DNA of 64,000 nucleotides from Parasporobacterium sp. (GTDB taxonomy: Bacteria > Bacillota > Clostridia > Lachnospirales > Lachnospiraceae), in assembly GCA_017459985.1 (NCBI GenBank), contig JAFUBX010000037.1, positions 1 through 64,000 of the forward strand, given 5' to 3'. Under the pieces are notes generated by a model, which was given only the letters and a program-made list of their open reading frames with translations, searched no databases and was not told where the DNA came from. Of the stretch, positions 1-64,000 are shown in pieces. The translations under genes were made by a program, and so were the position numbers. Every line of letters begins with the position of its first letter. Position 1 is the first letter of the stretch.

Positions 1-10
1 ACCCCACAAT

Positions 11-110
11 TCGGACTGTATATAAAAAAACTGCCAATTACTATCCCTGTTTTCCGGGTCAGTGCAGGGATAGTAATTGGCAATTATTGCGCTGATCACC
101 CAAAGACCTT
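11..110. repeat. TATCCCTG palindromic repeat, single unit
   Basis: A perfect 18-bp inverted repeat (32-49 with 65-82) encloses a 15-nt loop, with the core TATCCCTG/CAGGGATA. Bases 11-48 match 26253-26290, where three related units lie in tandem, so this is one dispersed member of that family. The window edge may hide further units to the left. Confidence 0.85.
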
Positions 111-269
111 CGGACTACGCATATTCCTGTATGTGAACACGTACTCAAATCCGGGATTTGCTGTGGAAGATGCATTTGCCGGAGTTTTCTAAAATAATTC
201 CTGATTTTCGACTTTTTTATGAGAAAACATCTTGGTCACGCAACAATCCAGGGCCTTCCACAGATGTGC

Positions 270-390
270 GGAAGGTCGGGTATGGAACTTACAGGCTTTT
301 TCTGAAATTACCTTCCGTATTTTCGATGATTTGCCCGGAAAACGGAAGGTCATATATGGAGTTTATAAGCTTTTTCAGAATTTACCTTCC
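270..390. repeat. Two tandem GGAAGGT/ACCTTCC hairpins
   Basis: Two 47-nt units (270-316 and 344-390) each begin with GGAAGGT and end with ACCTTCC. They share an interior of the form TATGGA..TTACAGGCTTTTTC and start 74 bp apart. The same pair, with the same 74-bp offset, is at 46010-46130. Single copies are at 26464-26510 and, diverged, at 62100-62145. Confidence 0.85.
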
Positions 391-590
391 AAAATATATT
401 TCCCTGCTTCACCAGACAGCGGCGGTTGTAAACCAGCTTAATCCGAATCTCCGCTATTATGAAAACGGTTGTTTTGAGCATTCACTATCCTTAAATGAGG
501 CATTCGGAATATATGAGATATCCGGCGGCAATTAAAAGGGATATCCGGCGTAGATTGCGGAAGATGATTAAACACCCAGGGTGCAGAAGC

Positions 591-657
591 GCCAAATATT
601 GCAGCAGTGCGTGAGATTTTCGGTAGCACTTGACGAAAAAATGCAGCATTGCGGTAA
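591..657 (+). repeat. GCAATGC element, degenerate copy A
   Basis: Only the last two motif units of the 220-bp element are recognisable here: a diverged TGCAGCAGTGCG..ATTTTCGG unit, then GACGAAAAA and the right terminus GCATTGCGGTAA. The left terminus is missing. The copy lies beyond the 3' end of azlD. Confidence 0.75.
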
Positions 658-777
658 ACTCCGTCCGGCCCTGCCTGGTTAGCGACGACCGTAGGAAGCA
701 GCAGCGGAAGAAGCAGCGACGGCTGCAGAAAAGCGACCGCAGAAAAGTAGCCACAGAAGCAGTTCGCCCCTTGGTCC

Positions 778-1083
778 CTAGAACAGTGAAATCAGAAATA
801 CAGCGACGCAGGCGCCGGTGGCGGACAGCAGCAGATTTCCAGAGAACCAGGCGATCACGGCGGCCACTACAAGGGCGGCGATGCCGCAGAGCGGATTGGA
901 GGAGATTGCGAAGATCGCCGGGACGGTCATCACGGACAGGGTGACATAGGGCAGGTAATAAAGTACGGAACGGATGAAGCGGTTCCGGATCTGCTTCCGG
1001 ATCAGGGTGACAGGAAGGACCCGGATCAGATAACTGACCAGGCTCATGATCGCGATATATAACCAGATCGAATGTTGTGCCAT
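778..1083 (-). CDS. azlD: AzlD-type branched-chain amino acid exporter subunit
   Basis: This 101-residue, strongly hydrophobic protein has the size and pattern of AzlD, the small subunit that works with AzlC to export branched-chain amino acids or their analogues. Three to four membrane segments can be seen, and the segment with LVSYLIRVLPV near residues 15-25 is typical of the family. It starts 13 bases after the azlC stop, so the two genes form an operon read from the promoter upstream of azlC. The family assignment rests on the hydropathy pattern plus the azlC partner. The exported substrate cannot be read from the sequence. Confidence 0.85.
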   Translation of the reverse strand: MAQHSIWLYIAIMSLVSYLIRVLPVTLIRKQIRNRFIRSVLYYLPYVTLSVMTVPAIFAISSNPLCGIAALVVAAVIAWFSGNLLLSATGACVAVFLISLF

Positions 1084-1096
1084 TGGTGCCCTCCTT

Positions 1097-1801
1097 TCAG
1101 ATTTCTTCCTTCACCGGCCGGATGATCGCGGCAGCGGCGGAAATGACCACGGTCAGGATGATGATCCGGAGGCTCTCCGACATGGCGGCGACCGCCGGAA
1201 TCAGGGACAGCAGACCGCTGGCGGCGAAACTGATGAGGACGATGACCATGATCGTGCGGCTTTTGCGGGCCGGCGGGATGATCACAGCAATAAACATTCC
1301 ATAGATCGCGGCGCTTAACGCGGTTACGACGATCGGAGGAAGCAGATTGCCGGCGATGATCCCCACCGCAGTGCCTCCCGCCCAGCCGGGGATGGTGAGG
1401 CAGTAGGAACCGTACAGGTACTGAGGCGGCAGCGGAACCGGATGGGAAATGGCAATGCCGAACTGCTCGTCCGTGATATCAAAACCGATCAGCAGCCGGT
1501 GATACCAGGGAAGATCCGGCGACAGCTTCTGGCTCAGCGCACAGCTCATCAGGATATATCTTGCGTTGGTGATAAATATCAGAATGGCAAGTTCTATATA
1601 GGAAGAGTTCGCTTTGATCGATGCGATTGCGGCATATTCGCCGGCGGAGGCATTGTTCAGCATACTCATGATAAATCCCTGCAGCGCATTGATCCCCGCG
1701 TTCCGGGCGGTGATCCCCAGGGAAAAGGCAACTGCGAAATACCCCAGCGCGATCGGGAGTCCGTCCCGCATACCTTTCAGAAAGTGATTTGATGATTTCA
1801 T
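1097..1801 (-). CDS. azlC: AzlC-type branched-chain amino acid permease
   Basis: This is the large subunit of the AzlCD exporter, 234 residues with several membrane helices. The N-terminal part contains LPIALGYFAVAFSLG and then the SAGEYAA region found in AzlC proteins. The frame is open back to 1921, but the start at 1801 is preferred. A sigma-A-like promoter (TTGACT, 17-bp spacer, TACAAT) lies at 1861-1833 on this strand, so a start at 1921 would precede the transcript. The 234-residue product also matches the usual family length. The ribosome site (GCGGGAT) is modest. azlD follows 13 bases downstream. Confidence 0.88.
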   Translation of the reverse strand: MKSSNHFLKGMRDGLPIALGYFAVAFSLGITARNAGINALQGFIMSMLNNASAGEYAAIASIKANSSYIELAILIFITNARYILMSCALSQKLSPDLPWYHRLLIGFDITDEQFGIAISHPVPLPPQYLYGSYCLTIPGWAGGTAVGIIAGNLLPPIVVTALSAAIYGMFIAVIIPPARKSRTIMVIVLISFAASGLLSLIPAVAAMSESLRIIILTVVISAAAAIIRPVKEEI

Positions 1802-1830
1802 TTTTATCCCGCTCTGTCTAAAGTCTGCAG

Positions 1831-1861
1831 CTATTGTAATTTTCCGGGATACAATAGTCAA
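1831..1861 (-). promoter_or_regulatory. azlCD promoter with overlapping palindrome
   Basis: Read on the minus strand, TTGACT (1861-1856) and TACAAT (1838-1833) are separated by exactly 17 bases. An 8-bp perfect inverted repeat, CTATTGTA (1831-1838) and TACAATAG (1850-1857), spans the -10 and abuts the -35. The palindrome could be an operator or coincidental overlap. Predicted transcription starts about 25 bases before the azlC ATG. Confidence 0.7.
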
Positions 1862-2052
1862 CCAAAATCTCTTTTTTGCGGTAATATGATAAAGCTGCCC
1901 GCAAAGGACCGCCGGCGGCACCGGACGCCCGCCGAAGCCGGAACAGCGGAATTTGAAATTTTAGTGAAAAATCCCGGATTTAAGTTTCATAAAAGGTTTG
2001 CAGGATATATTATTTTACAGATAAAACAGCAGCAAGAGAGGAAGGGGAGCAA

Positions 2053-2730
2053 ATGGGAATTCATTATCGTCACGAATGGAAACATGAGATTTCTTATTCG
2101 GACCTGATCGCGATCCGGCAGCGGATGAGAGCGGTCGCACAGCCGGACCCCCATGCCATAGACGGAAAATATCTGATCCGGAGCCTGTATTTTGACAACC
2201 TTTACGATAAGGCGCTCCGGGAAAAGGTCGATGGCGTGAACCGGCGGGAGAAGTTCCGGATCCGGTATTACAATCTGGATCCGTCCATTATCCATCTTGA
2301 GAAAAAAAGCAAATTAAACGGACTGGGCACCAAGTACAGCGCCAGCCTCACAAAGGAAGAAGCTCAGCAGATCGTGGACGGAAAGATCGACTGGATGCTG
2401 GACAGCGACCAGCCATTGATCCGGGAGCTGTACTGTAAGATGAGCTACCAGGGGATGGCCCCGAAGACCATTGTGGATTATACCCGGGAGCCTTTCATCT
2501 ACGGTCCCGGAAATGTCCGGGTGACGCTGGATTACGATATCCGCACAGGGCTGGACAAAACGGATTTTCTGAATCCGGAATGTATTACGATCCCCGCCGG
2601 TGAGGCGCCCATTATCCTGGAGGTGAAATGGGATGCCTTTCTTCCCGGAATCATCCGGGATGCGGTGCAGCTGGAGGGGATCCGTTCCGGAGCATTTTCC
2701 AAATATGCCCAGTGCAGAATATACGGATAA
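2053..2730 (+). CDS. VTC-domain polyphosphate polymerase-like protein
   Basis: A 225-residue protein that is essentially one VTC domain, the tunnel-fold catalytic module that in yeast Vtc4 makes polyphosphate from ATP. Visible family features are SLYFDN (44-49), KFRIRYY (67-73), the lysine-rich LEKKSK (82-87), Lys94, the DYTRE stretch (142-146) and the late acidic/basic strand ILEVKW (188-193). A strong Shine-Dalgarno site (GGAAGGGGAG) precedes the ATG. It is the first gene of a three-gene cluster with a DUF4956 membrane protein and a carbohydrate-binding surface protein, a recurring bacterial grouping. Whether this protein makes polyphosphate is not shown; the role is inferred from the domain. 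Confidence 0.88.
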   Translation: MGIHYRHEWKHEISYSDLIAIRQRMRAVAQPDPHAIDGKYLIRSLYFDNLYDKALREKVDGVNRREKFRIRYYNLDPSIIHLEKKSKLNGLGTKYSASLTKEEAQQIVDGKIDWMLDSDQPLIRELYCKMSYQGMAPKTIVDYTREPFIYGPGNVRVTLDYDIRTGLDKTDFLNPECITIPAGEAPIILEVKWDAFLPGIIRDAVQLEGIRSGAFSKYAQCRIYG

Positions 2731-2781
2731 ACGAATGAAAGACAAAGAAATGAATGGAGATCAGATCGGAGGAGAGAAATC

Positions 2782-3453
2782 ATGACATTCAGTGATATTT
2801 TTAAAACCAGTTTTTTGAACAATGTGGCCAGCGTCAGCATCCTGGATATGCTGCTTGCGATGGTGCTGGCATTTGCCGTCGGCCTTTTTATCTTTTTTAT
2901 TTACAAGAAAACCTATTCGGGAGTCATGTACTCCTCCAGCTTCGGCGTGACGCTGATTGCGCTGACCCTGGTCACCACCCTGGTGATCCTGGCAGTCACC
3001 AGCAATGTGGTGCTGTCCCTTGGTATGGTCGGCGCCCTGTCCATCGTGCGTTTCCGTACCGCGATTAAGGAGCCGCTGGATATCGCGTTTCTGTTCTGGG
3101 CCATTGCGGCCGGAATCGTGCTGGCAGCAGGACTGATCCCGCTGGCCGTCATCGGCAGTGTGATCATCGGCGTGATTATCCTGATCTTCGCAAACCGCAG
3201 ATCCGGCGTGAATCCCTATATTGTGGTGATCCGCTGCGCAGACAGCGCCAGTGAAAAGGCCGCCGTCGAATATCTGGCGAGAAAGACCCGGAAATGCCAG
3301 ATCAAGAGCAAAACCGCCCGTAAAGGGGAGATTGAGGTGAATCTGGAGATCCGCCTGGCAGAGGACAATACGGATTTCATCAATGAACTGTCCGACATGG
3401 AAGGCGTGGAGAGCGCAGTTCTGGTCAGCTACAACGGCGATTACATGGGATAA
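2782..3453 (+). CDS. DUF4956 membrane protein
   Basis: This 223-residue protein has four likely membrane helices in residues 20-136 and a soluble C-terminal domain (about 140-223). The conserved loop GALSIVRFRTAIKEP (84-98) is the hallmark of DUF4956. The function of the family is unknown; its members sit beside VTC-domain proteins, as here. The gene starts 51 bases after the VTC gene behind a strong GGAGGAGAG site and is followed 11 bases later by the surface-protein gene, so the three are almost certainly co-transcribed. A membrane partner or anchor for the VTC enzyme is a reasonable inference only. Confidence 0.88.
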   Translation: MTFSDIFKTSFLNNVASVSILDMLLAMVLAFAVGLFIFFIYKKTYSGVMYSSSFGVTLIALTLVTTLVILAVTSNVVLSLGMVGALSIVRFRTAIKEPLDIAFLFWAIAAGIVLAAGLIPLAVIGSVIIGVIILIFANRRSGVNPYIVVIRCADSASEKAAVEYLARKTRKCQIKSKTARKGEIEVNLEIRLAEDNTDFINELSDMEGVESAVLVSYNGDYMG

Positions 3454-3464
3454 GGAGAAAGGCA

Positions 3465-5534
3465 ATGTCAACGCATAAAAAATTCGATGTGATCTGCGTT
3501 GTCGTTATCCTCTGTGCGCTGGTAATCACGGTTCTGTTTATGAACGGGGAGAAGCTGGGGCTGATTCCCGTCGCGGATGAGGATTCGCCCTATTACCGGA
3601 AAAGCGATTATTTTACGGCAAATGATCTGAACGGAGACTGGGACGATTCCTCCGCCACGAAGATTACCCTGACAGGAGATTCCGCCAAGATTTCCGGAAA
3701 CGGAGCCTATTGCCTGGAGGGAGATCTGATCATTGCGGGAGGCGGATATTATGTGATCGAAGGAACCCTGGATGACGGCAGCATCATTGTGGATGCGTAT
3801 GAGTCCTCCAAGGTGTGGATCCGGTTAAACGGCGCTGATGTGTATTGTTCAGACAACGCGGCGCTGATCGTGAAACAGGCGGAAAAGGTCTTTGTGACCC
3901 TTTCGGAAGGAACGCAGAACCGTTTTGCAGGCGGCAGCGACTATTCGGAGGAGGCACTGCAGGATAATGTCAATGCGGTGATTTATGCCCGGGATGATCT
4001 GACCATAAACGGAAGCGGAAGTCTTACGGTGACGGGACAGTACCGGCAAGGCATCGTGGCAAAGGATGACCTGACTATTACAGGAGGAACCATCGCGGTC
4101 AGCGCGCCGAAGGACGGGATCCATGTCAATGACAGTTTCAGCTTCTGTGATGCGGCGCTGGAGATCCTGGCGGAAGATGACGGCATTGTGCAGGAAAGGG
4201 ACGAGGAGATCCTGTATGTGGAGTCCGGAAGCATTTCGATCGAAAGCGGAGATGACGCAGTCAGCGCGGTATCCTCTGTCCTGATTGCCGGAGGGGACCT
4301 GACGATCGCTGCCGGAGATGATGGCATTCATTCCGACGATGCCATTACCGTGAATGGCGGAACGCTGCTGATCACCGAATGTTATGAAGGGCTGGAGGCT
4401 CTGACGATCGAGATCAACGGAGGCGAGACAACCATCTATCCGGAGGATGACGGCCTGAATGCCAATGGCGGATCCGGGGACGGATTCGGCATGATGGGCG
4501 GATTTGGCGGTATGAACGGCGGTCCTGCGGCGACGGATATGAACGGCGACAGCGCCGGCGGTGAGGCGGAAGATGGGGCTGTGTCAGTACAGGACGGCGA
4601 CAGCGCCGGCGGCGAGGCGGAAGATAGGGCTGTGTCAGTACAGAACGGCGACAGCGCCGGCGGCGAGGCGGAAGATGGGGCTGTGTCAGTGCAGAACGGC
4701 GACAGCGCAGCAGCGGACACCTGCATTCTCATCAGCGGCGGATCCCTGACGATCATCAACAGGACCGGCAGTGATGCGGATGGCCTGGATTCCAACGGTG
4801 ACATTTACATCACAGGAGGCACTGTCCGGATCAGTCTCATCAACAGCGGAAGCAACAGTGCGATCGACTACGGCAGCGAGAGCGGAGGCGTCTGTGAGAT
4901 CAGCGGCGGAACCGTGGTAGCCGCCGGGAGTTATATGATGGCGGAGCAGTTCGATTCCACCTCGGAGCAGTGCTCAATTCTCTATACTTACAGTGCCGGT
5001 ATTCCATCCGGTACGGAGGTTTCACTGGAAGACGCGGACGGAAATGCAATTCTCAGCTGGGTCGTGCCCTGCAGTTTTTCCGCCGTCAGTCTGAGCTGCC
5101 CGGAACTGACTCTGGACGAAACTTATAAAGTGGTGATCGGCGATAGTGAAGAGGAGATCACCCTGACAGAAGTTTCGGCCGGTTATGGGGATGCGCAGAG
5201 TGGAGGCTTCGGAGGTCCCATGAATTTCGGAGAAATGCAGCCGCGGCAAGGTATGACCGGGCGGGGAGAATCTGAAGGCCTGGAATCCGAGGGCGAGATG
5301 CCCAGCTTTGCGGAGGGCGAAATGCCCAGCTTTGCGGAAGGCGAGAGCCGCGGCATGCCGGTCGACGCTGAAAACCGGCAGAATATACAGGACGATGAGG
5401 AGGAAACTGTGGCTTCCGGCAAACTCAGCATAACAGACTTGGAACCGAAGGTCTGGATCTGGCTTGGAGTCTCAGCAGCAGTGATCCTGGGCGGACTTCT
5501 TGCAGCCTTCCTGTACAGAAAAAACCACTTTTAA
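3465..5534 (+). CDS. Cthe_2159-type carbohydrate-binding beta-helix surface protein
   Basis: A 689-residue protein with an N-terminal membrane segment (about 8-26), a long body of Gly/Asp-rich beta-helix-like turns (recurring DDGIH, DDGLNANG and SDADGLDSNG types) and a C-terminal membrane helix with a basic tail (about 663-689). This matches the Cthe_2159 (formerly DUF4353) carbohydrate-binding family. Three 51-bp in-frame repeats (4545-4697, unit GDSAGGEAEDGAVSVQD) interrupt the body, and a duplicated 24-bp unit at 5289-5336 encodes EGEMPSFA twice. No catalytic motif is seen. The gene closes the VTC/DUF4956 operon and is followed by a terminator. A paralog lies at 42838-44970. Confidence 0.85.
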   Translation: MSTHKKFDVICVVVILCALVITVLFMNGEKLGLIPVADEDSPYYRKSDYFTANDLNGDWDDSSATKITLTGDSAKISGNGAYCLEGDLIIAGGGYYVIEGTLDDGSIIVDAYESSKVWIRLNGADVYCSDNAALIVKQAEKVFVTLSEGTQNRFAGGSDYSEEALQDNVNAVIYARDDLTINGSGSLTVTGQYRQGIVAKDDLTITGGTIAVSAPKDGIHVNDSFSFCDAALEILAEDDGIVQERDEEILYVESGSISIESGDDAVSAVSSVLIAGGDLTIAAGDDGIHSDDAITVNGGTLLITECYEGLEALTIEINGGETTIYPEDDGLNANGGSGDGFGMMGGFGGMNGGPAATDMNGDSAGGEAEDGAVSVQDGDSAGGEAEDRAVSVQNGDSAGGEAEDGAVSVQNGDSAAADTCILISGGSLTIINRTGSDADGLDSNGDIYITGGTVRISLINSGSNSAIDYGSESGGVCEISGGTVVAAGSYMMAEQFDSTSEQCSILYTYSAGIPSGTEVSLEDADGNAILSWVVPCSFSAVSLSCPELTLDETYKVVIGDSEEEITLTEVSAGYGDAQSGGFGGPMNFGEMQPRQGMTGRGESEGLESEGEMPSFAEGEMPSFAEGESRGMPVDAENRQNIQDDEEETVASGKLSITDLEPKVWIWLGVSAAVILGGLLAAFLYRKNHF

Positions 5535-5592
5535 TGAGAGTATGAAATATCCTAATGGTATTCGATAAACCCGTAAATGAAAAGCCAGTGAA

Positions 5593-5622
5593 GGGACTGC
5601 CGGAGTCAGAGGCAGTCCTTTT
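5593..5622 (+). terminator. Rho-independent terminator after the VTC operon
   Basis: GGACTGCC (5594-5601) and GGCAGTCC (5611-5618) form a perfect 8-bp stem with a 9-nt loop, followed by a short T-run. It lies about 60 bases after the surface-protein stop codon. Confidence 0.8.
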
Positions 5623-5695
5623 CTGCGGATACGCTTGTTCTGCGCAGACATGATGTGTGAGATTTTCGTAAATGTCTGAATGGTACAGTCATACT

Positions 5696-5728
5696 CATGC
5701 GGAAAACGGACAGTTCGAAAAACGCATG
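5696..5728. repeat. CATGCG/CGCATG 33-nt hairpin
   Basis: CATGCG (5696-5701) and CGCATG (5723-5728) enclose GAAAACGGACAGTTCGAAAAA-like interior sequence. The same layout occurs at 23150-23181 and 62184-62216. Here and at 23150 it directly flanks a GCAATGC element. Confidence 0.7.
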
Positions 5729-5755
5729 ACATTCCAACAGGATGCAGGGGGTATG

Positions 5756-5975
5756 TACCGCAATGCTCGATGTTTTTGACAACTGCTGCCGAAAAAATGC
5801 AGCAATGCGTGAGATTTTCGGCAGACGCCCTCGAAAGCCCCGGTTTTTGCCGAAAAAATGCAGCATTGCGTGAGATTTTTGACAGAAACGGCTCTCTGAG
5901 AGTCTCCTTGCCGAAAAAATGCAGCATTGCGTGAGTTTTTCGTCAAGCCTGCCGAAAAAATGCAGCATTGCGGTA
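5756..5975 (+). repeat. GCAATGC element, copy B (220 bp)
   Basis: A full-length copy. The left terminus TACCGCAATGCT and right terminus AGCATTGCGGTA are inverted. Inside, four motif units of the form GCCGAAAAAATGCAGC start at 5788, 5849, 5910 and 5951, that is, 61, 61 and 41 bases apart. Units 1-3 continue into GTGAG and a T-run, and unit 1 ends in TTTTCGGCAG, so it can fold into a hairpin. The spacer between units 2 and 3 carries the small palindrome CTCTCTGAGAG. It lies between the VTC-operon terminator and the SGNH hydrolase gene. Confidence 0.9.
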
Positions 5976-6093
5976 AATCGTCAAGCCTCTACGGATTTAT
6001 ACGGAAAAAGAAAACTTCAGAAAAACAAAAACATTGACATATTCCTGCGGCCCTCTTTTAAGCAGCCGCGGATTATGATACTCTTTCTCCGGA

Positions 6094-6173
6094 GACAGCC
6101 GCAGTGCAGGACAGCCGCAGCGACGGACAGACACAGCGACGGACAGCCGCAGCGACGGACAGCCGCAGCGGAG
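6094..6173. repeat. 16-bp minisatellite, five units
   Basis: Five tandem copies of a 16-bp unit close to GACAGCCGCAGCGACG lie just before the ribosome site of the SGNH hydrolase gene. Units 2 and 4 are identical; the others differ by a few bases. Confidence 0.85.
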
Positions 6174-6206
6174 AAGCAGAAGTTTCAGATTGCAGGAGTT
6201 CAGAAA

Positions 6207-6839
6207 ATGAAAACGATTTTATTTTACGGAGATTCCAATACCTGGGGATTTGATCCGTCTACCTGTGGAAGATATCCCCTGGAAGAGCGGTGGACAACGA
6301 TTTGCCGGCAAATGCTGGGGGCGGAGTTTTACGGGATCCCGGCGGGGATGAACGGCAGAACGACGGTTTTTGACGATCCCTTTAAGGGCTGCCGGAACGG
6401 ACTGGAGGGTCTGGATTATGAGCTGCAGTCCCATAAACCGCTGGATCTCGTGGTACTGATGCTGGGCACTAATGATCTGAAATTTACGAATGCTGCGGGA
6501 AGTGCGGCAGGGATGCGAACTGTCGTAGAACATATCCTGACGGTGAATGACCGGTTTGCCCAATCCTTTCCGGTATTTCCGGACAGGGCCAGGATCCTTC
6601 TGGTCTCCCCGGTGCTGATCACGGGTTACGTGAATGACAACACCGCCTGCGATGAATCCCGGGAATCAGAAAAACTGGCATCACTGTATCAGGAGATTGC
6701 CCGGGAAAATGGGCTGGATTTTCTGGATGCGGCAAAGGTGACCGGACCCTCCGGAATCGATGGCGTGCACTTGTCTGTGGAGGGACATGCGCGGATCGGA
6801 AGAGCCATCGCCTCAAAGATCCTGGAACTCTGGCATTGA
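6207..6839 (+). CDS. SGNH/GDSL-type esterase
   Basis: A 210-residue SGNH-fold hydrolase. Block I is GDSNTWG (8-14) with nucleophile Ser10, block III is LGTND (86-90), and block V is GIDGVHLS (183-190) with Asp185 and His188 completing the triad. There is no signal peptide, so the enzyme is probably cytoplasmic; its ester substrate is unknown. The frame is open back to 5919, but that extension runs through the GCAATGC element and the 16-bp minisatellite. The ATG at 6207 has AGGAG eight bases upstream and places GDS at the expected N-terminal position. The gene appears monocistronic. Confidence 0.9.
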   Translation: MKTILFYGDSNTWGFDPSTCGRYPLEERWTTICRQMLGAEFYGIPAGMNGRTTVFDDPFKGCRNGLEGLDYELQSHKPLDLVVLMLGTNDLKFTNAAGSAAGMRTVVEHILTVNDRFAQSFPVFPDRARILLVSPVLITGYVNDNTACDESRESEKLASLYQEIARENGLDFLDAAKVTGPSGIDGVHLSVEGHARIGRAIASKILELWH

Positions 6840-6933
6840 GCAAGGTCCCGCAGCCCTGGCCCGTCAGTGAAAGGAGAACTGCCCTGCCGGAACCTGCAGC
6901 AGTGAGAAACCTCCGCAGCTGCGAAGAATCCGA

Positions 6934-6962
6934 TTTCATTCCCGGCGCAATTGCTTTATAAT
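6934..6962 (+). promoter_or_regulatory. Putative rubrerythrin promoter
   Basis: A perfect TATAAT (6957-6962) is preceded at 17 bases by a weak -35, TTTCAT (6934-6939). Transcription would start about 60 bases before the rubrerythrin ATG. The leader is AT-rich and includes the palindrome ATGATCAT, but no clear PerR box is seen. Confidence 0.5.
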
Positions 6963-7030
6963 AGGAACGCAGAAAATGATGATCATAGCGTCATTTCAAT
7001 TATAAAAAATCATATAGAGGAGGAAACAAA

Positions 7031-7576
7031 ATGGCAGAAAAGAATATCTATGCAGGAACTCAGACCGAAAAGAATCTGCAGGCCGCATTTGCAGGAGAGT
7101 CACAGGCAAGAAATAAGTATACGTATTTTGCGTCCAAGGCAAAAAAGGAAGGATTTGAGCAGATCTCCGCGCTGTTCCTGAAAACAGCGGACAATGAGAA
7201 GGAACATGCCAAAATGTGGTTCAAGGAACTGGACGGGATCGGATCCACAGCAGAGAACCTGGCTGCGGCAGCAGACGGAGAGAACTATGAGTGGACCGAT
7301 ATGTATGAGGGATTTGCAAAGACCGCGGAAGAGGAAGGATTTACAGAACTCGCTGAGAAATTCCGTCTGGTGGCTGCCATCGAGAAGCGCCATGAAGAGC
7401 GTTACCGCGCGCTGCTTCATAATGTAGAAGCCCAGGAAGTATTCAAAAAGAGCGAAGTAAAGGTCTGGGAGTGCCGCAACTGCGGACACATTGTGGTCGG
7501 AACGGAGGCTCCGGAGGTCTGTCCGACCTGCGCACATCCCCAGAGCTATTTCGAGATTACAGAGCAGAATTATTGA
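7031..7576 (+). CDS. rbr: Rubrerythrin
   Basis: A 181-residue rubrerythrin, a di-iron peroxidase that protects anaerobes from hydrogen peroxide. The ferritin-like domain shows the metal ligands in ESQARNKY (Glu23 region), NEKEHAK (Glu56, His59) and EKRHEERY (Glu118, His121). A C-terminal rubredoxin-like site follows, with CxxC pairs at 148/151 (CRNCGH) and 164/167 (CPTC). It has a strong AGAGGAGG ribosome site and appears to be a single-gene unit. Electrons would come from NAD(P)H through rubredoxin or other carriers not seen nearby. Confidence 0.96.
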
Positions 7577-7738
7577 TCCGTCATCGGCGGATCTCACGGG
7601 CCGGCTGCCGGAGGAACCATGCAACAGGCCGGGACGGATCCCAGGCGGTCAGCCGTCTGTACGGCCGGCTGCTGTGGTAACCCGCCGATGCGGCCCATCG
7701 ATGCGGCCGGCCCCTGATCTGCCAATAAAAGGAGATTC

Positions 7739-8896
7739 ATGAAATTACTACATCTGGCTGATCTTCATCTGGGAAGATCCCTCGGGGAATTTGACCTGAT
7801 CGAAGATCAGAGATACATTCTGCAGCAGATCCTGGAGATCATTCAAAGGGAGTCCGTGGATGCGGTCCTGATTGCGGGGGATGTCTACGACAAGTCTATC
7901 CCCAGCGAGGCAGCCGTGAATCTTCTGGATTCCTTTTTGTATCAACTTGCCCGGCAGAAAACGGCGGTCTACATGATCAGCGGAAATCATGACTCCGATG
8001 ACCGGCTGAATTTCGGCAGCAGCCTCTTCAGATCCAGCCGGATTTTCATCTGTGCCGCCTATCGCGGGACTCTGAGCCGGTATACCCAGGAGGATGAATA
8101 CGGAGCCGTAAACATTTATCTGCTCCCCTTTGTGAAGGCTTCCTACGTGAAGCATTTTTTCCCGGAGGAGCCCATCCGCTCCTATGAGGATGCGGTGAAT
8201 GTGATCATAAAGCATGCCGGGATCGATCCCGACGGGCGCAATGTCATCGCCGCCCATCAGTTCGTGGCGGGGAAGGAGGAGTCCCCAAGGCTGGGGGGCT
8301 CGGAAGGAATGTCCGCACAGAATGTGGGGCTGGTGGAACGGATCGGGTATGATTGCTTTGATCCGTTTGATTATGCTGCCCTGGGACATATTCATTCCCC
8401 GCAGCAGGTGGGAAGGAAGCAGGTCCGTTACAGCGGATCCCCCCTTAAATATTCCCTCAGCGAAGTCAATAACGCTAAATCCGTCCCCCTCATCACCCTG
8501 AAGGAAAAAGGGCAGGTGCAGGTCGAGCAGATCCCTTTGAAGCCGATGCGGGATCTGCGGCATCTGAAGGGCAGGATGGAGCAGCTGCTGGACAAATCCG
8601 CCGTCACCGACCCGGAGGATTTTATTTATGCGACGCTGACCGATGAAGAAGTGATCAATGATGCCATGGGGATCTTTCAGCAGATTTATCCCAATACCGT
8701 CCGGATCGATTATGATAATTCCCACACCAGGGAACTGGAAAAACCGGATCTGTCCGGGATGGGGGAAGAGCGGTCTTTCCCCGAACTGATCCGCGATTTC
8801 TATCAGCTGATGTATGGATGCGGGATCAGCGAAGAGGAAATGAAGATCATGAAAGAAGCCGCGCAGGAGGCAGGGGTGACAGATGAAACCGATTAA
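7739..8896 (+). CDS. sbcD: DNA double-strand break repair nuclease SbcD
   Basis: This is the Mre11-like nuclease subunit of SbcCD, which cuts hairpins and blocked DNA ends. The 385-residue protein carries the phosphoesterase motifs DLHLG (8-12), GDVYD (47-51), GNHD (82-85), a later AAHQF and GHIH. It is the first gene of the sbcD-sbcC-AAA-trmD operon; its 3' end overlaps sbcC by 14 bases. SbcCD removes long DNA palindromes in other bacteria, which is notable because this window is full of intergenic inverted repeats. Confidence 0.95.
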   Translation: MKLLHLADLHLGRSLGEFDLIEDQRYILQQILEIIQRESVDAVLIAGDVYDKSIPSEAAVNLLDSFLYQLARQKTAVYMISGNHDSDDRLNFGSSLFRSSRIFICAAYRGTLSRYTQEDEYGAVNIYLLPFVKASYVKHFFPEEPIRSYEDAVNVIIKHAGIDPDGRNVIAAHQFVAGKEESPRLGGSEGMSAQNVGLVERIGYDCFDPFDYAALGHIHSPQQVGRKQVRYSGSPLKYSLSEVNNAKSVPLITLKEKGQVQVEQIPLKPMRDLRHLKGRMEQLLDKSAVTDPEDFIYATLTDEEVINDAMGIFQQIYPNTVRIDYDNSHTRELEKPDLSGMGEERSFPELIRDFYQLMYGCGISEEEMKIMKEAAQEAGVTDETD

Positions 8897-11800
8897 ACTG
8901 ATCCTGAGTGCCTTCGGGCCGTATGCAAAGGAAATGCCGGCGATCGATTTCCGGCAGTTCGAGGACAAAGGGCTGTTCCTGATTTCCGGTGATACGGGGG
9001 CCGGGAAAACCACCATTTTCGACGCCATTTGTTTTGCCCTGTACGGAACCACCAGCGGCTCCTTCCGGGATACCCGCAACCTTCGCAGCGAATATGCACC
9101 GGACCATGTGAAAAGCTATGTGGATTTCTATTTCTCCCACCAGGGAAAGGAATATCATGTCTGGAGACAGCCTTCTTATGAAAGACGGAAGAGCCGGGGG
9201 ACCGGAACGACGCTGGAGAAGGAACATGCGGTGCTTTATGAAGAGGACCGGCCGCTGGCGGAGGGCATATTGCCGGTGGATACGGCCGTCCGGGAACTGC
9301 TGCACATCGATGAAAAGCAGTTCAAACAGATCGTGATGATCGCCCAGGGAGAATTCCGGGAGCTGCTGAATGCCAGAACCGAGAAGCGGACGGAGATCCT
9401 CCGGACGATTTTCCTCACGGACGGGTATAAGAAGATCGAAACCTGTCTGAAGGAACGCATGGATAGGTGTTATAAGAAACGAACCGGAACCGAGAACAGT
9501 ATCGTCCAGTATTTCTGCGATGTGGTATTCCGGCGGGAAGGAAGCCTGGCGGAAGAACTCTCCGCACTGCAGGAGAGGGCCCGGGCTGCGAAAAGTGCAT
9601 GGAATCTGGAGGAAATGCTGGAAATCCTGACGAAGGTGCTGGAGGAGGACGGGCAGGCATGCGAAGCCGCCGAAGCGTATCTGGCGGAAGCGGAGCAGAT
9701 CTGCGAACAGACCCGGCAAAACCTGGATCTTGCGAAAGTGAATAATGACTTTCTGGATAAGCTGGAGAAATATCAGGAAGAGCAGCGGATCCTGAAGGAG
9801 CGGGAGCCGGCAGTTCTGGAGTCGGAAGGAAGGCTTGCGAAGCAGAAGACGGCGGTCCGGACGATCCTGCCTGTCTATGAGAGCCGGGAGGAAGAAAGGG
9901 CCCGGAGGATCCGGACGGAGGGGCAGATAGCCGAGGGCGAAACGCTGCTGAGGCAGGCCGGGGAGGAACTGGCCGGAGCCTATGCAGCGCTCAAGGAGGC
10001 AGAATCCAAAGAGCCGCTGCTTTCGGAGTTAAGAAAGAAAATGGATCAGATCCGGGCGGAAAAGGACGCCTATCTTCTCCGGGATCAGCTGCGGGCAGAC
10101 CTTCAGATCCTGACGGAGGAGAAGGAACGCCTCTGCAAAGAGCAGCAGGAGCTGGAACAGGCGGAACAGCGGCGGAGGGAACAGGCTGCGGAACTGGAAC
10201 TTCGGATCACGGAGCTGAAGGGCAAGCCGGAAGAACTGCTGCAGGCGAAAAATGACGGAGAGCAGCTGGAAGCGTTCCGCCAGCGGATCGCCCCGCTGCT
10301 GGGGCGGAGACGGGAGGAATCGGAGGAGAGACAGAAGCGTCTCGAAACGGCGCAGAAGGAATTCCTGAAGATCCGTGAGATCTACGATTCCGCGGAATCA
10401 GAGCGTAGAAATGCGGAACTTATGCTGGAAAACTGCCGGGCGGGAATCCTTGCCCGAACTCTGGAGGAGGGCAGAAAATGTCCGGTCTGCGGGTCAGTGC
10501 ATCATCCGGACCCCGCGCGCCTTCCGGCCGAGTCCGTTACGGAAGCGGAATATGAACAATTAAAACGCCGGGCGGAGGAGCTGCGGACCCGGAAGGAACA
10601 GGCGAATCTGGAGGCGGAGGCCGAAAACTCCGCATTTCATCAGATCCGGCAGCAGCTTCAAAGTGAGGTGGAGGAGGTCCTGTCTCTGGCAGGAAAACGT
10701 CCTGCCGGTGAATGGGAACAGGAGTTTAGGCAGCTGGAAGAAGTCCGGGCGGAAATCTCCCGGAAAGCAGCGGAGAACCAAAGTCTTCAGGAGGATCTGG
10801 AGCAGGCCTGCGCCGAGTATCAGAAGGCGGAGACGGAATGGGAATCTGTAAGGAATGGAAAACGGGAACAGCTGGAAAATGCCAGGGAAGCCTGCAGAAA
10901 TAAGATTCTGGAAAATACAGACCGGCTGGCTCAGAAAACAGCAATGCTGAAATCCTGCGATTCCCTGAGTTATGCGGACTGGGACACGGCGGTCCGGGAA
11001 CTGGAATCCGCCGGGGCACAGACAAAGAACCTGGAGAATGAATTGGCCGCCGCCCGGGAACAAACGCAGAAGGCGGAGCACCGCAAGGTCAGCCTGGAAG
11101 CCTCTCTGACGGCTCAGAAGGAGAACCTGGAACACCAGCTGCGGGAGGAAAAAGACCGGACCGGCCGGCTCAAAGAGCTGCTTACGGCACATGGTTATGC
11201 ACAGGAGCAGGAGCTGCTGGCGGATGTGATCCCGGAAGAGGAGATCACAGAAACGGAACGGCGGATCGGGCAGTTTCATACGGATGTTAAAACCAACCAG
11301 ACGCTTCTTAAGCAGGCCCGGCAGGATGCTGAGGGCCGGACCCGGATCGATGCTGTAAAGATGCAGGAGCTTCTGGAGGTGCAGAAAGCAGCGGTCCTGG
11401 ATGCCAGAGAGGAAGTCATCGGGATCCGCGGCCGGATCAGCACCAATACGGACAGGAAAGCGAAGATCCTGGAATTAAAACCGGTACTGGAACGCTCCCG
11501 CAGGGAATATTCCATGTGCGCAAGGCTCTATGAGCTGGTGAGGGGCCAGACCGGAAAGGGAAAGATCACGCTGGAGCAGTATGTGCAGGCGGCGGGATTT
11601 GACGGGATCATCCGGGCGGCCAACCGCCGTCTGGTTCCCATGAGTGACGGGCAGTTTGAGCTGTACCGCCAGGAAGATTCCCTGGGAAAACGCAGCAATA
11701 CCTTCCTGGATCTGGAGGTGCTGGATAATTTTACCGGACATCGGAGACCGGTGGGCAATCTCTCCGGCGGAGAAAGTTTCAAGGCATCCCTGAGCCTGGC

Positions 11801-12068
11801 GCTGGGCCTGTCCGATACGGTATCCTCCCATCTGGGAGGCATTCAGATGGACGCCCTGTTCGTGGACGAGGGATTCGGGACGCTGGACCGCAAGTCCATT
11901 GACAACGCCATGGAGATCCTGACCCATCTGTCCGGCACCAGCAAACTGGTGGGGATCATCAGCCACAGGGAAGAACTGATGGAAAATATCCCGCAGCAGA
12001 TCCGGATCCGCAAGACCAGAAACGGAAGCGAGATCGCCATTGATAAGGAGGTTTTGGATGATAAATAA
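8883..12068 (+). CDS. sbcC: DNA repair exonuclease ATPase SbcC
   Basis: The Rad50-like partner of SbcD, 1061 residues. The Walker A site SGDTGAGKTT lies at 35-44. Two long coiled-coil arms rich in Glu, Gln, Arg and Leu surround a zinc hook CPVC at 533-536. The ABC signature LSGGESF is near 960 and Walker B/D-loop FVDEGFGTLD near 992-1001. It starts inside the end of sbcD (translational coupling) and itself overlaps the following AAA gene by 11 bases. Length and domain order are typical of the family. Confidence 0.96.
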   Translation: MKPIKLILSAFGPYAKEMPAIDFRQFEDKGLFLISGDTGAGKTTIFDAICFALYGTTSGSFRDTRNLRSEYAPDHVKSYVDFYFSHQGKEYHVWRQPSYERRKSRGTGTTLEKEHAVLYEEDRPLAEGILPVDTAVRELLHIDEKQFKQIVMIAQGEFRELLNARTEKRTEILRTIFLTDGYKKIETCLKERMDRCYKKRTGTENSIVQYFCDVVFRREGSLAEELSALQERARAAKSAWNLEEMLEILTKVLEEDGQACEAAEAYLAEAEQICEQTRQNLDLAKVNNDFLDKLEKYQEEQRILKEREPAVLESEGRLAKQKTAVRTILPVYESREEERARRIRTEGQIAEGETLLRQAGEELAGAYAALKEAESKEPLLSELRKKMDQIRAEKDAYLLRDQLRADLQILTEEKERLCKEQQELEQAEQRRREQAAELELRITELKGKPEELLQAKNDGEQLEAFRQRIAPLLGRRREESEERQKRLETAQKEFLKIREIYDSAESERRNAELMLENCRAGILARTLEEGRKCPVCGSVHHPDPARLPAESVTEAEYEQLKRRAEELRTRKEQANLEAEAENSAFHQIRQQLQSEVEEVLSLAGKRPAGEWEQEFRQLEEVRAEISRKAAENQSLQEDLEQACAEYQKAETEWESVRNGKREQLENAREACRNKILENTDRLAQKTAMLKSCDSLSYADWDTAVRELESAGAQTKNLENELAAAREQTQKAEHRKVSLEASLTAQKENLEHQLREEKDRTGRLKELLTAHGYAQEQELLADVIPEEEITETERRIGQFHTDVKTNQTLLKQARQDAEGRTRIDAVKMQELLEVQKAAVLDAREEVIGIRGRISTNTDRKAKILELKPVLERSRREYSMCARLYELVRGQTGKGKITLEQYVQAAGFDGIIRAANRRLVPMSDGQFELYRQEDSLGKRSNTFLDLEVLDNFTGHRRPVGNLSGGESFKASLSLALGLSDTVSSHLGGIQMDALFVDEGFGTLDRKSIDNAMEILTHLSGTSKLVGIISHREELMENIPQQIRIRKTRNGSEIAIDKEVLDDK

Positions 12069-13182
12069 GAAACTGGTGGATATGTATGATGATCTGTATG
12101 GAAGCCCGGAGCCGGAGCTTTCGTCCGGACCCGCTCTGCCGGGGGAAAATCCGCCGGCACCGGAAGGCGTACAGCCTGTAAAAGACGCGCCGGCAGCCGG
12201 AGACGGTCAGAATGCGGGAGGGTCTGAGACGATCGGAGAATCCCAGGCCGAAGAACAGACGCAGGCCACGGAAGAGAAGGATCCGATGGAAGAGCTGGAT
12301 GCCCTGATCGGGCTGCACGCGATCAAACATGACGTGAAGGAACTCATCGCCTATGCGAAGATCCAGAAGCTGCGGGCGGACAGCGGCCTTCAGTCAGTCC
12401 CCGTTTCCCTGCATCTGGTATTTACCGGCAATCCCGGCACCGGCAAGACTACGGTGGCCCGCATCATTGCCAAGCTGTACAAACAGATCGGTGTTCTGTC
12501 AAAGGGCCAGCTGGTGGAAGTGGACCGTTCCGGCCTGGTGGCAGGTTATGTGGGGCAGACGGCGCTCAAAACCCAGGAGAAGATCGAAGAAGCCATGGGC
12601 GGGATCCTTTTTATCGACGAAGCCTATGCTCTGGCGAAGGAGGGCAATGATTACGGGCAGGAAGCCGTGGACACGGTCCTCAAGGCCATGGAGGACAAAC
12701 GCTCGGATTTTGTCGTGATCGTGGCAGGCTACACCGAGCCGATGAAGGTGTTTATCGAGAGCAATCCGGGTCTCAAGTCCCGGTTCAATAAATATATTGA
12801 ATTTGCAGATTACACGATGAAGGAGCTGACGGAAATCTTTCTGTCCTTCTGCAAAAAATACGATTACGAGATTGACGACGAAAATCTGGAGCGAGTGACC
12901 AATCTCCTGCGCCTGAAAAAAACGCAGACCCTGGAGAATTTTGCCAATGCCCGGGAAGTCCGGAATCTGTTCGAGGAGATCATTACTAACCAGGCCCGCC
13001 GACTCAGCGAGACAGAGAATCCGTCTGTGGAGGACCTCCGGACCATCGTTTACGAGGATCTGTTTGATGAGGAGCAGGCAGAGGAGGAGCCGGAAGCAGC
13101 AGAAGAGTCTCCGGCAGACGATCTGACCGGAGACGTAGACCCGTCGGAAGAGGAGGAACTGGAAGCAGGAGGAGAAAGTTGA
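12058..13182 (+). CDS. CbbX/SpoVK-type AAA ATPase
   Basis: A 374-residue protein. The first 80 or so residues are Pro/Ala/Glu-rich and probably disordered. A single AAA+ domain of the CbbX/SpoVK class follows, with Walker A GNPGTGKTT (124-132) and Walker B ILFIDEAYA (183-191), then an acidic C-terminal tail. The start at 12058 has AAGGAGG six bases upstream; an in-frame start at 12040 lacks this. The gene overlaps the end of sbcC and, by four bases, the start of trmD. What it remodels is unknown; placement with SbcCD hints at nucleic-acid work, but that is inference. Confidence 0.85.
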   Translation: MINKKLVDMYDDLYGSPEPELSSGPALPGENPPAPEGVQPVKDAPAAGDGQNAGGSETIGESQAEEQTQATEEKDPMEELDALIGLHAIKHDVKELIAYAKIQKLRADSGLQSVPVSLHLVFTGNPGTGKTTVARIIAKLYKQIGVLSKGQLVEVDRSGLVAGYVGQTALKTQEKIEEAMGGILFIDEAYALAKEGNDYGQEAVDTVLKAMEDKRSDFVVIVAGYTEPMKVFIESNPGLKSRFNKYIEFADYTMKELTEIFLSFCKKYDYEIDDENLERVTNLLRLKKTQTLENFANAREVRNLFEEIITNQARRLSETENPSVEDLRTIVYEDLFDEEQAEEEPEAAEESPADDLTGDVDPSEEEELEAGGES

Positions 13183-13838
13183 AGATCTCGATTCTTACCA
13201 TCTGCCCGGAGCAATTTCATGATTTCCGGAATACGCCCCTGATTTCCCGGGGGATTGCCTCCGGTCTTCTGGAGCTGGAAATCGTGGATATCCGGGACTT
13301 TGCGGATGGCTGTTTCCGGAAGGTGGACGATTCTCCTTATGGCGGGGGCGCCGGGATGATCCTGCGCTGTCAGCCTGTGCTGGATGCGCTGGCGTCCGTG
13401 CGGAGGGAGGACAGCCATGTGATCCTGCTGACTCCTGCCGGGCAGCCTTTTCATCAGAAGACGGCACACCGTCTGGCACAGCAGACCCATCTGATCTTTC
13501 TCTGCGGGCATTTTGAAGGGATGGACGCCAGAATCTGCGCGTTTGCGGATGAACAGATCTCCATCGGAGATTATATTCTGACCGGAGGAGAACTGCCGGC
13601 CATGGTGATCACGGATTCGGTTATGCGTCTTGTTAAGGGCAGCATGAAGGAGGAAAGCATCCGGGAGGAATCCTTTGAGCAGGGGATCCTGGAATATCCG
13701 CAGTATACGAGGCCGGTGGAGTATCAGGGAATGAAGGTCCCTGAAATACTGCTTTCCGGGGACCACGCCGCGATCCGCGAATGGCGGAGGCAGCAGGCAC
13801 TTCGGATTACAAAGGAAATACGGCCGGATCTTCTGTGA
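13179..13838 (+). CDS. trmD: tRNA (guanine-N1)-methyltransferase TrmD
   Basis: TrmD methylates G37 of tRNAs using S-adenosylmethionine through a deep trefoil-knot fold. The 219-residue sequence shows the family motifs DDSPYGGGAGM, LCGHFEG, SIGDYILTGGELP and a conserved C-terminal LLSGDH. Translation appears to start at a TTG that overlaps the preceding stop codon (TTGA), behind a GGAGGAG site. trmD usually sits with rpsP and rimM; here it trails an sbcDC-AAA operon. The 219 residues are slightly short of the usual 230-250. Confidence 0.94.
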   Translation: MKISILTICPEQFHDFRNTPLISRGIASGLLELEIVDIRDFADGCFRKVDDSPYGGGAGMILRCQPVLDALASVRREDSHVILLTPAGQPFHQKTAHRLAQQTHLIFLCGHFEGMDARICAFADEQISIGDYILTGGELPAMVITDSVMRLVKGSMKEESIREESFEQGILEYPQYTRPVEYQGMKVPEILLSGDHAAIREWRRQQALRITKEIRPDLL

Positions 13839-14001
13839 CCGCCTTCGGCCATTTTCCCGGTTGCAAAATTTGCCCGGATGCAATATGATAAGTGCTGGAA
13901 TTTTAATACGGTCTTCCGGGAAGGCAGGGTGATCCCGGCAAAGAAGCGGGAATTGTTTCACAACATGAAGGACAGACATCCGGATAAAAGGGGGAGCAGG
14001 T

Positions 14002-14130
14002 ATGGAAACATTACAACAGGAAGAGCCACAGATCGATTATGTGCGGGAGGATCATCCCTGGATTGAAATGCCGCTGGATTCCCTGGATGAAGATATCAGG
14101 TACAGTCTGGATGAGATCAGATTCTCATGA
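14002..14130 (+). CDS. Small acidic protein, 42 residues
   Basis: An ATG behind a GGGGGAGCAGG ribosome site opens a 42-codon frame ending in TGA at 14128. The product begins METLQQEEPQ, is strongly acidic (runs such as DSLDEDIRYSLDEIR) and has no membrane segment or cysteine. A hairpin with a T-run at 14168-14199 follows, as expected for a small transcription unit. No family is recognised. The good ribosome site plus terminator is the only support. Confidence 0.5.
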   Translation: METLQQEEPQIDYVREDHPWIEMPLDSLDEDIRYSLDEIRFS

Positions 14131-14167
14131 TGGCTGAGGGATCAAAATCAGAATTGGAATTGAGAAT

Positions 14168-14199
14168 GGACTGTCGCAGAGATCTGTGACGGTCCTTTT
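14168..14199 (+). terminator. Probable terminator after the small acidic ORF
   Basis: GGACTGTCGCAGA (14168-14180) pairs imperfectly with TCTGTGACGGTCC (14183-14195), followed by TTTT. Confidence 0.6.
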
Positions 14200-14321
14200 G
14201 CTGTTCGGCAGGGACTGGCCCGGCGAGGATACCTGCTTGTTGCCCGACGGGGATCCCCGATAGTTGTCCGGAGGAGACTGGCCTGGCGGGGATACCCGCA
14301 GCAGACGAAGGATTGATTAAA

Positions 14322-15344
14322 ATGACAATACAGGAGGCACGGAGAATTCTGTCGGTTGCTGAGACTGCAGACCGGAATTCCGTCAAAAAGAAATACCGGC
14401 AGCTCATGCATCTGGTTCATCCGGATGCGCTGGGAGAGAAGGAGCCCGATTATGAATTCGGCGCTCATGAGATCAATGCTGCCTATGAATTTCTGATACG
14501 GTTCGGTACATTTCCGGAGGCCGATGCGGAGGGGAGCGCGGAGAATGCAGGCGGGCCGGGAACCTTCGGCCGATCCGATACCACCGGCGGGACGGGAGCC
14601 TTCAGTCGATCCGATAATGTCGGCCGGCCGGGAGCCTCTGGAACATCCGATACCTTCGGCAGATCGCAGGCAGCCGCCAGATGGAAAGCCCCGGTGAATC
14701 AGCAGGCCTTCACCGAACGGGAGATTTTCCTGGATCACCTTTGCGTGGCAACCGGCAAATATTATCTGACCGGCGACGAGGAATTCCGGATGTTTCTTCT
14801 GAGCATCTACCGATGCAGCCGGAAAATCCTGGAATCCTTTTCAGACGCCGTCATCCGGAAATATCAGGGAGAAGCCGCCTATTTGCTGTCGCAGCAGTTT
14901 ATTGACCGAAAATCCGTGCTTGACCGGTATGAGATTTCCGGGGAAGCGGGCGGAACCATCTATTATTTTCCTGCAATGCTGGAAACGGAAGGCCGGCGAT
15001 GCCAGCTTGCGGAAGGCGCAGTTCTTTATCCCGGCAGCGTCAGAAATCACAGGCTCTATCTGAACAGCAGAACCGGCCGGGAGCTGGGATATCTGTCCTT
15101 TGATGACGATCGGATCTATTATGCATTGGTGCCTCTGTTTGAACAGCGCAGGGTGCAGGTGAAAATCAGGGTTGCGGGAAGCACCCTGGGAAATAACAAT
15201 AAAAGAGCAGTCAAGGTCAGAACCGTCGACCTGTGGGTCAGAATGGCGGAGCAGGAGTTTTCTAATGTTGCGCTTACGATTTCCGGGCAGATCGAAGCTC
15301 TGCTCGACAAATGCCGGGCAGAAGATTCCGGAGGGATGCACTGA
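14322..15344 (+). CDS. J-domain protein with low-complexity linker
   Basis: A 340-residue protein whose N-terminus is a J-domain (about 1-62): helix II is basic (KKKYRQLMH) and followed by the diagnostic HPD (33-35). DnaJ-type domains stimulate Hsp70 ATPases. A Gly/Ser/Thr linker (77-112) consists of three imperfect 12-residue, 36-bp repeats of the GGPGTFGRSDTT type. The remaining 230 residues form an unrecognised domain without a zinc finger. The ATG at 14322 is preferred to the upstream TTG at 14313, because GAAGGA at 14307 is correctly spaced only for the ATG. The gene appears monocistronic. Confidence 0.75.
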   Translation: MTIQEARRILSVAETADRNSVKKKYRQLMHLVHPDALGEKEPDYEFGAHEINAAYEFLIRFGTFPEADAEGSAENAGGPGTFGRSDTTGGTGAFSRSDNVGRPGASGTSDTFGRSQAAARWKAPVNQQAFTEREIFLDHLCVATGKYYLTGDEEFRMFLLSIYRCSRKILESFSDAVIRKYQGEAAYLLSQQFIDRKSVLDRYEISGEAGGTIYYFPAMLETEGRRCQLAEGAVLYPGSVRNHRLYLNSRTGRELGYLSFDDDRIYYALVPLFEQRRVQVKIRVAGSTLGNNNKRAVKVRTVDLWVRMAEQEFSNVALTISGQIEALLDKCRAEDSGGMH

Positions 15345-15430
15345 GGCCGGAGGAAGCGGCGGGATGAATTGGCAGGCAGGAGAGGTCGATTTCACCGGCT
15401 GATGTATCATCAGCCGGCAGGTCGGGGCAG

Positions 15431-15592
15431 TTACCGCAATGCTCGACATTTTTGACAGCGGCTGCCGAAAAAATGCAGCAATGCGTGAGATTTTTGGCAG
15501 AAATCGTCCTCTGAGAGCCCCATTGACGAAAAAATGCAGCAATGCGTGAGATTTTCGACAGCACCTGCCGAAAAATTGCAGCATTGCGGTAA
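15431..15592 (+). repeat. GCAATGC element, copy C (one unit deleted)
   Basis: Both termini (TTACCGCAATGC and GCATTGCGGTAA) are intact, but the copy is 162 bases long, about 59 fewer than the full form. It retains three motif units and lacks the first spacer and second unit, as expected from recombination between internal repeats. It fills most of the gap between the J-domain gene and the convergent minus-strand gene. Confidence 0.88.
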
Positions 15593-15660
15593 AACCGCCC
15601 GATCACAGCCCGCTGGCACTCTGTCCCGGCTCTGCAGGCCTGTGGGATACCGCAGCCTTG

Positions 15661-16665
15661 TTACCAGGTATGGAAAAAGGAGAACAGTTCCAGCCGTTTC
15701 TTCCGATATTTGTTGAGCTCCGGATCCCGGCTGCGCATGTTGAGCATTTTACGAAGAGCGGAAAATGTCGCCTCCAGCCGGTCAAATGACCGGAGATTGT
15801 CCGCGGTGATTGAAAACAGCTGATAACCGGACAGCGCCAGAGCTGTTGCCCGGGACTTATCTGTTCTGTGCTGATCGGCGGAGAGATGGGTCAGGTTGCT
15901 GTCATATTCTGCAATCACCTTATCCTCGGGCCAGATGAGATCGCACATGAGGGACTGATGGCCGGTCAGCCGGCAGCCCTCCGGGGAAAGGGCCGCGAAG
16001 GCGTTCAGCGAAGGCGTCTTCAAAGCATACCCGCCGAGATGAAAGGGCAGGATGCTGTACATGGCCACCTGAGTTTCCTTTGCGGAGTTGGAGCGATCCA
16101 GGATGTATTTTGCAGCAGCCTGGCTTCTGCGGAGTCCGTTAAATCCGGTGACATTGTCCAGATAGTCGCGGATATTCCCGACCGAAGTCAGGGGCTGCCG
16201 GCTGTGCTGTCCGTATTGTGAGGACGGATTTTCCGCGTAGATCGCGCAAAGGTCATATCCCAGCCGGATCTGCTGATACAATGTGTTCTTCACGGCAGCA
16301 GAAAGAAAACACAGCTCTGGGCAAGCAACATAAATCTGACATTGCCCGGAACCTCCATCTGATATTCCGAAGCCGGAATCAAGCCGGATAAAACTCCGTT
16401 CCGGAATCCCCTGACGCCGTACAGAAGAGCAGATGTATCCGGAAGAAATCCTTTTTGAAGCAGACGGAGCCCGCAGACAGACAGGAAAAGTAAGGCCGAA
16501 TCGCTCGGAAAGCAGCCGGACCATTTCCTCAGAAGGCCTGAAACCGTAGTCCTCCGGAAGCGCTGTCAGCTTTCTTCGGTCAAATGCATACTGGTCAGTA
16601 ATGGACGTGATCATTCCATTCAACCAGAACTGAAGGGCAGAAATGCCCACGATTGGAAGGATCAT
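15661..16665 (-). CDS. Unknown protein with nuclease-fold-like C-terminus
   Basis: A 334-residue protein without signal peptide or membrane helix. I do not recognise a named family. The C-terminal part (about 245-310) has the layout of a VSR/DUF559-like PD-(D/E)XK fold: VIAEYDSNLTH, a gap, then DKSRATALALSGYQLFSIT and a helix. The N-terminal part has several cysteines (such as YVACPELCFL) without a clear zinc site. The gene stands alone, convergent with the J-domain gene, with AT-rich sequence upstream. A DNA-damage or defence role would be a guess from the fold-like pattern. Confidence 0.55.
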   Translation of the reverse strand: MILPIVGISALQFWLNGMITSITDQYAFDRRKLTALPEDYGFRPSEEMVRLLSERFGLTFPVCLRAPSASKRISSGYICSSVRRQGIPERSFIRLDSGFGISDGGSGQCQIYVACPELCFLSAAVKNTLYQQIRLGYDLCAIYAENPSSQYGQHSRQPLTSVGNIRDYLDNVTGFNGLRRSQAAAKYILDRSNSAKETQVAMYSILPFHLGGYALKTPSLNAFAALSPEGCRLTGHQSLMCDLIWPEDKVIAEYDSNLTHLSADQHRTDKSRATALALSGYQLFSITADNLRSFDRLEATFSALRKMLNMRSRDPELNKYRKKRLELFSFFHTW

Positions 16666-16954
16666 AGAAATACCTCGAACTAAGAATTAGAATAGCATTA
16701 TACCGTTCCATAACAGAAAAGCAATCGTCCGTCTGTTAAAATTCTGTGAAAAATAAAACCGTGGTAAGATACGTATTTCGTATGACTCCGGGGACAGGAC
16801 CCTCACAGGAATTCCTGAGATTTTGACGGAAAGAAGATATCCAGTGGGGCGAATTCATGATATAGTATAAGGGCAGAAAGGAGCAGAGGATCTGCTTTCG
16901 GAATGCGGTTTTATCAATGGGGACTTGTTCCGGAAAGGATGAGGAATGTAAAGA

Positions 16955-18043
16955 ATGGGGAGGATCATCGTAGGATGCTGGGACTGCCAGTACTGCGGAA
17001 CCTGCAGGATTTCGGGAGATCTGCGGGAATGTCCGAACTGCGGCCGGCCCAGGGATGAAAATGTGACGTTTTATATTGCGGATCCGGCAAATTATGCAAA
17101 GGATCCGGATAAGGTAAGCCGGGAGGCGGACTGGGTGTGCGCCTACTGCGATTCCCTGAATCCCGCGTCTCAGACCATTTGTCAGTCCTGCGGGGCTGCA
17201 AGGGACAAGGAAACGCAGGATTATTTCCAGAATAAATCCAGGCGGGAGCAGCAGGAGGCGGAAAGGGCGCGGCAGAAGCAGGAAGCGGATGCAGCCGCCG
17301 GAAAGGCCGCAAAAAACTCCGCCGGGAGGGCCGCGAAAAATGCCTCGGGGGATTCTTATTCCCCACCGAAGCGAAAACGTGTCCGGTTCCTTGTTCTGGC
17401 GATTCTGGCGGCAGTGATTGCCCTGATCGTTTTCCTGGGAATTCCGAGGCAGAAAACGCTGGAGATCGCCTCCTGCGGATGGGAACGGACCGTGGAAGTC
17501 CAGCTCTATACGGAGATGGAGGAGAGCAGCTGGGAGCTGCCGGACGGGGCCTATGACATTACCCGGAGGAGCGAGATCTACGGCTATGAGAGCGTCTTCG
17601 ATCATTACGAGACCCGGACAAGGCAGGTCGCGGAGCAGGTGTTTGACGGATATGATACTTCCGTGTCTTACCGGGATCTGGGAAACGGACATTTCGAAGA
17701 GATCGAGAACCGGACGCCCAGGTACCGGACCGAGTACCACTCGGAGACCTATCAGGAACCGATCTACCGGCAGGAACCCATTTACCGGACCAAATACTAT
17801 TATCTGATCATGCGGTGGATCACGGATCATTATGAAACCACCACCGGGGAGGACAGCGAACCGTATTTTGCCGCAGTCGAAGTCAGCAGCGTCTGCCGGG
17901 AAGGGGCAAAGACCGAGTCCTACTGGATCGTGGATGCGGAAGGCAAGACCTACAAGGCAGAGTATGAGATCTGGAAAAACCTGTCCGCCGGGCAGAAGAT
18001 CAGGGCGAAAGTACAGCTGGGAAAGATCCTGGAGATCGAATGA
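16955..18043 (+). CDS. Double zinc-ribbon membrane protein
   Basis: A 362-residue protein of unknown function. Two RanBP2-like zinc ribbons open it: CxxC pairs in CWDCQYCGTC..CPNCG (about 8-29) and CAYC..CQSC (about 62-78). A Lys/Ala/Gln-rich coiled stretch (about 90-130) is followed by one membrane helix (RFLVLAILAAVIALIVFLG, about 143-161) and an extracytoplasmic C-terminal domain with repeated EPIYRQEPIYRTKYYY-like segments. This suggests cytosolic zinc ribbons with the repeat domain outside. The gene ends 39 bases before an ABC importer operon, and its start is supported by a GAGG about ten bases upstream. Confidence 0.65.
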   Translation: MGRIIVGCWDCQYCGTCRISGDLRECPNCGRPRDENVTFYIADPANYAKDPDKVSREADWVCAYCDSLNPASQTICQSCGAARDKETQDYFQNKSRREQQEAERARQKQEADAAAGKAAKNSAGRAAKNASGDSYSPPKRKRVRFLVLAILAAVIALIVFLGIPRQKTLEIASCGWERTVEVQLYTEMEESSWELPDGAYDITRRSEIYGYESVFDHYETRTRQVAEQVFDGYDTSVSYRDLGNGHFEEIENRTPRYRTEYHSETYQEPIYRQEPIYRTKYYYLIMRWITDHYETTTGEDSEPYFAAVEVSSVCREGAKTESYWIVDAEGKTYKAEYEIWKNLSAGQKIRAKVQLGKILEIE

Positions 18044-18082
18044 ATTAAGAAATAAAAGCAGTAAAAAGGAGGAAAGAGTTTT

Positions 18083-19069
18083 ATGAAGTTCAGAAAAATA
18101 ACCACGATGATTCTGGCCTGCCTGATGGCAGCCGTCTTAATGGCAGGAATCAGTTCTGCGCAGCCGGAGGATGCGGAACCTGTCACGGTCACGGATATGA
18201 CCGGCCGTGAAATCACGCTGGAAGAGCCGGCAGAGCGGATCGTTGCTTTGTCCGCGGCAGACTGCGAGGTTTTATTTGCCCTGGGAGCCGGCGACCTGCT
18301 GGTGGGCCGCGGGGAGTACTGCGATTATCCGGCAGAGGTCCTGGACAAGCCCTCCGTGCAGTCCGGTTATGATACCAATATTGAAGAGATCATTGCCCTG
18401 GAGCCCCAGGTCCTGCTGATGAGCACCATGGCTCAGACGGAAGAGCAGATCAAGGCTCTGGAAGACGCCGGGATCAAAGTCGTGGTCTCCGACGCCCAGG
18501 ACATTGAAGGGGTCTATCAGTCCCTGGAGATCATTGGAACGCTGACCGGAAGAACAGAGGAAGCAGAAACAATTATCCGGAACATGAAGGACACCTTCGC
18601 TGCGCTGCAGGAAGAGGCATCCGGCAAAGAGGGCGGTACGGTGTATTTCGAAGTATCTCCGCTGGAGTACGGCCTGTGGGCAGCAGGAAACGGCACCTTC
18701 ATGAATGAGATTGCGGAAATGATCGGCCTGACCAATGTATTTGCCGATGTGGAGCAGTGGGGCGAGGTCTCCGAGGAGCAGGTCATTGAAAGAAACCCGG
18801 ATTATATCGTGACCATTACCATGTATTTCGGGGAGGGCCCGACTCCGGAAGAAGAGATCATGTCCCGTCAGGGCTGGGAAAATGTGACTGCGGTTCAAAA
18901 CGGCGCGATCCTGAATCTGCAGAACAACGAGCTGAGCCGCCCGGTGCCGAGACTGACGGAAGGCGCCCAGATGCTGTATGATTTTGTGTACGCAGAGGCG
19001 GTCGGGGAAGCGCCGGCAGAGGAAGATGCACCGGCTGAGGAGGCGCAGGAGCTGGAACCGGCAGCATGA
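18083..19069 (+). CDS. Fe/cobalamin-type ABC importer substrate-binding protein
   Basis: A 328-residue periplasmic-binding-type protein of the BtuF/FhuD/FepB class. An N-terminal signal sequence (about 1-26) is followed by TVTDMTGREITLEEPAER, the classic opening of the family, then LVGRGEYCDYP and a long bridging helix. The ligand could be a siderophore, haem or cobalamin. There is no convincing lipobox cysteine at the cleavage region (..AGISSAQPE), which is odd for a Gram-positive binding protein. The C-terminal tail is Glu/Ala/Pro-rich with a repeated PAEED/PAEEA. The stop overlaps the permease start (ATGA). Confidence 0.88.
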   Translation: MKFRKITTMILACLMAAVLMAGISSAQPEDAEPVTVTDMTGREITLEEPAERIVALSAADCEVLFALGAGDLLVGRGEYCDYPAEVLDKPSVQSGYDTNIEEIIALEPQVLLMSTMAQTEEQIKALEDAGIKVVVSDAQDIEGVYQSLEIIGTLTGRTEEAETIIRNMKDTFAALQEEASGKEGGTVYFEVSPLEYGLWAAGNGTFMNEIAEMIGLTNVFADVEQWGEVSEEQVIERNPDYIVTITMYFGEGPTPEEEIMSRQGWENVTAVQNGAILNLQNNELSRPVPRLTEGAQMLYDFVYAEAVGEAPAEEDAPAEEAQELEPAA

Positions 19070-20109
19070 AACGGACAGACCGCAGCGCCGGCAGAGAATC
19101 GTTTCCGGCAGTCCTCTATGTGCTGTTTGCAGCGGCAGCTGTGCTGACCGCTGCGGTTTGTGTATCCGTGGGAAGTGTCGGGATCCCGTTAAAGGAGGTC
19201 GCCCGCATCGTATTTGCAGCGGTGACGGGCGATTCCGCCCGGGATACCTGGTCGTCGATCCTGCTGACGGTCCGCCTGCCGAGGGTTTTGTGCGTTGCCC
19301 TGACCGGGGCGTCCCTTTCCCTCTGCGGCGGGGCCATGCAGGGCCTGCTGAAAAATCCTCTGGCGGACGGATCCACTCTGGGGGTCTCCTCCGGAGCGGC
19401 GCTTGGAGCGGTGATCTCCATTGCCTTCGGGATTACGATCCCGGGAATCGCCTTTTCCGGGACCATGATCATGGCGATCCTGTTTGCCTTCGGGTCCCTG
19501 CTGCTGATTCTGGGGCTGTCCTATAAACTGGATTATTCCCTGTCCACCAATACGATCATCCTGGTGGGAATTATTTTCTCCATGTTTGCCTCCAGCATCA
19601 TGACGCTGGCGATCTATTTTGCCGGAGACAAGGTGCGGCATATTACTTTCTGGACCATGGGATCTCTGGCAGGGAGCAGCTATCAGAACGCGCTGATCCT
19701 TTTGTGCGCCCTGGCGGTCTGCGGAACGCTGATTCTTCTGCATACCAGGGAGCTGAATGCGTTCGCCATCGGAGAGGACAATGCCAGAAGCATCGGCGTG
19801 AATGTCCGCAGAGTCCGCATCCTGATCCTGGTCACCGTTTCCGTTCTGATCGGGGTCTGCGTGTCGATTGGCGGAACCATCGGATTTGTCGGTCTGGTCA
19901 CGCCGCATATTGTGCGGATGCTGACAGGACCTAATCACAGGAAGCTTCTGCCGGCCTCCCTGTTCGGCGGCGCCATTTTCCTGATGCTGTGTGATCTGGC
20001 GGCGAGGGTGATCATCCGTCCGCTGGAGCTTCCCATCGGAGCGGTGACGTCCTTCATCGGCGCGATCGTATTTGTGATCATATTCTACCGGAACCGGAAA
20101 GGCAGGTAA
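19066..20109 (+). CDS. FecCD-family ABC permease
   Basis: A 347-residue integral membrane permease of the FecCD/BtuC family with about nine to ten helices. The motif NPLADGSTLGVSSGAALGA and the late GTIGFVGLVTPHIVRML are family signatures. It forms the homodimeric channel of the importer encoded by its neighbours, overlapping the binding-protein gene by four bases and ending one base before the ATPase gene. Confidence 0.95.
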   Translation: MKRTDRSAGRESFPAVLYVLFAAAAVLTAAVCVSVGSVGIPLKEVARIVFAAVTGDSARDTWSSILLTVRLPRVLCVALTGASLSLCGGAMQGLLKNPLADGSTLGVSSGAALGAVISIAFGITIPGIAFSGTMIMAILFAFGSLLLILGLSYKLDYSLSTNTIILVGIIFSMFASSIMTLAIYFAGDKVRHITFWTMGSLAGSSYQNALILLCALAVCGTLILLHTRELNAFAIGEDNARSIGVNVRRVRILILVTVSVLIGVCVSIGGTIGFVGLVTPHIVRMLTGPNHRKLLPASLFGGAIFLMLCDLAARVIIRPLELPIGAVTSFIGAIVFVIIFYRNRKGR

Positions 20110-20110
20110 C

Positions 20111-20872
20111 ATGAAGCTGCTGGAGATCAGAGATCTGACTGTGCAATATTCGGAAAAGCCGGTGATCGACCATGTTTCCTTTTCCCTGGAGGAGGGCCAG
20201 TGGCTGATGATCGTCGGCCCCAACGGCGCGGGTAAATCCACCATTGTCAGAAGCATTTCCGGGCAGCTGCCTTATACGGGGGAGATCCTGTTTAGGGAGC
20301 AGGAGATCCGCCGGATGAAATCCGCGCAGCTGGCCCGCCACATCGGGGTTCTGGCCCAGAATCACGCGGTCGGATATGATTTTACCGTCCGGGAAATCGT
20401 GAATCTGGGACGGTATGCCCACCGGAGCGGGGCGCTGAAGGGGGAGAGTGAAACCGATTATCAGGCGGTGCAGAAGGCGATCCGGGATACCGGCCTGAAG
20501 GAACTGGAGTCCAAATCGGTGCTTCATCTTTCCGGCGGCGAAGTACAGCGGACCTTCCTGGCACAGCTGTTTGCCCAGAATCCGGATATCATGATCCTGG
20601 ACGAGCCGGCAAATCACCTGGACCTGGTGTATCAGAAGCAGGTGTTTGAGATGATATCCCGCTGGATCAGGGAACCGGGCCGGGCTGTGATCTCGGTGGT
20701 GCATGACCTGAGCCTTGCCAGGGCTTACGGGACCCATTGTCTGCTGCTGGATCTGGGGGACGGAGCCATTTACGGAACCGCGCAGGAGGTTCTGACTTCG
20801 GAGCATCTGGATGCGGTGTACGAAATGGATGTCTATGCCTGGATGCGGCAGATGCTGGGACAGTGGAACTGA
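20111..20872 (+). CDS. ABC importer ATPase (FecE/BtuD type)
   Basis: A 253-residue ABC ATPase powering the FecCD-type importer. Walker A is GPNGAGKST (about 37-45), the Q-loop lies in VLAQNH, the signature is LSGGEVQRTFLAQ, and Walker B is IMILDEPANHLD followed by the His switch SVVHDLS. It completes the substrate-binding/permease/ATPase operon. No cobalamin riboswitch or Fur-like box is apparent upstream of the operon, so metal versus B12 remains open. Confidence 0.94.
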   Translation: MKLLEIRDLTVQYSEKPVIDHVSFSLEEGQWLMIVGPNGAGKSTIVRSISGQLPYTGEILFREQEIRRMKSAQLARHIGVLAQNHAVGYDFTVREIVNLGRYAHRSGALKGESETDYQAVQKAIRDTGLKELESKSVLHLSGGEVQRTFLAQLFAQNPDIMILDEPANHLDLVYQKQVFEMISRWIREPGRAVISVVHDLSLARAYGTHCLLLDLGDGAIYGTAQEVLTSEHLDAVYEMDVYAWMRQMLGQWN

Positions 20873-20906
20873 AAGTCCCGGAAGGAGTACTGGGAGGGGA
20901 AACAGG

Positions 20907-21479
20907 ATGGAGTTTTTTGATATTTGTGATGAATCGGGTCAGCCGACCGGACAGATGGTGGAACGGAGTATTGCCCATCGGGACGGGATCCTTCACAGAA
21001 CGGTTCATATCTGGGTCACCCGGCAGCAGGACGGAAAGCAGCAGATCCTTCTGCAGAAACGAAGCGCGCAGAAGGATTCCTTCCCCGGGATGTATGACAC
21101 CTCTTCCGCCGGCCATATCCAGGCAGGGGATGAGCCTTTAGAATCCGCGGTCCGGGAGCTTCGAGAGGAGCTGGGCATCACGGCGGACGTGGAGCAGTTT
21201 AGGTTTATCGGAAACTTCCGGGTAAACTACGCCCTGGAGTTTCATGGGGAAATGTTCCGGGATGACGAGTTCGTCTTTATTTATCTGTTTCAGGGCGCGG
21301 TAAAGGCGGAGAAACTCACCCTGCAGGAAGAGGAAGTGGAACGGGTCGACTGGTTTGATCTGGAGGAGGTCTGGCATGACTGCAGCCACGGGATCCGGGA
21401 CCGGTTCTGCGTTCCGACGGAGAGTCTTGAGATTCTGATGCGGGCACTTTCCGGGGAGTCTTCCGGCGGGAGAGCGTGA
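20907..21479 (+). CDS. Nudix hydrolase, IDI-like
   Basis: A 190-residue Nudix protein. The Nudix box is visible as GHIQAGDEPLESAVRELREELGI-type sequence (REL.EELGI at its core), and the opening FDICDESGQPTGQ with RDGILHRTVHIWV resembles the isopentenyl-diphosphate-isomerase-like YfcD subgroup. The substrate is unknown. The frame is open further upstream, but the ATG at 20907 has GGGAGGGG eight bases before it and begins the conserved domain. It follows the ABC operon by 34 bases and may be co-transcribed. Confidence 0.85.
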   Translation: MEFFDICDESGQPTGQMVERSIAHRDGILHRTVHIWVTRQQDGKQQILLQKRSAQKDSFPGMYDTSSAGHIQAGDEPLESAVRELREELGITADVEQFRFIGNFRVNYALEFHGEMFRDDEFVFIYLFQGAVKAEKLTLQEEEVERVDWFDLEEVWHDCSHGIRDRFCVPTESLEILMRALSGESSGGRA

Positions 21480-21586
21480 ACGGCCGGAGCGGATCCATTA
21501 GCAGGGCTTCATGGGCGGCCGTAGCGGATCCTTTGGCGGGACTTCGTGGACGGTCGGTCCTACATAGGAAAGGAGAGATATCAGGC

Positions 21587-22012
21587 ATGAAAATTTGTCC
21601 GAAATGTAATTTGGAACTGGAGGAGAATGCAAAATTCTGTCCTCAGTGCGGAACGGCGCTGGAGACGGATTTTGCAGCGGGAGAGACTGGGGAGAAAGAG
21701 TTTTCTGTGGAAAACACGGCCGTGGGAGCGGAATTTCATTCCGGCCCTGCCTATTCGTCACAGCCGGTGCAGTATGTGCAGCAGCGGACCAACGGAATGG
21801 CGATCGCAGGCTTTGTTCTGTCGTTCTTTGTACCGGTCCTTGGAATCATTTTCAGCGCCATCGGCATGAAGCAGACCAAAGAGAACAATGAGGCCGGAAG
21901 AGGACTCGCCATCGCAGGTCTGGTCATCAGTATCGTCTGGGTCGCCATCGCATTGATCCTGGGGCTGGTAGGGGCATGTACGGTTTCCAATCTGATCTAT
22001 TATTGGGGATAA
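21587..22012 (+). CDS. Zinc-ribbon DUF4190-type membrane protein
   Basis: A 141-residue protein. An N-terminal zinc ribbon (CPKC at 4-7, CPQCG at about 18-22) is followed by an acidic linker and a hydrophobic C-terminal part with two helices (GMAIAGFVLSFFVPVLGIIFS and GLAIAGLVISIVWVAIALILG), the DUF4190 pattern. The function is unknown. The start at 21587 is chosen because the cysteine motif begins there and AAGGAGAG lies upstream; the longer frame contains a degenerate DNA repeat of the CGGATCC..GGCTTC type at 21486-21556. Confidence 0.72.
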   Translation: MKICPKCNLELEENAKFCPQCGTALETDFAAGETGEKEFSVENTAVGAEFHSGPAYSSQPVQYVQQRTNGMAIAGFVLSFFVPVLGIIFSAIGMKQTKENNEAGRGLAIAGLVISIVWVAIALILGLVGACTVSNLIYYWG

Positions 22013-22109
22013 ATCAGGAATTTTAAAAAACGGCGGGCACGCCGGAACAGAATGCTGCAGAAGAGACTGCGCTTCAGAATCGGACGCGGAAGTTTTTATG
22101 AGGTAAATT

Positions 22110-22901
22110 ATGAAGGAACAGAAATCAGTACAGGTCACAGGCATTATCGGAGCCATGCCGGAAGAGGTGGAGACTCTGAAGCACGCCATGCAGACAGAGG
22201 AAATTATAAAGATTGCGGAAATGGAGTTCTGCAAAGGACTTCTGGAAGGAAAGCCGGCGGTGGTTGTTCAGTGCGGCATCGGGAAGGTCAATGCGGGGAT
22301 CTGTGTGCAGATCCTGCGCAGCTGTTTCGGTGTAACCCGGGTGATCAATACCGGTGTGGCCGGATCACTGGATAACCGCATTGAGATCGGAGATCTCGTG
22401 GTCTCCACGGATGCAGTCCAGCATGATTATGACGTCAGCCCCATCGGTTTTCGGAAAGGCGAGATCCCTTATACGGGACTTGTTGCATTTCAGGCGGATG
22501 AGAAGATGCGCGCCCTGGCCGTCGAAGCAGCCTGCTCCGGGGCAGCGGCTCATTCCAAGGATCCGGCCTGTTCCGGCGAAGCGGCTCATTTCAAGGAAGC
22601 GTCTCATTCCGGGACTCCGGCGATCCAGGTCTTCGAAGGCAGGGTCTGCTCCGGCGATCAGTTCATCGCTTCTTCTGAGCAGAAACAGAGGATCCTTGAG
22701 GAATTCGGCGGTTTATGCTGCGAAATGGAAGGGGCTGCCATTGCGCAGGCCTGCTATCTGAATGGGATCGCCTTCGTGATCATCCGGGCGATCTCGGATA
22801 AGGCGGACGATTCCGAGGAAGTGTCCTACCAGGAATTTGAGCAGGCTGCCGCCCGCAGATGCAGTGAGATCGTCCGGTCCATGATCAGCTCGCTGGATTG
22901 A
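22110..22901 (+). CDS. mtnN: 5'-methylthioadenosine/S-adenosylhomocysteine nucleosidase
   Basis: MtnN (Pfs) cleaves adenine from methylthioadenosine and S-adenosylhomocysteine. The 263-residue protein shows GIIGAMPEEV with catalytic-region Glu18/19, NTGVAGSL (80-87), EMEGAAIAQ (205-213) and SDKAD with catalytic Asp230. The family is normally about 230 residues; the excess is an insertion at 141-171 of two 12-residue repeats (ACSGAAAHSKDP and ACSGEAAHFKEA) plus a partial third, encoded by 36-bp repeats at 22530-22601. The insertion sits between conserved blocks, probably in a surface loop, so activity may be intact. Confidence 0.92.
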   Translation: MKEQKSVQVTGIIGAMPEEVETLKHAMQTEEIIKIAEMEFCKGLLEGKPAVVVQCGIGKVNAGICVQILRSCFGVTRVINTGVAGSLDNRIEIGDLVVSTDAVQHDYDVSPIGFRKGEIPYTGLVAFQADEKMRALAVEAACSGAAAHSKDPACSGEAAHFKEASHSGTPAIQVFEGRVCSGDQFIASSEQKQRILEEFGGLCCEMEGAAIAQACYLNGIAFVIIRAISDKADDSEEVSYQEFEQAAARRCSEIVRSMISSLD

Positions 22902-22921
22902 GGTCGGCGCACGAGGCAGAG

Positions 22922-23142
22922 TTACCGCAATGTTCGATGTTTTTGACAGCGGCTGCCGAAAAATTGCAGCAATGCGTGAGATTTTCGGCAGACAGCCTCG
23001 ATAGACCCGGATTTTGCCGAAAAAATGCAGCATTGCATGAGATTTTCGGCAGAAAGGGGTCTCTGAAAGCTTTATTGACGAAAAATTGCAGCAATGCGTG
23101 AGTTTTTCGACAAGGCCTGCCGAAAAATTGCAGCATTGCGGT
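22922..23142 (+). repeat. GCAATGC element, copy D (221 bp)
   Basis: A full-length copy with left terminus TTACCGCAATG and right terminus GCATTGCGGT. It has four motif units and the same spacer order as copies B and E, including CCTCGATAGACCCGGATTT-like spacer 1. It lies between mtnN and a Nudix gene in the same orientation as both. Confidence 0.9.
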
Positions 23143-23149
23143 CAACGAT

Positions 23150-23233
23150 CATGCGGAAAATGGAAACTTGAAAAACGCATGACATTGCAGCCGGAAAAGT
23201 CATGCGGAAACTGATAATTTCGAAAAATACATG
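23150..23233. repeat. CATGCG/CGCATG hairpins, two tandem copies
   Basis: The first copy (23150-23181) is intact and resembles 5696-5728. The second (23201-23233) begins CATGCGGAAA and ends in a decayed ACATGAC. Both are followed by ACAT. They sit directly after GCAATGC element D. Confidence 0.7.
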
Positions 23234-23281
23234 ACATCAGAAGCTTGGCTGACGGGAGTTGCAGGAGGTAATGGTTCAGGA

Positions 23282-23704
23282 ATGGAACGAAGGAAAATCC
23301 GGGTGGCGGCAGCAGTGATCCGGAAGGACAATCAGATCTTTGCTACCCAGAGGGGATACGGAACCTACAAAGACTGGTGGGAATTTCCCGGCGGAAAGAT
23401 TGAGCCGGGCGAAACGGCGCGGGAAGCGCTGGTCCGGGAGATCCGGGAGGAGCTGGATACTCAGGTGCGCGTGGGGGAATTGCTCCATTCCGTTGAGTAC
23501 GATTATCCGGAGTTCCATCTTTCCATGGATTGCTTCTGGTGTGAGGTGGAGCATGGGAAGCTGACTCTTCTGGAGCATGAAGCTGCCCGGTGGCTTCCTA
23601 TGGACGATCTGCGGCAGGTGAAATGGCTTCCGGCGGATGATGAAGTCCTGAAGAAGATTGAGGAAACATATGCTGAGACGCAGGCTTTGAGTCAAAGCCT
23701 TTAA
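23282..23704 (+). CDS. MutT-like Nudix hydrolase
   Basis: A 140-residue MutT-type protein; such enzymes hydrolyse oxidised nucleotides such as 8-oxo-dGTP or related diphosphates. The Nudix box runs from GGKIEPGETAREAL to REIREELDT, preceded by WWEFPGG as in MutT/CTP pyrophosphohydrolases. The ATG at 23282 starts at the conserved RRKIRVAAAVI segment. A GGAGG lies 13 bases upstream, rather distant, so an alternative in-frame start further 5' cannot be excluded. It precedes the HD-domain gene by 21 bases and is probably co-transcribed with it. Confidence 0.85.
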   Translation: MERRKIRVAAAVIRKDNQIFATQRGYGTYKDWWEFPGGKIEPGETAREALVREIREELDTQVRVGELLHSVEYDYPEFHLSMDCFWCEVEHGKLTLLEHEAARWLPMDDLRQVKWLPADDEVLKKIEETYAETQALSQSL

Positions 23705-23725
23705 CAAAGAAAGCTAAGAAGAAAG

Positions 23726-24631
23726 ATGAATCTGGACAGAACGAAGGTCACGGAAGCTTTCCGCGAATATACCGCGGCTTACAATGCACAGGATCCGAAA
23801 ATCAGACTGAAGATCCTGCATACATACCGGGTAGCTTCCCTGTGTGAGCAGATCACGCGGGAGTTGCCGGACGGACCTGTGGTGTGGGAGAAATCGAATA
23901 CGCAGATCACGAGAGAGCTGCCGGAAAAGCCTCCGGTTTCGGACAATCCTGAGAAACCGCAAAGCGGGAATGAACCGGGTGCGCCGATCGACCCGGATCT
24001 TGCCTGGCTGTCCGGGATGCTTCATGATATCGGCCGGTTTGAGCAGGTGCGGATCTATCATACCTTTGTGGATGCGGAGTCGGTCGACCACGCTCAGTTC
24101 GGTGCGGATCTGTTGTTTCAGAAGGATCTGCTGAGACATTTTGTTCCCGCATATGAGCAGACCATGACCGCATCTGAGCGGGAGATCCTGGAGCTTGCCA
24201 TCCGCAATCATGGAGTCTACCGGATCCAGGAGGGACTGACCGCCCGGGAAGCGGCGTACTGCAATATTCTGAGGGATGCGGATAAGATCGATATTTTCCG
24301 GGTCAATTGGGATACCCCGCTGGAGGAGATTTACAATACAACGACCCGGGCGCTGAAAGAAGCGCGGGTTACCCAGGAGGTTCGGCAATGCTTCCTCGAT
24401 CATACCGCCGTTCCGAGGTACCTGAAGAAAACGCCGATCGACCATCTGGTGGGGCATTTGTGTCTGATATTCGAGCTGGTATATCCTGTCAGCCGAAGGA
24501 TCGCAAGGGAGCAGGGATATGTGGACAAACTGCTGACCTTTCAGTCGGATCTTCCGGAAACACAGGAGTGGTTTGCCTATATGAAAGAGCATCTCTGGAA
24601 GGAAATGCAGGCGGGCGGACAAACCGGCTGA
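23726..24631 (+). CDS. HD-domain phosphohydrolase
   Basis: A 301-residue HD-superfamily protein. Metal-binding residues are His32 (LHTYRV), His100-Asp101 (MLHDIGRF) and a late Asp in DADKID. Related proteins hydrolyse phosphate esters of nucleotides or act as uncharacterised metal phosphohydrolases. Between the first His and the HD pair, residues 41-86 hold a Pro/Glu-rich insertion in which ITRELP recurs at an 18-residue (54-bp) period, not found in typical members. A good AAGAAGAAAG ribosome site supports the start. Confidence 0.83.
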   Translation: MNLDRTKVTEAFREYTAAYNAQDPKIRLKILHTYRVASLCEQITRELPDGPVVWEKSNTQITRELPEKPPVSDNPEKPQSGNEPGAPIDPDLAWLSGMLHDIGRFEQVRIYHTFVDAESVDHAQFGADLLFQKDLLRHFVPAYEQTMTASEREILELAIRNHGVYRIQEGLTAREAAYCNILRDADKIDIFRVNWDTPLEEIYNTTTRALKEARVTQEVRQCFLDHTAVPRYLKKTPIDHLVGHLCLIFELVYPVSRRIAREQGYVDKLLTFQSDLPETQEWFAYMKEHLWKEMQAGGQTG

Positions 24632-24660
24632 CACAGAAGGAGAAGACAGGATAAAACCTT

Positions 24661-25329
24661 ATGTATAGCATGGATGATGTCAGAAAATGGAAAGCGGTTT
24701 ACCGGCTGCTCAATCAGGTGGAAACGGAAGTGTACGACTGCGGAACCCTGTGCGGCAGCGCCTGCTGTTCCTGCGGAAAAGGAGACGGGGAAGATCCGGC
24801 GGAACTGGGAATCTATCTGTTCCCCGGAGAGCATTTACTGCTGCAGGAGATCTGCCAGAAGGAAATTTGCCGGCCGGAAAATCGGATGGAGAATCGGATG
24901 GAGAATCTGATGTGGGAATCCACGCAGGAAATGCCCGGAACGGAGGAACTTCAGTTGGAGGAAGAGTCCCGCCGGGTTCCGGACCGGTACCAATTGAATG
25001 ACTGGCTGGAATGGAGTACCCAGGATCCGGCGGAACTGGGATTCCCGGAATCCTGGACGGAACCGGTGTATTTTCTGAACTGCCGGACTGCGCCGTCCTG
25101 CCCGAGACATCTGCGTCCCCTGCAGTGCCGTACTTTTCCCCTGAAACCAGTGATTGGGGAAAACGGCGTACTGGAAATGATCTGGAATGATGAGGAGCTC
25201 CCCTACAAATGCCCGATCATTGAACAGAATCTGCCGATCCATGACGATTTCTATAAGGCAACGTATACGGTCTGGACACATCTGATCCGGGATCCCAGGA
25301 TCTTTGATCTGGTCATGAGCTGGAGCTGA
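24661..25329 (+). CDS. Cysteine-cluster protein of unknown function
   Basis: A 222-residue soluble protein. An N-terminal cysteine cluster (C27, C31, C35, C36, C38 in the CGTLCGSACCSCG region) and later CRTAPSCPRHLRPLQCR and YKCPI resemble YkgJ-like proteins, thought to bind metal or an Fe-S cluster. A hydrophilic insertion carries three perfect or near-perfect copies of a 4-residue, 12-bp unit (ENRM; 24877-24912). It lies 29 bases after the HD gene. The Shine-Dalgarno site is poorly spaced; the nearest good one is about 17 bases away, so the start could also be the ATG at 24670. Confidence 0.65.
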   Translation: MYSMDDVRKWKAVYRLLNQVETEVYDCGTLCGSACCSCGKGDGEDPAELGIYLFPGEHLLLQEICQKEICRPENRMENRMENLMWESTQEMPGTEELQLEEESRRVPDRYQLNDWLEWSTQDPAELGFPESWTEPVYFLNCRTAPSCPRHLRPLQCRTFPLKPVIGENGVLEMIWNDEELPYKCPIIEQNLPIHDDFYKATYTVWTHLIRDPRIFDLVMSWS

Positions 25330-25396
25330 CCGGCTGCGCCGCAGAATCCGCTCCGGCTATCCGGCAGGGGAATCCCGTTTTATCTGTGCAGGCAGA

Positions 25397-25849
25397 TCAC
25401 AGTTCCCGGGAGTCCAGAATGATCGTGAAGGGACCGTCGTTGACCAGCGAGACCTTCATTTCCGCACCGAAGGAACCGGTGGCTACCCGGTTGTCTCCCA
25501 GAATACTGCGGCAGGATGAGACCGTGTAATCATAAAGGGCTTCCGCGTGTTCCGGAGAGCCGGCATTCAGAAAGCTCGGGCGATTTCCCTTTCTGCAGTC
25601 GGCATACAGGGTAAACTGGGATACCAACAGCAGGGATCCGGACACGCTGTCCAGCGACAGATTGGTTTTGCCCTGCCCATCCCGGAAGATCCTGAGCCCC
25701 AGCATTTTCCGGATCAGCTTATCCGCAACCATAGCGTCATCTTCCTGGCATACGCCCACGAGTACCAGAAATCCCTGTCCGATCTGTCCGATGACCTGTC
25801 CCTCAACCTCCACACTGGCTTCGGTGACCCTCTGAATCACAAATTTCAT
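25397..25849 (-). CDS. dtd: D-aminoacyl-tRNA deacylase
   Basis: Dtd removes D-amino acids mis-loaded onto tRNA. The 150-residue protein has the full family pattern: MKFVIQRV opening, the catalytic-face motif SQFTLYAD, and a late NDGPFT in place of the usual NGPVT-type motif. AAGGAG lies about seven bases before the ATG. It is transcribed towards the cysteine-cluster gene, from which it is separated by a short gap without a T-run terminator. Confidence 0.95.
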
Positions 25850-25910
25850 AATGGTTCTCCTTTTTCTGTCTGCTGAAACTGATTATAGATAATATCTGCA
25901 GGCTTGGCAA

Positions 25911-26022
25911 TTATTTTGAGTCTTCTGCACCTTGGGTAGGTGCCTTCCCTGCTGTTGGAGGTGCCATAAAGTCCATGCTGCCGTTGACTTCATTCATACT
26001 TGCTTTCGTCATACCATTTGGA
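25911..26022 (-). pseudogene. Possible 3' remnant of a lost gene
   Basis: On the minus strand a frame ending in TAA at 25911 encodes about 37 protein-like residues (including NGMTKASMNEVNG and FMAPPTAGKAPTQ) before it runs, at its 5' side, straight into the 118-bp palindrome array. The composition is unlike the repeats and unlike translated noise, so it may be the C-terminal end of a gene cut by the array. No family is recognised. Confidence 0.25.
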
Positions 26023-26350
26023 CCATCCTGAAAATAATCGTCATTTACTATCCCTGCCATTTTTGCGAAAACAGGGATAAGACTTTCCAATAATTTCATA
26101 TATAGTCCAGTTTAGTCTCTCTCAGGACCTTCCTTTTGGACCATATTTTGAAAAATCGTCACTTTCTATCCCTGTTTTCAATTTCGAAACAGGGATATGA
26201 TTTATCAACAATTACATATGTGGTCCAATCCGGGCCCTCTCTTACCTCGCAATTCGGACTGTATATAAAAAAACTGCCAATTACTATCCCCATTTTCCGG
26301 ATCAGCGCAGGGATAGTAATCGGCAATTATTTCACTGATCACCCAAAGAC
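26005..26350. repeat. Three-unit 118-bp palindromic array
   Basis: Hairpins with the core TATCCCTG/CAGGGATA occur at 26049-26079, 26167-26197 and 26275-26325. Their centres are exactly 118 bases apart. Each unit begins with TTTGGACCAT or TTCGGACT and has a GGTCC or AGACC-like partner downstream. Stem lengths are 8, 11 and about 16 bp. The third unit is nearly identical to the copy at 11-110. Confidence 0.88.
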
Positions 26351-26463
26351 CAACAGATAAGAACAGCTGTATCCGCAAATTGCCGTTTCCGGGAAATAAC
26401 GGATACAAAGCCGTCGGCGTCCGGCTCAGACGTTCTCACTTAAAGTACACTTCAGCGGACGGC

Positions 26464-26510
26464 GGAAGGTCGGGCATGGAGTTTACAGGCTTTCTCTAAA
26501 AATACCTTCC
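26464..26510. repeat. GGAAGGT/ACCTTCC hairpin, single copy
   Basis: One 47-nt unit with 7-bp arms and the same interior as those at 270-390 and 46010-46130, followed by the shared tail TATATTTCCCTGC. Confidence 0.85.
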
Positions 26511-26654
26511 GCAGTATATTTCCCTGCATCGCAAGACATTACAGTTGCGAACACCTTCATCAGGTAACGTATTTGGAAATTATGAGATCTCCGGCAATGA
26601 TTTCGGAAGTCAGAGTCATCCATCATTTGTGGAGAAGCACCATCATTTTAACTC

Positions 26655-26683
26655 TTGCCTGGAAGGGACTGGATTTATATAAT
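26655..26683 (+). promoter_or_regulatory. Promoter of the U32-hemZ-cobS operon
   Basis: TTGCCT (26655-26660), a 17-base spacer and a perfect TATAAT (26678-26683) form a strong sigma-A-type promoter about 150 bases before the first U32 gene. Confidence 0.72.
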
Positions 26684-26840
26684 GTACGTATCCGGGAGCA
26701 GGGATGACAAAACCTCCGGCGCCCGGAAACGTACGAATCCGGAAGCGCACGGGTTCAAAGATGCAAAACTCCACAGACGTACAACTTCGGAAACGTACGC
26801 CCCCGAAGACGCATAACGCGAAAGATCATGGAAATATAAA

Positions 26841-28442
26841 ATGACCGGGCAGAGCAAACAGCAATTTCATATTCCGGAGATCCTGGCACCGGCCGGGACC
26901 GAAGGCGCCCTGAAGGCGGCCGTCAACGCCGGCTGTGATGCCGTGTATCTGGGAGGCAGTCTGTTCAGCGCCCGGGCATTTGCCGGTAATTTTGACGCGG
27001 ATGCAGTCGTGCGGGCGATAGAGTTCTGCCATCTGTTCGATGTCAAAGTCTATATGACGGTTAACACGCTGTTAAAGGAGCAGGAAATCAGTGCCCTGGA
27101 GTCGTATATGCGGCCCTTCTGTGAGACCGGGCTGGACGGAGTGATCATCCAGGATCCGGGAGTAGCAAGGATCCTCGGAAATGCATTTCCGGATCTGCCG
27201 CTGCATGCCAGCACCCAGATGAGCATTTCCTCCGTATACGGAGCGAAATTTCTGAAATCCCTCGGATTCACCCGGATCGTGCCTGCCAGGGAGCTGACCC
27301 TCAGGGAGATCACGGAAATCAAAAGCCAGGTTGACATTGAGATCGAGTCCTTTGTTCATGGAGCGATGTGCTATGCATATTCCGGAAAATGTCTGTTCAG
27401 CAGTTTTCTGGGCGGCAGATCCGGCAACCGGGGACGGTGCGCCCAGCCCTGCCGGCAGCGTTACGAACTGAAGACGGAGAGTGCAGATGGGCAGAACCGG
27501 AAACCGGTCCGGGAATACATCATGAGTATGAAGGATCTTTGTACGCTGGCGGAGCTTCCGGAGCTGATCGATGCGGGAATCGATTCCTTTAAGATCGAAG
27601 GCAGAATGAAGAATCCCTCCTACGTGGCAGCAACGGTGGACGCATACCGCAGAGCAAGGAATCTGTATCTGTCATCCGGAGATTCGCAGCGGAACAGAGG
27701 GGAGTACCGGGAACTGGCGGATCAGCTGATTCTCAGGATGCAGGATATCTACAACCGGGGCGGATTTTACTCCGGCTACTATTTCCCGAAGGAGCCGGTC
27801 AGTGAAAAGGGCAGCTCCTTCACAGCAGAGAAGGGCCGCCCCATGATCACCCCGGAACGGCCCAATCATACAGGCCTGCTGCTGGGGAAGGTAAAGAAGG
27901 TGCAGGGACCGGATGTCTCGATCCAACTGACCCACCCGGTGCACAGGCAGGATGTACTGGAGATCGAAGAAGCCGGAGTTGAGCTGACTTCTCCGGTGGA
28001 TTGCGCCGGGGACGGAATTCTGATCCTGAAGGGAAAGGAACTGAAAAAGATCCGGCCGGGGATGAGAGTCTTCCGGACCCGCAATCAGCAGCTGCTGGAC
28101 AGCGTTGAGGAGGATCTGATCCGGCGGGAACGGAAGGTTCCGGCAAAGGCTGTCGTGATTGCCCGAAAAGGAGCTCCGCTGCAGATCCGGCTGACATCCC
28201 GGGACGGGGCGGTCACGGTCCGTGTCGAAGGAGGTTCGGTGGAGCAGGCTGCCAGCAGCCCCTCCACCAGAGAGTCCCTTCTGGAAAAACTGAGCCGGAC
28301 CGGCGGAACCCATGTGGAACTGGACGCGGACTGTGAAATGGATCCGGATGTGTTTATTCCCATGAGCGAATTTAACGCGCTGCGGCGGAAAGCCGTGGAA
28401 CAGTTCAAACAAGCGCTTGCCGCCAGATACTATCGGAAATAA
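26841..28442 (+). CDS. U32 family peptidase, catalytic part
   Basis: A 533-residue U32 peptidase/hydroxylase-like protein. The N-terminal half has PEILAPAGTEGALKAAV, the core motif ESFVHGAMCYAYSGKC followed by GNRGRCAQPCR, and KIEGRMKNPSYVA, with the four cysteines expected in this family. The C-terminal part (about 345-530) looks like the DUF3656 collagenase-like domain ending in FNALRRKAVEQ. Many relatives continue into one further domain; here that portion is a separate downstream ORF. U32 proteins include collagenases and RNA/tRNA hydroxylation enzymes, so the substrate is uncertain. The first ATG follows only a weak ribosome site. Confidence 0.88.
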   Translation: MTGQSKQQFHIPEILAPAGTEGALKAAVNAGCDAVYLGGSLFSARAFAGNFDADAVVRAIEFCHLFDVKVYMTVNTLLKEQEISALESYMRPFCETGLDGVIIQDPGVARILGNAFPDLPLHASTQMSISSVYGAKFLKSLGFTRIVPARELTLREITEIKSQVDIEIESFVHGAMCYAYSGKCLFSSFLGGRSGNRGRCAQPCRQRYELKTESADGQNRKPVREYIMSMKDLCTLAELPELIDAGIDSFKIEGRMKNPSYVAATVDAYRRARNLYLSSGDSQRNRGEYRELADQLILRMQDIYNRGGFYSGYYFPKEPVSEKGSSFTAEKGRPMITPERPNHTGLLLGKVKKVQGPDVSIQLTHPVHRQDVLEIEEAGVELTSPVDCAGDGILILKGKELKKIRPGMRVFRTRNQQLLDSVEEDLIRRERKVPAKAVVIARKGAPLQIRLTSRDGAVTVRVEGGSVEQAASSPSTRESLLEKLSRTGGTHVELDADCEMDPDVFIPMSEFNALRRKAVEQFKQALAARYYRK

Positions 28443-28443
28443 G

Positions 28444-29442
28444 ATGAGAAGGATATATATTCGGGTCAGAACGAGGGAACAGCTGAATACAGTGCTGTCC
28501 GCGAAGGCGGATCAGAAAGGACCGGTCTTGCAGAAGGGCAGCGGCGCCGTGCAGCCAGGTGCTGGAGACTCTCTGCCGGGCAGCGGCGCCGTGCAGCCAG
28601 GTGCCGGGGACTCTCTGTCGGGCAGCGGCGCCCTGCTCCGGGACGTTCATGCGCTGCTCCTGGATTACGAGCTGGCGGGTGTCCTGAAAGACCGGGAGCT
28701 TTTCGGGCGGATAACAGCCCTGTTTCGGGAACGGTATCTCAGCCTCCCGGATGTGCTCCGGCAGTCCCGGGTTTCGGCGGTGGAGCAGACGCTCCGGTCC
28801 CTGCCGGAGGGAGTGGGGCTGATCGTCAAAAATCCGGACGAACTGGGCCTCATTCAGGATCTGGATTATCAGGGAGCGCTGATTGCGGATGCTTTTCTGT
28901 ATGCCTATAACAGCGAAGCGATCCGGTATTATCTGGAGCGGTTTCCTCAGATGAGATTCCTGTGCAGTGATGAACTGACCGATGCGGAACAGAGGGACAT
29001 GATATCCTCCCTTGAGAGGATCCTGCCTCCGGAAATGGAAGACGCAGCGCCGGAATCTGCATATACAGCGCCGGAATCTGCATATACAGCACCCGGGTCT
29101 GCAGGCGCAGCAGGCCGGTTTCTTTACAAAGCCTATGGGTATCAGCCTCTGATGATTACCAATCAGTGCCTGAGCAGAAATTACTCGGACTGCGCGCAGA
29201 AACGGATCGCTTTCCGGGATGAGAAAGGCGGGCGGTTTATCGCCGTCGCCGGATGCGGTCAGTGCAGCAGTACCATTTATAATGGAATGTGTACTTACAT
29301 GCTGGATAAGCCGAAGGAACAGATCGGTTCTGACATTTTGCTGGATTTTACGGTCGAGAACCGGGAAGAGACGGAGCGGATCCTGCATGGCGAAAAGCCC
29401 GGGGAGTACACCCGGGGACATCATTACCGGGGAATAGATTAA
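28444..29442 (+). CDS. Detached C-terminal part of a U32 peptidase
   Basis: A 332-residue protein that I read as the domain usually fused to the end of Lachnospiraceae U32 peptidases. The stretch YGYQPLMITNQCLSRN, then DCAQKRIAFRD and CGQCSSTIYN, is typical of that region. It starts one base after the upstream stop in a different frame. Residues 32-65 are two 14-residue repeats (GSGAVQPGAGDSL.; 42-bp units at 28537-28620) plus a partial third, and APESAYT is duplicated at 29047-29088 (21 bp). The stop overlaps the hemZ start (TAATG). Split gene versus old frameshift cannot be decided here. Confidence 0.68.
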   Translation: MRRIYIRVRTREQLNTVLSAKADQKGPVLQKGSGAVQPGAGDSLPGSGAVQPGAGDSLSGSGALLRDVHALLLDYELAGVLKDRELFGRITALFRERYLSLPDVLRQSRVSAVEQTLRSLPEGVGLIVKNPDELGLIQDLDYQGALIADAFLYAYNSEAIRYYLERFPQMRFLCSDELTDAEQRDMISSLERILPPEMEDAAPESAYTAPESAYTAPGSAGAAGRFLYKAYGYQPLMITNQCLSRNYSDCAQKRIAFRDEKGGRFIAVAGCGQCSSTIYNGMCTYMLDKPKEQIGSDILLDFTVENREETERILHGEKPGEYTRGHHYRGID

Positions 29443-30875
29443 TGATCAGGGTCATTTGCAGCAGCAATCAAATCATCTATTATGCATACCATCTGGTGAA
29501 GGCCTTTTATCCGGACCGGGAAGTGACGTCTGAAGTGAATCCCTGCCAGAAAACGCCGGTCCGTCTGGAGGGAGAGGTGGTGCTTGACCGGGTGGACGGG
29601 GAACGCTCTCTGTATGAAACCCTCCGCAATCTGACGGGGCAGGACCTGCCCTGGGGGATGCTGACTGGCGTACGGCCGACCAAGCTGGCGTCCGGGTGGC
29701 TCCGGGAGCATCCGGAGGTGCAGCAGCAAAGCGGAATGGAAGAATTCTCGGAATGGTTCGGCCGGGAGAGATTTGTCAGCCGGGAGAAGGCAGAGCTGGC
29801 ATACCGGATCGCCTGGAAGGAGCGGGAACTGAGCCCAGCGGATTTCCGGTCCCGGAAATATCTTCCGGGTTGGAGTCTTTATATCGGCATCCCCTTCTGT
29901 CCCAGTATCTGCAGCTACTGCTCCTTCAGTTCCGGCGCGATCGGAAAATACCGGGACAGGGTGGATCCCTATCTGGATGCCCTTTTTAATGAGATGCGGC
30001 AGAAAAAGGAAGGCTTCGGAATTCCCTCCACGGTCTATATCGGAGGAGGAACGCCGACTTCGCTGGAAACGCAGCAGCTGAAGAGGCTGCTGGATGAAGC
30101 GGATTCGGTTTTCGGGATCGCAGAGGGGCTGGCCTGCGGCGTGATCCGGGAGTACACTGTGGAAGCCGGGCGGCCCGACAGTATTACAAGGGACAAACTG
30201 GAGATTCTGCGGCAGCACGGCGTGACCCGCATTTCCATCAATCCCCAGTCCATGCAGCCGAAGACGCTGCAGGCCATCGGAAGATCCCATTCCGTGGAGC
30301 AGGTCCGGGAGGCGTTCCGGATGGCCCGGGAAATGGGATTTGACAATATCAATATGGATCTGATCATGGGACTTCCCGGAGAGACCAACGAGGATGTCCG
30401 GGATACGCTGCGGCAGATCCGTGAAATGGGGCCCGACAGCCTGACGGTCCATTCCCTGGCCATCAAACGCTCCTCCGCCATGGGGATTGCAAAGAAGCTG
30501 AGCCGGAGGGAAGAGTCGGGGCAGCCGGCGGATCTGCAGGAGGGCGATGGTCCCTCCGACATCAGCCGAATGATCCGGGATGCCTATGACTGTGCCGGAG
30601 AAATGGGAATGGAACCCTACTATCTCTACCGGCAGAAGAGCATTGCCGGCAATTTTGAGAATATCGGATATGCCCGGCCCGGAAAAGAAGGTCTGTACAA
30701 TATTCTGATCATCGAAGAACTGCAGAGCATTATCGGCTGCGGCGCGGGAAGCTCAACCAAGATCGTTTCGGAGGAAGAGATTCCCAATCCCGCCCGGAAC
30801 GGCCAGATGACCCACATGATCAGGAGCGAAAATGTAAAAAACATCGAAGAATACATTCTTCGATTCGGAGGTTAA
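29442..30875 (+). CDS. hemZ: HemZ-like oxygen-independent coproporphyrinogen dehydrogenase
   Basis: A 477-residue radical-SAM protein of the HemN/HemZ group. The iron-sulfur motif CPSICSYCSF (CxxxCxxC) lies near residue 152, followed by YIGGGTPTSL and the conserved ISINPQSM and DLIMGLPGET. HemZ has a longer N-terminal region than HemN, as here. True porphyrin activity is not assured, because several HemN relatives are haem chaperones. It overlaps the preceding ORF by one base and precedes cobS, so tetrapyrrole and cobamide functions are adjacent. Confidence 0.9.
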   Translation: MIRVICSSNQIIYYAYHLVKAFYPDREVTSEVNPCQKTPVRLEGEVVLDRVDGERSLYETLRNLTGQDLPWGMLTGVRPTKLASGWLREHPEVQQQSGMEEFSEWFGRERFVSREKAELAYRIAWKERELSPADFRSRKYLPGWSLYIGIPFCPSICSYCSFSSGAIGKYRDRVDPYLDALFNEMRQKKEGFGIPSTVYIGGGTPTSLETQQLKRLLDEADSVFGIAEGLACGVIREYTVEAGRPDSITRDKLEILRQHGVTRISINPQSMQPKTLQAIGRSHSVEQVREAFRMAREMGFDNINMDLIMGLPGETNEDVRDTLRQIREMGPDSLTVHSLAIKRSSAMGIAKKLSRREESGQPADLQEGDGPSDISRMIRDAYDCAGEMGMEPYYLYRQKSIAGNFENIGYARPGKEGLYNILIIEELQSIIGCGAGSSTKIVSEEEIPNPARNGQMTHMIRSENVKNIEEYILRFGG

Positions 30876-30876
30876 T

Positions 30877-31638
30877 ATGAGGAACAGTTTATGGATTGCC
30901 TTCCGGACCTACTCCAGGATCCCGGTGCCGGAAGCAGAATGGACAGAGCAGAATATGAAATATGCCCTGTGCTTCTTTCCGCTGGTCGGTGCGGTGATCG
31001 GAGCTTTGGAAATACTTTGGATGTTTCTGCAGCACCTGATCCGCTGCCCCTCCCTGCTGGCGGCGGTGATCGCGGCGGTGATTCCCGTGCTGGTTACCGG
31101 AGCGATCCATCTGGACGGATTCTGCGATACGGTGGATGCGCTGTCTTCCCATCAGGACCGGGAACGGATGCTGGAGATCATGAAAGACTCCCATACCGGC
31201 GCCTTCGCTGTGATTTCGGTGGTTCTGTATATGGTGGTGTATGCGGCTGCATTTACCGGAATTGTCAGCTACCGGAGTCTGTGGATCGTGGCGTTTGGGT
31301 TTGTGCTGTCCAGAAGCCTTTCCGCACTGGCAGTGGTGATGTTCCGGAGCGCAAAGAAAAACGGCATGCTGAATGCATTTTCCGGAACCGCTCAGGGATA
31401 CCGGGTCATGGTCACCATGGTGGTATACCTTGTTGTAAGCGCGCTGTTCATGATTCTGCTGGGGGGCCTCCGTGGCCTTGTGGCGCTGCTGGTCAATCTG
31501 TGTCTCTTTGCCTACTACAGGTTTTTGTCGTACCGGAAATTCGGCGGGATCACCGGGGATCTGGCGGGATGGTTCCTGCAGCTCTCGGAACTCGGAACCG
31601 TGCTGAGCGCTGCTTTGCTGGCTAACCTGATCACCTGA
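30877..31638 (+). CDS. cobS: Adenosylcobinamide-GDP ribazoletransferase (cobalamin synthase)
   Basis: CobS joins adenosylcobinamide-GDP to alpha-ribazole in the last steps of cobamide synthesis. The 253-residue membrane protein has the diagnostic HLDGFCDTVDAL and the following DSHTGAFAV, with several membrane helices. A good CGGAGG ribosome site lies just after hemZ. A CobC-like phosphatase gene follows about 420 bases later beyond a repeat island. No other cobamide gene is in the window. Confidence 0.94.
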   Translation: MRNSLWIAFRTYSRIPVPEAEWTEQNMKYALCFFPLVGAVIGALEILWMFLQHLIRCPSLLAAVIAAVIPVLVTGAIHLDGFCDTVDALSSHQDRERMLEIMKDSHTGAFAVISVVLYMVVYAAAFTGIVSYRSLWIVAFGFVLSRSLSALAVVMFRSAKKNGMLNAFSGTAQGYRVMVTMVVYLVVSALFMILLGGLRGLVALLVNLCLFAYYRFLSYRKFGGITGDLAGWFLQLSELGTVLSAALLANLIT

Positions 31639-31652
31639 CCGCCCGGGCCGTT

Positions 31653-31767
31653 GGGATTGTCGGGATCGCCGGGTTCTCCGGGCCGTCCGGGTCTTCGGTA
31701 TCGTCTGGCGTCGGGACCGCCGGGATTGCCGGGATCGTCGGGATTGCCGGGTTCGTCGGGCCATCGG
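31653..31767. repeat. Degenerate 9-bp G-rich minisatellite
   Basis: Beginning 15 bases after the cobS stop, units close to GGGATTGCC repeat at a 9-bp period with drift. One plus-strand frame reads as a collagen-like Gly-X-Y string, which I regard as a by-product of the 9-bp period. Confidence 0.75.
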
Positions 31768-31788
31768 ACAGGGGCTTTGCAAGGCGAA

Positions 31789-32038
31789 TACCGCAATGCT
31801 CGATATTTTCGGCAACGTTACCGCAATGCTCGACATTTTTGACAGCGGCTGCCGAAAAAATGCAGCAATGCGTGAGATTTTCGGCAGACACCCTCGAAAG
31901 ACCCGGATTTTGCCGAAAAAATGCAGCAATGCGTGAGTTTCTTGGCAGAAACGCCTCTCAGAGAGACTCCTTGCCGAAAAATTGCAGCAATGCGTGAGAT
32001 TTTCGGCAGAGGCTGCCGAAAAATTGCAGCATTGCGGA
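31789..32038 (+). repeat. GCAATGC element, copy E with extra left terminus
   Basis: The 221-base core (31818-32038) has four motif units and both termini, though the right end reads GCATTGCGGAA. A second left-terminus copy (TACCGCAATGCTCGATATTTTCGGCAA type) precedes it at 31789-31817, as if part of another element had been duplicated or inserted. The element ends 22 bases before the CobC-like gene start and reaches its ribosome-binding region. Confidence 0.9.
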
Positions 32039-32059
32039 AAAACAGGGAGAGGAGCACCA

Positions 32060-32659
32060 ATGGAACTGCTGCTGATCCGGCACGGACAGACCGCCGGGAA
32101 TCTGGAAAAACGATACATCGGGAAAACGGACGAGCCTTTGTGTGACATGGGACGGGAAATCCTGCGGCACAAGCGGGAAGCCGGGGTTTTCGGCAGGGAT
32201 CCGGAGCTGGTGTTTACAAGCCCGCTGCTCCGTTGTGTGCAGACGGCGCAGATCCTGTTTCCGGATGCGGAGAGGATCCTGATTCCGGAGCTGGCGGAAA
32301 TGGATTTCGGGATCTTTGAAAATCGGGCGTACAAAGGAGATCTGGAAAATTCCCCGGAATACAGCGAATGGCTGGAAAGTCTGTGCGAGGCTCCTGTTCC
32401 AGGCGGAGAGAGCAAACAGCAGTTTACGGAAAGGTGCCGGAGGGGGTTCGACGCAGCGATCTGCATTCTGGACGAACGGAAGGCGAAGGGATGCCCTGTG
32501 GAGAAAGCTGCGTTTGTGGTGCATGGAGGGACCGTGATGTCGATCCTTTCCGGACGGGCACGGGAAAAGAAAACCTACTATGAGTGGAATCCGGAAAATG
32601 CAGGAGGATATGCCTGCGAATGGGATAATGAGCAGCTCGTCCGGATCCGGAACCTGTGA
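32060..32659 (+). CDS. CobC-like histidine phosphatase
   Basis: A 199-residue histidine phosphatase (phosphoglycerate-mutase superfamily). The RHG motif LLIRHGQTAGN opens the protein (nucleophile His about residue 8), and the second catalytic His is in VHGGTVMS. Placement after cobS suggests alpha-ribazole phosphatase (CobC), but the superfamily is promiscuous. The frame is open upstream into GCAATGC element E; the ATG at 32060 has GGGAGAGGAG before it and starts the conserved domain directly. The 5' leader therefore contains repeat sequence. Confidence 0.82.
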   Translation: MELLLIRHGQTAGNLEKRYIGKTDEPLCDMGREILRHKREAGVFGRDPELVFTSPLLRCVQTAQILFPDAERILIPELAEMDFGIFENRAYKGDLENSPEYSEWLESLCEAPVPGGESKQQFTERCRRGFDAAICILDERKAKGCPVEKAAFVVHGGTVMSILSGRAREKKTYYEWNPENAGGYACEWDNEQLVRIRNL

Positions 32660-32788
32660 TCCGCCGAAAAACTGCCCGGAAACAGCTAAAAAGCAGCCTG
32701 GAGGGCCGCCGGAAAACTGCCGGGGATCACATTATTTTCGAAGAATTCCAAAAAGATATTAAAATATTTCGAAATATGATGTAGTATC

Positions 32789-32891
32789 CTGTTTATCAGG
32801 GGTACATAATAAACAGAGATCTCTTGACCAGATGTTGTTCTGCAGGAAGGCAACTTAAGCAGACCGGGCGGGAACGCCGGACAGAACAACA
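32789..32891 (+). promoter_or_regulatory. Inverted repeats in the leader of the sigma-factor operon
   Basis: Two perfect inverted repeats precede the sigma gene: CTGTTTAT (32789-32796) with ATAAACAG (32809-32816), and TGTTGTTCTG (32833-32842) with CAGAACAACA (32882-32891). The second would form a 10-bp stem in the transcript about 30 bases before the ATG. TAGTAT at 32782 is a possible -10, but no good -35 is seen. Function unknown. Confidence 0.5.
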
Positions 32892-32922
32892 ACCAGAGGC
32901 CAGGACAAAAAAAGGCTTAGAC

Positions 32923-33480
32923 ATGGAAGATAAACAGATTATAGAACTGCTTTTCGACAGATCCGAACAGGCACTGGAAGCGATCAGCAGCAAATACGGC
33001 AGACTGTGCTACAAACTGGCAGGGAATATCCTGAATAATGCCCAGGATTGTGAAGAATGCGTCAATGATGCTTATCTGGGCGTGTGGAACAGCATTCCGC
33101 CCAACAGGCCGGAATCACTGATGGCGTATCTGTGCCGGATCGTAAGGAATCTGTCCCTTAAGAAGTTCCGGTATAACACTGCGGACAAGAGGAATAGTTC
33201 CATGGAGGTCGCCATGGAAGAACTGGAAGGGTGTCTTGGTTCTTCGGAGGACGTGGAGCAGCAATACGAAGAGAAGGAGCTGAGCCGGACGATCAACCGG
33301 TTTATTGAGAAACTGAAACAGACAGACCGGGTCGTCTTTATCCGCAGATACTATTTTGCCGACTCCTATGAGGAGATCGCCAGGGCAGCCGGGATTTCCG
33401 AGAAGAATGTATCTGTGAAACTGACCAGGATACGCAGCAGGCTCAGGGAATATCTGCAGTCTGAGGGATATCATATTTAA
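32923..33480 (+). CDS. ECF-type sigma-70 family factor
   Basis: A 185-residue RNA polymerase sigma factor with regions 2 and 4 only. Region 2 includes DCEECVNDAYLGVWNSIPP and LCRIVRNLSLKKFR; region 4 is the helix-turn-helix SYEEIARAAGISEKNVSVKLTRIRSRL-like segment near the end. The upstream frame is open, but the ATG at 32923 begins the conserved region. It lies 13 bases before a DUF4349 gene whose N-terminus resembles a membrane-spanning anti-sigma factor, suggesting a sigma/regulator pair. Confidence 0.9.
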   Translation: MEDKQIIELLFDRSEQALEAISSKYGRLCYKLAGNILNNAQDCEECVNDAYLGVWNSIPPNRPESLMAYLCRIVRNLSLKKFRYNTADKRNSSMEVAMEELEGCLGSSEDVEQQYEEKELSRTINRFIEKLKQTDRVVFIRRYYFADSYEEIARAAGISEKNVSVKLTRIRSRLREYLQSEGYHI

Positions 33481-33493
33481 AGCGGGGAATCAT

Positions 33494-34621
33494 ATGAAAG
33501 CAGAAGTATTTGTTCAGGCGTTGAACGAAGTGGATGATAAATATATCGAAGAGGCTGTGAATTACCGTCCGGTCTCAGGGCATCTCCGGATATGGAAGGT
33601 GGTCGCGATCGCTGCCTGTGCCTGTCTTGCCGTATCGATGGTATTTTCCGTGGTCGGATTACAGATGATGGATTCCGGCCGGAACTCCACAGCGACATCT
33701 TCCGACCGGTATTACGGCAAGACCGCAGACACCGGCGCGTATCTGAGCCAGGATGTCCTGTATGAGGCGGCAGCGGAGGATATGCCGCTGTATGCGGAAG
33801 AGACGTTCAGTGATTACGAGATGGCTGAGGAGTCCGCATTTATGGCGGATGCTTCCATGAATCAGTCTGCGCCGGGCGGGATCCTGGGATCCGCCAGTGC
33901 CATTCAGCCGGGGACTGCTGCGGAAGAGACCATGCAGCCCAAGATTATTTACAATGTCTATATGGATGTGCAGACCACAGCCTTTGATGATGCGGTCGAT
34001 CAGCTCGATCAGCTGATTGAAAGCAGCGGCGGATACAGTGAGAACCAGTATGTCGCTGCCAATATGGGATCTCTCCGGAATGCCAGCTATACGGTACGGG
34101 TTCCCGCCGGGAAGCTGGAAGCTTTTCTGGAGGAGATGAAAGGGATCGGCATCATTTCCTATATGAACCGGAGCGCGGATGATGTCTCGGAGAATTATTA
34201 TGATATCCAGTCAAGGCTGACGTCTGCCAAAGCCAAGCTGGACCGGCTGAATCAGCTGCTGGGAGAAGCGGAGGATATGGAAGACATTATTTCCATAGAA
34301 GAAGCGATCTCCAATGTGCAGTGGGAAATCGACAGTTACACCGGATCCCTCAAATACTATGATTCCAGAGTGGAGTATTCGACGGTGACCGTGAACCTTG
34401 CGGAGGTTGAGGAAACCATTGTCGAGGAAGCGCCCCTGACCTTCGGAGGTAAGATCGGCCTGGCATTCAGTCAGGGGATCCGGGGATTCACCACATTTCT
34501 GAAGAATCTGGTCATCTGGATCTCGGCCAGCTGGATTTGGCTGATCCTCATCGCGGTTCTTGTGTTTGCGGCAGTATTCCTGATCCGGAAGATACGGAAG
34601 GGACACCGCAGGAACCGGTAA
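33494..34621 (+). CDS. DUF4349 membrane protein, probable sigma partner
   Basis: A 375-residue protein. A short cytosolic N-terminus (1-33, with an acidic DEVDDKYIEEAV segment) is followed by a membrane helix (about 35-55), a disordered extracellular stretch, a DUF4349 domain (about 150-310) containing VRVPAGKLEAFLEEM and a coiled segment DRLNQLLGEAEDMED, and a second membrane helix plus basic tail (about 343-375). The N-terminus could hold the adjacent sigma factor at the membrane, but that is inference from order and topology. The 80 bases after it contain only small imperfect repeats. Confidence 0.8.
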   Translation: MKAEVFVQALNEVDDKYIEEAVNYRPVSGHLRIWKVVAIAACACLAVSMVFSVVGLQMMDSGRNSTATSSDRYYGKTADTGAYLSQDVLYEAAAEDMPLYAEETFSDYEMAEESAFMADASMNQSAPGGILGSASAIQPGTAAEETMQPKIIYNVYMDVQTTAFDDAVDQLDQLIESSGGYSENQYVAANMGSLRNASYTVRVPAGKLEAFLEEMKGIGIISYMNRSADDVSENYYDIQSRLTSAKAKLDRLNQLLGEAEDMEDIISIEEAISNVQWEIDSYTGSLKYYDSRVEYSTVTVNLAEVEETIVEEAPLTFGGKIGLAFSQGIRGFTTFLKNLVIWISASWIWLILIAVLVFAAVFLIRKIRKGHRRNR

Positions 34622-34702
34622 ACGGGAGACGCCGCGAGTCAGAGATTCCGGTAAGTCAGAAATACCGCGGAATCAGAGATACCGCGAAACAGGAAATACT
34701 GT

Positions 34703-35233
34703 TTATTCCGCAGAGTCGGGCCAGCCAGGTTCCGGCTCTTCGTTTTCCCGGGGAGCCACAGAATCGATGGCATTTTCGATCAGTTTCATCATTTCCCATA
34801 CGGAACGGAAATAGACCGTCTTGTTTTTTTCGATCCAGGTAATTCGCCCCTGCCAGCTGCTGTTCTGCCGATGCTGAACCCGGATGATAAAGCTGCCGAG
34901 ATCCCCGTGTTTCATCAGTAATTGTTCATCATTCATGATTTTTTCTCTCTTTTCTTCATGATAGCTGCGGTTGGCAGCCCTGCCGGTGTCCGGTGATGGA
35001 TTTTCGTGAAAATGCCGCTCGTTGGTGGAAGGATAGGGGAATTTCAGTTCGTTGAACAGAGTTTCCATCTGAAACAGCAAATGTCCCAGATTCAGAAATT
35101 CCTGCGCTTCCAGACTGTAGCTGTGATAGAATTTGCCGATCAGATCTCCCCGGAGGATCCGGTCCACACAGACCACAACTCCGTTTTGTGTTCCGATATA
35201 TATCTGTGACGTATTTGCCTGCGGTTGATTCAT
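34703..35233 (-). CDS. Unknown protein next to BTAD regulator
   Basis: A 176-residue soluble protein that I do not recognise. The N-terminal half (about 1-80) contains VCVDRILRGDLIGKFYHSYS and a patch LNLGHLLFQMETLFNEL. The C-terminal half (about 105-165) has FIIRVQHRQNSSWQGRITWIEK and FRSVWEMMKLIENAID, a compact basic/aromatic domain. Length and composition are gene-like, with TCTCTCCTTTT (AAAAGGAGAGA on this strand) giving a strong ribosome site before the start. It lies downstream of the BTAD-regulator gene on the same strand and is probably co-transcribed with it. Confidence 0.62.
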   Translation of the reverse strand: MNQPQANTSQIYIGTQNGVVVCVDRILRGDLIGKFYHSYSLEAQEFLNLGHLLFQMETLFNELKFPYPSTNERHFHENPSPDTGRAANRSYHEEKREKIMNDEQLLMKHGDLGSFIIRVQHRQNSSWQGRITWIEKNKTVYFRSVWEMMKLIENAIDSVAPRENEEPEPGWPDSAE

Positions 35234-35296
35234 TGACCAGAGTCTCTCCTTTTAGTGATGCAGCGGTTTATGGTACGGCCTTCCGCGAAACGACCT

Positions 35297-36508
35297 TTAA
35301 TGATACGGTGACAGAACGCTGTTGACATAGTATTCCACACCGGTTCTCTGACGGCGGATAATGAAACTGTGATTGATCCTCTTCTGGACAACGGCACAGT
35401 TTTCCAGGGTGGTGTTGATCAGGAGCACCAGGTACTGCCCCTTGCCGTAACGGGTGATGGCATCGCTGTGGCGGACAGATTCCTGAATCGCCTCTCCCAG
35501 CCGCGCGGACAGCTCTTCCAGCTGGGCGCCTTCCCGCATGGCATTGCCCTTTCCGTCCACGATGGTGCACAGCATCAGGAAAATCGACTGGCCGCCCCGT
35601 TCGATCATACGCTCCACCATCCGGTAAATTCCCTGAAATACCGGATAGGAACAGACATACCCGCCGGAAAGACCCTCTGCCCGTCCGGAAAGATGATCCT
35701 GGATCTCGTCAAGAACCTCGTGGGTATGCTGCATTTTCTCTCCCAGTTCCGACAGCAGATCCATCATTTTCCTGGAGGGCTTTAATCCCTCTTCCTGCAT
35801 ATAGTATCTGACCGTATCGTCGTACAGCCGGATGGCCTCATCATATCTGCCCAGGGCTGTCAGGGCTTCCATGGACAGAGCTTCCCAGTTGGCAAGAGGG
35901 TCGATCCGGGCCGCGTATCTGCCCAAAGCCTCCAGTTTCGTATAGTCCTGTGTGATCCGCAGCAGCCCGGCTGCATTTTCCGCAGCGGAACAGAACAGAG
36001 CATGGTATCTCCTGGCTTCCTGTGCGATCCACAGAACCCCGGCCTGGGAGGCAAGAAATTCACCGGTGTAGGTGTAACAGGCGTCCAGATACAGCCGGAG
36101 CTTTTCCTCCAGTACCTCCGCCTTGTCCGCCTGATGGCACAGCTCCTCAAATGCAACCGCGTCCTCCACGACCGGGATCTTGTTTGTCCAGTAAAAAACG
36201 CCGTTTTTCTGTTCGATGTAATTGACATCCGGGAGTCCTGCCTGCTTCAGTTTCTTCTTGGCATTATAAATGACACTCTGCGTGGCATGCCGGATATTCG
36301 TGATCTCCCGTGCTTCGAACAGGACTTCCTCCAGAGCCGTCCTGCTGACGCCCTTTTCTCCCGCGTGGATCAGAATCTGGATCAGATAAACAAACTGCGA
36401 TTCGCTGTAATTCGCGCCTCCCACAAGAATCTGGTCTTTCCATGTGATCGAAAAACGTCCGAGCATACGTACCTGCAGGGCATCCTGCGTACTGATTTCT
36501 GTATTCAT
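35297..36508 (-). CDS. BTAD-domain transcriptional regulator
   Basis: A 403-residue SARP-like regulator. The N-terminus has a winged-helix OmpR-like segment (VRMLGRFSITW through VSRTALEEVLF and VIYNAKKKLKQ). This is followed by a bacterial transcriptional activation (BTAD) TPR region ending in RYYMQEEGLKPSRKMMDL, and a C-terminal domain (about 285-400) recalling a degenerate GGDEF-like or sensor fold (LMLCTIVDGKG, RYGKGQYLVLL). The ATG at 36508 has GCGGAG eight bases upstream and is preferred to the TTG at 36523. A promoter is at 36673-36646. Its targets are unknown. Confidence 0.8.
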   Translation of the reverse strand: MNTEISTQDALQVRMLGRFSITWKDQILVGGANYSESQFVYLIQILIHAGEKGVSRTALEEVLFEAREITNIRHATQSVIYNAKKKLKQAGLPDVNYIEQKNGVFYWTNKIPVVEDAVAFEELCHQADKAEVLEEKLRLYLDACYTYTGEFLASQAGVLWIAQEARRYHALFCSAAENAAGLLRITQDYTKLEALGRYAARIDPLANWEALSMEALTALGRYDEAIRLYDDTVRYYMQEEGLKPSRKMMDLLSELGEKMQHTHEVLDEIQDHLSGRAEGLSGGYVCSYPVFQGIYRMVERMIERGGQSIFLMLCTIVDGKGNAMREGAQLEELSARLGEAIQESVRHSDAITRYGKGQYLVLLINTTLENCAVVQKRINHSFIIRRQRTGVEYYVNSVLSPYH

Positions 36509-36614
36509 TTCATGTCTCCGCAAATATCCATTCGGGCCGGTCTCAAAGGCGGATCCCCAAAGGCCTCAGGAGGATGCACGCATCCATTCATTAAAGTCGT
36601 CGTCCTGCCGGGGG

Positions 36615-36673
36615 TCCCCGGTACTGTGTCCCCGGTACTGCTTTCATTATAAAGGGAAACCGCGCATTTGCAA
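36615..36673 (-). promoter_or_regulatory. Promoter of the BTAD regulator with 14-bp tandem repeat
   Basis: On the minus strand TTGCAA (36673-36668), a 16-base spacer and a perfect TATAAT (36651-36646) form a good promoter. Just downstream, a 12-base sequence CAGTACCGGGGA is repeated with a 14-bp period (36640-36629 and 36626-36615), within the leader. The tandem repeat could be an operator. Confidence 0.65.
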
Positions 36674-36756
36674 CCGTCAAAAATATCCGCACCGAAAATC
36701 CCGCTCCCGTATTTTAGACCGAAACCCGTCAAGAAAGCAGTCAAAGATGGGAGGAT

Positions 36757-36976
36757 TTCCGCAATGCTGCAATTTTTCGGCAGGTGCTGTCGAAAATCTC
36801 ACGCAATGCTGCAATTTTTCGTCAAGGAACCTCTCTGAGAGGCGTTTCTGTCAAAAATCTCACGCAATGCTGCAATTTTTCGTCAAAATCCGGGGTCTCG
36901 AGCGGGCTTTGCCGAAAATCTCACGCATTGCTGCATTTTTTCGGCAGCCATTGTCAAAAACGTCGAGCATTGCGGT
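36757..36976 (-). repeat. GCAATGC element, copy F (220 bp, inverted)
   Basis: The only copy in the opposite orientation. Its length (220) equals that of copy B, and all four motif units and the CTCTCTGAGAGG spacer palindrome are present. It lies between two divergent promoters (36673-36646 on minus and 37105-37133 on plus) without disrupting either. Confidence 0.9.
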
Positions 36977-37030
36977 AGATCACCCGTCAGCAGCACCTCC
37001 GGCAGCCGGGACCGATGGGGTATAGAGGAA

Positions 37031-37082
37031 CACCAGCTGGCATCGGGCAATGACGGGACCAACCAAACACCAGCTGGCATCG
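37031..37082. repeat. Direct repeat upstream of the transglutaminase promoter
   Basis: The 15-mer CACCAGCTGGCATCG occurs at 37031-37045 and 37068-37082, 37 bases apart, with CCGATGGG nearby on both sides. It lies immediately upstream of the promoter and might bind a regulator. Confidence 0.6.
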
Positions 37083-37104
37083 AGACACCGATGGGTACAG
37101 ATGG

Positions 37105-37133
37105 TTGATTGTTTCCGGATGTTAGTGTATAAA
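37105..37133 (+). promoter_or_regulatory. Promoter of the transglutaminase/filament operon
   Basis: TTGATT (37105-37110), a 17-base spacer and TATAAA (37128-37133), preceded by TG. Transcription would begin near 37140, which rules out the TTG at 37135 as the gene start. Confidence 0.68.
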
Positions 37134-37212
37134 ATTGATAATTGGCCGGCGGCGGGCAGCCCGGAGAGACAGGGCTGCGGGAAAACGGAAGGAACAGGCC
37201 GCGGCAAATGAA

Positions 37213-38313
37213 ATGCAGCAGACAGGAAGACAGATGACAGGGATGAACCGGACACTGCAGCCAGCCGACCGTAAAACGGAGGTCAACCGCCAGCAGCCGG
37301 CCGGCCGTAAAACGGAGACCAACCGCCAGCAGCCAGCCGGCCGTAAAACAGAGGTCAACCGCCGGCAGCCGGCCGGCCGCAGAACAGAGGCCAGTCTCCA
37401 GCAGTGGCCAGCCTTCGGGGCACACATAAAGAGAATACTTCGACTGGCGCTTCCGGTATGGGTGGTGCTTTGTTTTGTATACCTGGCTGTTCCGGCGAGG
37501 GTGATGGGCTGGCAGGCCCCGGCGTATCACGAGTCTTCCTTCCATGAAGACGCAGCCATCGATTATGGAAGCGCGAAGCTGGATCTGTCCGCGGTCAGCC
37601 AGGGGTATGTGGCAGTTTCAGCCCGGTCGGAGAACAGGCTGAAATTCCAGGTTCTGAAGGAAGATATCACCTATACCTACGATATTCATAATGACGGAAC
37701 GCCTTCTATCCTGCCGCTTCAGTCGGGGGACGGGGAGTATCTGTTCCGGGTGATGGAAAATGTGACCGAGAGCAAATACGCCGTCATGTGTTCCGATTCC
37801 TGCCAGGTCGTTTTGGAGGATCCGTACCAGCCATTTCTAAGGTCCAATGATTACGCGGACTATCAGGAAGATTCCGCATGTGTGATCAAGGCCCGGGAGA
37901 TTGCGCAGGGAGCCGGGGATGCTCTGGCGGTCGTATCGGGAGTTTTTGAATTTATCTGTGCCAATGTGGTATATGATCAGGAAAAGGCTCAGACCGTGCA
38001 GTCCGGATATCTGCCGGTGCCGGATGAAACCATGGAGAGCGGACGGGGGATCTGTTTTGATTACGCGTCCCTGGCGGCATCCATGCTGCGGAGCCAGGGG
38101 ATTCCGGCCAAGGTGATCTTCGGCTATGTGTCACCGGACGGGCTGTATCATGCCTGGAATATGTTTTATACAGAACAGACCGGCTGGGTTACGGTGGATT
38201 ATCAGGTGTCCGAAGGCAGCTGGAACCGGCTGGATCTGACCTTTTCCGCCAACGGAGCGGACGGCACCTTTATAGGCGATGGAGACAATTACAGTGATCT
38301 GTATTTTTATTAG
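37213..38313 (+). CDS. Membrane-anchored transglutaminase-like protein
   Basis: About 366 residues. The N-terminal cytosolic part consists of 12-residue repeats (NRQQPAGRKTEV type at 25-60, 36-bp DNA units at 37285-37392, with a diverged copy before them). One membrane helix follows (LALPVWVVLCFVYLAV, about 80-95), then an extracellular part ending in a transglutaminase core with Cys281 (RGICFDYA), His313 (YHAWN) and Asp329 (TVDYQ). Such domains act as cross-linking enzymes or peptidases. ATGs at 37213 or 37237 are possible starts; the longer TTG frame precedes the predicted transcription start. It lies 17 bases before the pilus-like genes. Confidence 0.8.
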   Translation: MQQTGRQMTGMNRTLQPADRKTEVNRQQPAGRKTETNRQQPAGRKTEVNRRQPAGRRTEASLQQWPAFGAHIKRILRLALPVWVVLCFVYLAVPARVMGWQAPAYHESSFHEDAAIDYGSAKLDLSAVSQGYVAVSARSENRLKFQVLKEDITYTYDIHNDGTPSILPLQSGDGEYLFRVMENVTESKYAVMCSDSCQVVLEDPYQPFLRSNDYADYQEDSACVIKAREIAQGAGDALAVVSGVFEFICANVVYDQEKAQTVQSGYLPVPDETMESGRGICFDYASLAASMLRSQGIPAKVIFGYVSPDGLYHAWNMFYTEQTGWVTVDYQVSEGSWNRLDLTFSANGADGTFIGDGDNYSDLYFY

Positions 38314-38330
38314 CAGGTGGAGGAAGGACC

Positions 38331-39377
38331 ATGAGCAAACGCAAACTCGATAATCTTGGTGTCAGCGCTTTCTGCGAAAGCATGGCCATGATGCTGCGTT
38401 CCGGCATTCAGACGGATGAGGCGATCGAACTGCTCCTGAGCAGCCATACTTCTTCCGGGGGCGTTCTGGAGCAGGGACTGGCCGGGATGAAGGAAAAGAT
38501 CGAACAGGGATCCGGACTGTCCGGCGCAATGGAAGAGAGCGGTATTTTTCCGAAATACGCCATCCAGATGATCTCGGCAGGAGAAGCCTCCGGACATCTG
38601 GAGGATATCCTGTTCAGTCTGTCCAGGTACTACGCGGACCAGAAAACGATCTCGGAAAAGCTCAGAAACGCAGTGACCTATCCGGCGGTGATGCTGATCC
38701 TGATCATCGTTGTGCTGGCAGTGATGCTGGCGATGGTGCTGCCGGCATTTACCGATGTATACAACAATCTGACCGGGAGCCTGACCGCCTCCTCCTACGG
38801 ATATGTGCGGTGGGCCTATATCTTCTGCTGGTTCGCTCTGGTGATCATGATCTTAGTGGCGGCGGCCCTGATCGCAGGGATCGTTTTATGGAACAGCAGC
38901 AGAAGAAACATCGTGGAATCCATTCTCTGGAAAATCCCGCTGTGCGCGTCCATTCTGGAAAATATGGGAATGTTCCGGTTCACAGGGGCCCTTTCCACAT
39001 TTCTTGCCAGCGGAGAAATGCAGGATGAAGCCGTACTTTCCAGCATTCCCATGACGGACTGCAGACCGGTGGAGGAAAAACTGAAAAAATGCGCGCTGCG
39101 GATGGAAGAGGGCCACAGCATTGCCCAGGCGGCTTACGACGAAGAGCTGTTCGAGCCGGTGTACGGCCGGATGCTTCTGGCCGGAGAACGAAGCGGAAAC
39201 ATGGAGTCCGTCCTCAATAAACTGACCGGACAGCTGGAAGAAAACTGCGGCTCCCTGGTGGACCGCCTGGTGGGGATCGTCGATCCGCTGCTTTCAGGGA
39301 TCCTGGTCCTAACGGTGGGGCTGTCCCTGATCAGTGTCATGCTGCCGCTGATCGGCATGATGAATTCGGTTGGATGA
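38331..39377 (+). CDS. PilC/GspF-type platform protein
   Basis: A 348-residue inner-membrane platform protein of type II secretion and type IV pili. It contains the duplicated GspF domain: FCESMAMMLRSGIQTDEAIELL early and FRFTGALSTFLASGE later, with the ISAGEASGHLEDIL and LLAGERSGNMESVL motifs in each half and three membrane helices. A strong AGGTGGAGGAAGG site precedes it. It is the first of six filament-type genes and would organise assembly together with the PilT-like ATPase at the operon's end. Confidence 0.93.
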   Translation: MSKRKLDNLGVSAFCESMAMMLRSGIQTDEAIELLLSSHTSSGGVLEQGLAGMKEKIEQGSGLSGAMEESGIFPKYAIQMISAGEASGHLEDILFSLSRYYADQKTISEKLRNAVTYPAVMLILIIVVLAVMLAMVLPAFTDVYNNLTGSLTASSYGYVRWAYIFCWFALVIMILVAAALIAGIVLWNSSRRNIVESILWKIPLCASILENMGMFRFTGALSTFLASGEMQDEAVLSSIPMTDCRPVEEKLKKCALRMEEGHSIAQAAYDEELFEPVYGRMLLAGERSGNMESVLNKLTGQLEENCGSLVDRLVGIVDPLLSGILVLTVGLSLISVMLPLIGMMNSVG

Positions 39378-39396
39378 AGCGAAACAGGAGTCATCA

Positions 39397-39708
39397 ATGT
39401 ATTCGGATAAAAAGAAAAAACACAGGGGATGGATCGGGCTGCTTGCGGCGCTTGCGGTGATCGGCGTGCTGGTCTATACCTTTGCCGGAGGCTCCGGAAC
39501 GGATCTGAAGGAGGAGAGCGAGGCGGCGATCAGGGAAGCCGTCCGCCGCAGCGCGCTGCAGTGTTATGTGGTGGAAGGCGTCTATCCTCCGAATCTGGCC
39601 TATCTGGAGGAAAACTACGGGCTGCAGGTCAATACCAGGGATTATTATGTTGCCTATGATGCATTTTCCTCCAACATGCCGCCGGATATCCGGGTTGGCG
39701 CAAAGTAA
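39397..39708 (+). CDS. Pseudopilin-like protein 1
   Basis: A 103-residue protein with a basic leader KKKKHRG and then a hydrophobic helix WIGLLAALAVIGVLVYTFAGG, followed by a small soluble domain. The Gly just before the helix is where a prepilin peptidase would cut. The usual Glu at +5 is absent (Leu), so processing is uncertain. The start at 39397 has CAGGAG upstream. No wider family is recognised; assignment rests on topology and on its place between PilC and PilT genes. Confidence 0.6.
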   Translation: MYSDKKKKHRGWIGLLAALAVIGVLVYTFAGGSGTDLKEESEAAIREAVRRSALQCYVVEGVYPPNLAYLEENYGLQVNTRDYYVAYDAFSSNMPPDIRVGAK

Positions 39709-39738
39709 ACCATCATATTAACGAAAGGAATACCGGCT

Positions 39739-40209
39739 GTGAAACGTTCTTCCGGATCTGCACTGGGGTTTTATACGATCGGCGTGGCTGCCCTGTTCCT
39801 GGCGGGATTTTTCCTGCTGGTGGTATTTGGCGCGCAATCCTACAGAAACGCAGTTGCCGTTCAGTCGGACAATAATCAGAAAAGGGCCCTGCTGGGGTAT
39901 TTCGAGACCTGTATCAGCGCCAATGACGCCAAAGGGTCTGTCCGGGTCAGCCGGAGTGAATACGGAGATGTGCTGGAGATCCCGGACAGCAATGATGATT
40001 ACGGAATACGGATTTATCTGTACAATGGAGAACTGAAGGAAACTTACATGGCGCTGGATGCGGCGCTGGAACCGGAAATGGATGTCACCATCGGGAAAAC
40101 TGCCGTTTTTCAGGCGGAGTTTCCGAGGGACGGGCTTCTGAAGATCACGACGGATGCAGGCAGTATCCTGATCCGTCTGCGAAGTGAAGAAAGCGGGATC
40201 AAGTCATGA
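39739..40209 (+). CDS. Pseudopilin-like protein 2 (DUF4860-like)
   Basis: A 156-residue protein starting at a GTG behind AAAGGA. A short leader ends in ALG, followed by the helix FYTIGVAALFLAGFFLLVVFG and a beta-rich soluble domain with VRVSRSEYGDVLEI and YLYNGELKETYM. Gly replaces Glu at +5. It resembles DUF4860 proteins found in Clostridial pilus-like operons. It overlaps the next gene by four bases. Confidence 0.65.
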   Translation: MKRSSGSALGFYTIGVAALFLAGFFLLVVFGAQSYRNAVAVQSDNNQKRALLGYFETCISANDAKGSVRVSRSEYGDVLEIPDSNDDYGIRIYLYNGELKETYMALDAALEPEMDVTIGKTAVFQAEFPRDGLLKITTDAGSILIRLRSEESGIKS

Positions 40210-40649
40210 AAAGAAACCATATTACAGGATTCTATATCGAAACCCTGGTCCTCATTGTAGTCTTCATCGGAGCCCTGCTGGTCCTGACCCGGATCTTCGG
40301 TCTGGGCCGGAATATGAGTCAGTCCGCCCGGCTTCTTACCGGTGCGGTTTCTCTGTCGGAAAATGCCGCCGAAGCCGTTGCAGCGTCCCGGAGCATAGAA
40401 GAAGCCGCGGAACTTCTGGATGAAAACGGTAATGCCGCCGTTGCCCGGCCGGGACTGATCCGGGCAAATTACAATGACAGAATGTTTCCGGATCCGGAGG
40501 GTGAGATTCTGCTGCAGGTGACCTGGGAGCCGCAGGAGAAGGATGCCGGAACGCTGGTTTCCAGCAGGATCGAAGTGCTGGAGCAGGGGGCGGAGGAGCC
40601 GCTGTATGTTCTGGAGACAGCGGTGTTTCTGGAACCGCCGGAGAAATGA
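40206..40649 (+). CDS. Pseudopilin-like protein 3
   Basis: A 147-residue protein with leader MKRNHITG followed by FYIETLVLIVVFIGALLVL. This is the most pilin-like N-terminus of the set, with a Glu at position +4 after the candidate Gly cleavage site. The soluble part is acidic and includes SENAAEAVAASRSIEEAAELL. It is translationally coupled to its neighbours (ATGA overlap upstream, near-overlap downstream). Confidence 0.65.
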   Translation: MKRNHITGFYIETLVLIVVFIGALLVLTRIFGLGRNMSQSARLLTGAVSLSENAAEAVAASRSIEEAAELLDENGNAAVARPGLIRANYNDRMFPDPEGEILLQVTWEPQEKDAGTLVSSRIEVLEQGAEEPLYVLETAVFLEPPEK

Positions 40650-40660
40650 GGGGGGAACAG

Positions 40661-41056
40661 ATGAAAGACGTACCTGTAAAACTGGGGCCGCTGGCACTTC
40701 TGCTGACTGTGATCTGCATCTGTATGACCACATTGGCGATCCTGACGTTTACCACCGCCCAGGCGGATCTGAGCCTGGCAAATAAATACGCCGATACCGT
40801 GACACAGCGGTATCAGCTGGAGAAAGAGGGACAGACATTTCTGGCTCAGACCACGGAGGACCTGGCCCGGGGGATCCTGCTGATGCCGGAGGCGGACGGA
40901 CTGGTGCATGAAGATCTGGAGCTGGGCAATACGACGCTGCACATTGCGCTCCGGATGAAGGGCAGCAGTTCCTTTACGGTGGATACCTGGAAAATGGAAC
41001 GGAAATGGGAAGAGGATACGAAACTCGGAAATCTCTGGGACGGAACCTGGAGATGA
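40661..41056 (+). CDS. Pseudopilin-like protein 4 (GspK/PilX-like topology)
   Basis: A 131-residue protein. The leader MKDVPVKLG is followed by PLALLLTVICICMTTLAILTF and then TAQADLSLANKYADTV, which continues as an amphipathic helix as in pilins. There is no Glu at +5. The ATG at 40661 has GGGGGG upstream; an in-frame ATG at 40646 overlaps the previous stop and is also possible. The role is inferred from topology and position. Confidence 0.6.
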   Translation: MKDVPVKLGPLALLLTVICICMTTLAILTFTTAQADLSLANKYADTVTQRYQLEKEGQTFLAQTTEDLARGILLMPEADGLVHEDLELGNTTLHIALRMKGSSSFTVDTWKMERKWEEDTKLGNLWDGTWR

Positions 41057-41162
41057 CGTGCCCGGGATGCGGGCATCGGAACAGGCGCGGCCGAAATGTG
41101 AGTGATCGGGATGCGCGTCCGGAACAGATGCGCCCGGAACGGACAGAGAAAAGGAGCGGAAT

Positions 41163-42218
41163 ATGAAGATTCAGGAAATATTACAGCAATCGATCGATCT
41201 GGATGCGGCGGACATCTTTCTGGTCGCGGGTATTCCGGTGACCTACAAATGCCACGGGCATCAGCAGCGGACCGGGGAAATGCTGCTTCCGGACAGCATC
41301 CGGGTCCTGGTGGATGAGATCTATGAGATTAGCCGGAGAGAACGGACCAACCTGGAAAAGGGCATTGATGACGATTTTTCCTTTGCGATCTCCAATCTGG
41401 GCCGGTTCCGTGTAAATATTTTCCGCCAGCGAGGATCTTTAGCCGCTGTGATCCGGGTCATCCGGTTCGGTCTGCCGGATCCCGCTGCCCTGGGAATTCC
41501 GGAAAGCGTCCTGTCCCTGGCAGAGACCAAAAAGGGACTTGTGCTGATCACCGGTGCAGCAGGCACCGGCAAATCCACGACCCTCGCCTGCATTCTTGAC
41601 CGGATCAATAAGAACCGGGACGGCCATATCATTACCATGGAGGATCCGATCGAATACATCCACCGTCATGATAAATCCATTGTGACCCAGAGGGAGATCT
41701 CCATCGATACCCCGGGATATCTGGAGTCCCTGCGTTCCGCCCTGCGGGAGAGTCCGGATGTGATTTTGCTGGGAGAAATGCGGGATTATGATACGATCTC
41801 CGCAGCAATCACGGCGGCGGAAACCGGCGTGCTGCTGTTCAGTACGCTGCATACCAGCAGCGTGTCCAATACCATCAACCGGATCCTGGACGTTTATCCC
41901 AGCAATCAACAGCAGCAGGTTAAGATCCAGCTGGCGCAGATCCTCAAAGGAGTTGTTTGCCAGCAGCTGGTACCGACGGTTGACGGGGGTCAGACCGCAG
42001 TATTTGAGATCATGAAGACAAATATGGCGATCCAGAACATGATCCGTGAGGATAAGCTTCATCAGCTGGAGTCCGCCATGCAGGCGGCAGCCGCCGAAGG
42101 AATGTGTACGATGGATCAGAGCCTCCTGAAATTATACAGGGAAGGAAAGATTACAAAAGACACCGCCCTGGTGTCCTGTGTTCATTACGAAAATATGGTA
42201 AAGCGGCTGTCATTGTAA
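41163..42218 (+). CDS. PilT-like type IV filament ATPase
   Basis: A 351-residue secretion-superfamily ATPase of the PilT class. Walker A is GAAGTGKSTT (131-140), the Asp box lies near IITMEDPIEY (156-164), Walker B is VILLGEMRD (200-208) and the His box is STLHTSS (227-233). PilT retracts type IV pili; some relatives also drive assembly. It is the only ATPase in this cluster, with no PilB/GspE, and ends in a hairpin terminator. About 106 bases separate it from the preceding pseudopilin. Confidence 0.92.
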   Translation: MKIQEILQQSIDLDAADIFLVAGIPVTYKCHGHQQRTGEMLLPDSIRVLVDEIYEISRRERTNLEKGIDDDFSFAISNLGRFRVNIFRQRGSLAAVIRVIRFGLPDPAALGIPESVLSLAETKKGLVLITGAAGTGKSTTLACILDRINKNRDGHIITMEDPIEYIHRHDKSIVTQREISIDTPGYLESLRSALRESPDVILLGEMRDYDTISAAITAAETGVLLFSTLHTSSVSNTINRILDVYPSNQQQQVKIQLAQILKGVVCQQLVPTVDGGQTAVFEIMKTNMAIQNMIREDKLHQLESAMQAAAAEGMCTMDQSLLKLYREGKITKDTALVSCVHYENMVKRLSL

Positions 42219-42240
42219 CAGCCGCTTTCATTGCCTGTTT
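42201..42240 (+). terminator. Hairpin terminator at the end of the filament operon
   Basis: AAGCGGCTG (42201-42209, still within the coding sequence) pairs perfectly with CAGCCGCTT (42219-42227), followed by a broken T-rich tract. Confidence 0.65.
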
Positions 42241-42302
42241 TGGTTACTTTTAGGCGCGCACGCATTTCACTGCACGTGGATCCCGCAGCACGGACGCATC
42301 TG

Positions 42303-42644
42303 TCAGAGTGCAAGGCCGGCCAGCCGGTCTCTTTCTTCCAGAATCTTCTTCAGATACGAATCATAGTCCGCATCTTCCTTTGCCCGGAGGAGCTCCGTCA
42401 TCTCAGAAGCCGGAGTAAAGATCGGGGTGAGCGCCAGATTGCCGAGAACGCCCTTCAGCGCATGGGCCGCTTCGAAAGCAGCCTCTTTGTCATTGGCTTC
42501 AACCGCAGCTTTGAGTTTGTCAAATCCTGCATCCCGGAGGGCCATATTCACCAGCTTCAGATAGAAATCCTCTTTTCCCAGACATCTGGATAACCCTTCC
42601 TCCACATTCGCGCCATATTCTCTTAAAGCATCAATTGTAAGCAT
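42303..42644 (-). CDS. Hpt-domain phosphotransfer protein
   Basis: A 113-residue stand-alone histidine phosphotransfer protein. The phosphorylatable His61 is in AAHALKGVLGNLAL, close to the Hpt signature HxLKG, and flanking helices match a four-helix bundle. The ATG at 42644 has GGAGGG eight bases upstream; a longer frame to 42704 lacks such support. No sensor kinase or response regulator is adjacent, so its partners must be elsewhere. Confidence 0.86.
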   Translation of the reverse strand: MLTIDALREYGANVEEGLSRCLGKEDFYLKLVNMALRDAGFDKLKAAVEANDKEAAFEAAHALKGVLGNLALTPIFTPASEMTELLRAKEDADYDSYLKKILEERDRLAGLAL

Positions 42645-42770
42645 CGTCTGATCCCTCCGTTCTCTTTCCTGACTCAATATATCATAGTTCGCATGCGCCT
42701 TCAACGCTGCAGCGGACTCGATGCTGTTTTAAGGCCATTTCCACGCCATTTCCGCACGGAAAACTGGCAA

Positions 42771-42799
42771 TTGTAAAGAAATGGAGAAAAAAGTATAAT
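42771..42799 (+). promoter_or_regulatory. Promoter of the second carbohydrate-binding protein gene
   Basis: TTGTAA (42771-42776), a 17-base spacer and a perfect TATAAT (42794-42799) lie about 40 bases before the ATG at 42838. Confidence 0.68.
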
Positions 42800-42837
42800 C
42801 AACTCATTATGACGGTCCACAGAAAAGGAGAAGTCAG

Positions 42838-44970
42838 ATGAAGAAGATGAAAAAACGGAATATGATCCTGGCAGCTGTGCTGGGACTGAGTCTGGGGGTC
42901 AGCCTTTTTTCGGGAATAAGGGGAAATGCCGCAGCTGCGCAGGAACTATCTGAACTGCCGGGATATGACAGGGCGATTGCAATCCATGTGCAGGGGCAGG
43001 AAGCCCAGGCAAGATATGCCGCTTCGGATGCCGTACTGTCGGAAGAGGAACTGGCACAGGAACGGATTTCCTTTGACGGGCAGAACCTGAGTCTGGAAAA
43101 GCAGGGAACATATATTCTTTCGGGAGAATTGGAAGGCAGGCTGTTTGTGTCCTCCGCAAAGAAAAAATCGGTGGTTCTGGCGCTGAACGGGCTGAAGGTG
43201 GAAAATAAATCCGGGGAAGCCCTGGAGGTCAAAAAGACCGGAGAGCTTCTGATCTATCTGGTCGGGGGGACGGAAAATGTACTGACCAGCGGGACTCTGG
43301 AAGAGTCAGAGGATGTGGCAGAAGAGGCGGATCCGGGTAATCAGGCGGGATCGGCGAATGAAGCAGGCCAGGCGGGATCGGCGGCCGGGTCAGGCCAGGA
43401 GACCGCCGAAGAGGAAGATCAGCAGGAAGATCCCTCCGGCGGCGCCCTACACTCCCGGGCGGTTACAACGATCCGGGGAGAAGGAAGCCTGACGGTGAAC
43501 GGGTACATCAATAACGGAATCCATGTTTCCGGAGCTCTGACGATCGAGGCGGGAAAGGTCGGGATCGTCTCTGCCAATGACGGAATCAAAGTGAAAGATT
43601 CCTTTATTCTGGATGGAGGGACGGTTCAGATCCAGTCCGGAGGCGATGGGATTCAGGCCAGACGGGACGAAGAGATTGCCGCGCAGGAAGTGAAAGATCC
43701 GGATACCGGCGAGGTAATCCGGGAGGCGGAGCTTGCGTCGGAAGCAGCAGGTGAGATCATGATCAATGGTGGATCTCTGGAGATCGACAGCGACAAGAGC
43801 GGACTTCAGGCGCTTCTTGATATACAGATCTGTGAAGGGAATGTCTCCATGCGCACCGGAAAGGACGGCATCAAATCAGACCGTTCGGTTCAGATCAGCG
43901 GCGGAGAGATCCGGGTTGATACCGATCAGGATGCGGTCTTTGCGGTTGAAAATGTAACCGTGAGCGGCGGAACCCTGGATCTGAAAGCAGAAGGTGAGTA
44001 TAAGCATAAAGCCGGGGAAGGGGAATCCTTCGACGGCCCCTCCGGCAGAAACCGGCAGAATTCCGTCAGCCGGAAAGGCATCAAATCCGACGGCACGATC
44101 ACGATCACGGACGGAACGATCCGGATGGATTGTCCGGACGACGCAATTCACTGTGCAGGACTCCTTCAGATCGCCGGCGGGGACATTCAGATCAGCAGCG
44201 GAGACGACGGCCTCCATTCTGATGTCCAGATCGATTTTCTTGATGGCAATGTGGAGATCCTGGCCAGCTATGAAGGCATAGAGGCCAACCAGATCAATAT
44301 TGCGGGCGGCTCCATTACACTGGCCTCCAATGACGACGGGTTCAATGCCAACGGAGGCAGCAGCTTCGGCGGACCCGGCGGCGGGGAAACGGCCAAAACG
44401 AAGGAAACGCCGAACCTGAATATCTCCGGCGGAGAGGTCTATGTCAATGCCGTGGGAGACGGTCTGGACTCCAACGCCAATATTACGGTCACCGGCGGTA
44501 CGGTAATTGTGGACGGGCCGACCAGCAGCATGAACGGACCCCTGGACGGGGGAACGGAGAACGGCGGCGTGATCCGGATCGCCGGGGGAATGGTGTTTGC
44601 AGGAGGAGCTTCGGGCATGGCGGAGGGATTTTCCTCCAATTCAGAACAATGCTCTTTCCTGATTACGTTCCCGGCATCTTACCCTGCGGGGACCCTGATT
44701 ACGGTGACCGCCCCGGATGGGACGGAGCTGTTCCGCCATACGCCGGCTTCCGGCGGCAATTCGATTGTATTCAGCTGCCCGGAACTGGAGGTGGGAAGTA
44801 CCTGTACCCTGGCCATTGGGGAGTACGTTTTTGAGATTCCGCTGTCCCGGGTGAGCAATTCCCTGCGGGCATCGGCCGATCTGACGGTGACAGAGCGGTC
44901 CGGCGGATCCGGCGGTTTCCCGGGAGGCGGATTTCCGGGAGGCGGATTTCCGGGAGGTCCGGGACGGTAA
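42838..44970 (+). CDS. Secreted Cthe_2159-type carbohydrate-binding protein
   Basis: A 710-residue secreted protein. The signal peptide (about 1-34) is followed by a beta-helix body of the Cthe_2159 family with recurring NDGIKVKDSF, KDGIKSDRSV, GDDGLHSDV and NDDGFNANGGSS turns. A low-complexity acidic insertion (about 160-200, NQAGSANEAGQAGSA type) interrupts it, and the C-terminus is a Gly/Phe/Pro repeat (GGGFPGGGFPGG). Unlike its paralog at 3465-5534 it lacks a C-terminal membrane helix, so it is probably released or held by binding to polysaccharide. It has its own promoter and no VTC neighbour. Confidence 0.85.
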   Translation: MKKMKKRNMILAAVLGLSLGVSLFSGIRGNAAAAQELSELPGYDRAIAIHVQGQEAQARYAASDAVLSEEELAQERISFDGQNLSLEKQGTYILSGELEGRLFVSSAKKKSVVLALNGLKVENKSGEALEVKKTGELLIYLVGGTENVLTSGTLEESEDVAEEADPGNQAGSANEAGQAGSAAGSGQETAEEEDQQEDPSGGALHSRAVTTIRGEGSLTVNGYINNGIHVSGALTIEAGKVGIVSANDGIKVKDSFILDGGTVQIQSGGDGIQARRDEEIAAQEVKDPDTGEVIREAELASEAAGEIMINGGSLEIDSDKSGLQALLDIQICEGNVSMRTGKDGIKSDRSVQISGGEIRVDTDQDAVFAVENVTVSGGTLDLKAEGEYKHKAGEGESFDGPSGRNRQNSVSRKGIKSDGTITITDGTIRMDCPDDAIHCAGLLQIAGGDIQISSGDDGLHSDVQIDFLDGNVEILASYEGIEANQINIAGGSITLASNDDGFNANGGSSFGGPGGGETAKTKETPNLNISGGEVYVNAVGDGLDSNANITVTGGTVIVDGPTSSMNGPLDGGTENGGVIRIAGGMVFAGGASGMAEGFSSNSEQCSFLITFPASYPAGTLITVTAPDGTELFRHTPASGGNSIVFSCPELEVGSTCTLAIGEYVFEIPLSRVSNSLRASADLTVTERSGGSGGFPGGGFPGGGFPGGPGR

Positions 44971-44991
44971 CATGATCCGGGACTGACAAGG

Positions 44992-45018
44992 AAGTCCTTC
45001 AGATAAGGAAGGACTTTT
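44992..45018 (+). terminator. Weak hairpin terminator
   Basis: AAGTCCTT (44992-44999) pairs with AAGGACTT (45009-45016), followed by only two more T residues, between the surface-protein gene and sfsA. Confidence 0.4.
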
Positions 45019-45082
45019 CGGATGAGGAAACGACCTTTCGGATGATGGGAAAGACCTGGAACTATGTGGGAGGAATCTGGCA

Positions 45083-45873
45083 ATGAAATATGACAATATT
45101 GTGCCCGGAATATTCCGAAAACGTATCAACCGGTTTGTCGCCATCGTGGAAATCGACGGGAAGGAAGAATCGGTTCATGTAAAAAATACCGGCCGGTGCC
45201 GGGAATTGCTGCAGGATGGGGTAAAGGCTTCGCTGCAGAAATGCAGCAATCCCTCCCGGAAGACCCGCTACGATCTGATTGCTGTTTACAGGGAAGGATG
45301 CGGCTGGGTTAATCTCGACAGCCAGGCCTGCAATCAGGTGGTCCGGGAATGGCTGGAGGCCGGGAATCAACAAGTATCTTTAGAAACGCGGGGCTCCAGG
45401 AATCAACAAGTGCCTTCGGAAACGCGGGGCTTTGGAGCGCCCTTCTCCCTCTTTCCGGGAATCAGCTTTCTGAAACCGGAGTATTCCTATGGCAGGTCCC
45501 GGGTGGATTTCTATCTGGAATGTGCAGAACGCAGGATCCTTATAGAAGTAAAAGGCTGTACCCTGGCGATCGGCGGACGGGGATATTTTCCGGATGCGCC
45601 GACCGAGCGGGGTGTAAAGCATCTGCAGGAACTGGTCAGCGCCGGAAAGGAAGGATATGAGTCCTATGTGGCTTTTGTGATTGCCATCCCGGCGTCCGCA
45701 GGGTCTATCCGAATGACAGGACCCACCCGGAATTCGGAGCCGCATTGCGAAGGGCCGTGCAGGAAGGAGTGAAGATCCTGTATCTGACCTGCGATGTTTC
45801 CGCGGATGAGCTGAAGATCTCCGGCGCAGAGCTCTGCCAGGAAGTGCCATTTACAGAGCCGGAACCAACATGA
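45083..45873 (+). pseudogene. sfsA: SfsA homolog interrupted by a frameshift
   Basis: SfsA is a nuclease-like protein linked to sugar-fermentation control. The first frame (45083-45772) encodes a typical SfsA up to the stretch YESYVAFVIAIP, then reads nonsense. The correct C-terminus (GVRRVYPNDRTHPEFGAAL, then AVQEGVKILYLTCDVS) continues in another frame from about 45691 to TGA at 45871. A single missing base near 45690 explains this. A sequencing error is equally possible. Residues 95-118 are two 12-residue repeats (NQQVSLETRGSR and NQQVPSETRGFG; 36-bp units at 45365-45436) not expected in the family. Confidence 0.85.
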
Positions 45874-46459
45874 TCACGGCCCATTATGGAGTTACGGGCA
45901 ATTTCTGGCGTATGTGCACCTTGAGCGGGCGCCTTTCTGAAATAACGGATACAAATCCGCCGGCGTCTGGCTCAGGCGTATCCGCCTAAGGTGCACTTTA
46001 GCCAACGGCGGAAGGTCGGGTATGGAGTTTACAGGCTTTTTCTGAAATCACCTTCCGGGTTTTCAATGATTTGCCCGGAAAACGGAAGGTGACGTGTGGA
46101 ATTTACAGGCTTTTTCTGAATTTACCTTCCGAATTATATTTCTTGTATCGGCAGAATCACTATATTTGCAAATAGTTTAATCTGCAGCAAAGGCGATCAG
46201 GAAACGGCAGAACGATTGCCGCTGACTGCCCGTACAAAAGCCATGGCGATCCTGGCGAATATCTTTTCAAAGCCATGACGGTCACAGTCCATTGCCTCTA
46301 TATTAAGAAGTGGTTGTTTTGAGGATACTAAATATCCTCATACGGAGGTCCTTCGTAAAATGAGACAGCCGATAATATCCTCAGATCTGCGGACTTGGAT
46401 ATCTGCGGATGTTTTTTATCCTCAATTGAGACGAACTGACATTCTGAGGATAATCAGCG
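45874..46459. other. Gene-free repeat region before the integrase remnant
   Basis: This stretch holds sequence shared with 26400-26463 (ACGGATACAAA..CCG..GGCTCAG), two GGAAGGT hairpins (46010-46130), about 190 bases without recognisable features, and then the GAGGATA/TATCCTC palindromes from 46321 onward. Confidence 0.65.
46010..46130. repeat. Two tandem GGAAGGT/ACCTTCC hairpins
   Basis: Units at 46010-46056 and 46084-46130, both 47 nt, start 74 bases apart. The pair and the linker (ATGATTTGCCCGGAAAAC) closely match 270-390. Confidence 0.88.
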
Positions 46460-46506
46460 ATGTCTCAATTTTTTGAATATTCATATAGAGGATATTCACT
46501 ATCCTC
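46321..46506. repeat. GAGGATA/TATCCTC palindromes
   Basis: Inverted pairs are seen at 46321-46339 (GAGGATA with TATCCTC), 46417-46452 (TATCCTCA with TGAGGATA) and 46488-46506 (GAGGATA with TATCCTC), plus a lone TATCCTCA at 46376. The last pair lies inside the start of the integrase-remnant frame. A diverged relative, TTCACTATCCTTAAATGA, is near 482. Confidence 0.7.
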
Positions 46507-46852
46507 AAATGATGAATTTGAATGGCAGAAGGAACAGAACAGAATTCTTTCTTGCAAGGAAACGTGGATATTTCCTAACACCAGAGGCACGATGACAAAC
46601 TACAACAATGTTGATGTCTGTATTGCTAACATTGTTAAGAACATCAATGCAGATGGTATTGATTTTAAACCGTTCTCTGTACATGCCTTTAGGGATACGT
46701 TCGCGACCAGGTGCATTGAACAGGGAATGCAGCCACAGACTCTGAAAACAATCTTGGGCCACAGTAGTTTAAAGATGACAATGGACTTATACGCGCATGT
46801 TATGCCAAACACAAAGGCGGAGGAACTCAGTAAAACCAATATCGCAATGTGA
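46460..46852 (+). pseudogene. Truncated tyrosine recombinase (integrase) remnant
   Basis: The 130-residue frame contains only the C-terminal catalytic end of a phage/ICE-type tyrosine recombinase: FSVHAFRDTFATRCIE (HxxR), ILGHSSLKMTMDLYAHVM (second His and nucleophile Tyr). The N-terminal domain and first catalytic Arg are missing, and the first 17 or so residues are translated palindrome sequence, so the gene has been cut at the repeat. After the TGA the same frame stays open for 37 more codons to TAG at 46964. The base composition is more AT-rich than its neighbours, consistent with acquired DNA. It lies about 200 bases before tRNA-Leu. Confidence 0.85.
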
Positions 46853-47054
46853 TTTTCCAGTACCCCACAAAGTACCCCACAAAGTACCCCCATTTACCTC
46901 ATAAACAGGGAAGAAATTGAAAGACGGTACAACGAAGTAATTCGAGATAAGATGAAATCATTATAGCGTGATTTTTCCTTTAAATTCAACGTTTATCGAC
47001 ATTTTAAAAATCGCTTGACAAACAAAGACGCAACGTGATAAAATGACGTCACTT

Positions 47055-47138
47055 GCGGATATGGCGGAATAGGCAGACGCGCATGGTTCAGGTCCATGTG
47101 AGGTAACACTCATGCAGGTTCAACTCCTGTTATCCGCA
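47055..47138 (+). tRNA. tRNA-Leu (anticodon CAG)
   Basis: An 84-nt cloverleaf with a long variable arm. The acceptor stem pairs GCGGATA (47055-47061) with TATCCGC (47131-47137), with A as discriminator. The anticodon arm is CATGG-TTCAGGT-CCATG, giving anticodon CAG, and the T-arm contains GGTTCAACTCC. CCA is not encoded. A terminator follows directly. Confidence 0.95.
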
Positions 47139-47141
47139 GTG

Positions 47142-47172
47142 AAAATCGTCAGAGTTTCTCTGGCGATTTTTT
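47142..47172 (+). terminator. Terminator after tRNA-Leu
   Basis: AAAATCGTCAGAG pairs with CTCTGGCGATTTT around a 3-nt loop, and the right arm runs into a T6 tract. Confidence 0.88.
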
Positions 47173-47656
47173 GTTGCCGGAAAGCATAGACCACCAGGAA
47201 GCAGCTGCCATCTGTAAGAATCCTGGTCACGACCACCAGCTATGAGGATGGTTTGATTACGCCCTTCCGGGCACTGTTGTTCCGCTGTTTAAAGGCGGTT
47301 TGAAGAGCCGGCATTGTGCTACTGGATGGATTGCATGCCGCCTTGAAGGTAGCTCTTCTAACATTTTATGTGTCACTTCTGATCCTGCTATTCTGGTATT
47401 TCTTCTGCGCCCTGGCTTTTATATGAAAACCAGGAGCATTTCTCACAAAATGCCCCCGAGATGCCCCCTTCGTGAGAAAAGAGCAGCAAGTTAAAACTAT
47501 TCATAGTTTTGCGAGGGGATTCTGTTACTCCAGGCGTCGCTTCAGGCATCTGTTAGTCTCCTCAGCTACCACTGATGGATTAATAGCTGTTTTATTTAAA
47601 TCTTGACAGCCGGAACAACATTGCGTAAAACTTGTCACAAAGGATGGGGCAGACAG
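47173..47656. other. Gene-free stretch with small hairpins
   Basis: No gene is supported. A 64-codon frame at 47300 has no ribosome site and no protein-like character. Small palindromes are visible: AAAACTA-TTCA-TAGTTTT at 47493-47510, a TTCTCAC/GTGAGAA pair around 47433-47477, and GAAGAGC/GCTCTTC between about 47300 and 47361. Together with the neighbouring integrase remnant this may be decayed mobile-element DNA. A promoter lies at 47603-47631. Confidence 0.55.
47603..47631 (+). promoter_or_regulatory. Promoter of the YdcF-like gene
   Basis: A perfect TTGACA (47603-47608) is followed after 17 bases by TAAAAC (47626-47631). The ATG at 47657 lies about 20 bases past the predicted transcription start. 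Confidence 0.55.
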
Positions 47657-48766
47657 ATGAGGCACAGTGTCGCGAAAAATGAATCGGCATCGAACGCCGT
47701 AAAGGAAGGACCGGCAGTCGGAGAAGGGCCGGCAGCCGGAAGAACACATACCGTGCAGGGGAATCCGGTCGCAAAAGTGCCGTTGGCGATGGTAAGATGG
47801 CTGGTCGCGGGACTTCTGACTATAGCAATGGTGCTGATCACAGCCTGCGGGACCGGTGATGAAACCGGACAGATGCATGTTCAGACAAACCGGACGGAAA
47901 TCAGTACGGATCCGGTGGCGGATCTGCATGCAGATACTCCTGCTGCGACCGAACAGGAAAGCACAGATCCTGGAATGGCGCTGGTCAGTCGGCTGATTGC
48001 GGCATATGAGAGCGGAGCAAGATCCCGGGAACTGAATCCGATATTAAATGAGCTGAAGCAGCAGGATGCGGAACTGGCCGGGAAATGGCAGCAGATCCTT
48101 AGTTATTGGGAAGAGGTGAACGAGCCCGGTTTCACGAATGTTCCGAAAGACGTGTCAGCGAAGACCACCGCCAATGATCCGGCGGATCCGCTGCCGGCGG
48201 ATCTCCCGGCGGATGACAGCCTGTGCCTGATCGTGCTGGGGTTTGGGCTGAAAAGCGACGGGTCGATGCGGCCGGAACTGATCGATCGGCTGGAGACAGC
48301 GCTTGCCTGTGCAGAGCAATATCCGAATGCCCGGATCCTGGTGACGGGAGGCGGCACCGCATCCAAAAATCCGGAAGCCACGGAGGCGGATTCCATGGCA
48401 GAATGGCTGGTTTCAAAAGGCGTAACAAAGCAGCGGATCCTCATCGAAAACCGCTCCCGGACCACCGCCGAGAATGCCGCATACTCCGGAGAACTTCTTC
48501 GCAGGGAAGCTTCGGGCGTCCGCAGCACAGCGATCATCACCAGCGATTATCATGTTCCGCTGGGATGCCTTTTGTTTGAATCCTGGTTTGTGCTCACTTC
48601 CGGCAGCGGGGAACCGGATATCCAGGTCTCATCCAACGCCGCCTGCTTAGCCGGAACCTACGAGTTCACGGTCCGGGATCAGGCGAACTGGCTCCGGAAT
48701 CTGATCACATTGGAACTTATCAATAACAGACAGCTGCCGCCGGCAGCGGAAGGGAATGGAAAATGA
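47657..48766 (+). CDS. YdcF-like (DUF218) lipoprotein
   Basis: A 369-residue protein. After an unusually long N-terminal extension (about 45 residues), a hydrophobic segment WLVAGLLTIAMVLITAC ends in a lipobox-like TAC-G, so it is probably an exported lipoprotein. A linker and a helical region follow. The C-terminal half is a DUF218 domain: LCLIVLGFGLKSDGSM, ARILVTGGGTASKNPEATEAD, ILIENRSRTTAENA and IITSDYH. Such proteins act on cell-envelope precursors or vancomycin-related phenotypes in some bacteria; the reaction is unknown. It overlaps the mscS gene by four bases. Confidence 0.8.
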   Translation: MRHSVAKNESASNAVKEGPAVGEGPAAGRTHTVQGNPVAKVPLAMVRWLVAGLLTIAMVLITACGTGDETGQMHVQTNRTEISTDPVADLHADTPAATEQESTDPGMALVSRLIAAYESGARSRELNPILNELKQQDAELAGKWQQILSYWEEVNEPGFTNVPKDVSAKTTANDPADPLPADLPADDSLCLIVLGFGLKSDGSMRPELIDRLETALACAEQYPNARILVTGGGTASKNPEATEADSMAEWLVSKGVTKQRILIENRSRTTAENAAYSGELLRREASGVRSTAIITSDYHVPLGCLLFESWFVLTSGSGEPDIQVSSNAACLAGTYEFTVRDQANWLRNLITLELINNRQLPPAAEGNGK

Positions 48767-49566
48767 ATGAATTTTTAGATCACGCAGCAGCGCTGCTGAC
48801 ACAGGCCGCGGGAAGGATCATTATTGCGATCCTGATATTTATCATTGGCAGACTGATCATCAAATGGATCCTGAAATTTCTGGATAAATCAAGATTTCTG
48901 AATAAACTGGATCCTACCGTCAGGACCTTTATCCGGAGTTTCGCGCGGATCGGACTGTATGTGATCCTTGTGATCTCCCTGATCGGGGTTCTGGGAGTCC
49001 CCATGGCATCCATCGTGACCGTCCTGGCCTCCTGCGGTGTGGCCGTCGGTCTGGCTTTGCAGGGAGCCCTGAGCAACCTGGCAGGCGGGATCATGCTGCT
49101 GATCTTCCGGCCCTTCCGGGTCGGGGATTATATTTCCGCCGCAGGGGAAGAAGGCACGGTAAAGGAAGTGACCCTGTTCTATACCATCATCAATACTGTG
49201 GATAATAAGCAGGTCACCATTCCGAACGGGACCCTGATGGGTGCCAATGTAACCAATGTTTCCGCCGAGGATACCCGCAGGGTGGATCTGAGTTTCAATA
49301 TCGCCGCAGCCAATGAGATCGAAAAGGTGCAGGAGGTCATGCTGAAGGTCGCAAAAGCCAATCCGGACGTGATCAATACACCGGCAGAGCCGTTTGCCGC
49401 ACCGGTGGAAGGCGTTCCGGGAGGATTGAAATATGCGGTGCGTGTCTGGACGGTGAAGGAGAAATACTGGGATGTCTATAATGCGCTGATGAAGGATATT
49501 TCCACCGCGCTGGCAGAGGCCGGCATCGGAGGACCGCTGACCCACATCCAAATGGAAGAGAAATAA
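48763..49566 (+). CDS. Small-conductance mechanosensitive channel (MscS family)
   Basis: A 267-residue MscS-type channel that opens on membrane tension to release solutes. Three N-terminal helices end in the pore-lining TM3 VLASCGVAVGLALQGALSNLAGG, and the beta domain contains GTVKEVTLFYTIINTVDNKQV and IPNGTLM, as in E. coli MscS. Length and order are typical. It is coupled to the YdcF-like gene by ATGA overlap. Confidence 0.95.
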   Translation: MNEFLDHAAALLTQAAGRIIIAILIFIIGRLIIKWILKFLDKSRFLNKLDPTVRTFIRSFARIGLYVILVISLIGVLGVPMASIVTVLASCGVAVGLALQGALSNLAGGIMLLIFRPFRVGDYISAAGEEGTVKEVTLFYTIINTVDNKQVTIPNGTLMGANVTNVSAEDTRRVDLSFNIAAANEIEKVQEVMLKVAKANPDVINTPAEPFAAPVEGVPGGLKYAVRVWTVKEKYWDVYNALMKDISTALAEAGIGGPLTHIQMEEK

Positions 49567-49620
49567 CCGGCCGGAAGAAGAACCGGACCGGGGAGAGAAC
49601 AGATAAAGGAGAGACGATTT

Positions 49621-50472
49621 ATGGGAACGGATTCCGGAATCCTGAAACCGGAGGATTATGTGGAGCCCCGCTGTGTTCTGTGTGAGGAACCCTATGGGGC
49701 GGAAAAGCAGGTCAGAAGCATCCCGCAGCGCAGAGTCATCGAGAAGATGGATGACTACATGAGCCGGAGGGATTATGACGGAGCGGAACGGCACCTTCTG
49801 TACTGGCTGGAGGAGGCCAGACTGGGAGGCGATCTGCGGGGGGAACTGCTGGTCAGAAATGAGCTGGTGGGGCACTACCGCAAAGTCTCCAATAAAGAAG
49901 CTGCATTTGAACATGCGGAGAAAGCCCTTCGTCTGCTGGAGGAACTGGAGTTTGACGGAACGATCAGTTCCGGTACGACCTACACCAATGTGGCAACCGC
50001 CTGCAATGCATTCGGAGAAAACGAACGCTCCCTGGAACTGTTCGAAAAGGCCCGGGAAGTCTATGAGTCCGCGCCGCGGACTTCGCCGGAGCTGCTAGGC
50101 GGTCTGTACAACAATCTGGCGCTGGTCCTGGCTGCCCTGAAGCGTTATCAGGAGGCGGCGTCCTATTATGAGAAGGCCCTTTTGGTGATGGCAAAGGTGC
50201 CCGGCGGAGAGCTGGAGCAGGCGATCACCTATATCAATATGGCCAATGCGGTCGAAGCCGAGCAGGGAGCTGAAGAAGCGGAACCGTTGATCAGTCAGTA
50301 TATGGAACAGGCCTATCAGCTTCTGGACACCTCCAAAGCGCCGAGAGACGGATATTATGCCTTCGTATGTGAGAAATGCGCACCGGCATTTTCCTGGTAC
50401 GGGTATTTTATGCAGGCGGAAGAGCTGAATCACAGAGCAGAGGAGATCTACCGGACAAACCGGGAACAGTGA
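49621..50472 (+). CDS. Tetratricopeptide-repeat protein
   Basis: A 283-residue soluble protein of helical TPR repeats. The N-terminus has one CxxC (CVLCEEPYG). At least four TPR-like units follow, including NEKERSL-type sequences such as ERSLELFEKAREVYES, LYNNLALVLAALKRYQEAASYYEKAL and ITYINMANAVEAEQG. It ends 13 bases before the DUF4037 gene, with which it is probably co-transcribed. It likely mediates protein contacts; targets are unknown. Confidence 0.8.
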   Translation: MGTDSGILKPEDYVEPRCVLCEEPYGAEKQVRSIPQRRVIEKMDDYMSRRDYDGAERHLLYWLEEARLGGDLRGELLVRNELVGHYRKVSNKEAAFEHAEKALRLLEELEFDGTISSGTTYTNVATACNAFGENERSLELFEKAREVYESAPRTSPELLGGLYNNLALVLAALKRYQEAASYYEKALLVMAKVPGGELEQAITYINMANAVEAEQGAEEAEPLISQYMEQAYQLLDTSKAPRDGYYAFVCEKCAPAFSWYGYFMQAEELNHRAEEIYRTNREQ

Positions 50473-50485
50473 GGATGGATCAGCG

Positions 50486-51424
50486 ATGAAAGGACTGGAA
50501 CTTTCAAGGGAATTCTTCGAAGAATACGGAAAAGGGATGCTGGAGGAATTTGCGCAGCTTACACCCTATCTGGCCGTGGGGCTTACGGGCAGCGGATCCG
50601 AATGCTTCGGGTATGACGATGAGACCTCGCAGGATCATGATTTTGAACCGGGGTTCTGCATCTTTCTTCCGGGGGAAGAGGTCGTGGACCGCAAAAGCGC
50701 CTTTTTGCTGGAGCGGGCATATGCCAGGCTGCCCAAAGAATTCAAGGGATACCGGCGCTCTGCCATGCAACCGGTGGGCGGAGCCAGACACGGAGTCCTG
50801 CGGATCCCGGAATTTCTGCAGGAAAAGACCGGGTCGCCGGACGGCGTCTTATCGCCGGAAGAATGGATGCGCCTTCCCGGCTATTCCCTTGCGGAAGCCA
50901 CCAACGGGGAGATCTTCTTTGACAATTACGGAGAACTGACCCGGATCCGGGCTTCCCTGGCATTTTATCCGGAGGATGTCTTCCGGAAGAAGCTGGCGGG
51001 ACATCTGCTGCTGATGGCCCAGTCCGGCCAGTACAATTATCAGCGGTGCCTCCGGCATGGAGAAGCGGGAGCTGCACAGCTGGCGGTATTTGAATTCGCT
51101 GTCCATACCATGGAGGCGATCTTTCTCCTGAACCGCCGGTATGCTCCTTATTATAAATGGAGCTTCCGGGCGCTCAGAGAGCAGGAACGGCTTTCCATAC
51201 AGGCAGAGCTTCTGGAATATCTGATCACTACGGATAATCAGGAGGAGACCGCAGAGGAGAAATATAATGTGATCGAAGGGATCGCCGCGGATCTCATTGA
51301 GGAACTGATGGAGCAGGATCTGACAAAGGCGGTCTGCGGCGATCTGGAAAAGCATGCCTATTCCGTCAATGATTCCATTGCGGATCCCGGGATACGCAAT
51401 CTGCATATCCTGGCCGCGGTATAA
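50486..51424 (+). CDS. DUF4037 nucleotidyltransferase-like protein
   Basis: A 312-residue protein. The N-terminal part has the nucleotidyltransferase-type pattern VGLTGSGSECFGYDDETSQDHDFE, with Gly-Ser followed by two acidic residues (DxD-like, QDHD). The rest is helical, as in DUF4037 proteins, which have no proven substrate. The start is supported by GAGGATGG. It follows the TPR gene by 13 bases and precedes an NrdG-like activase by 15. Confidence 0.83.
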   Translation: MKGLELSREFFEEYGKGMLEEFAQLTPYLAVGLTGSGSECFGYDDETSQDHDFEPGFCIFLPGEEVVDRKSAFLLERAYARLPKEFKGYRRSAMQPVGGARHGVLRIPEFLQEKTGSPDGVLSPEEWMRLPGYSLAEATNGEIFFDNYGELTRIRASLAFYPEDVFRKKLAGHLLLMAQSGQYNYQRCLRHGEAGAAQLAVFEFAVHTMEAIFLLNRRYAPYYKWSFRALREQERLSIQAELLEYLITTDNQEETAEEKYNVIEGIAADLIEELMEQDLTKAVCGDLEKHAYSVNDSIADPGIRNLHILAAV

Positions 51425-51439
51425 CCAAAGGAGAGAATT

Positions 51440-52129
51440 ATGAACATACACGGACTGCAGAAAATGACTCTGCTGGATTTTCCGGAGCATGTGGCGTGTA
51501 CGGTGTTTCTGGGGGGATGCGATTTCCGGTGCCCGTTCTGCCATAATTTTGAACTGGTGGACGGAAGCGCGAAGCCGGTGATGGAGGAAGAGGAGCTTCT
51601 GGCATTTCTTTCCCGGAGGCAGGGGCTTCTGGACGGAGTTGCCGTCACAGGAGGCGAGCCCTGTCTGCATCCGGATCTGCCGGAGCTTCTGGCCAGGATC
51701 CGGGAACTGGGCTTTCCGGTGAAGCTGGATTCCAACGGGTATCATCCGGACATGCTGAGGACTCTGCTCGATCAGCATCTGGTGGATTATATCGCCATGG
51801 ATATCAAGAACAGCCCGGTAAACTATGCCCGGACCGCCGGCCTTCCGGAGGTGGATATGGGGCGGATCAGAGAGAGTATTTCTCTTCTGATGGAACAGGC
51901 GCCGGAGTATGAATTCCGGACCACCGTGATCCGGGAACTTCATGAGGAAGCGGATTTCCATGGGATCGGGGAGCTGATCCGGGGGGCGGAGCATTATTAT
52001 CTCCAGCCGTTTACCGACCGGGATTCCGTACCCTTTGGAGGATTTCATGCTCCGGAGGAGGAGCAGCTTAATGCTTATGCGGACATTATGAGGTCCTTTG
52101 TTGAGACCGTCCGGGTCCGGGGCGTATGA
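51440..52129 (+). CDS. nrdG: Anaerobic RNR-activating radical-SAM protein
   Basis: A 229-residue radical-SAM activase of the NrdG/PflA class. Cys27, Cys31 and Cys34 (GCDFRCPFCHN) bind the 4Fe-4S cluster, with AVTGGEPCLHPDL as the SAM-binding GGE motif. It installs the glycyl radical of a class III enzyme, presumably the NrdD encoded about 210 bases downstream. It precedes nrdD rather than following it, and the NrdR-like boxes lie between them, so the two genes appear to be transcribed separately. The nrdG symbol is given on context; a generic glycyl-radical activase is possible. Confidence 0.85.
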   Translation: MNIHGLQKMTLLDFPEHVACTVFLGGCDFRCPFCHNFELVDGSAKPVMEEEELLAFLSRRQGLLDGVAVTGGEPCLHPDLPELLARIRELGFPVKLDSNGYHPDMLRTLLDQHLVDYIAMDIKNSPVNYARTAGLPEVDMGRIRESISLLMEQAPEYEFRTTVIRELHEEADFHGIGELIRGAEHYYLQPFTDRDSVPFGGFHAPEEEQLNAYADIMRSFVETVRVRGV

Positions 52130-52195
52130 GCGGCGGAACCGGCCCTGCGAGGGGCGTTTCCGGGCAGGCTTTTATCCGGCGTACAAAGTGCACAA

Positions 52196-52266
52196 CCACA
52201 AGATATAGTTTTTTATAAAGTATTTGACCACAATATATTGACATCACGTCCTTCCCATGGTAATGT
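52196..52266 (+). promoter_or_regulatory. Tandem NrdR-like boxes and promoter of nrdD
   Basis: Two 16-bp boxes resemble the NrdR consensus (acaCwAtATaTwGtgt): CCACAAGATATAGTTT (52196-52211) and CCACAATATATTGACA (52228-52243). They start 32 bases apart, three helical turns, the spacing known for NrdR operators. The second box overlaps the -35 TTGACA (52238-52243), followed after 17 bases by TAATGT (52261-52266). NrdR represses RNR genes when dATP is high. A stem-loop of GCGCCAAT and ATTGGC type (52277-52305) lies in the leader. Confidence 0.82.
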
Positions 52267-52340
52267 TTAGGTCGCAGCGCCAATCAGCGTGTTATTGGCT
52301 GCGCCAAAAGGAATTATTATTATCCGGGGAGGATTTTTTT

Positions 52341-54749
52341 ATGTATCAGGTTATTAAGAGAGACGGAAAAGTTGTAGACTTCAATATCAGCAAGATCAGC
52401 GGCGCCATCACCAAGGCGTTCCAGGCACTGGAGAAGCAGTATCATCCCAGTGTGATTGAACTGATCTCGCTGCATGTAACCTCTGATTTTGAGAGCAAGA
52501 TCGTAGACGGCAAGGTGACCGTGGAGCAGATCCAGGACAGCGTGGAGAAGGTCCTGTCGGAATCCGGCTATGCAGACGTGGCGAAGGCTTATATCCTCTA
52601 CCGCCGTCAGAGAGAGAAGGTCCGTAATATCAATTCTGCCCTTCTTAATTATAAAGATCTGGTAGACAACTATCTGAAGATCAATGACTGGAGAGTCAAG
52701 GAGAACTCCACCGTGACCTATTCCGTCGGCGGCCTGATCCTGTCCAACTCCGGTGCGATCACGGCAAATTACTGGCTGAGCGAGGTCTATGATGATGAGA
52801 TCGCAGAGGCCCACAGAAGTGCAGCCATCCATCTCCATGACCTTTCCATGCTGACCGGATACTGCGCCGGATGGAGCCTGAAGCAGCTGATCCAGGAGGG
52901 TCTGGGCGGCGTTCCGGGCAAGATCACCTCTTCTCCGGCCAACCATCTGTCCACCCTGTGCAACCAGATGGTCAATTTCCTGGGAATTATGCAGAATGAA
53001 TGGGCAGGCGCGCAGGCATTTTCCTCCTTTGACACCTATCTGGCTCCCTTTGTCAAGGTTGACAATCTGTCCCAGAAGGAAGTCAAGCAGTGTGTGCAGT
53101 CCTTCGTGTACGGCGTGAATACTCCGAGCCGCTGGGGTACCCAGGCTCCGTTCTCCAACGTGACACTGGACTGGGTGGTTCCGAATGACCTGAAGAATCT
53201 GAACGCCATCATCGGCGGAAAGGAAATGGACTTTACCTACGGCGACTGCCAGAAGGAAATGGACATGGTCAACAAGGCCTTCATCGAGGTCATGATCGAG
53301 GGAGACGCCAACGGACGCGGGTTCCAGTATCCGATCCCGACCTATTCCATTACCCGGGATTTTGACTGGAGCGAGACCGAGAACAACAAGCTTCTGTTCG
53401 AGATGACCGCCAAATACGGCACCCCGTATTTCTCCAATTATATTAATTCCGACATGGAGCCCTCCGATGTCCGGTCCATGTGCTGCAGACTGCGTCTGGA
53501 CCTCAGAGAGCTGCGCAAGAAATCCGGCGGATTCTTCGGTTCCGGCGAATCCACAGGCTCCATCGGCGTCGTGACCATCAATATGCCGCGAATCGCTTAT
53601 CTGGCAAAGGATGAGGAGGATTTCTACAAACGTCTGGACAACCTGATGGATATTTCCGCAAGGAGCCTTAAGACCAAACGTACAGTTATCACCAAGCTGC
53701 TGGATCAGGGACTGTATCCCTACACCAAGAGATATCTGGGAACCTTCAGCAACCATTTCTCTACCATCGGCCTGATCGGTATGAATGAAGTGGGACTGAA
53801 TGCAAAATGGCTCCGGGCCGATCTTACGGACGAGAAGGTACAGCGCTTCACCCGCGACGTGCTGAATCACATGAGAGAGCGTCTGTCCGATTATCAGGAG
53901 ATGTACGGCGACCTGTACAACCTGGAGGCAACTCCGGCAGAGTCCACGACCTACCGGTTCGCAAAGCACGACAAGGAGCAGTACCCGGATATCATCACCG
54001 CCAATATGAACGGAACGCCCTATTATACGAACTCCTCCCATCTGCCGGTCGGCTACACGGAGGATGTGTTCTCCGCACTGGATATTCAGGATGATCTGCA
54101 GACTCTCTATACCTCGGGAACCGTATTCCATGCATTCCTGGGCGAGAAGCTTCCGGACTGGAAGGCTGCAGCCAACCTGGTGCGCAAGATCGCCGAGAAC
54201 TACAAGCTTCCGTATTACACCATGTCTCCGACCTACTCGGTCTGCAAGGATCATGGATATCTGACCGGAGAACAGTTCACCTGCCCGATCTGCGGAGCCA
54301 AGACGGAGGTTTACAGCCGGATAACGGGATACTATCGTCCGGTACAGAACTGGAACGACGGAAAGGCCCAGGAGTACAAGGACCGCAAGGTATACAACAT
54401 TGGCCATTCTGTCCTGTCCCATACAGGCCCCAATCCGGCTCCGGTGGATGAGAAGGTCCCGGCTGTCCGCGATACCGCCGCTGCCGAAAAGGCACAGAAG
54501 AGCGCAGCTCCGGCCGATGAATTTGAAGCAATCCTGTTCAAGACACCGACCTGTCCGAACTGCCGGGCAGCAGGCGCGATCCTGGACAAGGCCGGCGTGA
54601 AATACGCCGCCTTAAATGCCAACGAAGAGAAGGAACTGGTGGAGAAATACGGCGTGAAGCAGGCACCGACCCTGGTCCTTCTGAACGGAGATTCCTTTGA
54701 GAAATACCGCGGGGTATCGGATATCAAGGGCTGGCTGATGAAACGGTAG
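52341..54749 (+). CDS. nrdD: Class III ribonucleotide reductase with fused glutaredoxin domain
   Basis: This enzyme makes deoxyribonucleotides without oxygen by glycyl-radical chemistry. The 802-residue protein has an N-terminal ATP-cone (about 1-95, YQVIKRDGKVVDF), the catalytic barrel, a zinc-site region (CKDHG..CPICG) and the glycyl radical loop SRITGYYRP with Gly663. After a Pro/Ala linker, residues about 730-802 form a glutaredoxin/thioredoxin-like domain with CPNC (738-741) and a cis-Pro strand QAPTLVLL. ATG 52341 has GGGGAGG eight bases upstream. The fused redoxin implies disulfide-based reduction instead of formate, as reported for thioredoxin-dependent class III enzymes. A terminator follows. 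Confidence 0.95.
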   Translation: MYQVIKRDGKVVDFNISKISGAITKAFQALEKQYHPSVIELISLHVTSDFESKIVDGKVTVEQIQDSVEKVLSESGYADVAKAYILYRRQREKVRNINSALLNYKDLVDNYLKINDWRVKENSTVTYSVGGLILSNSGAITANYWLSEVYDDEIAEAHRSAAIHLHDLSMLTGYCAGWSLKQLIQEGLGGVPGKITSSPANHLSTLCNQMVNFLGIMQNEWAGAQAFSSFDTYLAPFVKVDNLSQKEVKQCVQSFVYGVNTPSRWGTQAPFSNVTLDWVVPNDLKNLNAIIGGKEMDFTYGDCQKEMDMVNKAFIEVMIEGDANGRGFQYPIPTYSITRDFDWSETENNKLLFEMTAKYGTPYFSNYINSDMEPSDVRSMCCRLRLDLRELRKKSGGFFGSGESTGSIGVVTINMPRIAYLAKDEEDFYKRLDNLMDISARSLKTKRTVITKLLDQGLYPYTKRYLGTFSNHFSTIGLIGMNEVGLNAKWLRADLTDEKVQRFTRDVLNHMRERLSDYQEMYGDLYNLEATPAESTTYRFAKHDKEQYPDIITANMNGTPYYTNSSHLPVGYTEDVFSALDIQDDLQTLYTSGTVFHAFLGEKLPDWKAAANLVRKIAENYKLPYYTMSPTYSVCKDHGYLTGEQFTCPICGAKTEVYSRITGYYRPVQNWNDGKAQEYKDRKVYNIGHSVLSHTGPNPAPVDEKVPAVRDTAAAEKAQKSAAPADEFEAILFKTPTCPNCRAAGAILDKAGVKYAALNANEEKELVEKYGVKQAPTLVLLNGDSFEKYRGVSDIKGWLMKR

Positions 54750-54772
54750 AGCACGGAAACAACGCTGCAGGC

Positions 54773-54804
54773 GGGCAGGAGTGACGCTCCTGCCCGATCT
54801 TTTG
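54773..54804 (+). terminator. Terminator between nrdD and trxB
   Basis: GGGCAGGAG (54773-54781) and CTCCTGCCC (54787-54795) form a perfect 9-bp stem with a 5-nt loop, followed by GATCTTTT. Confidence 0.85.
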
Positions 54805-54826
54805 TAATAAAAGGGAGAGACAGAAT

Positions 54827-55741
54827 ATGACAGACGTAATCATTGTGGGCGGAGGACCGGCGGGAATGACGGCCGCTCTTTATGCCCTTCGGAACGGCAA
54901 AAGCGCGCTGGTGATCGAGAAAAACGGATTCGGCGGGCAGATCACGCATTCCCCGAAGGTGGAAAATTATCCGGGTACCCTGTCCATGAGCGGCAATGAA
55001 TTTGCCGAGCATACACTGGATCAGATCCTGGCCCAGGGGGCAGAGATCGAGTTCGAAACGGTGGTCTCCGTGGAAAATACTCCGGAGGGAAAGATTGTCC
55101 GGACGGAAGAGGGCGGAGAATACGAAGGCCGCACGGTGATCCTGGCCACCGGAGTCAAGCACCGGATGCTGGGGCTGGAAGGGGAAGAGGACCTTGTGGG
55201 CGAGGGCATCTCCTTCTGCGCAGTGTGCGACGGGGATTTCTATGCAGACCGGACCGTCTGTGTCGCCGGCGGAGGCAACAGCGCGCTTCAGGAGGCGATC
55301 CTGCTTTCCGAAAAGAGCAAAGAGGTGATCATGCTGCAGGATCTGGACTTTTTTACCGGAGAGGCAAGGCTGCAGGATGTGCTGTTTGCCAGAGAGAATG
55401 TACGGGCGCTGACCGGCGTGAAGTTTCGCCGACTGATCACCCGGGACGGCGTCTTAACGGGGGTCGAAGTAGAATCCCGGGAAGACGGGACAGTACAGAC
55501 CATCGACTGCGACGGGCTGTTTGTCGCCATCGGACTGATTCCGGAAAATGATCCCTTTGCGGACCTGGCGGATCTGAACAGCTATGGCTATTTCGATTCG
55601 GATGAACAGTGCCTGACCCGGACCCCCGGGATCTTCGTGGCCGGAGACTGCCGCAGCAAATACGTGCGGCAACTTACCACCGCTGTTGCCGACGGGGCCA
55701 CCGCAGCGCTGGCCGCCTGCCGCTATATCAACGAACTGTAA
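54827..55741 (+). CDS. trxB: Thioredoxin reductase
   Basis: A 304-residue flavoprotein of the TrxB family. The FAD-binding GGGPAG (8-13) opens it, the redox pair CAVC is at 131-134, the NADPH-site GGGNSALQEA follows, and the C-terminal FVAGDC closes the FAD domain. It passes electrons to thioredoxin-like domains. Its position directly after an nrdD that ends in a glutaredoxin-like domain makes that domain a likely substrate. It has its own AAGGGAGAG ribosome site and no obvious separate promoter, so it may depend on read-through of the terminator. Confidence 0.93.
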   Translation: MTDVIIVGGGPAGMTAALYALRNGKSALVIEKNGFGGQITHSPKVENYPGTLSMSGNEFAEHTLDQILAQGAEIEFETVVSVENTPEGKIVRTEEGGEYEGRTVILATGVKHRMLGLEGEEDLVGEGISFCAVCDGDFYADRTVCVAGGGNSALQEAILLSEKSKEVIMLQDLDFFTGEARLQDVLFARENVRALTGVKFRRLITRDGVLTGVEVESREDGTVQTIDCDGLFVAIGLIPENDPFADLADLNSYGYFDSDEQCLTRTPGIFVAGDCRSKYVRQLTTAVADGATAALAACRYINEL

Positions 55742-55823
55742 GACAGGTTTTATTTGTCAGATCCGGAGAAATAGCAGACTCCAATCAGCATAACCGCGTA
55801 TATACCAGCGGATGACGGGACTG

Positions 55824-55846
55824 TATAATCATTGAAAATAATGATT
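55824..55846 (+). promoter_or_regulatory. Putative -10 and palindrome upstream of the prohibitin gene
   Basis: TATAAT (55824-55829) preceded by TG gives a possible -10, but no good -35 is present. It overlaps the palindrome AATCATT-GAAAAT-AATGATT (55827-55846). Confidence 0.4.
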
Positions 55847-55885
55847 CACACAGTACACGACATGATGTGTTGAGAGGAGAGTACA

Positions 55886-56671
55886 ATGAAAAAAATCGGA
55901 AAGAAAGCAGTCATTATCGCAGCAGCAGTGATCATCGTTCTAATCCTTGTGTTCAACGCCTTCTCCGTAGTCGAGGCCGGACATACCGGAGTTATCGTTA
56001 CGCTGGGCAAGGTCACCGAAAGCACCCTGCAGGAGGGCCTGCACCTGAAGATCCCGTTCATCCAGGATATCGTGATGATCGACAACCGGATCGTAAAACT
56101 GGAGGTGCAGACGGAGGCGTTTTCCAAAGACCTTCAGACGGTCACCACCACACTGGCGATCAACTACAGGGTCGATACCGCCAAATCTTACAGCATCTAC
56201 AAAAACATCGGTGCAAGCTATGAGGATGTGCTGATCACCCCCGCTGTCAACGAGGTTCTGAAGGCCACCACAGCCATGTATACCGCAGAGGAGAGCGTGA
56301 CCAACAGAAACATGATCTCCGAGGGTCTGGTAGCCGGACTGAATGAGAAGCTGAACGCCGACGGCCTGTATGTGACGGATGTCAACATTATCAACTTTGA
56401 TTTCTCTGAAGCGTTTATTACCGCCATTGAGGAGAAGCAGGTCGCCCAGCAGCAGCTTTTAAAGGCCGAGACGGACAAACAGAAAGCCATTACCAACGCC
56501 CAGGCCGAAGCTGAATCGGTGAGGATCAAAGCCCAGGCGGAGGCCGACGCCAACAAGACGATCGCCCAGTCCCTGTCGGATGAGATCATTGAGTATCAGA
56601 AAATCCAGAAATGGGATGGAATTCTGCCTCAGGTCACAGGTGCCGGCGGATCCTTCGTCACCATCGACTGA
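55886..56671 (+). CDS. Prohibitin-family SPFH protein
   Basis: A 261-residue membrane protein with an N-terminal helix (AVIIAAAVIIVLILVFNAF, about 7-25) followed by an SPFH/Band-7 domain (VVEAGHTGVIVTLGKVTE, then LHLKIPFIQDIVMID). A long C-terminal helix with AEAESVRIKAQAEADANK repeats is typical of prohibitins. Such proteins form ring or cage scaffolds at the membrane. It has a strong AGAGGAGAG site and its own terminator, and appears monocistronic. Confidence 0.92.
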   Translation: MKKIGKKAVIIAAAVIIVLILVFNAFSVVEAGHTGVIVTLGKVTESTLQEGLHLKIPFIQDIVMIDNRIVKLEVQTEAFSKDLQTVTTTLAINYRVDTAKSYSIYKNIGASYEDVLITPAVNEVLKATTAMYTAEESVTNRNMISEGLVAGLNEKLNADGLYVTDVNIINFDFSEAFITAIEEKQVAQQQLLKAETDKQKAITNAQAEAESVRIKAQAEADANKTIAQSLSDEIIEYQKIQKWDGILPQVTGAGGSFVTID

Positions 56672-56751
56672 CGCGGGGCGCCGAAAACATCGGGGATTGC
56701 GGACATCGGTTCAGTCACCGGTTCAGCAGGACCCGGAAAGAAACAGAAAAA

Positions 56752-56785
56752 CTGCCGTACTTCAAAAGAGTGCGGCAGCTTTTTT
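56752..56785 (+). terminator. Terminator after the prohibitin gene
   Basis: CTGCCGTACT pairs with AGTGCGGCAG (one G-T pair) around a 7-nt loop, followed by C and a T6 tract. Confidence 0.88.
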
Positions 56786-56904
56786 GCACGCACGGGAGAC
56801 CGGAAAGGACCGGCGTTTCCCGGCATGGGCAGAACCTCACTACCCATTGGAGTAGTTTTGGCGCCGGGTATAAAATTTAGGCCAATTTTCTCCGGAACTA
56901 TGAC

Positions 56905-56933
56905 TTGAAAAAAGTCGGGGTGATGAGTATCAT
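56905..56933 (+). promoter_or_regulatory. Promoter of the rnf operon
   Basis: TTGAAA (56905-56910), a 17-base spacer and TATCAT (56928-56933) lie about 45 bases before the rnfC start. Confidence 0.65.
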
Positions 56934-56978
56934 GGATAAGGTTTATGTATTTTAATTATTCAGAAGAGGAGAATCAAA

Positions 56979-58355
56979 TTGAAAAAACTGCACGGTGTGA
57001 AAGCACCACATTGGAAAAATACGGCTGAGCTTGCAGCTGTCCGGATTCCGGTTCCGCCAGAGGTGGTCGTTCCGATGTCCATGCATATCGGAGCTCCTGC
57101 CAAACCGGTGGTAAAGGCCGGAGATCCTGTCAAAGTAGGACAGTTGATCGCGGAAGCAGGCGGATTTGTGTCTGCGCCGATCCATTCCGGAGTGTCCGGA
57201 AAGGTCAAGAAGATCGACGATGTGCTGCTGTCAAACGGACAGAGAGGAACGGCAGTGATCATCGAAACAGACGGGGAACAGTCTGTCTATGAAGGGGTTG
57301 CCCCGGTTCCGGTCTCTTCCAAAGAAGAGCTGATCGAAGCAGTGAAAGCCAGCGGGCTGGTGGGCCTGGGCGGCGCCGGATTCCCGGCCTCCGTAAAACT
57401 GATGGTCAAAGACGGCGTTAAGATCGATTATCTGCTGGTGAACGGAGCTGAGTGCGAGCCCTATATCACTTCCGATACCCGGACCATGCTGGACGATGCG
57501 GAAGCGGTGATTGGCGGCGCGGAGCTGGTTCAGAAATACCTGAACATCCCGCAGACGGTCTTCGGGATCGAAGACAACAAAAAGGAATGTATCCGCAAAC
57601 TGGAGGAGCTTAGCAGGGACAAGTCCGGGATGAGTGTACAGGCCCTTCCGGCCATGTACCCGCAGGGCGGTGAGAAGGTTCTGATCTACAATGTGACCGG
57701 CAGAGAAGTCCCGGAGGGAAAGCTTCCCGCCGACGCCGGATGCATTGTCATGAACTGTACCTCCCTGGCAGCGCTTTATAAATACATCCGCACAGGAATG
57801 CCCCTGGTGGAGAAGTGCATTACCGTGGACGGATCCGCTGTGGTCAATCCGCAGAATGTCATTGCTCCGATCGGAACGCCGATCAAGTATCTGTTCGAAT
57901 TCTGCGGCGGATTTCAGAAGGATCCGGAGAAGATCCTGTACGGCGGCCCCATGATGGGCATCGCGGTCCCGGATACCGAAGTGCCGGTCCTGAAGGGAAC
58001 CAATGCGGTTCTGGCTTTTGATCATGCCGATGCGATCCTTCCGGAACCGACGGCCTGTATCCGCTGCGGCAACTGTGTCAGCCACTGTCCAATGCGGCTG
58101 GCTCCGCTGGAGATCGAACGGGCCTACACACTGAAGAAACCGGAGTTTCTGGAACGGGAGAAGGTGGGCCTTTGCATGGAATGCGGATGCTGCGCATTCG
58201 GATGTCCGGCCAAGAGACCGCTGGTGCATGTCATGAAGCTGTCCAAGCTGATGCTGAGAGATTATCAGAACGCGAAGAAACTGGAAGAAGAGAAGAAGGC
58301 TGCCAAGGCACAGAAAGCAGCTGCTGAGAATGGGAAGGAGGAGAAAAAAGAATGA
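56979..58355 (+). CDS. rnfC: Rnf complex subunit C
   Basis: The NADH-facing peripheral subunit of the ion-translocating ferredoxin:NAD+ oxidoreductase. The 458-residue protein has an N-terminal barrel-like region, a nucleotide/FMN domain (GLVGLGGAGFPASVK and NGAECEPYITSDTR), and two 4Fe-4S motifs near the end: CIRCGNCVSHCP and CMECGCCAFGCP. A Lys/Glu-rich tail follows. Translation starts at a TTG behind AGAGGAGA. It overlaps rnfD by four bases. All six subunits follow in the usual C-D-G-E-A-B order. Confidence 0.95.
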   Translation: MKKLHGVKAPHWKNTAELAAVRIPVPPEVVVPMSMHIGAPAKPVVKAGDPVKVGQLIAEAGGFVSAPIHSGVSGKVKKIDDVLLSNGQRGTAVIIETDGEQSVYEGVAPVPVSSKEELIEAVKASGLVGLGGAGFPASVKLMVKDGVKIDYLLVNGAECEPYITSDTRTMLDDAEAVIGGAELVQKYLNIPQTVFGIEDNKKECIRKLEELSRDKSGMSVQALPAMYPQGGEKVLIYNVTGREVPEGKLPADAGCIVMNCTSLAALYKYIRTGMPLVEKCITVDGSAVVNPQNVIAPIGTPIKYLFEFCGGFQKDPEKILYGGPMMGIAVPDTEVPVLKGTNAVLAFDHADAILPEPTACIRCGNCVSHCPMRLAPLEIERAYTLKKPEFLEREKVGLCMECGCCAFGCPAKRPLVHVMKLSKLMLRDYQNAKKLEEEKKAAKAQKAAAENGKEEKKE

Positions 58356-59269
58356 GTCAGTTAACCGTTTCCTCTTCACCGCATATACGCCAGAATACCA
58401 CAACCCAGCGCGTCATGCTGGACGTGATCATTGCACTGATGCCGGCCCTGATCGCATCGGTGATCATTTTCGGATTCCGGGCTCTGCTGATCGTTGCGAT
58501 CTGTGTGGCCTGTTGTGTTCTGGCAGAGTTTATCTGGCAGAAGCTGATGCATCAGAAGGTCACCGTCTCGGATCTGACCGCAGTCGTTACCGGTATTCTG
58601 CTGGCTTATAATCTGCCGGTGGGAATCCCGATCTGGCAGGCAATCATCGGCTGTATTGTTGCCATTATCGGCGTGAAGCAGTTGTTCGGCGGCGTCGGAA
58701 AGAACTTCGTCAATCCGGCTATCACCGCCCGTATCGTGATGTTCCTGGCATTTTCCGTGAGTATGACCACCTGGGTATTCCCGGATGCGGTATCCTCCGC
58801 GACCCCGCTGGGCCTGATTTCTTCCGGTTCCATTGACCAGCTGCCCAGCCTGATGAATATGTTCCTGGGCGTAAGGGGCGGCTGTCTGGGTGAGACCAGT
58901 GTTCTGGCCCTGCTGCTCGGCGGGATCTACCTGGTGATCCGCAAGGTCATCACCTGGCATACCCCGGTTATTTATATCGCAACCGTATTCTTATTTACCC
59001 TGGCTCTGGGACAGCAGCCGGTCTATCAGATCATGTCCGGCGGCCTGATGCTGGGGGCCATCTTCATGGCAACGGATTATGTGACCACTCCGTATTCCGC
59101 AATCGGTAAGATTATTTTCGGACTCGGCGCAGGGATCCTTACGGTGATCATCCGTGTTTACGGCAGTTATCCGGAAGGCGTTTCCTACTCCATCCTGTTA
59201 ATGAACATTCTGACACCGTATATCAACAGGATCAGGGTGACCAGACCGGTGGGAGGTGCAAAGGCATGA
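58352..59269 (+). CDS. rnfD: Rnf complex subunit D
   Basis: A 305-residue integral membrane subunit with about nine helices. It carries covalent FMN in characterised Rnf complexes; the candidate site here is SSATPLGL (about residues 150-157). The opening SSPHIRQNTTTQRVML and the motif FGGVGKNFVNPA are family features. It overlaps rnfC and rnfG by four bases each. Confidence 0.95.
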   Translation: MSQLTVSSSPHIRQNTTTQRVMLDVIIALMPALIASVIIFGFRALLIVAICVACCVLAEFIWQKLMHQKVTVSDLTAVVTGILLAYNLPVGIPIWQAIIGCIVAIIGVKQLFGGVGKNFVNPAITARIVMFLAFSVSMTTWVFPDAVSSATPLGLISSGSIDQLPSLMNMFLGVRGGCLGETSVLALLLGGIYLVIRKVITWHTPVIYIATVFLFTLALGQQPVYQIMSGGLMLGAIFMATDYVTTPYSAIGKIIFGLGAGILTVIIRVYGSYPEGVSYSILLMNILTPYINRIRVTRPVGGAKA

Positions 59270-59799
59270 AAAGTTCCGCAAAAAATGATTTTGTAATGCC
59301 CATCGCAGTTCTTACGATTATTTGTCTGGTCATCACCGCACTGCTGGCTCTGACCAACAGTGCCACGGAACCGGTGATTACCAAAGCGGCTGCTGAAAGA
59401 GCAGAGGCTGCAAGGACGGAGATCATCCCCGAGGCAGAGGGATTTGAACTGATGGAAGTGGATGGTCTGCCATCCACGGTAAAAGAAGCATACAGCACCA
59501 CCAATGACTGCGGCTATATCTTTATGCTGGAGACCATGGGATACGGCGGTGAGATGGATCTGATCCTGGGAATGGATAATGACGGAGAGATCATCGCCGT
59601 GAAAACACTGGCACACAGCGAGACCAAGGGTATGGGATCCAAGACTGCAGAAGAGCCCTTCCGCAGCCAGTTTACCGGAAAAGACGAGAGTCTGGAGGGC
59701 GTCAGCGCCATTTCCGGAGCCACGATCTCTTCCAAAGCCTATCTGGGAGCTGTGGCAGATGCATTTGCTGCATTCAATTTAGTGACGGGGGTGGAATAA
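59266..59799 (+). CDS. rnfG: Rnf complex subunit G
   Basis: A 177-residue subunit with one N-terminal membrane helix and a soluble FMN-binding domain on the outer face. The flavinylation motif SGATISS (about 155-161), with Thr as the FMN attachment site, is clear. The ETKGMGSK stretch upstream is also typical. It needs an ApbE-type flavin transferase, not present in this window. Confidence 0.95.
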   Translation: MKSSAKNDFVMPIAVLTIICLVITALLALTNSATEPVITKAAAERAEAARTEIIPEAEGFELMEVDGLPSTVKEAYSTTNDCGYIFMLETMGYGGEMDLILGMDNDGEIIAVKTLAHSETKGMGSKTAEEPFRSQFTGKDESLEGVSAISGATISSKAYLGAVADAFAAFNLVTGVE

Positions 59800-59802
59800 A
59801 CA

Positions 59803-60516
59803 GTGAAAGAATCAAAGTTATCAATACTCACAAAGGGTATCATTAAAGAAAATCCGGTATTGGTGCTTGTACTGGGAACCTGTCCGACCCTTGCGGTAAC
59901 GACCCAGGCATCCAATGCCATCGGAATGGGAATCGCTTTTACATTTGTACTGATCTGTTCGAATATCGTGATCTCCCTGCTGCGGAATATTATTCCCGAC
60001 AAGGTCCGGATTCCCTGCTATATCACGATCATTGCCGGATTTGTCACGATCATTGAGCTGGTGATGGAAGCTTATGCCTACAGCCTGTATGAGGCCCTGG
60101 GCATATACCTCTCCCTGATCGTCGTCAACTGTATCATCCTGGGAAGAGCGGAAATGTTTGCCAATAAGAACAAGCCCTTCGCTTCCTTCCTGGACGCCAT
60201 CGGAATGGGAATCGGATTTACACTGACCCTGTTCGTCATGGCTTCGATCCGTGAGATCCTGGGAAGCGGCAGCTGGTTCGGCATGGAGATTCCGGTACTG
60301 GCAGAAAACAACATTTCTCTGATGACCATGGCTCCGGGCGGATTCTTCGTATTTGCCTGCCTGATGGCGCTGGTCAATAAGATCACAAAGGGCCGGAACA
60401 AACGGATCACGGAATATGGCTGCGAGACCTGTCCGTCCGCGGCTTCCTGCGGGAAGACCGGCTGCGAAGGATGCGTGGCAGGCGCAAATACACAGGAAGG
60501 AGGAGACGTTAAATGA
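59803..60516 (+). CDS. rnfE: Rnf complex subunit E with cysteine-rich tail
   Basis: A 237-residue integral membrane subunit with six helices (GTCPTLAVTTQASNAIGMG, YITIIAGFVTIIELVMEAY). With RnfA it forms the membrane core that holds a transmembrane iron-sulfur centre; the conserved early Cys is in GTCPTLA. Translation starts at GTG behind GGGGTGG. After the last helix a tail contains five cysteines (207, 210, 216, 221, 224), spaced CETC-x5-C-x4-CEGC. This is unlike short RnfE tails and could bind metal. Confidence 0.94.
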   Translation: MKESKLSILTKGIIKENPVLVLVLGTCPTLAVTTQASNAIGMGIAFTFVLICSNIVISLLRNIIPDKVRIPCYITIIAGFVTIIELVMEAYAYSLYEALGIYLSLIVVNCIILGRAEMFANKNKPFASFLDAIGMGIGFTLTLFVMASIREILGSGSWFGMEIPVLAENNISLMTMAPGGFFVFACLMALVNKITKGRNKRITEYGCETCPSAASCGKTGCEGCVAGANTQEGGDVK

Positions 60517-61109
60517 GTTTCAAAGCATTGATCGTTATCTTATTAAGCGGTGTCCTTGTCAATAACTATGTGCTCCGTCAGTTCCTGGGTATCTGTCCGT
60601 TCCTGGGTGTGTCCAAGGAGCTGAAAAATGCTACCGGCATGAGTATTGCCGTCATCTTTGTCATGCTGCTGGCAACGGCGGTCACCTGGCCGATCCAGAC
60701 CTTCCTTCTGACTCCGAACGGCCTGGATTATCTGCAGACGGTGGTCTTTATCCTGGTAATTGCCGCCCTGGTTCAGCTGGTTGAGATCGTTCTGAAGAAA
60801 TATATTCCAGCGCTCTATCGGGCTCTGGGTGTGTATCTTCCGCTGATCACCACAAACTGCGCTGTCCTGGGCGTTACCATTGCCAACATTGACAAGTCCT
60901 ATACCTTTGTGGAAGCCCTGTTCAATGCCCTGGGATCCGGTCTCGGATTTTTCCTGGCCATGGTGCTGTTCGCCGGAGTCCGCGGCCAGATTGAATCCAG
61001 TGATCCGCCCGAATCCTTCAAAGGACTTCCGATCACTTTGGTGGCGGCAGCAATCCTTTCCCTGTCATTTTTCGGTTTCAACGGTGTGGTTGAAAATCTG
61101 TTCGGTTAA
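60513..61109 (+). CDS. rnfA: Rnf complex subunit A
   Basis: A 198-residue membrane protein, paralogous to RnfE, with six helices. It begins VILLSGVLVNNYVLRQFLG and contains the cysteine-bearing GICPFLGVSKEL and TTNCAVLGV, both typical of RnfA. It overlaps the rnfE stop by four bases and precedes rnfB by 11. Confidence 0.95.
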   Translation: MSFKALIVILLSGVLVNNYVLRQFLGICPFLGVSKELKNATGMSIAVIFVMLLATAVTWPIQTFLLTPNGLDYLQTVVFILVIAALVQLVEIVLKKYIPALYRALGVYLPLITTNCAVLGVTIANIDKSYTFVEALFNALGSGLGFFLAMVLFAGVRGQIESSDPPESFKGLPITLVAAAILSLSFFGFNGVVENLFG

Positions 61110-61120
61110 GGAGGTATCGT

Positions 61121-61942
61121 ATGAATGGTATTGTATTAGCAATCGTTTCCGTTACGGTCATCGGCCTTATCTGCGCAGTGGTTCTGGCAATCGCATCCAA
61201 GGTAATGGCAGTTCCGGTCAATGAGAAGGAAAGCCAGATCAGAGAGTGTCTCCCCGGCGCCAACTGCGGCGCCTGCGGCTATGCAGGATGTGACGGCTAT
61301 GCAGCAGCCCTGGCATCCGGCGAAGAGACCAAAACAACAAAATGTATTCCCGGCAGCGACAGCACGGCAGCGCAGATCGCGGCAGTGCTGGGGGTCGAGG
61401 CGGAAGATGTCGTGGAGCAGGTGGCGGTGATCCACTGCAAAGGGGACTGCGATGTGACCCGTGACAAGATGAACTATCAGGGCATCGACAGCTGTAAGGC
61501 AGCCAATCTGTTTTACGGCGGAACCGGATCCTGCGCATACGGATGCCTCGGGATCGGGGACTGCGTGAAGGTTTGTCCCCAGGATGCCATCTGCATTGAA
61601 AAGGGCATTGCCCATATTGATGTCCGTAAATGCATCGGCTGCGGTCTGTGCGCAAAGGCCTGCCCGAAGCACCTGATCACGGTGGAGGATGACACCATCA
61701 CCTGCCAGGTCACCTGCAGCAATCATGACAAGGGCGCTCTGACCCGCAAGGTCTGCACCCACGGCTGCATTGGCTGTCAGAAGTGCGTGAAGAACTGCCC
61801 GGTGGAAGCCATCAGCATGGACAATAACCTGGCGAAGATCGATTACAGCAAGTGTATCCACTGCGGAACCTGTGATGACCTTTGCCCGACCGGCTGTATT
61901 ATGGAAGCCGATTTCCGGGGAGCCTGGAACAAGGCGGAGTAG
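61121..61942 (+). CDS. rnfB: Rnf complex subunit B
   Basis: The ferredoxin-accepting subunit. The 273-residue protein has an N-terminal membrane helix, a 4Fe-4S motif CLPGANCGACGYAGCDGYA (about 44-62), and three ferredoxin-type clusters in the C-terminal half (CIGCGLCAKACP, CIGCQKCVKNCP, CIHCGTCDDLCP). An additional Cys-rich stretch, CKGDCDVTRD, lies between. It ends the operon and is followed by a terminator. Confidence 0.95.
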   Translation: MNGIVLAIVSVTVIGLICAVVLAIASKVMAVPVNEKESQIRECLPGANCGACGYAGCDGYAAALASGEETKTTKCIPGSDSTAAQIAAVLGVEAEDVVEQVAVIHCKGDCDVTRDKMNYQGIDSCKAANLFYGGTGSCAYGCLGIGDCVKVCPQDAICIEKGIAHIDVRKCIGCGLCAKACPKHLITVEDDTITCQVTCSNHDKGALTRKVCTHGCIGCQKCVKNCPVEAISMDNNLAKIDYSKCIHCGTCDDLCPTGCIMEADFRGAWNKAE

Positions 61943-61976
61943 ATCCCCCGCAAGAGTTTGAAGTATATAGCAGGGC

Positions 61977-62017
61977 CGCCGCACACTGGCATATCGCGCA
62001 GGTGCGGCGACTTTTTT
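61977..62017 (+). terminator. Terminator of the rnf operon
   Basis: CGCCGCAC (61977-61984) pairs with GTGCGGCG (62002-62009), followed by AC and a T6 tract. Confidence 0.88.
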
Positions 62018-62099
62018 GTGTCGGGCATCGCAGGTGATGAGTCATTCTGTGTTGGACCCGGCCTCGCAGGTGATGGAATTACCTTGCGTTGGGCCTCGC

Positions 62100-62145
62100 G
62101 GAAGGTCAGTCACGTAGATTTAAGGTTTTTTTCTGCGGACCTTCC
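62100..62145. repeat. GGAAGGT/ACCTTCC hairpin, diverged copy
   Basis: GGAAGGTC and GACCTTCC give an 8-bp stem in a 46-nt unit. The interior retains only a T-rich run in common with the other copies. Confidence 0.65.
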
Positions 62146-62183
62146 GTTATATGTCTTCATCGGCTTTTACAGGCGGTCTGAGT

Positions 62184-62216
62184 CATGCGATTTTCGGAGT
62201 TTTTAATTTCCGCATG
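62184..62216. repeat. CATGCG/CGCATG 33-nt hairpin
   Basis: CATGCG (62184-62189) and CGCATG (62211-62216) enclose ATTTTCGGAGTTTTTAATTTC-like sequence. The length is identical to the copy at 5696-5728. Confidence 0.65.
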
Positions 62217-62248
62217 TCCTTTTTTCATATTGATATCGAGGCCTGCGT

Positions 62249-62520
62249 CATGTAAATAACGCCCTCTTGAATTTTTACATGATCAAATTCATATTATCAT
62301 CATGTAAAATCAGACAACTTCAAAATATACATGGTGAAAACGGCAATTTCATCATGTAAAAATGAAGCTTGTGAGAATATACATGATGAAAACGGTAATT
62401 TCATCATGTAAAAATAGAAATCCTGGAATTTACATGATAAACAGGGTTAAATCGTCATGTGAAAAAGAAAAGTACAAAAATATACATGATTTTCCTCGCT
62501 GAAATGTCATGTGTTTTTTG
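62249..62520. repeat. 52-bp tandem array of CATGTA palindromes
   Basis: CATGTA or CATGTG recurs at 62249, 62301, 62353, 62405, 62456 and 62508, that is, every 52, 52, 52, 51 and 52 bases. Neighbouring units form perfect stems such as TACATGATGAAA with TTTCATCATGTA around ACGGTAA (junction of units 3 and 4), separated by about 12-20 variable, A-rich bases. The last unit is decayed. The period is shorter than in known CRISPR arrays and there are no cas genes. Confidence 0.88.
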
Positions 62521-62592
62521 AGGTTTTCAATTTTTGCATATGTTCTATATCCTCTCAAAGGTCGCAGAATATGCGGCGCAAATGAAATCATG

Positions 62593-62642
62593 AACAGCAG
62601 ACAGGCCGTCACAGAGTTTGTGACGGCCCGTTTGCTGCTGTT
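62593..62642. terminator. Strong hairpin downstream of the nucleotidase gene
   Basis: GGCCGTCACA (62604-62613) pairs perfectly with TGTGACGGCC (62619-62628), extended by AACAGCAG and CTGCTGTT outside an internal loop. No T-run follows on either strand, so termination for the minus-strand gene is possible but unproven. Confidence 0.5.
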
Positions 62643-62743
62643 GAAGAAGCCTGGTTCTTCTGTATTAAGGGATGGAAAAATTCCGTTTATGAGAACGCCT
62701 GAGGCTTTTGAAGAATCAGTTTCGCGTGGAGCTGGAGGCGCTG

Positions 62744-64000
62744 TCAGCCTTCTACTTCCACGATCCGACCGCCGGGGGCGATGGTATTCGGATATACGGT
62801 GTAATTCTCCGCGGTATGATTCTGGAACCAGCTACCCACCAGCTGCTGGACATCTTCTTTGCAGGAGCAGATCCAGTTGGCCATATCGCCGGTGTAGTTA
62901 TCGATCTCGCCGCCGGTCATGGTGAGAATACCTTCGCAGGTCCAGTCTTCATCCACCTGCAGTCCGCCGTTTGCGGCATCATAGACCAGGGTATCGCCGA
63001 CCTTGATGGTGACCGGAGTTCCAGACCCGGCCTGATAAGTGTAGGTGACTTCAATGCCGGAGTAATGGGTAAAGGTCGTGTCTTCCTTTTCAGGGTAGAC
63101 GCTGCCGAGGCCTTTGGCGACCATATCCACCACCTGCTGTCCGGTCAGGGTGTCATAGTAAAGAACCGTGGGGTTGGCGAAAATGCCCTGCAGATTTTCC
63201 AGAGTGATATCGCCGGGTTCCACGGAGGCTCTGAGCCAGAATCCCGGATAGGCCACGAAATCATAATCCGTGCCCATTTTCTCAGAAGCAGCTGCCAGGA
63301 TCACATCGGTCATCAGATCACCCAGGTTGGTCTCATTACCGCGAACGGTTCCGCCTTCATTTCCGGCGGATAGACGTTCGCCGTTCAGGAAATATTCGGT
63401 ATAAGCGATCGGCTTGCCGAAATCTTCTTTGACCCGGGCCATGGCAAGGTCTACCAGCTCCTGTACCTGCGCGTCAGGCTGGATATCTTCCATGTCGCGG
63501 ATAATATTTCCGTCCACAGCCAGGACCTTCCCATCCTTTACATACAGGAAGATCTCGCCGATGCAGTTGCCGAAGCTTTCTGCCTGGTTGACATAGGTCG
63601 GATCGGATCCGACCAGCACGCCCTGACCGTCATTGATGATGGAGTGGGTGTGTCCGTCGATAAAGACATCCAGATCTTCCACCTGGTCTGCCAGCTGCCA
63701 GGAATTGGTGTCATTGGAGGAAGCTCCGGTGGATTCTTCACCCATCCAACCGGTATGTCCGACACCGATGACGATATCAGCGCCGTCTTCCCGGAGCTGC
63801 TGCACACAGGCTTCGGAACTTGGAATGGAACCTGTGGAATCCAGTTCGACCGAGAGGGCTCCGCCGTTGGTGGTGAGGCCAAATAATCCGACCACGGTTC
63901 CCTGATCTGTGGTGAAGACGGCTGTATGGGGATAGGCTTCGCTGTCCCCCGGCAGATCTTCCATTTCCAGGGCAGAGAGATCCAGACCGCCGTTTTCATC
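62744..64000 (-). CDS. 5'-nucleotidase/metallophosphatase family protein, 5' end cut by window
   Basis: At least 418 residues are visible, open to the window edge, so the N-terminus lies beyond 64000. It resembles the UshA/CpdB 5'-nucleotidase family. The end of the metallophosphatase domain is seen in VIGVGHTGW and the metal-binding FIDGHTHS. The C-terminal substrate-binding domain follows, with RGNETNLGDLMTDVI (the NETNLG type) and a late DTLVYDAANGG. Such enzymes are usually secreted or surface-bound and hydrolyse nucleotides. The gene converges on the rnf operon across the repeat island. Confidence 0.88.
   Translation of the reverse strand, partial: DENGGLDLSALEMEDLPGDSEAYPHTAVFTTDQGTVVGLFGLTTNGGALSVELDSTGSIPSSEACVQQLREDGADIVIGVGHTGWMGEESTGASSNDTNSWQLADQVEDLDVFIDGHTHSIINDGQGVLVGSDPTYVNQAESFGNCIGEIFLYVKDGKVLAVDGNIIRDMEDIQPDAQVQELVDLAMARVKEDFGKPIAYTEYFLNGERLSAGNEGGTVRGNETNLGDLMTDVILAAASEKMGTDYDFVAYPGFWLRASVEPGDITLENLQGIFANPTVLYYDTLTGQQVVDMVAKGLGSVYPEKEDTTFTHYSGIEVTYTYQAGSGTPVTIKVGDTLVYDAANGGLQVDEDWTCEGILTMTGGEIDNYTGDMANWICSCKEDVQQLVGSWFQNHTAENYTVYPNTIAPGGRIVEVEG

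Follow-up and report, generated by a model that had tools for sequence, protein, structure and literature searches.

Between the genes of the window, by which we mean the whole stretch of 64,000 nucleotides that was analysed, lies a short repeated element in full, shortened and truncated forms. The window is part of contig C127 in a draft genome of 3,528,620 bases in 131 contigs (completeness 94.75, contamination 4.98). The element copies and the termini of a second repeat, repeat B, are located as follows:

573..593, + strand: terminus of repeat B (CACCCAGGGTGCAGAAG), adjoining a truncated element copy
591..657, + strand: truncated copy, with part of the last dyad and the right end
5756..5975, + strand: full 220-bp element (left end 5756-5781; dyads 5787-5823, 5848-5884 and 5909-5945; right end 5950-5975), used as the query for the blastn search of its own genome
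15431..15592, + strand: 162-bp form, short of one 61-bp module
22922..23142, + strand: full element, flanked by a PNP_UDP_1 and a NUDIX gene
25922..25938, − strand: terminus of repeat B away from element copies
31789..31817, + strand: solo left half-end adjoining a full copy
31818..32038, + strand: full element, flanked by a CobS and a histidine-phosphatase gene
36757..36977, − strand: full element, inverted, between divergent genes

The five copies and one fragment claimed in the initial annotation are all present, far above chance: the terminal 13-mer, with ≤ 2 mismatches allowed, occurs 15 times in the window compared to 1.24 expected and a maximum of 5 in 100 shuffles. Several of their outlines were revised. 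What had been taken as one copy at 31789-32038 is a full element preceded by an extra left half-end, the copy at 15431-15592 is present but lacks one module, and the fragment at 591-657 is a truncated copy that adjoins the end of another repeat. The inverted ends, described at first as exact, are exact at 15431-15592, but in the other copies they are one base off at one or both ends.

Anatomy and conservation of the element

The element consists of five GCAWTGC cores spaced 42, 61, 61 and 42 bp apart, which form three 37-bp dyads, bounded on either side by an inverted half-site end. This plan replaces the four hairpin units and the motif spacing of 61, 61 and 41 proposed earlier: the four units are the three dyads plus the right half-site, and the left end is a fifth site. 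In 29 copies of equal length, the order is the left end TACCGCAATGCTCGAYRTTTTTGACA, a 5-nt spacer, a 37-nt dyad, a 24-nt spacer, a second dyad, another 24-nt spacer, the third dyad, a 5-nt spacer and the right end TGMCGAAAAWWTGCAGCATTGCGGTA. The two ends are imperfect inverted repeats with the outer sequence TACCGCAATGC. Mean pairwise identity among these 29 copies is 0.91-0.95 in the dyads, 0.90 in the ends and 0.50-0.61 in the spacers. Most dyad columns are invariant and a few are near 50:50, in particular the central A/T of GCAWTGC, which is free within the dyads and fixed in the ends.

Spacing is rigid. Across 40 elements, successive cores are 61 bp apart 59 times and 42-43 bp apart 74 times, with other values 18 times; 42 and 61 bp correspond to about 4 and 6 turns of the DNA helix. 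Modules are gained and lost in whole 61-bp steps, and the spacers drift at nearly fixed length. That this is a defined dispersed element whose module order is kept between copies, as had been claimed, is supported. Furthermore, dyad divergence stays at ~0.08 throughout while spacer divergence climbs from 0.28 to 0.54, and in the two closest pairs of copies it is 0.05 compared to 0.14 in the spacers. Since dyad divergence is flat as the spacers diverge, the dyads look constrained to a plateau. Concerted evolution within copies was considered and set aside, the signal being weak (4 shared rare variants vs 0.66 expected, 3 of 2000 permutations).

For alignment, 40 copies were taken, of which L040 could not be trimmed; 30 of the remaining 39 are of exact length. 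L015 is absent from the identity, mutual-information, concerted-evolution and divergence analyses and is present, mis-oriented, in the flank analysis and in the core-spacing and TA counts. L011 is a duplicate of L009 and was dropped after the identity analysis, except in the flank analysis.

Copy number and forms in the genome

A blastn search of the draft genome with the copy at 5756-5975 gave 41 same-sense rows. These correspond to at least 40 distinct places, because a longer element on contig C24 was matched twice, and the count is a lower bound since 40 of 87 first-look candidates were scored. The similarity is therefore not limited to the window loci, an outcome that the initial annotation had said would refute it. 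In addition, a degenerate pattern of the element terminus has 95 mismatch-free matches in the genome, many of them outside full copies; with ≤ 2 mismatches, it matches 177 times forward and 168 times in reverse, compared to 0 and 1 for a reversed-pattern control.

The element occurs in forms of 53, ~95, ~160, 220 and 342 bp, in a second architecture and as fragments. The 53-bp form consists of the two ends only (L063, L069 and L073, the last with extra half-ends), the ~95-bp form has one dyad, the ~160-bp form two, and the 342-bp form (L034) five. The second architecture (L061; L065, which is the same as L076; L068; L074; L075) carries nested half-ends in its middle. The 53-, ~95- and ~160-bp forms and the second architecture were read from 20 of the terminal-pattern places. 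One pair of elements, on contigs C37 and C12, has identical flanks of 1,500 bases and, judged by this identity, is probably one locus assembled twice. Identical or near-identical stretches were also seen between contigs C43 and C12 and between C44 and C125, as well as between C37 and C12; they probably reflect double assembly of single loci or a strain mixture in the draft.

The claim that copies avoid genes stands for 39 of the 40 elements, which are intergenic according to a crude gene caller (60 nt of overlap allowed); the remaining one lies in a low-scoring ORF. The element had also been said to have no ORF of its own. Mechanical ORFs do cross copies on both strands, but a coding score sees a gene through only 1 of 40. 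Flanking genes are in tandem at 25 elements, convergent at 7 and divergent at 7, with 1 'inside' the weak ORF, compared to 210 tandem, 33 convergent and 54 divergent among 297 gaps of > 50 bp (raw counts from the crude caller); no orientation of the flanking genes is clearly preferred. No family of neighbouring genes around the elements is larger than three, and a Pfam scan of ten chosen neighbour genes detected no transposase.

Flanks and insertion sites

Similarity between copies largely ends at TACC...GGTA. Beyond TACC, the left flanks of 39 copies are near random, and the right flanks show a weak AATC preference over the ~4 nt that follow GGTA. The element at window position 22922 (L003) and L007 have spacers that differ by 0.138 and share no flank match of ≥ 40 nt. 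At L010, L012, L016 and L018 (noted together with L041), common flanks of 57-251 nt at ~81-90% identity suggest a larger composite repeat with the element inside it, so some copies would have spread within longer duplications. From these alignments, the element seems both to be copied by itself and to travel within longer duplicated DNA. Of 38 copies, 19 have TA both before and after CCGC...GCGG, and direct duplications of 3, 4, 5, 6, 8, 9 or 10 nt do not exceed shuffled pairing in any case.

We compared the window sites with G006, the closest same-genus genome by CobS identity (74% vs ≤ 59% for the others). The gene before site 22922 has no gap behind it in G006 (−3 nt, compared to 330 nt here), and at site 36757 a gap of 170 nt without an element corresponds to 612 nt here. 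Synteny is broken at sites 591 and 15431, and the comparison with G006 gave no base-exact empty site.

A mobilizing enzyme or parent transposon was not found by three approaches: Y1_Tnp genes in the own genome, rve integrases in the genus, and element ends inspected by eye. The draft genome contains two Y1_Tnp genes, which do not adjoin element copies and whose 3,363-base loci contain no GCAWTGC core; the ORF that follows them is, by eye, a candidate TnpB-like gene. At ten rve integrase loci of the genus, there is no cluster of either the 220-bp element or the G006 repeat described below, and no coding stretch between exact element ends was seen by eye among the 95 mismatch-free ends of the 131-contig draft.

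Test for RNA structure

Each dyad can form a 9-bp stem (TGCCGAAAA/TTTTCGGCA), which is paired in 93.1% of cells. To examine pairing, we used an alignment of 34 of the 40 copies (A1; L011 and five length variants omitted). None of the 45 pairs in two models, 27 in dyad hairpins and 18 in stems between dyads, shows a compensatory, two-sided change in these 34 copies, and none of the hairpin-model measures exceeds its shuffles; pair 159/191 is unpaired in 29 of the 34. A structured RNA, which had been offered as an alternative at first, is therefore not supported. Mutual information was computed for 2,850 column pairs in 28 copies, and permutation of the best 60 gave 15 pairs at p ≤ 0.002, mostly in spacer 2 or between neighbouring columns, plus a few distant ones; the best Watson-Crick excess has z = 2.5. 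The covariation in spacer 2 comes largely from a small subtype (columns 142/148 are TA in 20 and CG in 3 of 28 copies). Rfam has no match to the element at gathering scores; below them, there are six matches up to E = 5, the best being MIR8007 with 23.2 bits vs a cut-off of 195. The structured-RNA reading is largely refuted.

Distribution beyond this genome

None of 40 relatives, 13 of the same genus, contains a blastn match to the element, and the terminal pattern with ≤ 1 mismatch is absent from all 13 same-genus genomes. A 20-base pattern has 4 lone matches in genome_contigs (~85,000 species genomes) and 3 in viral_contigs, which are taken as chance because all have unrelated flanks; plasmid and phage collections contain no match. 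These scans cover one genome per species, and records of the source genome or its near kin may be excluded from them. Among the species searched, the element is confined to one. Words of its sequence have no match in the literature searched, in which one unrelated plant paper contains a 13-mer of the G006 repeat unit. The earlier statement that no named family has this sequence thus agrees with Rfam, the plasmid and phage collections and this word search.

A different repeat family in a sister species

In G006, the CobS gap that corresponds to window position 31789 holds a repeat of a different family. It consists of tandem 30-nt units (TGCACAAAAANTCCGWTTGTGTACG, core GATTGTGTACG) on one side and inverted units on the other, and it spans 200-204 bp from first to last unit at 9 of 19 loci. 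A one-copy search detected 19 loci in G006 (L163-L181) and 3 in G012 (L182, L240 and L241), and none in the own genome or in the other 11 same-genus genomes. A scan for 13-mer repeats (~89 kb from G006, 118 kb from G001) gave nothing comparable, in a sample that also missed the G006 repeat; G001 yielded one 17-nt repeat, present five times.

Each of the 3 G012 elements has a G006 ortholog, and the surroundings of the two align; the repeat is inherited vertically here, with gain or loss of whole units. In the orthologous elements, 231 of 261 unit positions are identical compared to 248 of 328 in the middles (Fisher 7e-5), the units being marked by their match to the motif in G006. As the repeat is vertical and its units are conserved above the middles, the repeat may function as a binding-site array. 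The surroundings, coding and non-coding mixed, have identities of 0.84, 0.90 and 0.86, compared to 0.87, 0.93 and 0.83 in the units.

Four gene gaps hold the own element here and an element of the G006 repeat there:

G006 C2, window 31789: both flanks
G006 C145, window 5756: both flanks, one at only 46% identity
G006 C188, own C97:82743: both flanks
G006 C135, own C124:35568: one flank

Counted by ortholog gene ends, 6 are shared, 8 are occupied in G006 only, 8 in the own genome only and 99 in neither (Fisher p = 0.0014; the ends are not independent). Collapsed by hand to gaps, the rough counts are 4, 6, 7 and roughly 60 (Fisher p = 0.031), in stretches picked because they contain elements. 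The own element is absent from 6 of 10 testable G006 element gaps. We regard the shared gaps as suggestive. A further candidate, G006:C36 with own C100, was ruled out because the elements lie at opposite gene ends, and was not counted. Homology between the own and G006 units was also considered; a shuffle gave p = 0.037 but p = 0.30 with the A-tract part fixed, so homology is not demonstrable and was dropped.

Interpretation and relation to known repeats

We favour, with moderate confidence, the reading that the element is a non-autonomous, modular and mobile interspersed repeat of the REPIN/BOX kind. Observations in its favour are the many scattered copies with similarity that mostly ends at TACC...GGTA, the inverted half-site ends, the whole 61-bp steps between forms, the conserved dyads beside drifting spacers of nearly fixed length, the restriction to one species among those searched, and the lack of an element at sites 22922 and 36757 in G006. 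An enzyme encoded elsewhere would bind the GCAWTGC dyads, and the five helically phased sites would bring together a complex that places new copies in intergenic DNA, perhaps at TA; the fixed spacing would then reflect the geometry of the replicating complex. Copies that lose dyads would stop replicating, so that in the living population the dyads would be kept and the spacers diverge, as proposed for REPINs. In the REPIN population view, selection for replication alone leads to conserved dyads and drifting spacers. Several observations count against a mobile repeat: the three approaches above gave no enzyme or parent transposon, neither a target duplication beyond TA nor a base-exact empty site was seen, dyad divergence saturates near 0.08, which in-place selection also fits, the flanks of L010, L012, L016 and L018 are shared, and four gaps are common with the G006 repeat.

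REPINs and BOX elements are nearest in kind. REPINs and REP sequences are described, in the sections cited, as inverted palindromic doublets with a short spacer, which are extragenic, form clusters and insert into or beside each other (PMC3116915). The element here shares these features, and the ends of REPINs are more conserved than the spacer, as in our element (same sections of PMC3116915). A GTAG or CGTC tag beside the palindrome is a REPIN/RAYT feature, and such tags are named in the title of PMC3733652. In contrast, no such tag stands at the foot of the dyads, which begin with TGCC or TGAC, and the ends read TACCGC; moreover, no RAYT partner was seen, and three internal dyads lie at fixed spacing between half-site ends. 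Given these two points, the lack of the tag and of a visible RAYT partner, we do not file the element as a REPIN. The BOX elements of Streptococcus pneumoniae are 67-637 bp long and built of boxA, boxB and boxC, with target duplications reported and an RNA fold proposed, according to the cited part of PMC3049150. Like BOX, which is thought to be parasitic there, our element is modular, has a variable number of middle modules, and is dispersed and nearly lineage-limited (PMC3049150). The likeness to the BOX elements of that account concerns the modular plan only, as the element differs in lengths and anatomy and no RNA fold is supported.

The main rival, which we consider possible but distinctly less probable than a mobile repeat, is that the elements form arrays of sites, spread over the chromosome, to which a host DNA-binding protein would bind; the 30-nt-unit arrays of G006 and G012 would be their counterpart. 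Selection would hold the dyads and helical phase the spacing, and from species to species the sites would change along with the protein. The saturated dyad divergence and the spacing, rigid although the spacers drift, agree with such arrays. So do, by analogy, the G006/G012 repeat, which is inherited vertically with gain or loss of whole units and has units more conserved than its middles, and the four gaps that hold the own element here and the other family in G006. On the other hand, the DNA around the G006/G012 elements is conserved to much the same degree as their units, neither a gene orientation nor a gene type is clearly preferred, the units of the two families are not significantly alike with the A-tract part fixed, 6 of 10 testable G006 element gaps lack the own element, and window sites 22922 and 36757 have no element in G006; long gaps could favour both families, and the stretches compared were chosen for their elements. 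A stronger version seems rather unlikely to us: the own and G006 repeats would be two versions of one chromosome-wide system of phased sites for a fast-evolving DNA-binding protein, retained at several common gaps although the sequence of the sites was exchanged between species.

It is unlikely that the element is a MITE in the sense of a deletion derivative of a DDE-type transposon with a TA target, whose full-length parent would have been lost or remained unassembled. IS630/mariner-like transposons are of the DDE type and have TA targets. The ends TACCGC...GCGGTA, the TA on both sides in half of the copies and the 53-bp form of two ends only would suit such an origin, and terminal inverted repeats with a coding gene called through a single element are MITE-like. 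But no exact pair of ends surrounds a coding stretch by eye, the search for DDE enzymes being one for rve only, and three internal dyads are not a usual feature of MITEs. The REP/MITE-like label of the initial annotation thus holds for a dispersed repeat of that general kind, but as a classical MITE the element is not secured, since no target duplication is longer than TA and inspection by eye showed no parent transposon. The BrickBuilt MITE of Porphyromonas gingivalis has 23-nt tandem repeats without spacers and 19 copies in one strain, in the passages cited (PMC4596501). It resembles our element in being species-limited and intergenic, with repeats between small inverted ends (PMC4596501), but as far as those passages describe it, differs in that the dyads here are separated by spacers of conserved length.

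A structured RNA or bidirectional terminator acting in transcripts is the weakest explanation and very improbable: the well-paired dyad stem and some covarying spacer-2 columns speak for it, but compensatory change and an Rfam gathering match are lacking, the spacer-2 signal is largely that of a subtype, and convergent gaps, at 7 of 40 elements vs 33 of 297 gaps, bear against a terminator.

The element adds a family whose spacing is unusually regular and helix-like to the small interspersed repeats, a group for which both movers and functions are largely open. Because the sister-species repeat occupies some gaps in common with it, one can test whether repeats of this kind are parasites or arrays of sites co-evolving with a protein.

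Repeat B and other neighbouring repeats

The element is accompanied by repeat B, which often sits in it. Repeat B is 0.7-1.3 kb long with inverted ends CTTCTGCACC...GGTGCAGAAG, and in eight examples (L080, L082, L083, L089, L095, L097, L101 and L107) its longest stop-to-stop frame is ≤ 144 aa. Its terminal pattern occurs at 46 places in the genome. In the stretches examined, 40 distinct matches to the terminus were found, 2 of which look like chance by sequence; 20 of the remaining 38 adjoin an element copy (≥ 21 of 24 bases), an upper estimate because part of the DNA was chosen for holding the element. In a control, 3 of 150 random 60-mers reached 19 of 24. The junctions lie mostly within A/T tracts of the dyads or ends, and repeat B often adjoins or interrupts the 220-bp element. 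REP sequences are reported, in the part of PMC1525189 cited, as targets preferentially entered by insertion sequences. The entry of repeat B into the element resembles this behaviour (PMC1525189), although repeat B, unlike the insertion sequences of that account, shows no long reading frame.

Two other repeats were noted beside element copies. A third short repeat of ~40-50 nt (CATGCGGAAAA...AAAACGCATGACAT) lies at window positions ~5704-5750 and 23143-23240, next to copies of the element, and similar flank matches recur at several element copies. In addition, a degenerate tandem repeat of the CCGGGATTGTCGGGATCG type, seen by eye at 31645-31780, directly follows the CobS gene and precedes the element.
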